A program made the position numbers and the translations under genes. Source: a virus. Taken from it: DNA of 27,103 bases. The stretch covers positions 1 to 27,103 of IMG/VR virus record IMGVR_UViG_3300049491_001022. One strand, 5' to 3'. Below the pieces are notes generated by a model. The model searched no databases and was not told where the DNA came from. It worked only from the letters and a program-made list of their open reading frames with translations. Below, one piece after another: positions 1 to 27,103 of this stretch (position 1 is the first letter of the stretch; each line of letters starts with the position of its first letter).

Positions 1-1
1 T

Positions 2-187
2 GCGATGGGCCTCTCGCCGGAGATGTTCATCCAGCTCGAGCAGATCAAGCGGTTCGCCGCCGCCTGCGAGAAAGCCGGCAACGTCTGTGTGATCGGCTCC
101 TCGTCCAACCCGGTGAACGTGAACGCGTCTCGACGGCCGTCCCTGGATTGGGACGGCCGTTCTGGCGTCCGGAGTTACAATGTTCAA
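2..187 (+). other. Open in-frame segment entering from the left edge, C-terminal part of an unidentified protein
   Basis: This reading frame is open at the left edge and continues without a stop into the dCMP deaminase frame. Up to about position 130 its codons are typical of the window, with G or C in nearly every third position. The peptide contains LSPEMFIQLEQIK and later a VIGSSSNPVNVNA end. That end loosely resembles the C-terminus of SPFH/band-7 (prohibitin-like) proteins, where a PE-Q-I helix precedes a short hydrophobic tail, but this is a weak guess. After 130 the frame runs through a perfect hairpin and loses its coding look. A single T at 131 instead of C would make a TGA stop directly before the hairpin. 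The upstream gene may therefore have lost its stop, or this may be a true fusion. Confidence 0.45.
133..160 (+). terminator. Perfect hairpin, probable terminator before the deaminase gene
   Basis: The left arm acggccgtccc (133-143), a six-base loop (144-149) and the right arm gggacggccgt (150-160) form a perfect 11-bp GC-rich stem. No run of T follows, so it is not a textbook intrinsic terminator. Its place between two coding stretches, about 27 bases before the deaminase start, fits a terminator or an mRNA-stabilising end. Confidence 0.55.
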
Positions 188-670
188 ATGCACGACGAAG
201 ACGACCTCAATCTGACGATCAACCAGCATCGCATCGACCTCGATGAGGCGTACATGCAGATGGCCGAGATCTGGGCCAAGCGCTCCAAGGCAAACCGCCT
301 CCAGGTCGGCGCCTTGATCGTCAAGGACAAGCAGATCATCAGCGACGGGTACAACGGGATGCCGGCCGGCGACGTGCACGAGGTGTGCGAGTACTGGGAG
401 CTCCAGGACGATGACCTCATGATGCCGATCCTGCGCACCAAGCCCGAGGTGCTGCATGCCGAGTCGAACGCGCTGATGAAGATCACCGAGAACGGTGGTG
501 TCGGCGCTCAAGGCGCGACCTTGTACACGACGTACAGCCCGTGCTTCGAGTGCGCCAAGCTGATCAAGCAAGCCAAGATCTCGCGGGTCGTGTTCCGCCA
601 CCAGTACCGAGACCCCGGCGGGATCGACATGCTGCGCAAGCGGGGCGTGACCGTGGACCAGCTCGCATGA
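188..670 (+). CDS. dCMP deaminase (cytidine/deoxycytidylate deaminase family)
   Basis: This is a zinc-dependent deaminase that should convert dCMP to dUMP, feeding thymidylate synthesis for phage DNA. Counting from the ATG at 188, the 160-residue protein has the catalytic HAE at residues 90-92. The zinc-binding PCxxC follows, with Cys119 and Cys122. The N-terminal part has the GA-I-KD and GYNGMPAG segments usual for phage dCMP deaminases. The start at 188 is chosen because the family domain begins about 18 residues later and a GGAG lies at 171-174, although its spacing is long. The frame is also open upstream to the window edge, so an N-terminal fusion cannot be excluded. The stop overlaps the next gene's ATG (ATGA), suggesting coupled translation with the polymerase piece. 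Confidence 0.88.
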   Translation: MHDEDDLNLTINQHRIDLDEAYMQMAEIWAKRSKANRLQVGALIVKDKQIISDGYNGMPAGDVHEVCEYWELQDDDLMMPILRTKPEVLHAESNALMKITENGGVGAQGATLYTTYSPCFECAKLIKQAKISRVVFRHQYRDPGGIDMLRKRGVTVDQLA

Positions 671-1218
671 AGGAACTCTCAGTCGAGCTGAACGATCGAA
701 CCCTGCGGTTCGACGGTGTCTCCATCGTCCCGCCCGAGTTTGTGCAGGACTTCATGCTGCGTGGCCTTCCAGTTCAGCACATGCGGCTGAGCTCGACAAC
801 CGACGAGACCGAGCAGTTCAACTCCCAAGCTGGTGATGACGCCTTGCGCCTCGTCTCTGGGGAGCCGGTGAACCTGAACTTCTCCTGGAAGCTGCCACAA
901 GAGTTCCTCAGCCTGGACGTCGTCGAGCACGTGTCGGTGGTGTTCGGCGAGCGTCTGCCTGCCCTGAAGTATGACGCTACCCAGACCGAGCTCGCAATCC
1001 ACCGGGTGGCCCAGGAGCTCCAGCAGTTCAGGAACCGCGGCCTGCTCGACCTGCTGCGCGTCATCATCTACACGCTCCATCGCTTCCGCGAGACCGGCCA
1101 GGTGTTCGGAGTCGGGCGTGGCTCGTCCTGCGCCTCGTACATCCTGTTCCTGCTTGGCCTGCACGTGGTCGACCCGATCAAGTTCAAGGTCGACCTGGAG
1201 GAGTTCATGCACGCATAG
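667..1218 (+). CDS. DnaE-like (family C) DNA polymerase, N-terminal palm piece
   Basis: This 183-residue protein ends with the first half of a bacterial DNA polymerase III alpha palm. GVGRGSS at 148-154 matches the nucleotide-binding GRGS segment of DnaE. The stretch ASYILFLLGL...DPIKF and the end DLEEFMH match the region just before the PDxDxDF catalytic motif. The protein stops there, two residues after FMH. The catalytic Asp residues are on a separate gene at 6942-7514. No PHP exonuclease domain is present; residues 1-100 are unrecognised. ATGA overlap couples it to the deaminase. Its last 14 bases overlap the end of an antisense GIY-YIG endonuclease. The endonuclease may have cut the gene, or the gene may already have ended there. 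The polymerase assignment rests on motifs and is good for the palm; activity is unproven. Confidence 0.78.
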   Translation: MKELSVELNDRTLRFDGVSIVPPEFVQDFMLRGLPVQHMRLSSTTDETEQFNSQAGDDALRLVSGEPVNLNFSWKLPQEFLSLDVVEHVSVVFGERLPALKYDATQTELAIHRVAQELQQFRNRGLLDLLRVIIYTLHRFRETGQVFGVGRGSSCASYILFLLGLHVVDPIKFKVDLEEFMHA

Positions 1219-1783
1219 CGCACTTGTTGAAGTGATACCTGTAGAGGTTCGGCCCACGCCCCTCTACTTGACAGTGCGGACAGATCTTCACTCGCTGTGC
1301 CGGGTGTTCGCCACGAGCTGCCAGGTTTAGGTTTCGTTTCGTGGCGTTCTCCGATCCACGCTCGCCAAGCCAGTTGTGCCGTCCCTCATCAACAAGCTTC
1401 TTTACTCTTCCACTTGCCGCCACAGAATAGTTCGCTGTTGAACGCGTCTTTGCCATCTCTTTGACGACATCGGAGGACCATCCCTTGCCGCCCCGCGTTT
1501 GGTTATACCCGTTCGAATCCTCGTCTCTGATGTAGGCCCGGTACTGCTCAATGAGAATAATCTCCAGGTCGTCCACTGACGCGGTAGCGCTAGCCAGAAC
1601 CTTGAATGAAAAGTTCTCTGCGCCGTGTTTACGAATAGCTCGGCAAAGAGGCGAACCCGATCCCTTGGCCGCGGACAGAAAGTGATCACGCCGCCGATCC
1701 TCAGGTCGATTTTTCGTCTGACCAATGTAGACTTTTCCGTTCACTTCGTTCGTGAGACAATACACAATGCGCACATCTTCCAT
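1205..1783 (-). CDS. GIY-YIG homing endonuclease with C-terminal zinc finger
   Basis: This is a mobile endonuclease gene antisense to the surrounding operon. The N-terminus has the GIY-YIG pattern as IVYCLTN...KVYIGQT. It continues with the conserved Arg in RRRDHF, a catalytic Glu in LIEQY, and GYNQTRGG. Near the C-terminus CPHC followed by H and KC forms a likely C2HC zinc finger, as in many phage GIY-YIG enzymes. The ATG at 1783 directly follows a GTG at 1786; neither has a strong ribosome site. Composition is more AT-rich than the neighbours, as expected for an incoming element. Its 3' end overlaps the polymerase N-piece by 14 bases and its 5' end overlaps the plus ORF 1767-1982, so it may have disturbed both. 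Confidence 0.88.
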   Translation of the reverse strand: MEDVRIVYCLTNEVNGKVYIGQTKNRPEDRRRDHFLSAAKGSGSPLCRAIRKHGAENFSFKVLASATASVDDLEIILIEQYRAYIRDEDSNGYNQTRGGKGWSSDVVKEMAKTRSTANYSVAASGRVKKLVDEGRHNWLGERGSENATKRNLNLAARGEHPAQRVKICPHCQVEGRGPNLYRYHFNKCAMRA

Positions 1784-1982
1784 CACTTATTTAGATCAAA
1801 AACCAGAGCCCCCGCCGAACCGGGTCGAACTCACCGGGTTCGGCTCGCTGTTCTTCAACTCCATGGCCGAGTGCAACGAGTACCTGGCCGAACCGCTCTG
1901 GCGGCGCATCCTCGGGCGCACGAAGTACCAGCGCAGGCTGGCTGAAGATCAAAACCGGCTGACGGCCGGCAGAGGTAAATAG
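1767..1982 (+). CDS. Unknown small ORF, possibly the remnant of a gene cut by the endonuclease
   Basis: From about 1800 to the stop the frame has the GC-rich codon use of the real genes. The peptide includes VELTGFGSLFFNSMAECNEY and a basic, Arg-rich tail ending in TAGRGK. The first ten codons lie inside the antisense endonuclease gene and look non-native. The true start may therefore have been lost or moved by the insertion; an alternative is ATG 1863. No ribosome site supports either start. I do not recognise the protein. It could be a residual 3' fragment or a short gene translated from a longer transcript. The last bases contain a TAAATA element for the next gene. Confidence 0.45.
   Translation: MRTSSITYLDQKPEPPPNRVELTGFGSLFFNSMAECNEYLAEPLWRRILGRTKYQRRLAEDQNRLTAGRGK
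1788..1794 (-). promoter_or_regulatory. CTAAATA element before the GIY-YIG gene
   Basis: On the minus strand CTAAATA lies immediately before the GTG/ATG of the endonuclease. It resembles the T4 late promoter core TATAAATA and recurs before two other endonucleases here. It sits so close to the start codon that a transcript from it would have essentially no leader, so it may be coincidental. Confidence 0.3.
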
Positions 1983-2010
1983 GGAACATGCCCCGTTTGG
2001 GCTCCAGGAG
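1976..2010 (+). promoter_or_regulatory. Late-type TAAATA promoter, leader hairpin and Shine-Dalgarno
   Basis: TAAATA (1976-1981) resembles the -10 of T4 late promoters (TATAAATA). It is followed by a small stem GCCC/GGGC (1990-1993 with 1999-2002) and then AGGAG (2006-2010), five bases before the ATG at 2016. The same order, TAAATA then stem-loop then AGGAG, occurs at 16430-16454. A late promoter here would suit the co-chaperonin downstream. Confidence 0.45.
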
Positions 2011-2015
2011 AACCA

Positions 2016-2231
2016 ATGTCCAATGCCATCCGTTCAGCGCGCGGAGACCACGTTGACTTCGAGCTGCTGGCCATCAAGGCTCAGCTCGCCGCAAAGCCAG
2101 TTCCAAAGCCAGTCGAGCAACGTCGCGTTGCGATCGAGGAACGCGAAGGAACCCGGCCAGTCGAGTCCGCCGCCGTGACTGAACTGCTCAAGGCTGCCGA
2201 AGCCGAGAAAACCGCGCCAAAGCGCAAATAA
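2016..2231 (+). CDS. Small charged protein of unknown function
   Basis: A 71-residue hydrophilic protein with mixed charge, rich in Ala, Glu, Lys and Pro. It has a PVPKPVEQRR stretch, a predicted helix VTELLKAAEAEK and a basic end PKRK. The AGGAG at 2006-2010 gives a strong, well-spaced start. It is the first gene after a late-type promoter and sits 13 bases before the GroES-like gene, so the two are probably co-transcribed. No domain is recognised. The likely flexible, charged nature would suit a binding or scaffold role, but this is only inference. Confidence 0.7.
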   Translation: MSNAIRSARGDHVDFELLAIKAQLAAKPVPKPVEQRRVAIEEREGTRPVESAAVTELLKAAEAEKTAPKRK

Positions 2232-2244
2232 CCAGAGACCTCCC

Positions 2245-2586
2245 ATGTCCGCTGACTTCACCGTTCTTCGTCCTCTCAAGTCCACCATCCTGTTCCAGTT
2301 CATGGACGAGGTGGGTGGCGCCAAGGGTCGCTTTCACGAGCGCTCCAAGTCTGGCCTGATCATCCCTGTGATGGGCAAGGCGCAGACCGAGTCCAACCGC
2401 TGGGGTCGTGTCGTCGCGATCGGCCCTGACGTTCAAGGCATCGCCGTCGGCGAGTTCATCCTCGTCGCCGCACAGAAGTGGACCACGTCCGAAACCTGGC
2501 AAGGCGAGAAAGTCTGGAAGACCGTCGACATCCAGGAAGCCGTGATCTGTGTCACGGACGACGAAGCCAGCACGGTGACGATGTGA
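2245..2586 (+). CDS. GroES-like co-chaperonin
   Basis: A 113-residue protein with the overall pattern of chaperonin-10. The N-terminal strand is LRPLKSTILFQ. A mobile-loop-like region SKSGLIIP sits where GroES has GGIIIP. A WGRVVAIGPD strand matches the GroES VVAVGPG turn. A gated segment and a C-terminal strand with VICVTDD follow. In T4-like phages a co-chaperonin (gp31) replaces GroES so that the host GroEL can fold the major capsid protein. Length is slightly above bacterial GroES (about 97) and near T4 gp31 (111). There is no strong ribosome site; 13 bases separate it from the previous gene. A distant GroES fold is likely, although identity is by pattern only. Confidence 0.68.
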   Translation: MSADFTVLRPLKSTILFQFMDEVGGAKGRFHERSKSGLIIPVMGKAQTESNRWGRVVAIGPDVQGIAVGEFILVAAQKWTTSETWQGEKVWKTVDIQEAVICVTDDEASTVTM

Positions 2587-2780
2587 GTGCTTGCGCGTGC
2601 ATGGGCCCAGCGGGAGATTGCCCGTGCATTCGCCAGAGTCGGGGTCAGAAGGTTCCAATCACTGAGACCTTCATCAGCCCCGACCTCTTCGCGCTGCTTC
2701 CTGAAGAGGATCAACGCACCATCAATGACCTGAAGCACAAGGCGCTGGCCTTGTACATCGTCGCCAAGAACACCCCATGA
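2583..2780 (+). CDS. Cys-rich mini-protein
   Basis: A 65-residue protein starting at GTG 2583, which overlaps the previous stop as GTGA. The N-terminus holds CAC and, eight residues on, CPC, suggesting one bound metal ion. The rest is a helical segment with DLFALLPEEDQRTINDLKHKAL. The function is unknown. It sits between the co-chaperonin and a large membrane protein and overlaps the latter's start as ATGA, so it is translated within the same operon. Confidence 0.7.
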   Translation: MSACACMGPAGDCPCIRQSRGQKVPITETFISPDLFALLPEEDQRTINDLKHKALALYIVAKNTP

Positions 2781-4135
2781 TCTTCGTCCTGCTGACCTTC
2801 CTCGCCGCATTTGCGATCGAGGGCCTTGGAACTTTCGTCTCCGTGATCGGCCTGAGCACGCTGTTTGGGGCGAACCCAATCATCATCGCGCTTGCGATCG
2901 CGCTCGACGCCGGCAAGCTGATCGTCGTCACGCTCCTGTACTCGTACTGGAAGCAGCTCGGCAAGCTGATGAAGTCGTACGCGCTGATTGCGGCGACCAT
3001 CACGATGATCATCACCTCAGCTGGTGCCGCCGGGTACCTGTCTGGCGAGTTCCAGAAGGCGATCCTTGGCACGCAAGAGGGCAGCCTCAAGGTCGACGTC
3101 CTCAAGGGTCAGATCGCGAAGTACGAGGAACGGAAGAAGCAGATCGACGCACAGATCGCCGCCCTGCCAGAGAAGACGACCGTCAATCAGCGCCTGCGCT
3201 TGATGAATGGCTTCAAGGCCGAACAGTCTGACCTGCAAGCGAAGATCAGCGAGATCGACAAGCAGCTGCCTGACCTGCAGATCAAGCAGATCGGCGTAGA
3301 GGCCAAGGCCGGCCCGATCCTGTACATCGCCAAAGCGTTCGACATCCCGGTTGAAAGCGCCGTGAAGTACGTGATCCTGATGATCATCTTCGTGTTCGAC
3401 CCGCTCGCCGTCTTCCTCATCATCGCTGGGAACTTCCTGCTCCATCAACACCGGATGAAGAAAGACCACAGCGTTGCCGATGCGGACCTGTTCGCTGGCA
3501 GCGAAGATGAGCTGATCATCCTCAAGGACAAGCACGCGTTGAACCAACAGCTCATAGACGATGACTCGCCACGCATGCACGCTGAGAAGGCTGAGAAGTT
3601 CTGGGCCGAGCAGGACAAGCTCGCCGCAGCCCGCACCGCCGCCCACCGCGCCCGCTTGGAAGCCGACACGCTGCCTGAGCCGGCGTTCTATCCAACGATG
3701 CCACCCGTCCCACCAGCCCGCGAAGAGTACGTCGGGCCGATGACAAAGACGTTCGATGAGACATACGTCGAGAAAACGTATGTCGCTGACGAGGACGATC
3801 ACGACGGCCCGCTGCCACGGACGCACGACGAGACCTTCGTCGAGAACTCGTCGATCACGACCGGTGAGTTTGAACCGGAGCCCCGCGGTGTCACCGCCGA
3901 GGAGCTGGTGCAGAGCCAACCAAGCCAGATCTTCGAGGTGCTCGAGCCAACCCCTGTGTCGCCTGAGATTGTTCCTGACACCACCCCAGCTCGCGAGCAG
4001 ATCAAGCTCTCCGACCTGATGGGCAAGCCACGCTCGAGCCTGAACGACGTGGAAGCCGACCCCACGGTCAGGTTCGACGAGAATCCAGTGATCTCGATCA
4101 CGTCACAACAGTACTCGAACCTCAAGCAAGGTTGA
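2777..4135 (+). CDS. Large membrane protein with coiled coil and acidic tail
   Basis: A 452-residue protein. Hydrophobic segments at about residues 3-25, 33-56, 66-88 and 196-222 predict four membrane spans. Between spans three and four, residues 104-172 form a charged coiled coil. The C-terminal half (about 225-452) is soluble, Pro- and acid-rich. It contains two related copies of a short repeat, one near TFDETYVEKTY and the other near THDETFVEN. The architecture suggests an inner-membrane protein with a long cytoplasmic tail that could gather other proteins. It starts at an ATGA overlap. I do not recognise the family by name; roles in membrane reorganisation, lysis control or superinfection exclusion are only guesses. 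A promoter begins about 4 bases before its end. Confidence 0.8.
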   Translation: MIFVLLTFLAAFAIEGLGTFVSVIGLSTLFGANPIIIALAIALDAGKLIVVTLLYSYWKQLGKLMKSYALIAATITMIITSAGAAGYLSGEFQKAILGTQEGSLKVDVLKGQIAKYEERKKQIDAQIAALPEKTTVNQRLRLMNGFKAEQSDLQAKISEIDKQLPDLQIKQIGVEAKAGPILYIAKAFDIPVESAVKYVILMIIFVFDPLAVFLIIAGNFLLHQHRMKKDHSVADADLFAGSEDELIILKDKHALNQQLIDDDSPRMHAEKAEKFWAEQDKLAAARTAAHRARLEADTLPEPAFYPTMPPVPPAREEYVGPMTKTFDETYVEKTYVADEDDHDGPLPRTHDETFVENSSITTGEFEPEPRGVTAEELVQSQPSQIFEVLEPTPVSPEIVPDTTPAREQIKLSDLMGKPRSSLNDVEADPTVRFDENPVISITSQQYSNLKQG

Positions 4136-4160
4136 CCAGGGTTGCCGTGCAAGGTACAAT
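4132..4160 (+). promoter_or_regulatory. Sigma70-type promoter
   Basis: TTGACC (4132-4137) matches the -35 consensus at five of six positions. A 17-base spacer leads to TACAAT (4155-4160). This is the best classical promoter in the window. Transcription should start near 4167, which is the A of the next gene's ATG, so the message may be leaderless. It drives the clamp-loader operon. Confidence 0.75.
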
Positions 4161-4166
4161 CCTTGT

Positions 4167-4433
4167 ATGGACAACATCATCGGCTTCTTGACGGGTGCTG
4201 GCATCGGCCTCCTCGTCTCCATTCCCCTTGGCCTGCTCGCGACGTACTTCATCGTGATGTGGAAGATCCAACGGGTGCTCAGCAACGCGGGTACTGAGGC
4301 GACTGGCCTTGCGGCCAAGCTCGTCAAGCGTGCCGCTCTCGAGTACGCGAAGAAACGTGTGCTCGCCCCGCCTTCACCGCGTGAAGATGCCGTGACCAAG
4401 GCGCAGATCGACGCGTACGCGAGGCCGCAATGA
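4167..4433 (+). CDS. Small membrane protein, first gene of the clamp-loader operon
   Basis: An 88-residue protein with one long or two short N-terminal hydrophobic segments (about residues 4-33, IIGFLTGAGIGLLVSIPLGLL) and a basic amphipathic C-terminal half. The start codon lies six bases after a TACAAT -10 box and has no Shine-Dalgarno, suggesting a leaderless transcript. It overlaps the clamp-loader ATPase gene as ATGA. The function is unknown. A role tethering replication to the membrane is conceivable from position alone. Confidence 0.75.
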   Translation: MDNIIGFLTGAGIGLLVSIPLGLLATYFIVMWKIQRVLSNAGTEATGLAAKLVKRAALEYAKKRVLAPPSPREDAVTKAQIDAYARPQ

Positions 4434-5338
4434 ACAAAGTCTGGACAGAAGTCTACCGCCCGCAGTCCATCAAGGACGTGATCTTCGGCAGCGAGCATGA
4501 GCGCGAGACCTTCTCACGGTTCGTCAAGGACGGCGAGTTCCCGAACATGCTCTTGGTCGGCAACCCCGGCACCGGCAAGACCTCGATCTCGCTCTCACTG
4601 GTGAACGACCTGAAGGTCGACCCCAGCGACGTGATGAAGATCAACTGCTCAAGCGAGCAGATCGAGGCGATCCGCTCCAAGGTCGAGACCTTCGCGTACA
4701 CCATGCCGATGGGCGAGTTCAAGGTGGTGCGGCTCGAAGAGATGGACTACCTGTCGCTCCCCGCCCAAGGCCTGCTCCGTGTGTTGATCGAAGAAGTCCA
4801 AGGCTCGTGTCGCTTCATCTGCACAGCGAACTACGCGAACAAGATCATGCCGGCCCTGCAAGATCGGTTCCAGGTGTACACGTTCAGCTCGCCAGACCGT
4901 GACATCGTGACAGTGCGGGCAGCCGACATTCTGGAGAAAGAAGGCGTCGAGTTCGACGTCGACGACCTGCTCAAGGTGGTCGAGGCCGGGTACCCGAGCT
5001 TCCGCAAGATCACGCACCTGCTCGAGCAGTCCTCCAAGACCGGCAAGCTCGTCATCACTGGGGCTGGCGCCGCTGCGGACTGGAAGCTTCAGCTGCTGCC
5101 ACTGCTCGAGACCTCGAACTTCCAGGCCGCTCGAAAGCTGGTGTGCGAGACCGCAAGTCGTGAAGAGCTGCAAGACGTGTTCAGCTTCCTGTACCGAAAC
5201 GTGAACCGCGTACCGAAGCTCAAGGACAAGTGGGACCAAGCCGTGATCTTGATTGCGCAGTACCAGTACCAACACCAGTTCGTGGCCGACGTCGAGATCC
5301 AAGTCGCCGCGTTGTTCATCGAGCTGGGCGCGCTATGA
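4430..5338 (+). CDS. Sliding-clamp loader ATPase, T4 gp44-like
   Basis: A 302-residue AAA+ ATPase of the RFC/gp44 type that loads the sliding clamp on DNA. It opens with WTEVYRPQSIKDVIFG, the standard start of clamp-loader subunits. Walker A is GNPGTGKT at 44-51. The Walker B region at about 99-106 ends in EEMD. Sensor 1 is FICTAN at about 129-134, and the arginine of DRF (about 145-147) sits where other loaders have the SRC arginine finger. A C-terminal helical collar follows. Length is close to T4 gp44 (319). The gp62-like partner is encoded 180 bases downstream. The operon also encodes the catalytic half of a DnaE-like polymerase. Confidence 0.93.
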   Translation: MNKVWTEVYRPQSIKDVIFGSEHERETFSRFVKDGEFPNMLLVGNPGTGKTSISLSLVNDLKVDPSDVMKINCSSEQIEAIRSKVETFAYTMPMGEFKVVRLEEMDYLSLPAQGLLRVLIEEVQGSCRFICTANYANKIMPALQDRFQVYTFSSPDRDIVTVRAADILEKEGVEFDVDDLLKVVEAGYPSFRKITHLLEQSSKTGKLVITGAGAAADWKLQLLPLLETSNFQAARKLVCETASREELQDVFSFLYRNVNRVPKLKDKWDQAVILIAQYQYQHQFVADVEIQVAALFIELGAL

Positions 5339-5529
5339 GAGAACGCTATTTCACAATCTTGGTTGTTCTGGTGCTTTTTGCTGGCGGCACGCTGATCGGG
5401 TTCGGTGCACGCAGGGAACAAGGACTGAAGGACATCTGCACTCAGAAAGGTGGTGTCTGGCTTCATCGCGATTTTATGTGCATTAGCAAGGACACTGTCA
5501 TTGATGTGAGGGCACCACGTGGCCGTTGA
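5335..5529 (+). CDS. Small single-span membrane protein with two cysteines
   Basis: A 64-residue protein, start overlapping the clamp-loader stop as ATGA. Residues 5-24 form a hydrophobic signal anchor, followed by a soluble part with Cys at two places (ICTQKGGVW and MCIS). In the periplasm these could form a disulfide. Codon use is unlike its neighbours, with TAT, TTT, TTG and GTT, suggesting recent arrival. It separates two clamp-loader genes that are normally adjacent and overlaps the second by 11 bases. The function is unknown. Confidence 0.72.
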   Translation: MRERYFTILVVLVLFAGGTLIGFGARREQGLKDICTQKGGVWLHRDFMCISKDTVIDVRAPRGR

Positions 5530-6031
5530 TCGCGATGCGTTCGACCTCTTCCAGTTTCTCGGCAAGCTGAACCGGCGCGACCAGCACGCGTTCACCGAGC
5601 TGACCGAGGAAGGTCAGAAAGCAGCGCACCCACTGGTGATCATGCGCTGGCTCAGTGGCACCTCTGACCCGGCCCAGATCATTCGGCTGAACGAGTTCGC
5701 AAACAAGTACGTGTTCAGCCTGGGGCATGACAAGGAGCTGCTGTTCAAGCTCCTGGCGGCCGCTTGTACTGGTCGAGTGAACCGCACAACATGGCTCAAG
5801 GGCCCAACCTCAACAAGCACCAAGCTTGCGATCGCTGCGATCATGGCCAAGTACCAATGCTCGACCCGCGAGGCCAAGGAGTATCTCCCGCTGCTCGAAG
5901 CCGCGGACGTGGTAGGATACGCCGAAGACGCGGGCTGGGAAGCCGACCAGCTGAAGAAGCTGAAACTCGAACTGGGGAAAGATGATGAACCGCGAGGAGC
6001 TGCGAGCAAACGCAGCAAGTCGAAGAAGTGA
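5519..6031 (+). CDS. Clamp-loader small subunit, T4 gp62-like
   Basis: A 170-residue protein starting at GTG 5519 after a well-placed GAGGG. The conserved-looking middle, PLVIMRWLSG...LNEFANKYVFSLGHDKELLFKLL, resembles the small loader subunit of T4-like phages. That subunit lies next to gp44 and completes the clamp-loader complex. A helical region follows, with TKLAIAAIMAKYQCSTREAKEYLPLL. The basic tail ends in SKRSKSKK. Position next to the gp44-like ATPase supports the call; sequence similarity to T4 gp62 itself is weak. It overlaps the next gene by 50 bases. Confidence 0.72.
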   Translation: MAVDRDAFDLFQFLGKLNRRDQHAFTELTEEGQKAAHPLVIMRWLSGTSDPAQIIRLNEFANKYVFSLGHDKELLFKLLAAACTGRVNRTTWLKGPTSTSTKLAIAAIMAKYQCSTREAKEYLPLLEAADVVGYAEDAGWEADQLKKLKLELGKDDEPRGAASKRSKSKK

Positions 6032-6722
6032 CGGCACCGTCACTGAAGCAGCGCCGACCTGGCACTGCGAGTTCTGCCTGCGCGACTGGCAAACCGAGAA
6101 CGGGTTCATGAAGCACTTCTGCAAGGAACGCGAGAAGCTAGAGCTGGCGAAGTCGCCACTCGGTCAGGCCGCGTACGGGTACTACGGCCAGTGGCTAAGG
6201 AACAAGAAGCGCTCGGTGCCAGCTCAAGAGACCTTCATGACCTCCCGCACGTTCAATCACTTCGTGAAGTTCGCCGAGTGGGTCACCAAGCTCTCCATCC
6301 CGAACCCAACACGGTTCATTGAGCTCATGGTGGAGACCGACACCCCTCCAATGCTCTGGTGCCGTGACACCACGTACGCGCTGTACGTGCAGTGGTACGA
6401 CAGCGCGTACCCGCCTGAGAGCCAGTTCGTCGAGACCCTGGACGCCCTCAAGCGGTACGCCTCCGATCTTGGATGTGAGCTCAAGGACGTGTTCGCTGCG
6501 CTCGGCATCAGCGAGCTCACGAAACTCGCACGCCGTCGAAAGCTCTCGCCGTGGCTGCTGCTCTCGTCGCCCAGCTTCCTGCGCTGGATCCAGACGGTGC
6601 CACCAGCGGACCGCGAGAATCTGAACCAAGCGGTGGACTTCATGGCGTACGTCAATCGCATCAACGCTCGCCCAGATCTGGCCGCAGAGTTTAGGAGTGC
6701 CTGTGAGCAAGAAGCTTGTTGA
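5982..6722 (+). CDS. Zinc-finger protein of the replication operon
   Basis: A 246-residue protein with one predicted zinc finger near the N-terminus: Cys29 and Cys32, then His45 and Cys47 (WHCEFC...KHFC). The remainder is mostly helical, with many Trp and Tyr residues and no recognised catalytic motif. The start ATG ATG at 5982 has GGGGA upstream and lies inside the end of the gp62-like gene. Its place between clamp-loader and polymerase genes suggests a DNA-binding accessory factor, for example in primer recognition or late transcription. That role is inferred only from context. Confidence 0.72.
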   Translation: MMNREELRANAASRRSDGTVTEAAPTWHCEFCLRDWQTENGFMKHFCKEREKLELAKSPLGQAAYGYYGQWLRNKKRSVPAQETFMTSRTFNHFVKFAEWVTKLSIPNPTRFIELMVETDTPPMLWCRDTTYALYVQWYDSAYPPESQFVETLDALKRYASDLGCELKDVFAALGISELTKLARRRKLSPWLLLSSPSFLRWIQTVPPADRENLNQAVDFMAYVNRINARPDLAAEFRSACEQEAC

Positions 6723-6942
6723 GGAAGAGATGTTCGCTGGGTACCCACTCGCCACCCGTGCGTTCTATGGCAAGATCATCTACATGATGCTGCTCAACGA
6801 CTTGGCGTACCGCAGAGGGTACTTCGACGTGCGGCTCTGTGACACCAATGACCCCTTCACCTGGTTCCGGTTCGTGGAGCAGATCCCCGACATCAAGCTC
6901 TGGTTGGACATTGATGACGACATCGAGGGAGTGACGCGGTAA
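6703..6942 (+). CDS. Small acidic protein upstream of the polymerase C-piece
   Basis: A 79-residue protein starting at GTG 6703, supported by AGGAG at 6693-6697. A GTG at 6697 in the same frame lies within that ribosome site and is less likely. It is rich in aromatic and acidic residues (LWLDIDDDIEG near the end). It overlaps the zinc-finger gene by 20 bases, and its stop shares one base with the ATG of the polymerase C-piece. No family is recognised. Tight coupling on both sides suggests it acts with its neighbours. Confidence 0.7.
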   Translation: MSKKLVEEEMFAGYPLATRAFYGKIIYMMLLNDLAYRRGYFDVRLCDTNDPFTWFRFVEQIPDIKLWLDIDDDIEGVTR

Positions 6943-7514
6943 TGGATGTCGACGTCGACGTGCCAGGAACCTTCAGGCCAGAGCTTGTCTTTCCAGGTTG
7001 GGTGCGCGCTTCGGTGGTGCGCGATGGCAAGCTGACCCCTCACCCCTGTGGCGTGTACCCACAAGCGATCGCGCAGGACCCCGTCACCGGCTTCGCCGCC
7101 ATTCCGTACGAGGAAGCCGAGGAGCTGGGGTTCTTCAAGATCGACTTCTTGCACCTGAACGTGTACTCGAGATTCGACACTCGGGCCGAGATCGACGCGT
7201 TGGTTGCCAAGGACCCAGATTGGACGCTACTTCAGCTGCCGTCCAATCACCCCAAGCTCTTTCAGCTCGCGAACCATGGTGAGCTGCTGTTGAAGCTCAA
7301 GCCCTCGAACATCGAGGAGCTGGCGGACGTGATGGCCTTGATCCGACCCGGCAAGAAGTCGCTGGTTGGCCTGTACCAGAAAGATCGAGACATGGCGCGA
7401 CGAGTGCTGTGGGCCAAGGACGAGAGCGGGTACTCGTTCAAGAAAAGTCACGCGCTCTCGTACGCGTACGTGCTGGTACTTCAGCTGCACCTGATTGAAC
7501 AGGGGCGACTGTGA
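6942..7514 (+). CDS. DnaE-like (family C) DNA polymerase, C-terminal catalytic piece
   Basis: A 190-residue protein holding the catalytic parts of a polymerase III alpha palm and a reduced fingers region. It opens with MDVDVDVP, matching the PDxDxDF motif that carries two catalytic Asp. PHPCGVY at 33-39 matches the DnaE HAGGVV segment. KIDFL at 66-70 supplies the third Asp. LFQLANHG (106-113), ALIRPGK (132-138) and FKKSHALSYAY (166-176) match conserved finger motifs. Compared with E. coli DnaE, the thumb between motif one and HAGG is nearly absent, and everything after SHxxxYA is missing. The missing N-side of the palm is on 667-1218. A one-base overlap with the previous gene and a GTGA overlap with the next tie it to the operon. 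Confidence 0.82.
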   Translation: MDVDVDVPGTFRPELVFPGWVRASVVRDGKLTPHPCGVYPQAIAQDPVTGFAAIPYEEAEELGFFKIDFLHLNVYSRFDTRAEIDALVAKDPDWTLLQLPSNHPKLFQLANHGELLLKLKPSNIEELADVMALIRPGKKSLVGLYQKDRDMARRVLWAKDESGYSFKKSHALSYAYVLVLQLHLIEQGRL

Positions 7515-7987
7515 TCAAGATTGGAGATCTGCTTGACCTGATGCCAGTCTTCCTTGAGGCACTGACCTGGCCAGTGATCTTGGCGAAGGCAGATGACATT
7601 GTCCGAACTGGTGAGCGCGGAAACCGCACTGAAGCTCAACACCGAACTGACGCAATCAAGGGCCTTGCGCTTGAGGTCGCTGTATGGGAATATCTCGAGA
7701 GGCATGGATACACCGTGTCTGCTGCGCCAGAAAACGACAAGACCTTCGACCTTTTTGTAGAGGGCAATGGCCTGAGGTACAAGGTCGACGTGAAGGGTAA
7801 GTGGAACCGCCCGCACTTCGAGCCAACAAAGTGGGAAATGAGTAACGCCGGCCCAGATGTGCTGTACTTCTGTGTTGATGTGTTTCCAGATCGCTTCATT
7901 CATCGTGGCCAGTGCTTCTTCAAGAACCTAGAGCCCGGGTTTACTAAGCCGGTTCCGTACGTCAAAGTTTTCAGTGAGGTACTATGA
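7511..7987 (+). CDS. PD-(D/E)XK-fold nuclease-like protein
   Basis: A 158-residue protein with a likely restriction-endonuclease-like core. A helix bears Glu in LALEVAVWEYLERHG, a strand bears Asp in FDLFVE (Asp80), and VDVKGK carries Asp93 and Lys95, the D-x-K of this fold. The DVLYFCVDVF strand follows. It could be a Holliday-junction resolvase, a repair nuclease or a solitary endonuclease; the core alone does not decide. The start is GTG 7511, overlapping the polymerase stop, with AGGGG before it. Codon use is less GC-biased than its neighbours, and the Gly-Tyr pair uses GGA rather than the usual GGG, hinting at separate origin. Confidence 0.68.
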   Translation: MIKIGDLLDLMPVFLEALTWPVILAKADDIVRTGERGNRTEAQHRTDAIKGLALEVAVWEYLERHGYTVSAAPENDKTFDLFVEGNGLRYKVDVKGKWNRPHFEPTKWEMSNAGPDVLYFCVDVFPDRFIHRGQCFFKNLEPGFTKPVPYVKVFSEVL

Positions 7988-8175
7988 ACAAGAAACATCG
8001 CAAGGAAACGATCAAGCTCATGAAGGACCTGGACAAGGGTCAGCTGGACATGAAGACGCTGACCATGAAGCAGGCGAAGCGCATGGAAGAGCTGGTGCAC
8101 GAGGCGATCGAGCGCAAGCAGCTCACACGTCGAGACGTAACGGTGTTCCATGAGGAGACCCCAGTGTTACACTGA
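7984..8175 (+). CDS. Small basic helical protein
   Basis: A 63-residue, highly charged Lys/Arg-rich protein, likely all helix, with runs such as KKHRKETIKLMKDL and MKQAKRMEELVHEAIERK. It overlaps the nuclease-like gene as ATGA and is the last gene of the replication operon. A promoter for the next unit begins within its last codons. It could bind nucleic acid by charge; no family is recognised. Confidence 0.68.
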   Translation: MNKKHRKETIKLMKDLDKGQLDMKTLTMKQAKRMEELVHEAIERKQLTRRDVTVFHEETPVLH

Positions 8176-8186
8176 CGTGGTACAAT
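8166..8186 (+). promoter_or_regulatory. Sigma70-like promoter with extended -10
   Basis: TACAAT at 8181-8186 is preceded by TGG (8178-8180), an extended -10. No good -35 is seen at 17 bases. GTTACA at 8166-8171 recurs upstream of other promoters here, though nearer to the -10 in this case. Transcription would start near 8193, giving a short leader before ATG 8212. Confidence 0.55.
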
Positions 8187-8211
8187 GGACTCCTCAACCC
8201 CTGGTGTCTGA

Positions 8212-8925
8212 ATGCAGCAACGTCTGAAGACTAAGGCCAAGGCCGCGCTCGGCCTGATTCGAGAAGCGATTCAAGTTCGAGCTGAGATCACGGAACTGTA
8301 CAAGCAGTACCGTGCCCTCACGGACACGGCGTGCTTCGCCGCCGAGCTCAATCATCGCGACGTGAAGCGTGCGGTGGATGCGCTGTACTACTTCGGTGGT
8401 GGGTGGCCGACCGAGAACTCGAAAGGGCGCATGGAAGCGCTGCTCGAGAACTTCGTCGGCATGTACCGAATCCTGGACTTCATCGGTGAAGGCCACAAGG
8501 TTACCGAGCACTTGGCCAAGTTCGGTGTCTCCGTGTCCTTGGCCGACGAGTTCAAGATCGAGAACCGTGTCCTCACGGCGAACGAGAAAGCGTTCCTCGA
8601 TCGCACGTACTCGTCCGAGTACTTCAACATGGACGACCTGACCGACATGCGTTCCCTCGTGAACGCGGTCGTCGTGGAGTGCATGGATCTGCAGCGCGCG
8701 ATCTGCGGCATGGCGGACAAGATCAAGGACGACCTGAAGCCGGCGGTCGAGGACGCGCTGGGCATCGAGACTCAAGAGTACGACCGACTACACGACATCG
8801 TTCGCATGTCAGGTCGCCCGAACCCGCGACGCCCCGACGCCGTGCAGAACAAGAAGGTTACAATCAACCAGTCCGTCAGTGGGTTGCACGCTGGCCTGGC
8901 CGTCTTGGCCGCAGGAGATGAATGA
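8212..8925 (+). CDS. Unknown phage protein, mostly helical
   Basis: A 237-residue soluble protein with long helical stretches. It includes an aromatic, Gly-rich turn, YYFGGGWP, and a segment LLENFVGMYRILDFIGEGHKV. No catalytic motif, membrane span or signal is visible. It follows its own TACAAT promoter; only a weak ribosome site (CTGGTG) precedes the ATG. The HNH endonuclease on the opposite strand ends 9 bases after its stop. I do not recognise the family. Near the end, GGTTACAATC at 8856-8865 contains a promoter-like box that may be incidental. Confidence 0.75.
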   Translation: MQQRLKTKAKAALGLIREAIQVRAEITELYKQYRALTDTACFAAELNHRDVKRAVDALYYFGGGWPTENSKGRMEALLENFVGMYRILDFIGEGHKVTEHLAKFGVSVSLADEFKIENRVLTANEKAFLDRTYSSEYFNMDDLTDMRSLVNAVVVECMDLQRAICGMADKIKDDLKPAVEDALGIETQEYDRLHDIVRMSGRPNPRRPDAVQNKKVTINQSVSGLHAGLAVLAAGDE

Positions 8926-8934
8926 CGCGTCGTG

Positions 8935-9579
8935 CTACCGGCCGAGGGCCCAACCTGGGCCCGGGGCGCAGACAGCGCGTTTTCTGACACCATCACCGTT
9001 ATTCCACCAGCGAGTTCCACGCGTCACGCTGTTTGCCGCTTGCCAAGCACTTAGTTTTGCTTTCGTAGACTCTTGTTGGTTCCACCCAACTCTTCTAATC
9101 CCACGGTGAGATTCTGACATTTTGGCACGCGAAACTGAAGAATGTTGTCTATCTGTCCACACATCAGAAGTGCGCTTTTTGATCCACTCTCTTGTTTGTT
9201 TTCTACCACGAATCGAGTCACCAATTTTGGATTTGTGCTCTTCGCTAAGAGGTTTACCGCGTTTGATAGCGGATACCATTTTGCCAAACTCAGTCTTTAC
9301 CCAATGATATGATCTAGACTTGAGCGTGTTCCCCTTTGACATTCTCATGACGGCGCAGGCCATCTTGTATTTGTTGCTTCCAACCGACATTTTCACCAAG
9401 AGCAAGTGACACAAAAGATGCTCTCTTGCGGTTAGATCCACGAGATTGGCCACATCGTCTTGGCCGCCAAAAGATCTCGGAATGATGTGATGTCTTTCCT
9501 TGTATCCAACAACTTGTCGTCCGCGAGCATTGTTGATGATAGAATAATACCACTTGGTGTACTTTGAGTCGCTAAACAT
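8935..9579 (-). CDS. HNH homing endonuclease with NUMOD-like repeats
   Basis: A 214-residue antisense mobile endonuclease. The HNH core is ERHHIIPRSFGG followed by NLVDLTAREHLLCH. A NUMOD3-type DNA-binding motif follows (GKPLSEEHKSKIG). The C-terminus GTRWWNNGDG...GPGWALGR is shared in form with the GIY-YIG enzyme at 11126-11794, suggesting module exchange. AGGAG precedes the ATG, and a CTAAATA late-type element lies about 24 bases upstream. It is clearly AT-richer than its neighbours. Its ATG and the opposite-strand nucleotidyltransferase ATG overlap as CATG (9577-9580). Confidence 0.9.
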   Translation of the reverse strand: MFSDSKYTKWYYSIINNARGRQVVGYKERHHIIPRSFGGQDDVANLVDLTAREHLLCHLLLVKMSVGSNKYKMACAVMRMSKGNTLKSRSYHWVKTEFGKMVSAIKRGKPLSEEHKSKIGDSIRGRKQTREWIKKRTSDVWTDRQHSSVSRAKMSESHRGIRRVGWNQQESTKAKLSAWQAANSVTRGTRWWNNGDGVRKRAVCAPGPGWALGR

Positions 9580-10669
9580 GATTTATTCTCCTAATCCAGC
9601 CGTATTTAGCAACATTCTCTGTTGCATAACTTACGGTTCGCACCTGTACGGCACGAGCACACCCACCTCAGACTTCGACTTCAAGGTCGTCACGCTGCCG
9701 CCGTACCGTCGTCTGATCCTGGCGAAGCCGCTGAACGTCGAGCGGTTCAAGTTCGACGCGGACGGCAACCCCGTGGGCGACGACAAGTCGATGCCGCCGA
9801 ACGGGTACGAGGCCGAGCACACGCCCGTCCAGAAGTTCGTGCACGACTACCTGGGCGGCCAGGCGTACGCCGTCGAGGTCGTCTTCGCGGTGCTGCAAGG
9901 GTACCACCAGAAGCACACCCCGCCGGTCGGCACGCTGGGCTCACGCCGAGCAGCCGCGTTCGAGGAGCTGTGCCGCACGCTCGCGCACGACTTCCGGCAT
10001 CGGAACGTGAACGGCATGGTCGGCTTCGCGATGAAGCAAACGTTCGACTACGTGCGTCGCGGTGAGCGCCTGAACCAGGCGCAAGCGGTGATGGAGGAGA
10101 TCAGGAAGCTGTTCATCCTGTTTGGCGCGAATGGCACGGTCGGCAGCTCGCTGCGCCTCGACACCTCAATGTCCAGCGTGTGGGCCGGAAACGAGAGCAC
10201 CGTGCTCGACGAGCTGCTCAGCCGAACGGGGCTTGGGACCGGCACCAGCATGAACAACAACAAGACGATGCGCACCCTCGAGCTGAACGGGCGCTCGTAC
10301 CTCGAGACCACTGGGCTGGTGCACCTTGAGAACGCGGTGCACAAGCTGGTTGATCAGTACGGTGAGCGCAGCACGAACGCGTCTAAGACCGACGTGGACT
10401 GGAAGTCCCTGTCACACGCGGTGCGCGTGTACGAACAGGTGCTCGAGCTGCTGGATACCGGGTACATCGAGTTCCCGCGGCGGAATGCTGAAGATCTGCT
10501 CAAGATCAAGAGCGGGCAGCGAGACATCGAGGAAGTGAAGGGCCTGCTGCGCCGGCTGGACGATCAAGTCATGGCGGCCGTGGCCACCTCCGCGGTGCCA
10601 GAAGTGGACGAGGACATGCGCCGACGCGCCGATGAGATGCTGTACCGCTGGCTCGAACGTCAGTACTGA
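9578..10669 (+). CDS. Nucleotidyltransferase of the DNA polymerase beta superfamily
   Basis: A 363-residue protein. The N-terminus has the superfamily signature: TYGSHLYGT (Gly20, Ser21) followed about ten residues on by SDFDFK, with Asp32 and Asp34 as metal ligands. Such phage proteins are predicted to transfer nucleotides to RNA, protein or small molecules; the substrate here is unknown. The rest is helical with no added motif. The ATG at 9578 is the only plausible start close to the motif, but its upstream sequence lies inside the HNH gene and has no ribosome site, so the original 5' end may have been replaced. The stop overlaps that of a convergent minus-strand gene within a palindrome. 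Confidence 0.82.
   Translation: MIYSPNPAVFSNILCCITYGSHLYGTSTPTSDFDFKVVTLPPYRRLILAKPLNVERFKFDADGNPVGDDKSMPPNGYEAEHTPVQKFVHDYLGGQAYAVEVVFAVLQGYHQKHTPPVGTLGSRRAAAFEELCRTLAHDFRHRNVNGMVGFAMKQTFDYVRRGERLNQAQAVMEEIRKLFILFGANGTVGSSLRLDTSMSSVWAGNESTVLDELLSRTGLGTGTSMNNNKTMRTLELNGRSYLETTGLVHLENAVHKLVDQYGERSTNASKTDVDWKSLSHAVRVYEQVLELLDTGYIEFPRRNAEDLLKIKSGQRDIEEVKGLLRRLDDQVMAAVATSAVPEVDEDMRRRADEMLYRWLERQY
9603..9609 (-). promoter_or_regulatory. CTAAATA late-type element before the HNH gene
   Basis: CTAAATA on the minus strand lies 23 bases before the ATG, with AGGAG between them. The spacing fits a T4-type late promoter giving a leader of about 17 bases. It lies inside the 5' coding part of the divergent nucleotidyltransferase. 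Confidence 0.45.
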
Positions 10670-11085
10670 GGGGCCCCGGCGTCGCGGAACGCGATGACGC
10701 CGGCCTTCGGTCGAATCTCGACTCCAGCTGGAACTCGTGACGCCCGGCGTCGGCGGATTCGGATCGGGGTCGTCAGATCGTACGAGAACGACCTGCCGAC
10801 CAGACGAGTGACGTATGCGAGATCGAACGTCTTGTAGATCTTGCGCGCGACGCTGGTCAGCCCAAGTCTCGAGAGCTCGAACGAGAGCGGGTACTTGCCG
10901 TCAGAGTGTTGGAGCCACTTCTCGGCGACGTCGATGAACGTGATCAGGTCGACGCCCTCTTGCTGGGCGTAGTCGAGAACGTACGCCGTGATGGCTTCGT
11001 CGTCGATGTTGTCAACGACGACGAGGTACCGCTCGCGCCGGTGCTCGAGCATCGAGAGCAGGTTCAGGTTTCCGCGATCAGACAC
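10660..11085 (-). CDS. Conserved unknown minus-strand gene, 5' end disturbed by an endonuclease
   Basis: The frame codes convincingly from about 11118 down to 10660. It includes the ordered stretch RERYLVVVDNIDDEAI, ITFIDVAEKWL, YPLSFELSRLGL and TFDLAYVTRLVG. No function is recognised. I give GTG 11085 as start, but coding-quality sequence begins upstream at KRKIPTLIIEH, right at the end of the GIY-YIG gene. The first codons of that endonuclease (GTG 11794, VLHFVAAGPGK) read well as the missing N-terminus. If so, the endonuclease entered this gene after about eleven codons. The gene may now use an internal GTG/ATG or an ATT at 11124 that has GGGAG eight bases upstream. Confidence 0.65.
   Translation of the reverse strand: MSDRGNLNLLSMLEHRRERYLVVVDNIDDEAITAYVLDYAQQEGVDLITFIDVAEKWLQHSDGKYPLSFELSRLGLTSVARKIYKTFDLAYVTRLVGRSFSYDLTTPIRIRRRRASRVPAGVEIRPKAGVIAFRDAGAPQY
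10676..10703. terminator. GC-rich hairpin after the nucleotidyltransferase, possible terminator
   Basis: CCGGCGTC (10676-10683) pairs with GACGCCGG (10696-10703), and TCGCG/CGCGA pair inside, allowing a bulged hairpin. It lies just downstream of the nucleotidyltransferase stop and inside the 3' end of the convergent gene. No T run follows. It could attenuate plus-strand transcription into the antisense gene. Confidence 0.3.
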
Positions 11086-11125
11086 GTGCTCAATGATCAG
11101 CGTGGGGATTTTTCGCTTGCTAATT

Positions 11126-11794
11126 TTATTTTCTCCCAGGGCGGAAGCCCATGTTAGTGTAGGCTTCGATCTGATCTGGTAGGACCTTGATGCACCGCGC
11201 GCCGTTCGACATCCACCGAGTTCCACGAACTGCTTCTGCGATTCGAGCTTTGCTTTCAGCAGTTCGTTTAAGGTTCTTCGTGGCTGCTGAATGTTGTGCC
11301 TTTCTCTCCGGAGTCCACATGGCAAAACTCTGCGCGGTTCTTAGTTCCCTGTACTCTGGATTTGTCCACGCTCTAGCAATTCCGCTGGCTGTTTTCTTTC
11401 GGAATTCTGGATCAGCCCAACGTTCCGTCTGCATCGCCGCGAGGCGAGCCCTATCTTCAGCGGAGTATTCAAGTTTGACCCTGCCACCTTGGCCACCAAG
11501 CGCTAGGTTCAAACTCATCTCGTCCTTGACGAGGGCCTCAGTGACGAACAACTTTTCAAGTGAGATCAGATCCTCACGCGTGTTGGCCGTGGCCAACACG
11601 GTTCTGACGTGTTGATCGCGACCATGTTTATCGATCGAGCGCTGGAGCATCTTGCCACTACCGAGATAGTTATCGTCAAGATCGTTCGTCGAATGCATGC
11701 CCACGTAGTACTTGCCTGAGCGAAGACACGTGGTTTTGTAGAGAATGTGATGCACCTGGTATTTACCCGGCCCGGCGGCCACAAAATGTAACAC
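11126..11794 (-). CDS. GIY-YIG homing endonuclease
   Basis: A 222-residue antisense mobile endonuclease. The GIY-YIG core reads HHILYKTTC...KYYVGMHS, followed by YLGSGKMLQRSIDKHG, a Glu in SLEKLFV and a NLALGGQGG turn, the arrangement of phage Seg-like enzymes. The middle is Arg/Ala-rich with tandem W-x-nP-E-R/Y repeats. The end GTRWMSNG...GFRPGR matches in form the C-terminus of the HNH enzyme at 8935-9579. The ORF begins at GTG 11794, but its first eleven residues probably belong to the interrupted host gene. GTG 11755, just after a GTAAATA element, is the likelier native start. Confidence 0.87.
   Translation of the reverse strand: MLHFVAAGPGKYQVHHILYKTTCLRSGKYYVGMHSTNDLDDNYLGSGKMLQRSIDKHGRDQHVRTVLATANTREDLISLEKLFVTEALVKDEMSLNLALGGQGGRVKLEYSAEDRARLAAMQTERWADPEFRKKTASGIARAWTNPEYRELRTAQSFAMWTPERKAQHSAATKNLKRTAESKARIAEAVRGTRWMSNGARCIKVLPDQIEAYTNMGFRPGRK
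11760..11766 (-). promoter_or_regulatory. GTAAATA late-type element at the endonuclease 5' end
   Basis: TAAATA on the minus strand is followed four bases later by GTG 11755, in frame with the GIY-YIG domain. It recalls the elements before the other two antisense endonucleases. It may mark the junction between the interrupted gene and the inserted element. Confidence 0.35.
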
Positions 11795-11837
11795 GTTACA
11801 GATCAGTGATGTACGAGTTTCGGGATCGTGGTATTAT
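11787..11837 (+). promoter_or_regulatory. Promoter with TGTAAC/GTTACA dyad, TCGGGA and TATTAT
   Basis: A perfect dyad TGTAAC-AC-GTTACA occupies 11787-11800. TCGGGA (11820-11825) lies six bases before TATTAT (11832-11837), as at two other promoters in this window. The dyad may be an operator or activator site. It drives ATG 11867 with a leader of about 20 bases. Confidence 0.5.
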
Positions 11838-11866
11838 TCACCTATCGACAACGAGTGAGAAACCTC

Positions 11867-12247
11867 ATGATTGACAAAGCCAAGATCGCCAAGCTCCACG
11901 CAGCCCTCGACATCGCGATGAAGAAGTTCGCCGATGAAAACGGCCTCGTGGCTTCGAGCTGCCGCCTGTCGTACAGCTCGACCGGTTTCGAGGTCAAGCA
12001 ACTTCGCTTCGACACGACCGACTCGAACCCCGACGCGATCGACCCGCGGTTCCTGAAGGACCTCAAGCGCAACGGCTTCATGTACGGCCTCGACGAGTCG
12101 CTGATCGGCAAGACCATGCCGTCGCGCCGCGGCACGATGACCTTCCAAGGCATGCGCGCTTCGAAGGCCGTGTTCAAGTGCGAAGCCGATGGCAAGCCGT
12201 ACCTGTACGACGCCGCGATGGCCGCTGCGATCATCAAGAAAGCCTGA
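11867..12247 (+). CDS. Unknown protein, 126 residues
   Basis: A soluble protein with an N-terminal helix (KIAKLHAALDIAMKKFADENG), then a beta-rich middle (SSCRLSYSSTGFEVKQLRF) and an Ala-rich C-terminal helix. It starts after GAGTGAG, and its own promoter lies immediately upstream. It opens the operon that includes a SprT-like protease and many small membrane proteins. I do not recognise it. One related idea is a small DNA- or RNA-binding fold, without direct evidence. Confidence 0.72.
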   Translation: MIDKAKIAKLHAALDIAMKKFADENGLVASSCRLSYSSTGFEVKQLRFDTTDSNPDAIDPRFLKDLKRNGFMYGLDESLIGKTMPSRRGTMTFQGMRASKAVFKCEADGKPYLYDAAMAAAIIKKA

Positions 12248-12249
12248 TC

Positions 12250-12348
12250 ATGCACCTCGACCAGTTCGACAAAGATTTCATCGTGATGATCGGGGTGCTG
12301 CTCGCTTTCGCGGCCATCGCGTTCTTCCAACGGGGCAAAAACCAATGA
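12250..12348 (+). CDS. Single-span membrane microprotein, 32 residues
   Basis: A very short ORF whose codons match the window's bias. Residues 11-26 (IVMIGVLLAFAAIAFF) form one membrane span with a charged QRGKNQ end. The ATG is 3 bases after the previous stop, and its stop overlaps the SprT-like gene's ATG as ATGA. Both sides are tightly packed, which supports it as a real gene. Confidence 0.6.
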   Translation: MHLDQFDKDFIVMIGVLLAFAAIAFFQRGKNQ

Positions 12349-12935
12349 CACCGAGTCGCAAGCTGCTGACCACAGAGCTCAAGGCGAAGATCGAGGCTCG
12401 CATCCGTGAGTGCTTCGACAAAGCCAAGGTGCTGTACCCCGAGTTTGCGGAAAAGTTCGATGAGATGCCGACGATCCGGTACAACATCAAGAACCGGGTC
12501 GGCGGCATGGCGATCACGGGCGGGGTCGATGACTGGACGATTCGGCTGAACCTGATCCTGTGCTACGAGAACGAAGACGACTTCGTGTTCCAGACCGTGG
12601 GTCACGAAGCCGCGCACCTGATCCAACGCGCCGTGTACGGCAGCATCACGCCAGAAGGCAAGAAAGTTCGGTCGCACGGCAAGGAATGGAAGTCGGTGAT
12701 GGTCGCCCTGGGCATGAAGCCGGCGACGTACCACAAGTACGACACCTCGTCGATCGACACGGGCAAGAAGCGTCGGGCGAAGAACGGTGCCGTGGTCACG
12801 GCCTCTGGCCTGGCCGACATGATCAAGCGCCTGCAGAACGGGTACAAGCGCCTCCCCGACGCAGGCAAGGAACAATTCGCCGATTGGATCGAGAAGATTC
12901 AGTCGATGATGGACGAACCTGGAGAATCGGAATGA
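12345..12935 (+). CDS. SprT-like zinc metalloprotease
   Basis: A 196-residue protein with the zinc-protease motif HEAAH at 87-91 and a third likely ligand in HGKEW at 111-115, the pattern of the SprT/Spartan family. Eukaryotic Spartan degrades proteins crosslinked to DNA; bacterial and phage SprT roles are less clear. The C-terminal zinc ribbon seen in many SprT proteins is absent. The start at 12345 overlaps the microprotein stop and has GGGG upstream. In this repair-rich phage it could clear DNA-bound host proteins, which is inference. Confidence 0.82.
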   Translation: MTPSRKLLTTELKAKIEARIRECFDKAKVLYPEFAEKFDEMPTIRYNIKNRVGGMAITGGVDDWTIRLNLILCYENEDDFVFQTVGHEAAHLIQRAVYGSITPEGKKVRSHGKEWKSVMVALGMKPATYHKYDTSSIDTGKKRRAKNGAVVTASGLADMIKRLQNGYKRLPDAGKEQFADWIEKIQSMMDEPGESE

Positions 12936-13147
12936 GCAAAGACAATGGTGCGGTGAGTTGGCCCGAGGCCTTCCTCGGCGCCGTCGGTATCGTGGCAGTG
13001 GTTTGGTTCCTGACCTCGCCGAACACCACCCCGAACGACAACGTGGCGGCGAGAATCGCCGCGTGCAAGGAGCTCGCTGGCCGCGCTCAGATGCAGAAGC
13101 TGCCGGAACCGAGCTGCGTCGGCACGACTTTGGGAGTCGCGAAATGA
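12932..13147 (+). CDS. Small membrane-anchored protein with two cysteines
   Basis: A 71-residue protein. A span at about residues 11-29 is followed by a soluble tail with Cys in RIAACKELA and in PSCVGT, probably periplasmic and able to form a disulfide. It overlaps the SprT-like gene as ATGA and has GGAG upstream. A similar anchor-plus-two-Cys design occurs at 5335-5529. The function is unknown. Confidence 0.7.
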   Translation: MSKDNGAVSWPEAFLGAVGIVAVVWFLTSPNTTPNDNVAARIAACKELAGRAQMQKLPEPSCVGTTLGVAK

Positions 13148-13434
13148 TCAGCAAGGAAGACTACATCGCGTACTCGATCATGGGCTTCGTGTTCGACGCA
13201 TTGGCCGCCGGGTTCTGCTTCGACATCAAGATGTTCGGGCTTTGCGCCGCGTTTCTCTGCATCAACGCGACGATCGCGCTGATCTGGATGCTGTACTACC
13301 TCGGCCCGCACTTCTTCATCTCGCCCGAGCCGGCGATGGCCGATCCGAAGACCATCCGCGATGGCATGCAGAAGTGCTTCGACCGCGCCACCAAGGTGTA
13401 CAACGACGGCCTCAAGGCCAAGGGACTCGCATGA
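13144..13434 (+). CDS. Two-span membrane protein
   Basis: A 96-residue protein with hydrophobic segments at about residues 8-32 and 34-60, rich in Phe, Cys and Ala, then a soluble helix with DGMQKCFDRATKVYNDGLKAKG. ATGA overlaps link it to the genes on both sides. The soluble part is likely cytoplasmic. No family is recognised. Confidence 0.72.
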   Translation: MISKEDYIAYSIMGFVFDALAAGFCFDIKMFGLCAAFLCINATIALIWMLYYLGPHFFISPEPAMADPKTIRDGMQKCFDRATKVYNDGLKAKGLA

Positions 13435-13781
13435 ACGTCAACCTGTTCCTGAACACGAACGGCAAGGGACTGTGGTCGCGAGTCGCCACCACCGTGCGAG
13501 TCACCGAGCTTGATGTCAGCACCTGGGAAGACGAAGGCGAGACTCCCGACTGCGGCGAGCTGCGCGTCAAGTTCGACCTCAACACCTGGGACCCGCGCAG
13601 GGTCGGCCTGATCTACACCGATCGCCTCTTCGAGAGCCAGCTCAAGGTCGAGCTCCAGAAGCTAGGGTTCTCGATCGCCGCGATCGACCAAGTCTCGTAC
13701 AGCGAGCAAGGCATGCAAGGCGCGGACTACGTGTCGCTGGACTGTGGGCCGGTGTTCATCACCGAGTTCCGCGCGAAATGA
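13431..13781 (+). CDS. Unknown soluble protein, 116 residues
   Basis: A mainly beta protein with no membrane span, unlike its neighbours. Features are VRVTELDVSTWEDEGETPDCGEL, a repeated aromatic-acidic pattern and the end VSLDCGPVFITEF. AAGGGA precedes the ATG, which overlaps the upstream stop. Position inside a run of membrane-protein genes suggests a soluble partner. The function is not recognised. Confidence 0.72.
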   Translation: MNVNLFLNTNGKGLWSRVATTVRVTELDVSTWEDEGETPDCGELRVKFDLNTWDPRRVGLIYTDRLFESQLKVELQKLGFSIAAIDQVSYSEQGMQGADYVSLDCGPVFITEFRAK

Positions 13782-14011
13782 AGCTGCACAACTTCCTGTA
13801 CCTCGTCTCCGCCGCCGCGGTGTTGCACGCCTGCCTGGTGTACGACCCGGCGGCGCAGTGGTTCATCGCATGCGCGATCGCGTTCTTCGCCTTCATCTTC
13901 GCGTGCATCGCGAAGTCGTTCCACGACGACAAGGTCATGGGGAACACCAGCACCCGCGACGCGATGATCCTGCTCTTGCTGTGGAAACTGTTTGGAGGCA
14001 AGCGTGACTAA
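13778..14011 (+). CDS. Small membrane protein, 77 residues
   Basis: Two hydrophobic spans at about residues 5-22 and 27-46 (WFIACAIAFFAFIFACIAK), then a short polar stretch and a third hydrophobic patch ending in KLFGGKRD. ATGA overlap with the upstream gene. The Shine-Dalgarno GGAGG for the next gene lies inside its 3' end. The function is unknown. Confidence 0.7.
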   Translation: MKLHNFLYLVSAAAVLHACLVYDPAAQWFIACAIAFFAFIFACIAKSFHDDKVMGNTSTRDAMILLLLWKLFGGKRD

Positions 14012-14153
14012 GCCCTGGGGTATCAACACCGTTCGCGTCCGGCTGCAGAGTCGCCGCGCGAACGCGTTTCTCAAGCACCACCCGACGCTCTCATGCATGT
14101 CGATGCGGTACTTCGACTGGAAGATGGATCGCTTCTTCAAGGCCTGGAAATGA
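14004..14153 (+). CDS. Small basic protein, 49 residues
   Basis: The ORF starts at GTG 14004 after GGAGG (13994-13998) and ends in an ATGA overlap with the next gene. The protein is very basic, with Arg and Lys spread through VRLQSRRANAFLKHH and a Phe/Trp-rich end MDRFFKAWK. It might bind membranes or nucleic acid. The strong ribosome site and tight packing make it a probable gene. Confidence 0.6.
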   Translation: MTKPWGINTVRVRLQSRRANAFLKHHPTLSCMSMRYFDWKMDRFFKAWK

Positions 14154-14650
14154 AGTTCCTCAAGCAGCTCCTGCTTCTGCCCGTCGTCCTGCTCCTGTTG
14201 TTCGAGGAGTGGGGCTGGGTGCCGCTCCAGCGCGTGATGGGCTGGATCGCGAGACACCCGTTTCTCGCGTATCTCGAGATCAAGATCTCGGCGCTGTCAC
14301 CGTGCGGCGCGATGTTGGTGTTCCTGATCCCTGGCATCTGCCTCTTCCCGATCAAGCTGCTCGCCCTGTTCCTGATCGGACACGGGCACTTGCTGCTCGG
14401 CGGCGGGTTGATCCTGCTCGCCAAGATTCTCGGCACGGCCTTCACCGCCCGCCTGTTCAAGCTCACGAAACCGGCGCTGATGTCGCTCTCGTGGTTCGCT
14501 CGAGGGTACACCACTTTCACTGGCTGGAAGGAGCGTGCGTTCGCCACGGTTCGAGCGACCTGGGGCTGGAGAGTCGGTCGAGTACTCAAGCGAGCGATGT
14601 CGCGCTCGGCTCGTTACGCTTGGAAGGCCGTTACAAGCAGGTTCGCGTGA
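14150..14650 (+). CDS. Host-like inner-membrane protein
   Basis: A 166-residue protein with about three hydrophobic segments (residues 3-17, 50-70 and 72-96). The opening LLLLFEEWGWVPLQ and the later KLLALFLIGHGH and RLFKLTKPALM resemble a family of proteobacterial transmembrane proteins of unknown function. This is one of few genes here that look taken from a bacterial genome, and it suggests a beta- or gammaproteobacterial host. The tail is basic. It ends the membrane-protein operon; a new promoter overlaps its last codons. Confidence 0.75.
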   Translation: MKFLKQLLLLPVVLLLLFEEWGWVPLQRVMGWIARHPFLAYLEIKISALSPCGAMLVFLIPGICLFPIKLLALFLIGHGHLLLGGGLILLAKILGTAFTARLFKLTKPALMSLSWFARGYTTFTGWKERAFATVRATWGWRVGRVLKRAMSRSARYAWKAVTSRFA

Positions 14651-14663
14651 CCTGGTGTATAAT
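14630..14663 (+). promoter_or_regulatory. Promoter of the DNA ligase gene
   Basis: A consensus TATAAT (14658-14663) with extended TG (14656-14657). GTTACA (14630-14635) sits 22 bases upstream, a motif shared with other promoters here. TGAC at 14648-14651 also echoes them. The -35 at 17 bases is poor. Start near 14670; GGAG and ATG 14685 follow. Confidence 0.65.
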
Positions 14664-14684
14664 CTCTCATCTTCTGGAGAACTC

Positions 14685-16043
14685 ATGCAATCACCCGTAG
14701 CTTCCTTCGTCCGCGTCCTCAAAGCCTGCGAATCAGCTGGCGGTGCAGGTTCCAAGGATGTGATCAAGCAGGCCCTGGCCACCCTCGACGCTGATGGTCA
14801 GACGCTGTTCAAGTACGCGCAGGACATGATGCTTGTGTTCGGCGTCAAGAAGTTCGACATGCCCTCGTTCTCCGGCTCGGTGCAGTACTCGAGCACGGAC
14901 AACCACGACCTCAAGATCATCACGCGCGTTCTCGACGCGCTCGCAAGCCGCCAACTGACCGGCAACGCAGCCCGCAACGCGGTCACGACGATGCTCGGTG
15001 AGTTCACCGAAGAGACGGCCAAGTACCTGGCGCGCATCATCGACAAGGACCTGCAGGCCGGCTTCTCTGTCGAGACGTACAACAAGGTTCACCCGAAGAA
15101 CCAGGTCGCCGTGTTCGACGTGATGCTAGCCGACAAGTGCAGCACAGAAGAGGACTTCGAAGAACTCGAGTACCCCTGCCTCGCGGACATCAAGTACGAC
15201 GGCGAACGGAACATCGCGATCGTGACGTCCAAGGGCATCACGCATCACTCGCGCAGCGGCAAGATCGCCGAGCACATGGCCGGCCTGTTTGACGAAGACC
15301 TGCTCAAGTTGCACGCGCACCTAGGGTATGACTTCATCCTCGACGGCGAGCGCATGGCCCGCACGTACATCGACACGATCAACGCCAAGAAGTCCGGCAA
15401 GGACGGTGAGGCTGGCAAGGCGAACATGGTTTGCCGCGCGTTCTTCCTGATGCCGCTGACCGACTGGGTCGCCAAGTCGACGACCATCACGATGTCGCAA
15501 GCTCGCGCCACGCTGGCCGAGCTGATCGAGAAGCTCGACCTCAAGAAGATCATCCTCACCGACTCGGTGATCGTGAACTCGCACATCGAGATGATGCGCG
15601 AGCTGAACCGTGTCACGGTGCCTGGTTTCCAAGGCATGCCGAAGGGTCAAGAGGGCCTGATCCTCAAGGTGCTCAGCGCCACGTACAAGTGGGATCGTAC
15701 CGCCGACTGGTGCAAGATCAAGAAGTTCTACGACGCGGACGCCCGCATCCTGAACTGGGAATTCGGTCGCAAGAAGAACGCCAAGCGCATGGGCCGCGTG
15801 AACGTCGCCGGCTGGCTCGAAAGCGGCGAGTACTTCGAATGCGGCGTCGGCAGTGGCTGGACGGACAAGCAGCGCGATGACTTCGTGCTGAACTTCGACG
15901 CGACCTGGAAGGGCAAGACGCTGGTCGTCAAGTACCAGGAAACGTCCAAGGGCAAGTCCAAGGAGTTCATCTCCCTGCGCTTTCCTACCGTCGACCAAGA
16001 GAAGCTGTTCCGCGACGACAAGATCGTTCCGCTGAAGGACTGA
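14685..16043 (+). CDS. ATP-dependent DNA ligase, T4 gp30-like
   Basis: A 452-residue ligase that seals nicks during replication and repair. The adenylated lysine is Lys170 in KYDGER (motif I). Motif III is FILDGER at about 217-223, motif IV EGLILK at 323-328 and motif V WCKIKK at 342-347. The N-terminal helical domain and C-terminal OB-fold complete a T4-sized enzyme (T4 ligase 487). The start at 14685 has GGAG five bases before it. Its own strong promoter marks it as the first gene of a unit with three small genes after it. Confidence 0.93.
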   Translation: MQSPVASFVRVLKACESAGGAGSKDVIKQALATLDADGQTLFKYAQDMMLVFGVKKFDMPSFSGSVQYSSTDNHDLKIITRVLDALASRQLTGNAARNAVTTMLGEFTEETAKYLARIIDKDLQAGFSVETYNKVHPKNQVAVFDVMLADKCSTEEDFEELEYPCLADIKYDGERNIAIVTSKGITHHSRSGKIAEHMAGLFDEDLLKLHAHLGYDFILDGERMARTYIDTINAKKSGKDGEAGKANMVCRAFFLMPLTDWVAKSTTITMSQARATLAELIEKLDLKKIILTDSVIVNSHIEMMRELNRVTVPGFQGMPKGQEGLILKVLSATYKWDRTADWCKIKKFYDADARILNWEFGRKKNAKRMGRVNVAGWLESGEYFECGVGSGWTDKQRDDFVLNFDATWKGKTLVVKYQETSKGKSKEFISLRFPTVDQEKLFRDDKIVPLKD

Positions 16044-16045
16044 CC

Positions 16046-16195
16046 ATGACCAAGGTCATCACCATCAAGGAGTTCGATGGGATTCCTGAAGGCTCGGTGT
16101 TTGACGCCAAGCGTGTCACGACCGAGAGCACGGTGTGCTTCACCTCGACGGAGTTCGCCGAGTTCTCCAAGCGCCTCCTTCGGCCGAAGCAATGA
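16046..16195 (+). CDS. Small protein, 49 residues
   Basis: A short ORF two bases after the ligase stop, with AAGGA before the ATG and an ATGA overlap with the next gene. The peptide begins TKVITIKEFDGIPEGSVFDA and ends in a helix with EFAEFSKRLLRPKQ. Codon use agrees with the window. The function is unknown; packing makes it a likely gene. Confidence 0.62.
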   Translation: MTKVITIKEFDGIPEGSVFDAKRVTTESTVCFTSTEFAEFSKRLLRPKQ

Positions 16196-16416
16196 AGCTG
16201 CTCGCCTGGATCGGCGACAAGATCTGGGTGTACCTAATCCCGCTGCTGATCGTCTCGTCAACCCTGAGCATGGGACCAGGTGAGTGGGTTCTGGTCGGTG
16301 TCGGCATGATCGCCGTGATCTTCATTGCGCTCCTCCTGCTGTTCTTGATGTGGCTCATTCAGGTGCCAGCACGACTTATCGAGCGACGATTCGAGACACC
16401 GAAACCTGACGTCTAA
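16192..16416 (+). CDS. Two-span membrane protein, 74 residues
   Basis: Two hydrophobic spans at about residues 12-26 and 32-58 (ILLLLFLMWL region) followed by a short basic, cytoplasmic tail. ATGA overlap with the preceding gene. It ends the ligase transcription unit; a late-type promoter follows 13 bases later. No family is recognised. Confidence 0.7.
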   Translation: MKLLAWIGDKIWVYLIPLLIVSSTLSMGPGEWVLVGVGMIAVIFIALLLLFLMWLIQVPARLIERRFETPKPDV

Positions 16417-16429
16417 GCAGCCACTCACC

Positions 16430-16454
16430 CTAAATACCTGGACACACCAGGAGG
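16430..16454 (+). promoter_or_regulatory. Late-type CTAAATA promoter, leader hairpin and Shine-Dalgarno
   Basis: CTAAATA (16430-16436) resembles the T4 late promoter core. It is followed directly by a perfect hairpin, CCTGG/CCAGG with an ACACA loop (16437-16451). The 3' arm runs into AGGAGG (16449-16454), so the stem can partly mask the ribosome site. A transcript starting inside the stem would free it. Confidence 0.5.
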
Positions 16455-16459
16455 ACCCG

Positions 16460-16633
16460 GTGAAGCTGTACGACTTCTCAGTTTACGCCAAGAGGCGGGA
16501 CGAACTTCGAGCTGCAAAACAGATCGAAGAGCTGGTTCCTCGTCTGAACGAACCGGGCATGGTCATTCAGTTCAAGGCTCGAGTCGAGAGCTGGCTCGAG
16601 TTGCACAAGGAAGTGCTGCGCAAGGCGTCCTGA
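16460..16633 (+). CDS. Small helical protein, 57 residues
   Basis: The ORF starts at GTG 16460, five bases after a full AGGAGG, so translation is very likely. The protein is charged and helical, with YAKRRDELRAAKQIEELV and a WLELHKEVLRKAS end. It is the only gene between a late-type promoter and the next sigma70-like promoter, so it may be a single late gene. Codon use is slightly less GC-biased than its neighbours. The function is unknown. Confidence 0.65.
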   Translation: MKLYDFSVYAKRRDELRAAKQIEELVPRLNEPGMVIQFKARVESWLELHKEVLRKAS

Positions 16634-16640
16634 TTCGGTG

Positions 16641-16668
16641 TGGCACTCGCCGTACCGACTGATACAAT
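16641..16668 (+). promoter_or_regulatory. Promoter of the phosphoesterase gene
   Basis: TACAAT at 16663-16668 with TG (16660-16661) just upstream. GTGGCA (16640-16645) is a four-of-six -35 match with a 17-base spacer. The ATG at 16675 lies exactly six bases after the -10, as at 4167, so the transcript may be leaderless. Confidence 0.55.
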
Positions 16669-16674
16669 TTCGCA

Positions 16675-17484
16675 ATGGACCCAAAATACATCCGCGTTGC
16701 CTCAGACCTTCACCTCGAAGGGTTCATGGGGCGTGATCCTGAGACGCTGGTCATCGACTTCCTGCCCAGCGATCCACGAGACGCCGAGAGCGTGCTCGTC
16801 CTGGCCGGTGACATCAGCTCGAAGCCAGATCAGATTGCCAGCTTTCTGAGCGTGGTCGCCAAGAAGTTCCAGCATGTGATCTACCTTCCTGGAAATCACG
16901 AGTACTACAAGCACAACATGAAAGCCTGGGATGAGAATCTCCAGCACCTGATCCCAGCATCAAACGTCGCTTGGACGAACGGGGTCGGCACGATCGAGTT
17001 CGAGAAAGTCCGCTTCATCTTCAGCATCATGTGGGCTGACGGCGGCAAGGACATCGTCGAGCAAACCTGGGTGGATCGCGGCCTGAACGACTTCCGCCTG
17101 ATTCGCCGCGCCGACGACACGCGCTTCACGGTGCGTGACATGGTGAAGCTGCACAAGGACTTCAAGGCCAAGATCGCGCACGCGCTCAAGCAGCCGTTCA
17201 ACGGCAAGACCGTAGTTGCGACGCATCACATGCCGTCGTACCGGCTGTGTGACCCGCGCTTCGGCACCGACATCAACGGCGGCTTCGCGGCGAACTGCGA
17301 CGACCTGCTCACGGCACCGTTCGCACCGGCGCTCTGGATCCACGGGCACACTCACGACACTACCGATCACAAGCTCTGGGAGACACGGATCGTGTGCAAC
17401 CCGGCCGGGTACCGTTCGGAGTACAACACCTCGTACAACCAGTTCATGGTTCGGCCGAAGTTCATCGCGGTAGAGGAGCTCTGA
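16675..17484 (+). CDS. Calcineurin-like metallophosphoesterase
   Basis: A 269-residue enzyme with the complete set of metal-binding motifs: DLHLE at 11-15, GDI at 45-47, GNHE at 73-76, THH at 183-185 and GHTHD at 224-228. The family cleaves phosphomonoesters or phosphodiesters; phage members may act on nucleic acid ends, cyclic nucleotides or diadenosine polyphosphates. No substrate domain is seen. There is no Shine-Dalgarno, and the start codon sits at the predicted transcription start. The stop overlaps the next ATG as TGATG. Confidence 0.9.
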   Translation: MDPKYIRVASDLHLEGFMGRDPETLVIDFLPSDPRDAESVLVLAGDISSKPDQIASFLSVVAKKFQHVIYLPGNHEYYKHNMKAWDENLQHLIPASNVAWTNGVGTIEFEKVRFIFSIMWADGGKDIVEQTWVDRGLNDFRLIRRADDTRFTVRDMVKLHKDFKAKIAHALKQPFNGKTVVATHHMPSYRLCDPRFGTDINGGFAANCDDLLTAPFAPALWIHGHTHDTTDHKLWETRIVCNPAGYRSEYNTSYNQFMVRPKFIAVEEL

Positions 17485-17924
17485 TGGGTGAGCTCGTTGA
17501 TCTGACCGCGTACCGTCAGGCGCGCGGCAAGGAAAAGCCGCAGGTCACGTGGGCTTCCATCAAGGAAGCCGCGCAGGACTTCCTGCTGACCGACTGGGAG
17601 AAGATGGCGCGGAACAACCGCCTGAACGAGTACTTCAAACGCTCGCTCGCGAACCAGATCGACCACGGTTCCAAGGTGAACTACATGTCGGACCTGAACG
17701 AGATCGCGGCGCTCGAGCTGAACCTCGAGCTGTACCCGATGATCTTCTTTCCGGGCACGCTGAACGGCACCCAGCAACAGTGGGTCGTGCAGTTCAAGCT
17801 CGACAAGGAAACCGTCTGCACGCCTGAGCTGGCGAGCGAGGCGTACGCTCGGTGCTTCGCGATCTTGCTTTTCCTCAAGGTGAAGCGCGAGGCGATCGTG
17901 AACGGGCTGCTCAAGAACTTGTAA
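17484..17924 (+). CDS. Unknown soluble protein, 146 residues
   Basis: A soluble alpha/beta protein. GAGGAG precedes the ATG, which overlaps the phosphoesterase stop. Conspicuous stretches are WEKMARNNRLNEYFKRSLANQ and the Leu/Glu-rich LNEIAALELNLELYPM. The end is helical and basic. The TAA stop lies inside a TGTAAC half-site of the next promoter region. No family is recognised. Confidence 0.72.
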   Translation: MGELVDLTAYRQARGKEKPQVTWASIKEAAQDFLLTDWEKMARNNRLNEYFKRSLANQIDHGSKVNYMSDLNEIAALELNLELYPMIFFPGTLNGTQQQWVVQFKLDKETVCTPELASEAYARCFAILLFLKVKREAIVNGLLKNL

Positions 17925-17968
17925 CAGTTCTGGTTCGTTACACCTGACACTCGGGACGAGTGTACAAT
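17920..17968 (+). promoter_or_regulatory. Promoter with TGTAAC/GTTACA dyad and TCGGGA
   Basis: TGTAAC (17920-17925) and GTTACA (17937-17942) form a spaced dyad. TCGGGA (17951-17956) lies six bases before TACAAT (17963-17968). ACACTC/GAGTGT also form a six-bp stem around TCGGGA. The 20-base gap from GTTACA to the -10 is the same at 22403-22441. No standard -35 is present, suggesting an activated (middle-type) promoter. Confidence 0.6.
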
Positions 17969-18000
17969 CACCCTAACGCAACGACCCTGGTGCAACATCC

Positions 18001-18180
18001 ATGGAACAGTTCATCTTCAAGTTCGGTCAAGTCGAGTTCATCTGCACGGCAACCAGCCGCTCGCAAGCGATGCTCAAGGCCGACAACTTCATCGATCGCG
18101 AGCATCCGCAAACCGAGCCGTACGGCTGGGTCGCGTCGAGCGAAGGCCCGAACATCTTCCGCATCTCGATGGGAGCATGA
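18001..18180 (+). CDS. Small protein, 59 residues
   Basis: The first gene after the 17963 promoter, with only a CTGGTG-type ribosome site. The peptide starts MEQFIFKFGQVEFICTATS and continues with a helix SQAMLKADNFIDRE. It overlaps the next gene as ATGA. Codon use is typical of the window. The function is unknown. Confidence 0.62.
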   Translation: MEQFIFKFGQVEFICTATSRSQAMLKADNFIDREHPQTEPYGWVASSEGPNIFRISMGA

Positions 18181-18407
18181 ACATGGCCCTCGAAAAGTAC
18201 TCGATGGTCGAAGCCCTGGTGCTGGACATGCGCTCCGACGGCCTGACCACGACCGACAACGCCCTGCACGACATCCACGCGGTGTTCGACCGCCTCGGCC
18301 CGTACGAGTACGCCAAGCGCTTCGGCCTGCTGGTGAACAACAGCGGCGAGGAGTTCGCCATCCAGTTCATGAGCGCGTACAACGAGCTCCGCCCGGGAAC
18401 GTACTGA
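18177..18407 (+). CDS. Small protein, 76 residues
   Basis: GGGAG precedes the ATG, which overlaps the upstream stop. It is a helical, slightly acidic protein with DGLTTTDNALHDIHAVFDRLG and SGEEFAIQFMSAYNEL. TGATG coupling links it to the next gene. No family is recognised. Confidence 0.68.
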   Translation: MNMALEKYSMVEALVLDMRSDGLTTTDNALHDIHAVFDRLGPYEYAKRFGLLVNNSGEEFAIQFMSAYNELRPGTY

Positions 18408-18619
18408 TGATCACGACTACACAAGCCAAGCGCCTCCGCGACGAGTGGTCACGGCTCGCCAAGTCGCACGTCGAGGTCGAGCAGATCGGCTCGTTCCTGT
18501 ACGCGTTCGGCTCGGAGCTCGCGGTTCGCCGCCTGGCGCACGAGTTCAAGAGCTTCGACTGCGGGTTCAGCTCTAACCTCAACACCTGGTACTTTCGAAA
18601 GGACGCTCCCAATGCGTGA
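18407..18619 (+). CDS. Small protein, 70 residues
   Basis: The start shares bases with the preceding stop (TGATG). The N-terminus is a charged helix (AKRLRDEWSRLAKSHVEVEQ). The C-terminal half ends in an aromatic segment, NLNTWYF. It overlaps the next gene by 8 bases. The function is unknown. Confidence 0.65.
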   Translation: MITTTQAKRLRDEWSRLAKSHVEVEQIGSFLYAFGSELAVRRLAHEFKSFDCGFSSNLNTWYFRKDAPNA

Positions 18620-18851
18620 TACCCCGATCCACCTGAACGGCCCCTTCACCCTGGCGTTCGAGCAGCGCTGCGTCTGGGTCATTCGTGGTCGTGACGGTGT
18701 CGCGATCTGCGAGCTCACTCGCCAGCTGATCGACGGCTCGCGTCAGATCGACAAGTACCCGGACGGCAAGATCCGCTCGGAGCAGGCTCGCGAAGAAGAG
18801 GCGAAGTTCGTGCTCGCCGCGATGAACGCCGCGTACGTAGGTGCCAAGTGA
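18612..18851 (+). CDS. Small protein, 79 residues
   Basis: A beta-rich first half (FTLAFEQRCVWVIRGRDGVAIC) followed by a helix with REEEAKFVLAAMNAAY near the C-terminus. It overlaps both neighbours, the next as GTGA. Such short beta-then-helix ORFs are common in phage operons; no family is recognised. Confidence 0.68.
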   Translation: MRDTPIHLNGPFTLAFEQRCVWVIRGRDGVAICELTRQLIDGSRQIDKYPDGKIRSEQAREEEAKFVLAAMNAAYVGAK

Positions 18852-19315
18852 TCTACCTGCGCGGTTACCACCGCCCGCTGAAGTCGCAGGTCGAGGAGGC
18901 GCAGAAGTACGGTGACGATGAGTTCACCACGCTGGCGAGCAAGGACTTCACGTCGAACTTGCCGAAGATTGAAGATCGCGAACCCGACCAGAACGCGATC
19001 CTGCTCAAGCTTCGACACGTTGAACCGCACGACGACCCATGGGTCAGCAACGGCGAAGAGCCTACACAGCCTGATCGGCGCGCCGTGTTCTGGCTGCTCA
19101 AAGGCGACCTGCACCTTCAAGTCGCGAACTCGTACTGGCACATGCACGCTGGTGACTTCGCCGTCTTCAACGACGCGCTGGTGCACTCAGTCGTCGCAAC
19201 TCGTCAGTGGCTCGGCTCGGCCTGGCAGCTCAAGAAGCTCGATCACGAACCGATCGAGCGGTACCTCAAGCGTCTCGAGACGCACATCGTCTGGAAACCC
19301 AAGGCCAAGACCTGA
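18848..19315 (+). CDS. Cupin-like protein
   Basis: A 155-residue protein starting at GTG after TAGGTG. The middle has a double-stranded beta-helix look: FWLLKGDLHLQV, WHMHAGDFAVFND and then LVHSVVAT. These resemble cupin or 2-oxoglutarate oxygenase strands, with His residues as possible metal ligands. The full HxD...H triad of the oxygenases is not evident, so an enzyme call is not made. TGATG coupling leads to the HNH gene. Confidence 0.5.
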   Translation: MIYLRGYHRPLKSQVEEAQKYGDDEFTTLASKDFTSNLPKIEDREPDQNAILLKLRHVEPHDDPWVSNGEEPTQPDRRAVFWLLKGDLHLQVANSYWHMHAGDFAVFNDALVHSVVATRQWLGSAWQLKKLDHEPIERYLKRLETHIVWKPKAKT

Positions 19316-19839
19316 TGCAGATTTTTTACACCGAGTTGCCCCTCGCCGAGGGCTTCGCCGTTGGCGACCATGTGCACAAGCACGAGCGGCTTGTCAAGGG
19401 GCGCGAGGTCAGTCTCGCTTCTGGGTACGGGCTCTTCAGCTCGCTGCGGAATGGCCCGATCATGTGCTGGAAGTGCAAGTGCGTCGCGGATCGCTGGGTC
19501 GTCGGCAAGGGACCGAACGACCAGAAGTCGAAGCCGGTGATGAACCTGTTCGCGACCCGCCACCATCGCCCGACCAAGAAGCGGCCGCTGGGCTGGACTG
19601 AGCTGGTGATGATGACGCGTGACCACATCATTCCGAAGTCAGAGGGTGGCATGGACTCGATCGCGAACCTGCGACCTGGCTGTGACAAGTGCAATGGCGA
19701 GCGCGGCTCGAAGATCAACAAAGCCGATCGCAAGTTCATGGACAAGCATCCTGAGCTGATCGATCCGATTCGTCGGGCAAAGGGCCAGGAAGCGAAGGCC
19801 CGAGTGCTGGCACATCAACGTGGAGAACAACATGCGTGA
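19315..19839 (+). CDS. HNH nuclease with zinc-binding Cys pairs
   Basis: A 174-residue protein. The HNH core is RDHIIPKSEGGMDSIANLRP (residues 102-121), followed by CDKCN (123-127). An earlier CWKCKC (51-56) may complete a zinc site. It is on the plus strand, in operon with its neighbours and with their GC-rich codon use. It therefore looks resident rather than a recent mobile insert like the four antisense endonucleases. It may act in packaging, repair or as a captured endonuclease; the sequence does not decide. Confidence 0.82.
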   Translation: MQIFYTELPLAEGFAVGDHVHKHERLVKGREVSLASGYGLFSSLRNGPIMCWKCKCVADRWVVGKGPNDQKSKPVMNLFATRHHRPTKKRPLGWTELVMMTRDHIIPKSEGGMDSIANLRPGCDKCNGERGSKINKADRKFMDKHPELIDPIRRAKGQEAKARVLAHQRGEQHA

Positions 19840-20086
19840 ATTCACCGAAGAGCAGATCAAGGGCTGGCATGCGATGGTCGGCAAGCGGGTGTGGAAGAAC
19901 CCGAAGACCACCTCGAAGTTCGAGCCCAAGCCCTTCAAGAGCGGTCGCAAGATCAACACCGTCAAGGCCGTCGCCGTGCACGATCACACACCGAACCTGG
20001 CGTTCGTGTTCGAGGAAGACGGCTCGCAGGTCGAGTGCTGGCGGTGCAGCCTTGCTCCCGAAGGTCGTTATCCCGACGAGACCTGA
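19832..20086 (+). CDS. Small protein, 84 residues
   Basis: ATG 19832 is preferred to the in-frame GTG 19820 because GGAG lies at the right distance. A basic, Lys-rich centre (WKNPKTTSKFEPKPFKSGRK) is followed by beta-rich KAVAVHDHTPNLAFVFEE and ECWRC. Its last 19 bases overlap the end of an antisense GIY-YIG gene, so the native C-terminus may have been altered. The function is unknown. Confidence 0.65.
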   Translation: MREFTEEQIKGWHAMVGKRVWKNPKTTSKFEPKPFKSGRKINTVKAVAVHDHTPNLAFVFEEDGSQVECWRCSLAPEGRYPDET

Positions 20087-20802
20087 GCTCGCTTTTTAGC
20101 TTCGCGAGTAAGAGCAACCTTTCTCATTGTAGCTCCAAAGTTCGCAGGTTTAGGATTAGGCTTGCCAGTGAGCGTGGCGGAGATCTTGCTCTTCACCGCA
20201 TTCGTCTGTGTTGTGTCTTTCTTAATGCCAACGAGCTCCCCAGTCACCCATCGAGGATCGTTCCTCCTGACGCGTAATGCAGTGCCATCCGCAGTTCTTG
20301 CCTGGATCAACCCCTTCATCTTCACGCTGTCGAAGGTGATGCCTGCGTTCTGACCTCTTAGCTCGCCGCTTGCGAGCCGCGGGTCATCTTTCAAAACAAG
20401 AAACTTGTTGCCAAGCCCATCCACCACCGAGACCTTTCCTCGCCTTCTAGCCGCCTGAGCTTCCCTCGCCGCGAGAGACCAACCGCGGGTTCCATCTCCA
20501 CCATCTGTCTGGTTAGTCAGAGACCCTCTTCCTAGATCCGCCCTACCATACTTGGCAATCAGTTCAATCTCCAACCGCTTCGCTTGTTCAACGTCAAGAT
20601 CAATTGCAACACGCTCGATCTTGGGGGCGGCGCCAGCTTCACGGAGCTTTACCAGAACGTTGTGAAAGTGATCGTTCTTTAGCCGCGACTTGCGATGCGT
20701 GACGTGATACCAGTGAGACATGTCACGATCGTTCTGGCCGAGCCCGACATAAAACGGCTCATCATCCCGAAAGTAGACATACACGAAATAGTTGTTAGTC
20801 AT
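20068..20802 (-). CDS. GIY-YIG homing endonuclease with tandem C-terminal repeats
   Basis: A 244-residue antisense mobile endonuclease. The GIY-YIG core reads YFVYVYFRDDEPFYVGLGQ, with His/Arg in HWYHVTHRKSR, Glu in LEIELIAKYG and the LTNQTDGGDG turn. The C-terminal half has two copies of a DPR-x-x-x-GEL-x-G repeat (DPRLASGELRG and DPRWVTGELVG), probably DNA-binding. AGGAGG precedes ATG 20802. Unlike the other three antisense endonucleases, no TAAATA element is seen upstream. It starts 38 bases from the divergent RNA ligase gene. Confidence 0.9.
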   Translation of the reverse strand: MTNNYFVYVYFRDDEPFYVGLGQNDRDMSHWYHVTHRKSRLKNDHFHNVLVKLREAGAAPKIERVAIDLDVEQAKRLEIELIAKYGRADLGRGSLTNQTDGGDGTRGWSLAAREAQAARRRGKVSVVDGLGNKFLVLKDDPRLASGELRGQNAGITFDSVKMKGLIQARTADGTALRVRRNDPRWVTGELVGIKKDTTQTNAVKSKISATLTGKPNPKPANFGATMRKVALTREAKKRAQVSSG

Positions 20803-20840
20803 AGAATCGTTCCTCCTGTACCTATGTAGCGAGAGAGAAA

Positions 20841-22136
20841 ATGGTTGCCGAACTTGTGATCCCCGAAACACGCCGTCTCGCAACGTTCAGGACGGTGGAC
20901 GCCATCGAGCCAATCGAAGGGGCCGACGCCATCGAGCTTGCTGTGCTCGGTGGGTGGAAGGTGGTATGCAAGAAGGGCGACTTTAACGTAGGTGACCCGT
21001 GCATCTATCTGGAATGCGACGCGTTTCTGCCAGACGGCGTGCCGGCCTGGCAGTTCCTGATCGACAAGTCGCCACGCATGATGAACGGCGTCAAGGGGCA
21101 CCGCCTGCGCACGATCAAGCTCCGCGGCCAGATCAGCCAAGGCCTGATCCTGAAGACCAGCGATCACCCAGCGACGAAGCTCGTGCTGGCTCTCGACGAA
21201 GCCGCGGCGGCCAGTGTCGAGGGCTGCACGCCCGAGCAGATCGAGGAAGCGACGTACCTGCGCAAGGGCATGGACGAGCACAGCCTCGACCCGCGCGATC
21301 TGAACCTGAACAAGTTGCTGGGCATCGTGAAGTGGGACCCGCCGATGTCGGCCCAACTCGCTGGCATGGCTGAAGGCCTGTTCCCGTCGTTCATTCGCAA
21401 GACCGACCAGGAGCGTGCCCAGAATCTGAAGGAAGAGATCTTCGGCTTCGACGACCTCGTCATTCCGGCGAACCCCGACCTGAACCGGCCGGAGATCATC
21501 CGCCCGGCCAAGGGCGACCGGAACGCGAAGTACGAGATCACGATGAAGCTCGACGGCTCGAGTGGCACGTACTTCGTGCGCAGCAAGTTCAGCGAGCCGA
21601 TCGGGGTCGATGGCGTGCGACTGGATCCGCCAGAAGTCGGTGTGTGCTCGCGGAACCTCGAGCTCAAGATCAACGAGGCGAACGCTGAGAACACGTTCGT
21701 CAAGGTGGGTCGCGAGACTGGGCTGTTCAAGGCGCTCGAGCAATACTACGAGTCGACTGGGCAGGCGATCGCGGTGCAAGGCGAGGTCATGGGGCCAGCG
21801 ATCCAGGGGAACCGCGAAGAGCTCAAGACACACGAGTTCTACGTGTTCGACATCTTCGACATCGGCGCACACGCGTACCTGTCGCCAAGCCAACGCGCGG
21901 CGGCTCTCGGATGGCTTGCTGGGTACGGCGCCAAGATCAAGCACGTGCCGATCATCGCTCACGAGGCGAACCTGCACGACACGCTCGGCATCGCGACCAT
22001 GGACCAGCTGATCAAGTTCGCTGAAGGGCCGAGCATCAAGCACCCGATCCGCGAGGGCCTGGTGTTCAAGCGGCTCGACGGGCAGTTCACGTTCAAGGTC
22101 ATCTCGAACAAGTACCTCGAGAAAGAGAAGGACTGA
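20841..22136 (+). CDS. RNA ligase of the DRB0094/Rnl5 type
   Basis: A 431-residue ATP-dependent ligase. The N-terminal OB-like domain (LATFRTVDAIEPIEGADAI, then GGWKVVCKKG) is typical of the Deinococcus DRB0094 RNA ligase group. The nucleotidyl-transfer lysine is Lys236 in KLDGSS (motif I). VQGEVMGP, FYVFDIFDI, EGLVFKRL and FKVISNKYL give the later motifs. It probably seals RNA nicks, possibly restoring RNAs cut by host defences. The start follows GAGAGA. An antisense endonuclease lies just upstream and may have displaced the original promoter. Confidence 0.87.
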   Translation: MVAELVIPETRRLATFRTVDAIEPIEGADAIELAVLGGWKVVCKKGDFNVGDPCIYLECDAFLPDGVPAWQFLIDKSPRMMNGVKGHRLRTIKLRGQISQGLILKTSDHPATKLVLALDEAAAASVEGCTPEQIEEATYLRKGMDEHSLDPRDLNLNKLLGIVKWDPPMSAQLAGMAEGLFPSFIRKTDQERAQNLKEEIFGFDDLVIPANPDLNRPEIIRPAKGDRNAKYEITMKLDGSSGTYFVRSKFSEPIGVDGVRLDPPEVGVCSRNLELKINEANAENTFVKVGRETGLFKALEQYYESTGQAIAVQGEVMGPAIQGNREELKTHEFYVFDIFDIGAHAYLSPSQRAAALGWLAGYGAKIKHVPIIAHEANLHDTLGIATMDQLIKFAEGPSIKHPIREGLVFKRLDGQFTFKVISNKYLEKEKD

Positions 22137-22421
22137 GTGAAGCTGAACGCCCGTCAGATCGGCGAGTTCGAGTGCCGTGACTTTCTGGGTGACGAAACCT
22201 GGCGACGCTGGAAGACCGAGTACGACAACTGCATGGCCTTCCGCAAGACGATCAGGGGCAAGCCAACCGAAGAGCAACTCGTGATGATCAAGGCGAACGC
22301 CGAGTTCATCGAGTTCTACGGGTCGGTGTTGTTCCACTCGGTCATGCTCTCGAAGAACAACCTGTGCGCGTGCACCCGCTGCGGGCAGCGTCGAACGCCG
22401 AGGTTACAAGTTACAGAGTGA
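22137..22421 (+). CDS. Small protein with C-terminal Cys motif
   Basis: A 94-residue protein starting at GTG directly after the RNA ligase stop, with AAGGA upstream. It is mostly helical, with WRRWKTEYDNCMAFRK and KANAEFIEFYGSVLF. It ends in CACTRCGQ, a possible zinc knuckle. Co-transcription with the ligase suggests a partner in RNA repair, by position only. Confidence 0.68.
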   Translation: MKLNARQIGEFECRDFLGDETWRRWKTEYDNCMAFRKTIRGKPTEEQLVMIKANAEFIEFYGSVLFHSVMLSKNNLCACTRCGQRRTPRLQVTE

Positions 22422-22441
22422 CGCTCGGGATAGCGTACAAT
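22403..22441 (+). promoter_or_regulatory. Promoter with GTTACA repeat and TCGGGA
   Basis: Two direct copies of GTTACA (22403-22408 and 22410-22415) lie upstream. TGACGCTCGGGA ends at 22430, five bases before TACAAT (22436-22441); the promoter at 17963 has TGACACTCGGGA at nearly the same place. ACGCT/AGCGT can pair around it. GTTACA to -10 spacing is 20 bases at both. Confidence 0.6.
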
Positions 22442-22467
22442 TCACCATCGCATCCTGAAAGACACCA

Positions 22468-22686
22468 ATGACCTGGCTTGCAACTGTTCAAAACGACCGC
22501 CCCGATGATGCCAAGCGGGTCAAGCTCCTCGCCAAGCGCGACAAGCTGGTCGCCGAAGCGGTGGCCCTGAAGGCCTCGCCCTGCGGCAAGTCCCAAGCCG
22601 CGATCAACGGTCGCCAAGAGGACCTGCTCGCGATCATGAAGAAGATCAAGAACATCGACGAGAACCTCGGCCGGAGCTTCGCATGA
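22468..22686 (+). CDS. Small helical protein, 72 residues
   Basis: The first gene after the 22436 promoter, with a weak GAAAGA ribosome site. It is a charged, all-helical protein likely to form a coiled-coil hairpin (DDAKRVKLLAKRDKLVAEAVALK and LLAIMKKIKNIDENLG around a GKSQAAINGR turn). ATGA overlap with the next gene. The function is unknown. Confidence 0.66.
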   Translation: MTWLATVQNDRPDDAKRVKLLAKRDKLVAEAVALKASPCGKSQAAINGRQEDLLAIMKKIKNIDENLGRSFA

Positions 22687-22907
22687 ACTTCCTCCAAGCC
22701 ATGGCAGTCGAAGATCGCGCCCGCCCCGCTCAAGTGACGCACACCGGCCGGCGCCAGCACACCGCGCTGTACGCCGTGCTCGACGCTCTCAAGGAAGAGA
22801 TCGCGAACGGCGCTGAGTTCCCCGACGCCGTGTGGAAAATCTCTCAGGAGTTCGGCGTCACGAGCGACGCGCTCGAGGTGATGTACGACGAATCCTTCGA
22901 GGACTGA
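22683..22907 (+). CDS. Small protein, 74 residues, possible helix-turn-helix
   Basis: An acidic C-terminal half contains VWKISQEFGVTSDALEVMY, whose helix-Gly-helix spacing recalls a helix-turn-helix, though the overall charge is negative. CGGAG precedes the ATG. It overlaps the upstream stop. It may be a small regulator; the evidence is slight. Confidence 0.6.
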   Translation: MNFLQAMAVEDRARPAQVTHTGRRQHTALYAVLDALKEEIANGAEFPDAVWKISQEFGVTSDALEVMYDESFED

Positions 22908-22909
22908 TC

Positions 22910-23251
22910 ATGAACACTTCCCTCTTCCAGATCGCTGAAGACGTCCTGTACGTGTCGGCCACCGGCCACACCCTCCGCCGTGAAGAAGGCACCTCGCCGA
23001 ATGGCAACCCATTCGGCATGCGTTGGGTGCTGCGCGATCCCAAGGGTCAGTTCATCGGCGTCGACCAGTACCGTTACGACCTCGCACCGCGGTACGGCTT
23101 CGAGATCACGGACAAGCCGTTCCAGAAGTCGAACGTGTTCTCGCTCGCTCGTCGCGCGTCAGACGCCATCGAGGCGGCCACCAAGGTCGAGCACCTGCGT
23201 CAGAACGCGGTGTTGGACGCGGCCGCCGAGATCGAGGGCTTCACCGCCTAA
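22910..23251 (+). CDS. Unknown soluble protein, 113 residues
   Basis: GAGGA precedes the ATG. The N-terminal half is beta-rich (VLYVSATGHTLRREEG, MRWVLRDPKGQFIGVDQYRYDL) and the C-terminal half is an Ala-rich helix (RRASDAIEAATKVEHLRQ). No motif is recognised. It ends 31 bases before a lipoprotein gene. Confidence 0.7.
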   Translation: MNTSLFQIAEDVLYVSATGHTLRREEGTSPNGNPFGMRWVLRDPKGQFIGVDQYRYDLAPRYGFEITDKPFQKSNVFSLARRASDAIEAATKVEHLRQNAVLDAAAEIEGFTA

Positions 23252-23282
23252 CCCGAACCCTGCCACCGAGGTAGAATCCACC

Positions 23283-23522
23283 ATGCGCGCCAAATTCCTG
23301 TTCGTCATCGTCATGCCATTCACCGTTGCGACCATCGCGGCGTGCGGTGGCGACGCCGATCCCAAGCTGAAGATCGGCTCCAAGGTCGAGACCCGTGCCG
23401 TGCCGCAAGTCGCCGAGTTCTGCTACGACGGCGTGGTGTACCTCATCGTGGACCGTGGTGTCACGGCCAAGATCAACAAGGACCGCCAGGGCGCATTCTC
23501 AACGTACGTGAACTGCCAATGA
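23283..23522 (+). CDS. Small lipoprotein, 79 residues
   Basis: The N-terminus MRAKFLFVIVMPFTVATIAAC is a lipoprotein signal. The lipobox IAAC places Cys21 at the cleavage site, so the mature form of about 59 residues is lipid-anchored. Gly-Gly-Asp follow. The mature part has two further Cys (FCYDG and the last-but-one residue), able to pair in the periplasm. TAGAAT lies five bases before the ATG, but GAGG is also there, so it is uncertain whether this is a promoter. ATGA overlap with the next gene. Small phage lipoproteins often block superinfection or act as spanins; neither is shown. Confidence 0.75.
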   Translation: MRAKFLFVIVMPFTVATIAACGGDADPKLKIGSKVETRAVPQVAEFCYDGVVYLIVDRGVTAKINKDRQGAFSTYVNCQ

Positions 23523-23857
23523 ACCTCACCTCCCGCCCCCATCGAAACGAGCTGACGCTCGCCCAACATGTCTTCGTCGACGCGATCCGCCAGCGCATGG
23601 CGGAGGAGCTTCACGAGTGGCTGCCGGCCGTCGAGAAGAACGAGATCGCGATGATGCGCAAGCTCGACTTGATCGACCTGCACAGCACCCTCGGCCGTGA
23701 CATTCGGAACGAGTACGAGCTGCACATGCCCGAGCACGATGTCACGCGCATCTGGATCGCCGCCGGCCCGTGCAAGGCTGGTGAGTGCGATGAGCACCCG
23801 TGCCACCCCGACAACTTCAGCATGTCGGTCATCGAGCGCCTCAAGGAGCTGTTGTGA
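23519..23857 (+). CDS. Unknown soluble protein with Cys/His C-terminal motif
   Basis: A 112-residue protein, start overlapping the lipoprotein stop. The first half is helical (FVDAIRQRMAEELHEWL). A segment TRIWIAAGPCKAGECDEHPCHPDNF carries three Cys and two His that could hold zinc. It overlaps the next gene as GTGA. The gene lies in the operon leading to the TPM-like protein. No family is named. Confidence 0.7.
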   Translation: MNLTSRPHRNELTLAQHVFVDAIRQRMAEELHEWLPAVEKNEIAMMRKLDLIDLHSTLGRDIRNEYELHMPEHDVTRIWIAAGPCKAGECDEHPCHPDNFSMSVIERLKELL

Positions 23858-24963
23858 ACACCACCCTGATCTTGATGTTCGCGATCCCGCTGCTCGGCGC
23901 CGTCGCGGCCTGGTACCTGAACCGCAAGGAACTGCCGTGGTTCGCTGGCCCGCTGTTCGCGCTTCCTGGCATGACCCTCATCGGCATCGTGTTCGCGTGC
24001 TCGTACGGCGCCGCGGTCAGCGACACCGAGATCTGGAACGGTCAGATCACGAGCAAGAACCGAGTTCACGGCACGTACGAGCAATCGTACGAGTGCCGCT
24101 GCCACACCGAGTACAGTGGATCTGGCAAGGACCGTACCTCTCGTCGAGTCTGTGACACGTGCTACGAGACGCACTACACCGTGAAGTGGAGCTGCCAGAG
24201 CACGGTCGGCGGCATCGGCATCGACAGTCGCGACAGCACCTGGCAGTCGGTGTACAACACGCCCGACCCGGCTCGGTACAGCTCGATCGCGGTCGGCGAC
24301 CCGGCCTCGCGCTCACACACGTACACGAACTACGTGCAAGCGGTTCCTGAGAGCCTGTTCAACGCCTCGCCCAAGAACCTTGGCGCCAAGTTCGCCGGGC
24401 TGCTGCCACCGTACCCCGACCAGGTGTACGACCTGTACCGCATCGACCGCTTCTTGACCCCAGGCTTCGCCTTCACCGACGTCGCGGCCTGGAACAACGA
24501 CATCAGCTTGCTGCTCCGCGAGCTTGGCCCGAAGAAGCAGGTGAACTTGATCGTGGTGGTTGCCAAGACCGCTGATGCGTCGTACCAGTACGCCTTGCGC
24601 GACCACTGGGAAGGCGTGAACAAGAACGACGTGGTGCTGGTGATCGGCTCGACCGACGGGCAGCACATGGAGTTCGTGTCCGTGCTGAGCTGGACGAAGA
24701 ACGAGCTCTTCAAGGTCGAGCTGGCCGACGGAGTGCGCGACGTGAAGGTCATCGATCGCACCAAGATCCTGCCGTTGGTCGCCGCTCAGATCGCGAAGAA
24801 CTTCGAGCGTCGGCACATGGCTGAGTTTGAGTACCTGAAGGGTCAGATTGATCCACCCGCCTGGCTGATCTGGCTGACCGTTGTGTTGCTTGTTGCCGGG
24901 TACGGCGGAGGCGCCCTGTACCTCAACCGTGTCGCCGCAGGTACGTTCAGGGGCCGCAGATGA
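23854..24963 (+). CDS. Membrane protein with TPM-like domain
   Basis: A 369-residue protein starting at GTG after AAGGAG. Two spans at about residues 4-20 and 32-50 and one at about 341-362 bracket a large external part. Cys81, Cys83, Cys100 and Cys103 form a possible metal or disulfide cluster. Residues about 225-330 contain VNLIVVVAKT..., NDVVLVIGS and a helical end. This matches the pattern of TPM (YgcG/Psb32) domains, in which a strand pair and a G-x-x-x-VLLV segment recur. TPM proteins are often encoded beside LemA in bacteria, and a LemA-like gene follows here. The TPM call is by pattern and moderately sure. Confidence 0.68.
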   Translation: MNTTLILMFAIPLLGAVAAWYLNRKELPWFAGPLFALPGMTLIGIVFACSYGAAVSDTEIWNGQITSKNRVHGTYEQSYECRCHTEYSGSGKDRTSRRVCDTCYETHYTVKWSCQSTVGGIGIDSRDSTWQSVYNTPDPARYSSIAVGDPASRSHTYTNYVQAVPESLFNASPKNLGAKFAGLLPPYPDQVYDLYRIDRFLTPGFAFTDVAAWNNDISLLLRELGPKKQVNLIVVVAKTADASYQYALRDHWEGVNKNDVVLVIGSTDGQHMEFVSVLSWTKNELFKVELADGVRDVKVIDRTKILPLVAAQIAKNFERRHMAEFEYLKGQIDPPAWLIWLTVVLLVAGYGGGALYLNRVAAGTFRGRR

Positions 24964-25124
24964 AGAAGACGAAGCTGCACCTTATGACCGTGGCCGACAT
25001 CCAGATCCTGGCGGCCACGCTGGCCAAGAAGAACAAGACCACGCTTGACGTCGAGCTCCATCACCAAGCCATCATTCGTGGCTTCACGAGCTGGGCTGAC
25101 TTGCTGCACTGGCGATCATCCTGA
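24960..25124 (+). CDS. Small protein, 54 residues
   Basis: The start overlaps the TPM-like gene's stop (ATGA), with AGGGG upstream. The peptide is basic and helical, with LMTVADIQILAATLAKKNK and an aromatic end GFTSWADLLHW. It ends just before a dyad and a promoter. The function is unknown; packing supports it as a gene. Confidence 0.6.
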   Translation: MKKTKLHLMTVADIQILAATLAKKNKTTLDVELHHQAIIRGFTSWADLLHWRSS

Positions 25125-25128
25125 AATC

Positions 25129-25163
25129 ATTGGTGTCAGCGGGTCACCAATCGACCGTACAAT
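25129..25163 (+). promoter_or_regulatory. Promoter and dyad before the LemA-like gene
   Basis: ATTGGTG (25129-25135) and CACCAAT (25145-25151) form a perfect seven-bp inverted repeat with a nine-base loop. TACAAT (25158-25163) follows six bases later. The dyad covers the -35 region, so it may be an operator, or a terminator for the gene before. GGAG precedes ATG 25201. Confidence 0.55.
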
Positions 25164-25200
25164 CCACCTGCAAGTCCATCATCAACCTGGAGTTCTGAAC

Positions 25201-25782
25201 ATGCACAAGTCTCAACGTGGCGCCATGAGCGTCGGCCTCATCGGTACCCTCGTCGCGGTGGGCCTCGCCCTCGTGATCATCGTTCCCTCGTACATCAGCG
25301 CGGCGAACTACGGCAATCGCACGGAGCAGGCGCTGCTCACGAAGGTCGAGAACAACCAGAACATCTACGCCAACGGCACGCAGAAGATCGTCGAGATCGC
25401 TCAGGTGCCGGCCATGTACGTCGCCGACATCACCAAGGTGACGCAAGCCGCGATCGGCGGCCGGTACGGCGCGAACGGCTCGCAGGCCGTGTTCCAGATG
25501 CTGCGCGAGCAGAACCCGCAGCTCGACGCCAAGATGTACACCAAGATCCAGCAGGTGATCGAGGCCTTCCGCGACGAGTTCAAGAACAACCAGACCTCGA
25601 TGCTGGACATGCGGAACTCGTACAAGACGGCCCTTGGGAACGTGTGGGAAGGCTTCTGGCTCGCCCGTGCCGGGTACCCGAAGACCGACCTGAAGCAGTT
25701 TGACATCGTGACGACCGACAAGGCCGCCGAGACCTTCAAGACGCACCGCGACACCGGCATCCAGCTGCGCCCGGCGAACTAA
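25201..25782 (+). CDS. LemA-family protein
   Basis: A 193-residue protein with one N-terminal span (about residues 10-33) and a helical body typical of LemA: VENNQNIYANGTQKIVE, then AMYVADITKVTQAAI and a later helix IQQVIEAFRDEFKNNQ. LemA proteins are membrane-anchored helical bundles of poorly known function that occur beside TPM and PspA-like genes. It has its own promoter and a GGAG site. The motif IVTT near the end is also usual in phage and bacterial relatives. It opens a three-gene unit with two coiled-coil proteins. Confidence 0.78.
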   Translation: MHKSQRGAMSVGLIGTLVAVGLALVIIVPSYISAANYGNRTEQALLTKVENNQNIYANGTQKIVEIAQVPAMYVADITKVTQAAIGGRYGANGSQAVFQMLREQNPQLDAKMYTKIQQVIEAFRDEFKNNQTSMLDMRNSYKTALGNVWEGFWLARAGYPKTDLKQFDIVTTDKAAETFKTHRDTGIQLRPAN

Positions 25783-25812
25783 ACGCCAACCCCTAACTTC
25801 AAGGACCCGATC

Positions 25813-26460
25813 ATGGCATGGCTCGACACCCTCAAGGGACTCGTCGTCGAAGACGACAAGCCCACCGTCGCTCAGACGCCCGCGCAAGTTGGCGCCAAGC
25901 CCCTCGCCTCTGGCGCACCGGTTTCGTACGCACAGCAGGACAACGAGTTCGTTCCTGCGCTGCGGAACGCGATCAAGCAACGGCCGACCGCCTTCACCGC
26001 GTTGCTCGCGAACGCTGACAAGCTCTCCTCGGTGATTCCCGACCAGAACATGCGCCTCAAGGCCGCGTTCGAGATGGTCAAGGGCGAGGGGCGCGGCATG
26101 AATGAGCTGCTCCAAGCGATCGAGATCCACGCCGGCGACCTGGCCTCACAAGAGCGCCAGTTCGACGCCGCCATGGACAAGCAGAAAACGGTGGCGGTCG
26201 GTGCGATGACGAACGAACTCGCCGGACTCGAACCCAGCTCGGCCAACGCCCGCCAACAGCTCGAGGCCCTTGCTCGACAGGCGCAGGCGCTGAACGAGTT
26301 GATCAGCTCGAACACGACCAAGGCCGGCGAGCTGACCATGAAGATCCAGGCCGAGGAACGCCGATTCGTCGAGGCCAAGCAGCGATTCACCATGGCCCTA
26401 CAAGTTGTGCAAGCCGAGCTGCAAGGCCAGAAGCTGGCAATCTCGTCCACCCTTTCCTGA
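25813..26460 (+). CDS. Soluble coiled-coil protein
   Basis: A 215-residue protein with no membrane span. Residues about 80-215 are continuous helix with heptad-like Leu/Ala spacing. An acidic N-terminus (LVVEDDKPTV) and a Pro/Ala linker come before it. AAGGA precedes the ATG. It lies between LemA-like and PspA-like genes and could bridge them, for example as a cytoplasmic scaffold. No family name is given with confidence; a distant PspA or TelA-like helix is possible. Confidence 0.68.
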   Translation: MAWLDTLKGLVVEDDKPTVAQTPAQVGAKPLASGAPVSYAQQDNEFVPALRNAIKQRPTAFTALLANADKLSSVIPDQNMRLKAAFEMVKGEGRGMNELLQAIEIHAGDLASQERQFDAAMDKQKTVAVGAMTNELAGLEPSSANARQQLEALARQAQALNELISSNTTKAGELTMKIQAEERRFVEAKQRFTMALQVVQAELQGQKLAISSTLS

Positions 26461-26487
26461 ACATCATCAACCACTGGAGCTAGAATC

Positions 26488-27103
26488 ATGGCACTCGCCG
26501 ACGACGTCAAGACCAAGTCCTTCTGGGCACGTCCCGAAGGCACCACGGGCATGATTGCCCTGGCGCTCGGAGGCGTTGGCCTCTGGGTTGCTCTCCCCGC
26601 GCTGCTGGCCTTCACGGCCGGCTTGATCACGCTGCTCGGCCAGACCATCACGGTGGTCATGCTGTGCTTGGTGCTCGCCGCCATCCTGTTCTTGATCACG
26701 AACAAGAAGGTGCAGACCCTCGTCTCGTACATGTTCAAGTCCGTGATGCGCAAGATCACCGGCGTGTTCGTCGAGATCGACCCGATCGGCATCATGAAGT
26801 CGTACATCGAGGACCTTAAGGCCAAGCGCGACACCATGGCCTCCTCCAAGGACAAGCTCCAGGGGCAGATCACGGTGCTCACCCGCCAGATCACGATGAA
26901 TGACCAGCAGTACGAGAAAGCGATGGCGACCGCCAAGTTCGCGAACGACAACGGCAAGGCCGCCGCGTTCCAGGTGAACAGCCGTCAAGCCGGCCGCCTG
27001 CAGAAGCTGAACAAAGAGAGCTTCATTCCGTTGCTCACCCAGATGAAGATGCACCTGCGCGCCCTCGACAAGTACTACGAGGTCACGGGCACCGTGATCG
27101 ACG
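26488..27103 (+). CDS. Membrane-anchored PspA-like coiled-coil protein, cut by the window edge
   Basis: The frame is open from ATG 26488 to the right edge (at least 205 residues, no stop). Two spans occupy about residues 20-44 and 50-71. Then MFKSVMRKITGVFVEIDPIG leads into a long coiled coil (about 105-195, including YIEDLKAKRDTMASSKDKLQ). The order resembles PspA, where a short amphipathic start and a DP turn precede a hairpin coiled coil, but with a membrane anchor added. GGAG lies nine bases before the ATG. With LemA-like and TPM-like neighbours this suggests a membrane-stress module. The PspA link is inferred from layout. Confidence 0.65.
   Translation, partial: MALADDVKTKSFWARPEGTTGMIALALGGVGLWVALPALLAFTAGLITLLGQTITVVMLCLVLAAILFLITNKKVQTLVSYMFKSVMRKITGVFVEIDPIGIMKSYIEDLKAKRDTMASSKDKLQGQITVLTRQITMNDQQYEKAMATAKFANDNGKAAAFQVNSRQAGRLQKLNKESFIPLLTQMKMHLRALDKYYEVTGTVID

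Follow-up and report, generated by a model that had tools for sequence, protein, structure and literature searches.

The presence in one phage sequence of two short open reading frames, 5.7 kb apart and each resembling part of the palm of a bacterial replicative polymerase, raises the question of whether they encode two chains of a single enzyme. The window is a complete IMG/VR record of 27,103 bases and represents a piece of a larger phage genome. The initial annotation read the pair as a miniature family C DNA polymerase encoded as two half-palms. Both open reading frames were recovered as described, the first encoding 183 residues and the second 190 residues, the latter starting MDVDVDV and carrying KIDFL, LFQLANHG, ALIRPGK, and FKKSHALSYAY. 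We designate them polN and polC:

667–1218, plus strand: polN (183 aa), N half of a putative split minimal Pol III alpha, comprising the phosphate-binding part of the palm with GVGRGSS and stopping just before the catalytic strand
6942–7514, plus strand: polC, the C half; 190 aa, with DVDVD (D401/D403 equivalents), KID (K553/D555 equivalents), shortened fingers, and the FKKSH motif

Profile searches, which the initial annotation had proposed as a check, placed both pieces in family C. PolN matches PF07733 above the Pfam cut-off (E 2.3e-7, residues 102–182) and phrog_11127 over nearly its full length (8e-30). When profiles built from the phage relatives of each half were searched against the PDB, polN aligned to residues 359–454 of Taq Pol III alpha, and the E. 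coli and M. tuberculosis chains were matched too. Within this alignment GRGSS of polN, conserved in 96/96 N halves, lines up with GRGS in the Taq and E. coli chains, and residues G148, G150, R151, G152, S153, R113, and E117 are invariant across the same number of distinct sequences. The C-terminal end of the protein reads GVGRGSSCASYILFLLGLHVVDPIKFKVDLEEFMHA; for the first ~73 residues no DnaE counterpart was detected. The position aligned to R390 of E. coli, an Arg within FERFL of both E. coli and Taq DnaE, is acidic in all N halves (82 Glu and 14 Asp, n = 96), so that the charge next to the active site is consistently reversed, which suggests that the chemistry or the partner may differ from those of DnaE.

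PolC matches phrog_11778 along its whole length (2e-54) and, weakly and slightly under the cut-off, PF17657, the Pol III fingers family (8e-4). It aligns to residues 463–824 of Taq Pol III alpha in three ordered blocks, with D2 and D4 equivalent to E. coli D401 and D403, D68 equivalent to D555, and K66 accompanying them; on Taq, the triad is aligned to D463 and K616/D618. Residues D2, D4, and D6 occur in 105/105 complete copies, K66 and D68 in 106/106 distinct C halves, and the fingers motifs RP (residues 135–136) and FKKSH are kept and nearly invariant. The three catalytic Asp had been attributed to the two genes together; all three are indeed present, but polC supplies every one of them and polN none. 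Where Atu_ph07 and other matches seemed to begin without DxD, the cause was a start-site miscall or a partial match, and the full open reading frames have the motif. The C-terminal QLHLI of polC was not taken up as a clamp-binding motif because the same helix in DnaE has a comparable Gln.

Structural models are consistent with these assignments. AlphaFold2 models based on alignments of viral relatives had a mean pLDDT of 92.3 and pTM of 0.67 for polN, and 93.0 and 0.81 for polC. In Foldseek searches of the PDB, the best 14 matches to the polC model were all Pol III alpha (probability 0.91–1.00, best E 5.8e-4, TM by query at most 0.56), with noise thereafter. For polN the best seven matches were likewise all Pol III alpha (probability 0.82–1.00) before noise set in, but at E-values of 0.03–0.4 this match is supportive but weak, and the sequence profiles therefore carry the assignment. 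Purifying selection is indicated for both genes against close relatives, with pN/pS of 0.31–0.46 for polN and 0.24–0.30 for polC, values that are rough because synonymous sites are almost saturated.

Bacterial DnaE (E. coli and Taq; PDB 2hnh, 2hpi, and 3e0d) carries the GRGS, DxDxD, KxD, RP(G), and NKSH-type motifs in the order seen across the phage halves. However, DnaE is one chain of ~1160–1220 aa with PHP, thumb, full fingers, OB, and tail domains, whereas in the phage halves PHP, OB, and tail are absent and no Pfam match was found in either half beyond palm and fingers. The D463–K616 span is 153 residues in Taq and 64 in polC (89 shorter), and the K616–H817 span is 201 residues in Taq and 104 in polC (97 shorter); with both spans shortened, the thumb region and half of the fingers are missing, the first shortening fitting a thumb deletion and the second a halving of the fingers. 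By their sequences, polN and polC are thus family C homologues but not typical DnaE proteins.

The break itself is precise. On the Taq alignment ~8 residues lie between the halves, which places the break just before the catalytic DxD strand, as the initial annotation had it. In all N halves examined it falls at the same place, the stop codon lying 2–10 residues past the conserved F180 (96/96), and a search of >200 loci found no fused single-chain open reading frame containing both halves. In cyanobacteria, a family C polymerase is likewise encoded in two genes, dnaE being split and its halves joined by intein trans-splicing. The phage pair differs in the position of the break, and an intein-based split was rejected: a Pfam search found no Hint/intein domain in either half, in agreement with the original reading, and the N halves end within 2–10 residues of the palm motif. 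A split replication polymerase is also known from phage MIJ3, of the same phage group, but that enzyme is of family B with a split intein and an intein/HNH element (PMC6892783), neither of which the Pol III halves carry.

A further gene of interest overlaps the end of polN and went unmentioned in the initial annotation:

1205–1786, minus strand: free-standing GIY-YIG homing endonuclease gene (PF01541, 2.7e-7; phrog_314, 4.8e-29)

Its location exactly at the break invites the explanation that a single gene was recently broken in this phage, by the endonuclease or by decay. Seven relatives with the same gene order (L002, L006, L007, L008, L010, L013, and L015) have the same split but no GIY-YIG gene after polN; there, polN is followed by a 57–676 bp spacer, its end reading HD-stop in six and HE-stop in L015, as compared with HA-stop in the window. 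Because the site is empty in seven equally split relatives, the GIY-YIG gene is not the cause of the split; judged from these gene orders, it is a later, window-specific insertion at the edge of polN. The split is moreover common to about 90 sequenced jumbo phages. It is neither damage nor a recent event, and the chance that this phage broke an intact gene is negligible. The refutation of the GIY-YIG gene as cause applies to this phage; an endonuclease may still have split the gene long ago in an ancestor.

Searches of related phages bear out how widely the arrangement is held, the same split occurring throughout RaK2/121Q/GAP32/PA5oct/XacN1-type jumbo phages. By tblastn of sequenced phages, polC was found in 96 records and polN in 98, mostly jumbo phages, each in one separate place per record; carriers include RaK2, 121Q, GAP32, CBB, PA5oct, XacN1, Atu_ph07, and SCTP-2. 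Among whole records, one C half was present in 19/19 and one N half in 23/25, both misses being fragments, and wherever a genome was complete enough and both halves were looked for, both were present. An Alishewanella phage of only 141 kb has both, which shows that smaller genomes can also carry the pair. In IMG/VR, the C half occurs in at least 592 stretches and the N half in at least 591; a single-sequence search of that database with polN gave no match, and N halves were found there by the alignment-based search. Trees built for the two halves from 34 genomes are correlated (r = 0.91, a value reached in 0 of 2000 permutations), evidence that the halves are inherited together but not, on its own, that the chains touch. 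A family B polymerase is encoded in 17 of 19 relative records, the two misses being fragments; none is seen in the window, itself a 27 kb fragment.

Jumbo relatives that have a PF07733 match carry one per genome, corresponding to the N half, except for three marine contigs in which the match is a single-chain enzyme. Such compact family C enzymes of phages, 563 aa long in L240, share the palm and fingers motifs of the split pair and, like it, lack PHP, but they form one chain, and on the three marine contigs they occur besides the C half. A few N-half matches, among them those in Cellulophaga phages, probably represent different compact enzymes of family C, one of them of 525 aa.

Turning to the gene neighbourhood, the interval between the halves includes several conserved genes, all on the plus strand:

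2245–2586, plus strand: GroES/Cpn10-like protein, a conserved member of the polN cluster (phrog_931, 4.8e-6; PF00166, 0.0034; synteny)
4430–5338, plus strand: gp44-like AAA+ clamp loader large subunit (phrog_168, 1.2e-72; PF00004), in the same position in seven relatives
5519–6031, plus strand: probable gp62-like clamp loader small subunit (phrog_225, 5.8e-6; phrog_11758, 1.5e-15)
5982–6722, plus strand: conserved gene of phrog_11058 (1.5e-36), upstream of polC in this clade with conserved order

Genes in the closest relatives run polN, a small open reading frame, the GroES-like gene, a membrane protein gene, gp44, the gp62-like gene, phrog_11058, in some cases a small open reading frame, and polC, all within ~5–6 kb, so that the clamp-loader genes are enclosed by polN and polC. 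In XacN1/RAS14 the halves are ~14–15 kb apart, with ~10 kb of other genes between phrog_11058 and polC, and in most jumbo phages, those of RaK2/121Q type included, they are separated by tens of kb. The clamp loader adjoins the N half in GAP32, 121Q, XacN1, and the clade of the window, and the GroES-like gene also adjoins polN in GAP32 and 121Q. Primase or helicase genes lie a few kb downstream of the C half in RaK2, CBB, XaC1, PA5oct, SCTP-2, Vibrio 2.275.O, Atu_ph07, Phosso, and Slickus01. The window also encodes an RNA ligase, and some of these phages have RNA-repair genes.

Together, homology, the fold of each half, motif invariance, co-inheritance, and gene neighbourhood form the basis for reading the two genes as encoding a single minimal family C DNA polymerase in two chains, a split Pol III alpha of the group 2.2 jumbo phage type that serves as an auxiliary at the fork. 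We consider this reading likely, and the two-chain interpretation of the initial annotation gains corresponding support. Weighing against it are the absent thumb, PHP, OB, and tail domains and the acidic residue at the R390 position. From the same evidence we infer chain assembly, catalysis, and the role at the fork. Alternatively, the pair could be a nucleotidyltransferase of two chains rather than a processive DNA polymerase, with the metal site retained but nucleotides added to a different kind of end, as in end-tailing, RNA or DNA repair, or priming-like synthesis. Invariant metal and GS residues in a protein pair lacking the thumb and half of the fingers would suit such an enzyme, as would Glu/Asp in place of R390 and the RNA-repair genes of some of these phages, including the ligase in the window. 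The near invariance of the fingers motifs RP and FKKSH, and clamp loader and primase/helicase genes as neighbours, argue the other way, leaving this alternative unlikely.

The initial annotation also allowed for a regulatory or decoy subunit, here taken to mean catalytically dead proteins that mimic host Pol III, for which the small size, the missing domains, and the charge reversal at the R390 position could be adduced. A decoy would not need the three catalytic Asp and the KxD lysine, which are invariant in more than 100 diverse copies; since the metal-binding residues never vary, this option is disfavoured and we regard it as very improbable. Separate action of the halves, each with a different partner and without a shared active site, would accommodate the distance of tens of kb between the genes in most jumbo phages. 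We judge it more improbable still, because neither side of the break holds a complete palm and the conserved motifs of the two parts complement each other, and the presence and trees of the N and C halves match.

Under the preferred reading of a split Pol III alpha, the N chain would contribute the phosphate-binding GS motif of the palm, while all three metal-binding Asp, the lysine of KxD, and a short fingers region would come from the C chain. Meeting at the loop that precedes the catalytic strand, the two would form a single active site, without protein splicing. The resulting enzyme could act at the phage fork alongside the T4-like family B enzyme and clamp loader, most likely in an auxiliary role of low processivity, extending primers (e.g. 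before hand-off) or filling gaps. The more specific proposal, a working active site assembled from separate chains of 183 and 190 residues, acidic at the position of Arg390 and working in many jumbo phages alongside a family B replicase, strikes us as slightly better than an even prospect; such an enzyme would rank among the smallest of family C. A two-chain family C core without accessory domains would reveal the minimum needed for the polymerase fold, and it bears on why phages with a family B replicase retain a second polymerase.

The split miniature Pol III alpha is a real, conserved oddity that was already described in 2021 and is not a new discovery. Iyer et al. 2021 (PMC7824862) report that group 2.2 jumbo phages have, in addition to a family B polymerase, a "minimal, split Pol III alpha", assign NTP binding to the N unit and metal and template binding to the C unit, and propose cooperation with the family B enzyme in one-strand synthesis or repair. 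That group 2.2 system (phrog_11127 plus phrog_11778) and the window agree in the N/C division, the separate genes, the T4-like clamp loader, and, within the two halves, the lack of other Pol III domains; the window has a separate N fragment gene, a separate C fragment gene 5.7 kb away, and an RFC/gp44-type clamp loader. Differences are that the halves of the window and its closest relatives are ~5 kb apart and flank clamp-loader genes, whereas others are farther apart, and that the window carries an additional GIY-YIG gene where polN ends. Added here are the scale and the motif invariance, the absence of fused forms, and the finding that the endonuclease did not cause the split, together with two possibly novel details, the position of the halves on either side of the clamp-loader genes in this subclade and the replacement of R390 by Glu/Asp; we found no mention of the R390 change in the portions of Iyer et al. 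2021 (PMC7824862) available to us. Beyond that study, the openly licensed literature yielded no experimental report of polymerase activity or of a complex for any member. Both proteins are ~185 aa and easily co-expressed, which makes the 2021 prediction directly testable. In many sequenced jumbo phages, the C half is still annotated as 'hypothetical' or 'putative membrane protein'.

The final codons of polN, which encodes the N-terminal half of the split family C polymerase, are overlapped by a GIY-YIG homing endonuclease gene, and the polN product ends here in HA versus HD in its relatives, a change of the final residue. Mobile nuclease elements are abundant in the window, with three further genes likely representing additional ones.

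Window features:
1205–1786 (-), GIY-YIG homing endonuclease gene, overlapping the final codons of polN
8935–9579 (-), HNH with NUMOD3, likely mobile nuclease gene
10660–11325 (-), gene with phrog_11637 domain
11126–11794 (-), SegE-like GIY-YIG (weak match), likely mobile nuclease gene
19207–19839 (+), HNH, likely mobile nuclease gene

The phrog_11637 gene is a neighbor of polC (encoding the C-terminal half) that is conserved among relatives: in phage XacN1 and in L002, L004, L006, L007, and L010, a homolog lies after polC in the opposite orientation.

In two relatives, L005 (5142–7438) and L010 (16632–18979), the DNA ligase gene appears as two matches approximately 0.9 kb apart, covering residues 1–195 and 170–447, which suggests a gene split or interrupted by insertion. 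Matches to the family B polymerase (PolB) are spread over at least two open frames in PA5oct (W05), Atu_ph07 (W04), G003, and Slickus01 (W07), an arrangement that recalls the published intein-split PolB of MIJ3, a PA5oct relative (PMC6892783).

Three marine IMG/VR contigs (L240, L116, and L119) have, in addition to a C half, a compact single-chain family C polymerase approximately 6.6 kb from it, which matches PF07733 (E 1e-42 to 1e-44) and lacks PHP:
L240, 1107–2798 (-), single-chain enzyme of 563 aa, PF07733 match

Within the phages collection, the C half is entered in many jumbo phage records under the name "hypothetical protein" or "putative membrane protein", apparently a misannotation.

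Follow-up and report, generated by a model that had tools for sequence, protein, structure and literature searches.

Transporter genes of phages are usually regarded as single auxiliary genes. In bacteria, an operon type described in 2024 (mSystems; PMC11237479, section 18) joins an Snf7 protein with a transmembrane segment, or PspA, to an ABC ATPase, a permease and a PBPB-OmpA protein, often together with an AAA+ ATPase, and a tie of membrane remodelling to solute transport was proposed for it. Among viruses, a pspA-like gene of the Jug huge phages is transcribed in the gut (PMC12363816). We found no report of the five-gene operon type in phages in the literature, and searches of open-access papers on phage LemA/TPM or phage ESCRT-III turned up no account of the module analyzed here.

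The locus in question closes a viral DNA stretch of 27,103 nucleotides (IMGVR_UViG_3300049491_001022), hereafter called the window, and all its genes lie on the plus strand. It begins with an accessory gene for a candidate lipoprotein of 79 amino acids (23283..23522), which carries a predicted signal peptide with a lipobox-like IAAC motif, followed by a 113-aa ORF (23519..23857) that overlaps both the lipoprotein gene and the GTG-started gene of a TPM-like membrane protein (23854..24963). A 54-aa ORF (24960..25124) separates the latter from the gene for a LemA-like protein with one N-terminal span (25201..25782). Then come the genes for a coiled-coil protein (25813..26460), aligned with phage and Lak homologues, and a membrane-anchored PspA/Snf7 (ESCRT-III)-like protein (26488..27103), which is cut by the window end (205 residues present, about 340 in relatives). 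Protein topology was predicted from hydropathy and charge. The first four genes, from the lipoprotein to the 54-aa ORF, are joined by 4-base overlaps, and gaps of 27-76 bases follow thereafter. The TPM-like, LemA-like, coiled-coil and PspA-like genes are probably one transcription unit; promoter and terminator scans at the locus yielded nothing above chance. A sequence-only reading had described these four genes, and their presence was confirmed: independent contigs keep homologues and gene order of the window locus, and dN was well below dS in every gene tested (dS was near saturation, so that only the direction of the difference counts), which together argue that the ORFs are not due to chance. 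The candidate lipoprotein weakly matched phrog_7772 (E 1.5e-6), and since no homologue was found in the relatives' loci, it is at most a possible member of the module. The 113-aa ORF resembled Pfam DUF6794 below the cut-off (E 1.3e-4) and has a homologue upstream of TPM in contigs L049 and L050, while the 54-aa ORF matched no family in Pfam or PHROGs.

Scans of the window proteins against Pfam, PHROGs and NCBIfam returned no TPM, LemA or PspA name, Pfam gave no match to these families at E<=1, and viral contigs held no match when scanned with P0002 or P0003 as single proteins. Support for the earlier family calls came from more sensitive comparisons, namely fold (TPM), profile-profile comparison (LemA) or fold and weak family matches (PspA). 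The AF2 model of the TPM-like protein (pLDDT 93) comprises two N-terminal spans, a beta domain with four conserved cysteines, a TPM-fold domain at about 177-320 and a C-terminal span. TPM-domain structures occupied ranks 1-11 against this model (Z 7.0-8.9, rmsd 3.1-3.6 Å, 108-134 residues), and unrelated structures came next at a Z of about 6.3. Foldseek alone gave weak matches and missed TPM except for LMTP1 (9h70, probability 0.85). Phage and bacterial TPM showed a weak match in hhalign (39%, E 3e-4), PF04536 was matched by three of 50 relatives (best E 5.6e-4), and the window protein had no match over the Pfam cut-off. The modelled fold thus supports calling the protein TPM-like, and we do not file it as a PF04536 member; it matched phrog_2087 with an E of 9e-83. 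Structure comparison indicated that the TPM fold is common to repair or assembly proteins of membrane complexes, e.g. Psb32 and AtTLP18.3. A likeness of the model to MCM helicase (VIA) was rejected, as only scattered parts across its membrane helices matched.

The LemA-like family was linked to bacterial LemA by hhalign (94.5%, E 7.5e-8; a pairwise and remote match), and its profile matched the LemA structure 2etd (E 0.0029), whereas none of 17 members exceeded the PF04011 cut-off. Profile comparison therefore supports a LemA-like protein that is not a PF04011 member. It also matched phrog_1383 (E 3e-56), and the annotation of that family, 'virion structural', was weighed and not adopted.

The PspA-like protein is predicted to consist of an N-terminal hydrophobic hairpin followed by a long helical hairpin, which would correspond to the alpha1-alpha2 core of the ESCRT-III superfamily. 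In a Foldseek search with its model (pLDDT 72), ranks 1-11 were all Vipp1/PspA (probability 0.95-1.00), followed by CHMP1B/IST1; VIA gave Z of 12.1-12.8 against Vipp1/PspA, a range to be read against the 11-12 reached by unrelated coiled coils. Among 35 relatives, eight gave weak matches to PF04012 at E<=0.01, the best reaching 2e-4, the L029 member scored 26.7 bits against a cut-off of 33.9, and the window protein gave no Pfam match to PF04012. An hhalign comparison of the family with canonical PspA found no match (2.6%). Taken together, the modelled fold and the weak family matches support Vipp1/PspA as the best fit. The two membrane spans had been regarded as an unusual addition, a view that did not hold, since the N-terminal hydrophobic stretch is common to bacterial and phage homologues; judged by sequence, it is a family trait and no phage addition.

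The window ends before any transporter gene, so the continuation of the operon was inferred from relatives. There, the coiled-coil and PspA-like genes, the only two present in the window, are followed by those for SBP-OmpA, ABC permease and ABC ATPase. The complete order RNA ligase-TPM-LemA-coiled coil-PspA-like-SBP-OmpA-permease-ATPase was found on jumbo contigs L046/L047, L049, L050/L052 and L058, and L045 and L051 keep it up to the contig end; the linkage proposed earlier is thus borne out in these relatives. The five-gene operon, headed by the coiled-coil gene, also occurs on ten bacterial loci (L010, L014, L016, L017, L019, L028, L031, L035, L037 and L040) and, with the bacterial gene order kept, in Lak-A1. 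Hence the PspA-like gene, previously counted as a member of a stress module, belongs in relatives to an ABC-importer operon. The domains matched in locus L004 were ABC ATPase (E 2e-27), OmpA (E 3e-17), SPFH (E 2e-16) and, at a higher E of 4e-7, permease. The binding domain of its SBP-OmpA protein had no binding-protein match in Pfam, where OmpA alone was hit; a TAXI binding protein is present in L004, and an NMT1-type domain in the Lak binding proteins. Walker A and the SGG signature were present in all 11 phage ABC ATPases listed, and terminase on seven of eight carrier records. An AAA+ ATPase partner was seen in five bacterial loci (L016, L031, L035, L037 and L040) and not in the others, and no homologue of it was found in phage records or loci, in a search that was run without a positive control.

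The TPM and LemA genes are each present in about 450-470 public phage records, mostly as 'hypothetical'. LemA accompanied TPM in 103 of 103 viral loci, directly downstream in nearly all. Many large tailed phages carry the pair, usually without a PspA-like gene, and its neighborhoods are of early/middle type (e.g. beside nrd, rnlA, pseT, alc or thymidylate synthase). It is well supported that the locus is the front of an inner-membrane module of jumbo phages in which two cassettes are joined, TPM-LemA and a captured bacterial operon, and the linkage of these cassettes is specific to one jumbo-phage lineage. From the idea of a phage membrane-stress module it survives that TPM-, LemA- and PspA-like genes are linked in relatives and envelope-associated by sequence; a single conserved module it is not, as the cassettes are separable. 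The claimed bacterial linkage of LemA, TPM and PspA was not supported at the bacterial loci with the PspA-like gene, which contained no LemA, TPM or PspA_IM30 homologue in the stretches covered, up to 10 kb on each side.

Since the gene set of related viruses runs into a complete importer operon, the envelope and uptake machinery of the host may be rebuilt in infection. We tentatively favor, at somewhat less than even odds, a mechanism in which the PspA-like protein would anchor in the membrane through its N-terminal hairpin and polymerize or scaffold on the cytoplasmic face, stabilizing or shaping the membrane around the ABC importer. The latter would bring in a small solute after its capture by a binding protein that is held to the cell wall through the OmpA domain, and TPM and LemA, both predicted to face the periplasm, might aid assembly or repair of membrane complexes, so that all parts would jointly sustain the envelope and uptake of the infected cell. 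A more far-reaching version appears doubtful: that jumbo phages encode a working ESCRT-III-coupled importer polymerizing on the host inner membrane and OmpA-tied to the cell wall, which, aided by TPM-LemA as assembly factors, reshapes the envelope and brings in a limiting solute, and which the Lak and jumbo clades took from bacteria independently.

Several other explanations were weighed. It is rather unlikely that the PspA-, LemA- and TPM-like proteins purely repair or plug the infection-damaged host membrane, with the transporter being incidental or an envelope sensor. The ESCRT-III/PspA fold, the TPM fold shared with Psb32 and AtTLP18.3, and the many phages keeping TPM-LemA without a transporter operon would suit such protection; however, binding-protein and ABC genes trail the PspA-like gene wherever a jumbo contig continues, as well as in Lak and many bacteria, and this constancy, together with the intact ATPase motifs, makes transport look integral to the PspA-like cassette; moreover, no PspF, PspB or PspC gene was encountered in the general scans. 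That two unrelated cassettes simply adjoin in one jumbo lineage and have no joint function seems improbable. They do occur apart: jumbo contigs such as G010, G012 and G013 have a PspA-like gene and no TPM match, the bacterial operons lack LemA or TPM nearby, and LemA of Lak-A1 does not adjoin the operon. Yet the joined order survives in contigs that have clearly diverged, their TPM sharing about 50-60% identity with that of the window, and the TPM, LemA and PspA-like proteins each carry membrane spans and are encoded on one strand with short gaps.

Superinfection exclusion or defence, i.e. an envelope altered to stop DNA entry of rival phages, is very unlikely. Membrane location and the early/middle-type neighborhoods of TPM-LemA agree with it, but PADLOC gave no real defence match, only a coiled-coil match and the generic OmpA/MotB domain, to which its ZorB matches were due, and TPM-LemA is common and well kept in phages of different families, which we infer to be atypical of exclusion genes. 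The notion that the LemA-like protein, perhaps also the TPM-like one, is a virion component has the least credence. It follows the phrog_1383 label, for which no proteomic source was found, and a 'putative structural protein' entry in Erwinia phage Desertfox, and it is opposed by the LemA relationship, the N-terminal membrane span and neighborhoods of nucleotide metabolism rather than head or tail genes.

The jumbo phages examined carry an entire importer operon with an ESCRT-III-like membrane protein, and viral control over membrane shape and uptake in bacteria would become testable. The TPM-LemA pair, publicly 'hypothetical' or virion structural, can now be assigned a fold and a probable place of action, and is open to test in cultured phages, e.g. 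ICP1 or Aeromonas phage PX29.

Compared with PspA/IM30/Vipp1 (PF04012), the PspA-like protein has a modelled long helical hairpin that aligns with theirs; it differs in its N-terminal hydrophobic hairpin and shows no direct profile-profile match. As in the bacterial LemA-TPM cluster (PF04011 and PF04536), the phage genes are adjacent and encode envelope proteins, whereas the phage order is TPM then LemA, with a single TPM that has extra spans and the four-cysteine beta domain, and the phage proteins fall under Pfam cut-offs. The Jug phages are likewise huge phages with a pspA-like gene; compared by description only, that gene lies beside terD, and ABC transporter and LemA are absent from the text (PMC12363816). 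Lak megaphages (Prevotella phages) have coiled coil, PspA-like, SBP-OmpA, permease and ABC ATPase in the order of the jumbo clade, but their PspA-like protein is about 26-28% identical and forms a separate tree branch, LemA lies elsewhere in the genome, and the module genes are unannotated in public records. The bacterial Snf7-TM/ABC/PBPB-OmpA operon (PMC11237479) unites, as here, a membrane-anchored PspA/Snf7-like protein, an OmpA-fused binding protein, a permease and an ABC ATPase, and the bacterial loci compared share with the phages both the coiled-coil gene and the gene order. The present version differs in being encoded by jumbo phages without a detected AAA+ gene, and in that the jumbo lineage adds TPM-LemA, usually a separate TAXI binding protein and, in some contigs, SPFH.

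The 3' part of the window, from 23283 to its end, was filled by seven ORFs on one strand (+): a lipoprotein candidate (23283-23522), a 113-aa ORF (23519-23857) also present in the close relatives L049 and L050, a TPM-like protein gene (23854-24963), a 54-aa ORF (24960-25124), a LemA-like protein gene (25201-25782), a coiled-coil protein gene (25813-26460), and a PspA-like protein gene cut by the window end (26488-end). Thus, the four proteins that the sequence-only reading had grouped into one envelope-stress module, with a lipoprotein upstream, were all found where it had placed them. Since the first four ORFs overlap by 4 bases and the following ones are separated by 27-76 bases on the same strand, all seven fit one transcription unit, a picture to which promoter and terminator scans of the locus added nothing. 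The window, an IMG/VR virus record of 27,103 bases, is apparently a fragment. Terminase genes were present on seven of eight carrier records (90-360 kb).

A Pfam scan of the window TPM-like protein gave no TPM match, and PF04536 was weakly matched by 3 of 50 relatives. The AlphaFold2 model, built from an alignment of 50 phage sequences, reached a pLDDT of 93. A Foldseek search with it gave, by itself, weak matches; after realignment of the candidates, ranks 1-11 were all TPM-domain proteins (AtTLP18.3, BA41, Psb32, 7tbr, 2kpt, 2kw7, and mycobacterial supercomplex subunits), with Z-scores of 7.0-8.9 over residues ~177-320 versus about 6.3 for unrelated structures. The TPM-like call is thus supported by the fold. 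Outside this domain, the protein has a pair of N-terminal spans, a beta domain in which four cysteines (C81, C83, C100, and C103, alignment numbering) are invariant or nearly so, and a C-terminal span; the distribution of positive charges suggests that the beta and TPM domains are periplasmic. The LemA call fared similarly: none of 17 family members matched Pfam LemA, but profile-profile comparison linked the phage family to bacterial LemA (94.5%, E 7.5e-8), and its top PDB profile match was LemA 2etd (E 0.0029).

Matches were found in 470 (TPM-like) and 449 (LemA-like) phage records, and LemA was present in 103 of 103 viral loci with TPM, directly downstream of it in 89 by the gap rule; the other 14 mostly reflect 60-110-base overlaps from crude start-codon choice, with a few wider gaps. 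The order was reversed in Bacillus phage G, which has a Gram-positive host (L100, 3941-5897). The pair occurs in Straboviridae, Ackermannviridae, Demerecviridae, Agricanvirus, Asteriusvirus, Emdodecavirus, Polybotosvirus, Saclayvirus, ICP1, XacN1, and FLC9, usually annotated as "hypothetical". PHROGs, like many records, labels the LemA-like family (phrog_1383) "virion structural protein", a label for which a source was sought and not found; the neighbors of the pair are often nucleotide-metabolism genes, not head or tail genes. A TelA-like gene, another envelope-stress-type neighbor, occurs in E. coli phage Sharanji (L103, 848-4402), where it lies two genes 5' of TPM, itself followed by LemA.

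The AlphaFold2 model of the PspA-like protein was of moderate quality (pLDDT 72, helical hairpin mostly >90). Its Foldseek ranks 1-11 were all Vipp1/PspA, closely followed by CHMP1B/IST1 and Asgard ESCRT-IIIB; as the structural-alignment Z-scores (12.1-12.8) barely exceeded those of unrelated coiled coils, the hairpin by itself does not prove a PspA-type family. PF04012 was the family most often matched, weakly, among the members (8 of 35), but comparing the family profile directly with that of canonical PspA gave no match, and we filed the protein as PspA/Snf7-like, not PspA. Its two added spans, earlier considered unusual, are instead a family feature, since bacterial homologues share the N-terminal hydrophobic stretch.

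Viral contigs yielded 16 PspA-like loci and bacterial genomes 35, the latter mostly from Bacteroidota, with Undibacterium, Serratia microhaemolytica, and one proteobacterial MAG; annotated phages with a match were 15 Lak megaphages only. In jumbo-phage contigs extending further, the order is coiled coil, PspA-like protein, binding protein-OmpA fusion, ABC permease, and ABC ATPase (in L004: OmpA 3e-17, permease 4e-7, ATPase 2e-27, and SPFH 2e-16), and the phage ATPase motifs are intact. Lak megaphages carry all five genes, unannotated in public records (in Lak-A1, L006, 5058-11424); the Lak binding protein matches NMT1 (2e-9), and no TPM was found adjoining the Lak-A1 LemA gene. A second, TAXI-type binding protein (TIGR02122, E 5e-29) follows the ATPase in L004 (17615-18682) and is retained in most jumbo relatives; its N-terminus in L004 resembles that of the binding protein-OmpA fusion. 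The bacterial operon looks self-contained, because the five genes are common to 12-14 of 16 loci examined while the remaining flanks vary; five loci add an AAA+ gene, and a search of phages, run without a positive control, found no such disassembly partner. No LemA, TPM, or PspA_IM30 homologue was found around the bacterial operon, in up to 10 kb on either side.

In phages, the order RNA ligase-TPM-LemA-coiled coil-PspA-like-binding protein-OmpA-permease-ATPase is kept in L046/L047, L049, L050/L052, and L058, and in L045 and L051 as far as the contigs reach. The two cassettes, TPM-LemA and the PspA-like operon, are separable: the records of L048, L053, and L054 hold the operon with no TPM match. 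A tree of the PspA-like proteins placed ten jumbo contigs in one supported group, close to the two Pseudomonadota sequences, and Lak together with L057 in another; phages likely captured the operon more than once, with long branches making the count unsafe. dN was well under dS in all genes tested.

Elsewhere in the window, 2-670 joins in frame an SPFH C-terminus (first ~97 bases, 71% identical to L004 SPFH) and a dCMP-deaminase-like protein; as these genes lie ~95 kb apart in the relative G011, the joint is either a real fusion or rearrangement or a chimeric contig end. By eye, putative pieces of a split bacterial-type DNA polymerase III alpha (DnaE) lie at 541-1218 and 6942-7514, the first adjoined by an oppositely oriented GIY-YIG-like ORF (1205-1786, -), with more GIY-YIG/HNH-like ORFs at 8935-9579, 11126-11794, and 20068-20883 on the - strand.

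Gene order, conservation, folds, and intact ATPase motifs were shown, and we are highly confident in the identification of the locus; a joint envelope-plus-uptake function is tentative, its chances falling slightly short of even. At the importer, the PspA-like protein would scaffold or shape the inner membrane; the binding protein, OmpA-tethered to peptidoglycan, would supply the permease with solute; and TPM and LemA may act from the periplasm in assembly or repair of membrane complexes, a role proposed for TPM proteins (PMC11237479).

In the open-access literature, we found no description of the phage-borne ABC/PspA-like operon, of its linkage with TPM-LemA, or of the phage-wide TPM-LemA pair; for huge phages, an earlier paper mentions a pspA-like gene (Jug phages, PMC12363816). 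The bacterial operon is already known from comparative genomics, and the same type was described in a study proposing that membrane remodelling is linked to the transport of solutes (PMC11237479). Compared with the bacterial signal-peptide TPM proteins examined, the phage TPM-like protein differs in architecture, having extra spans and the beta domain.
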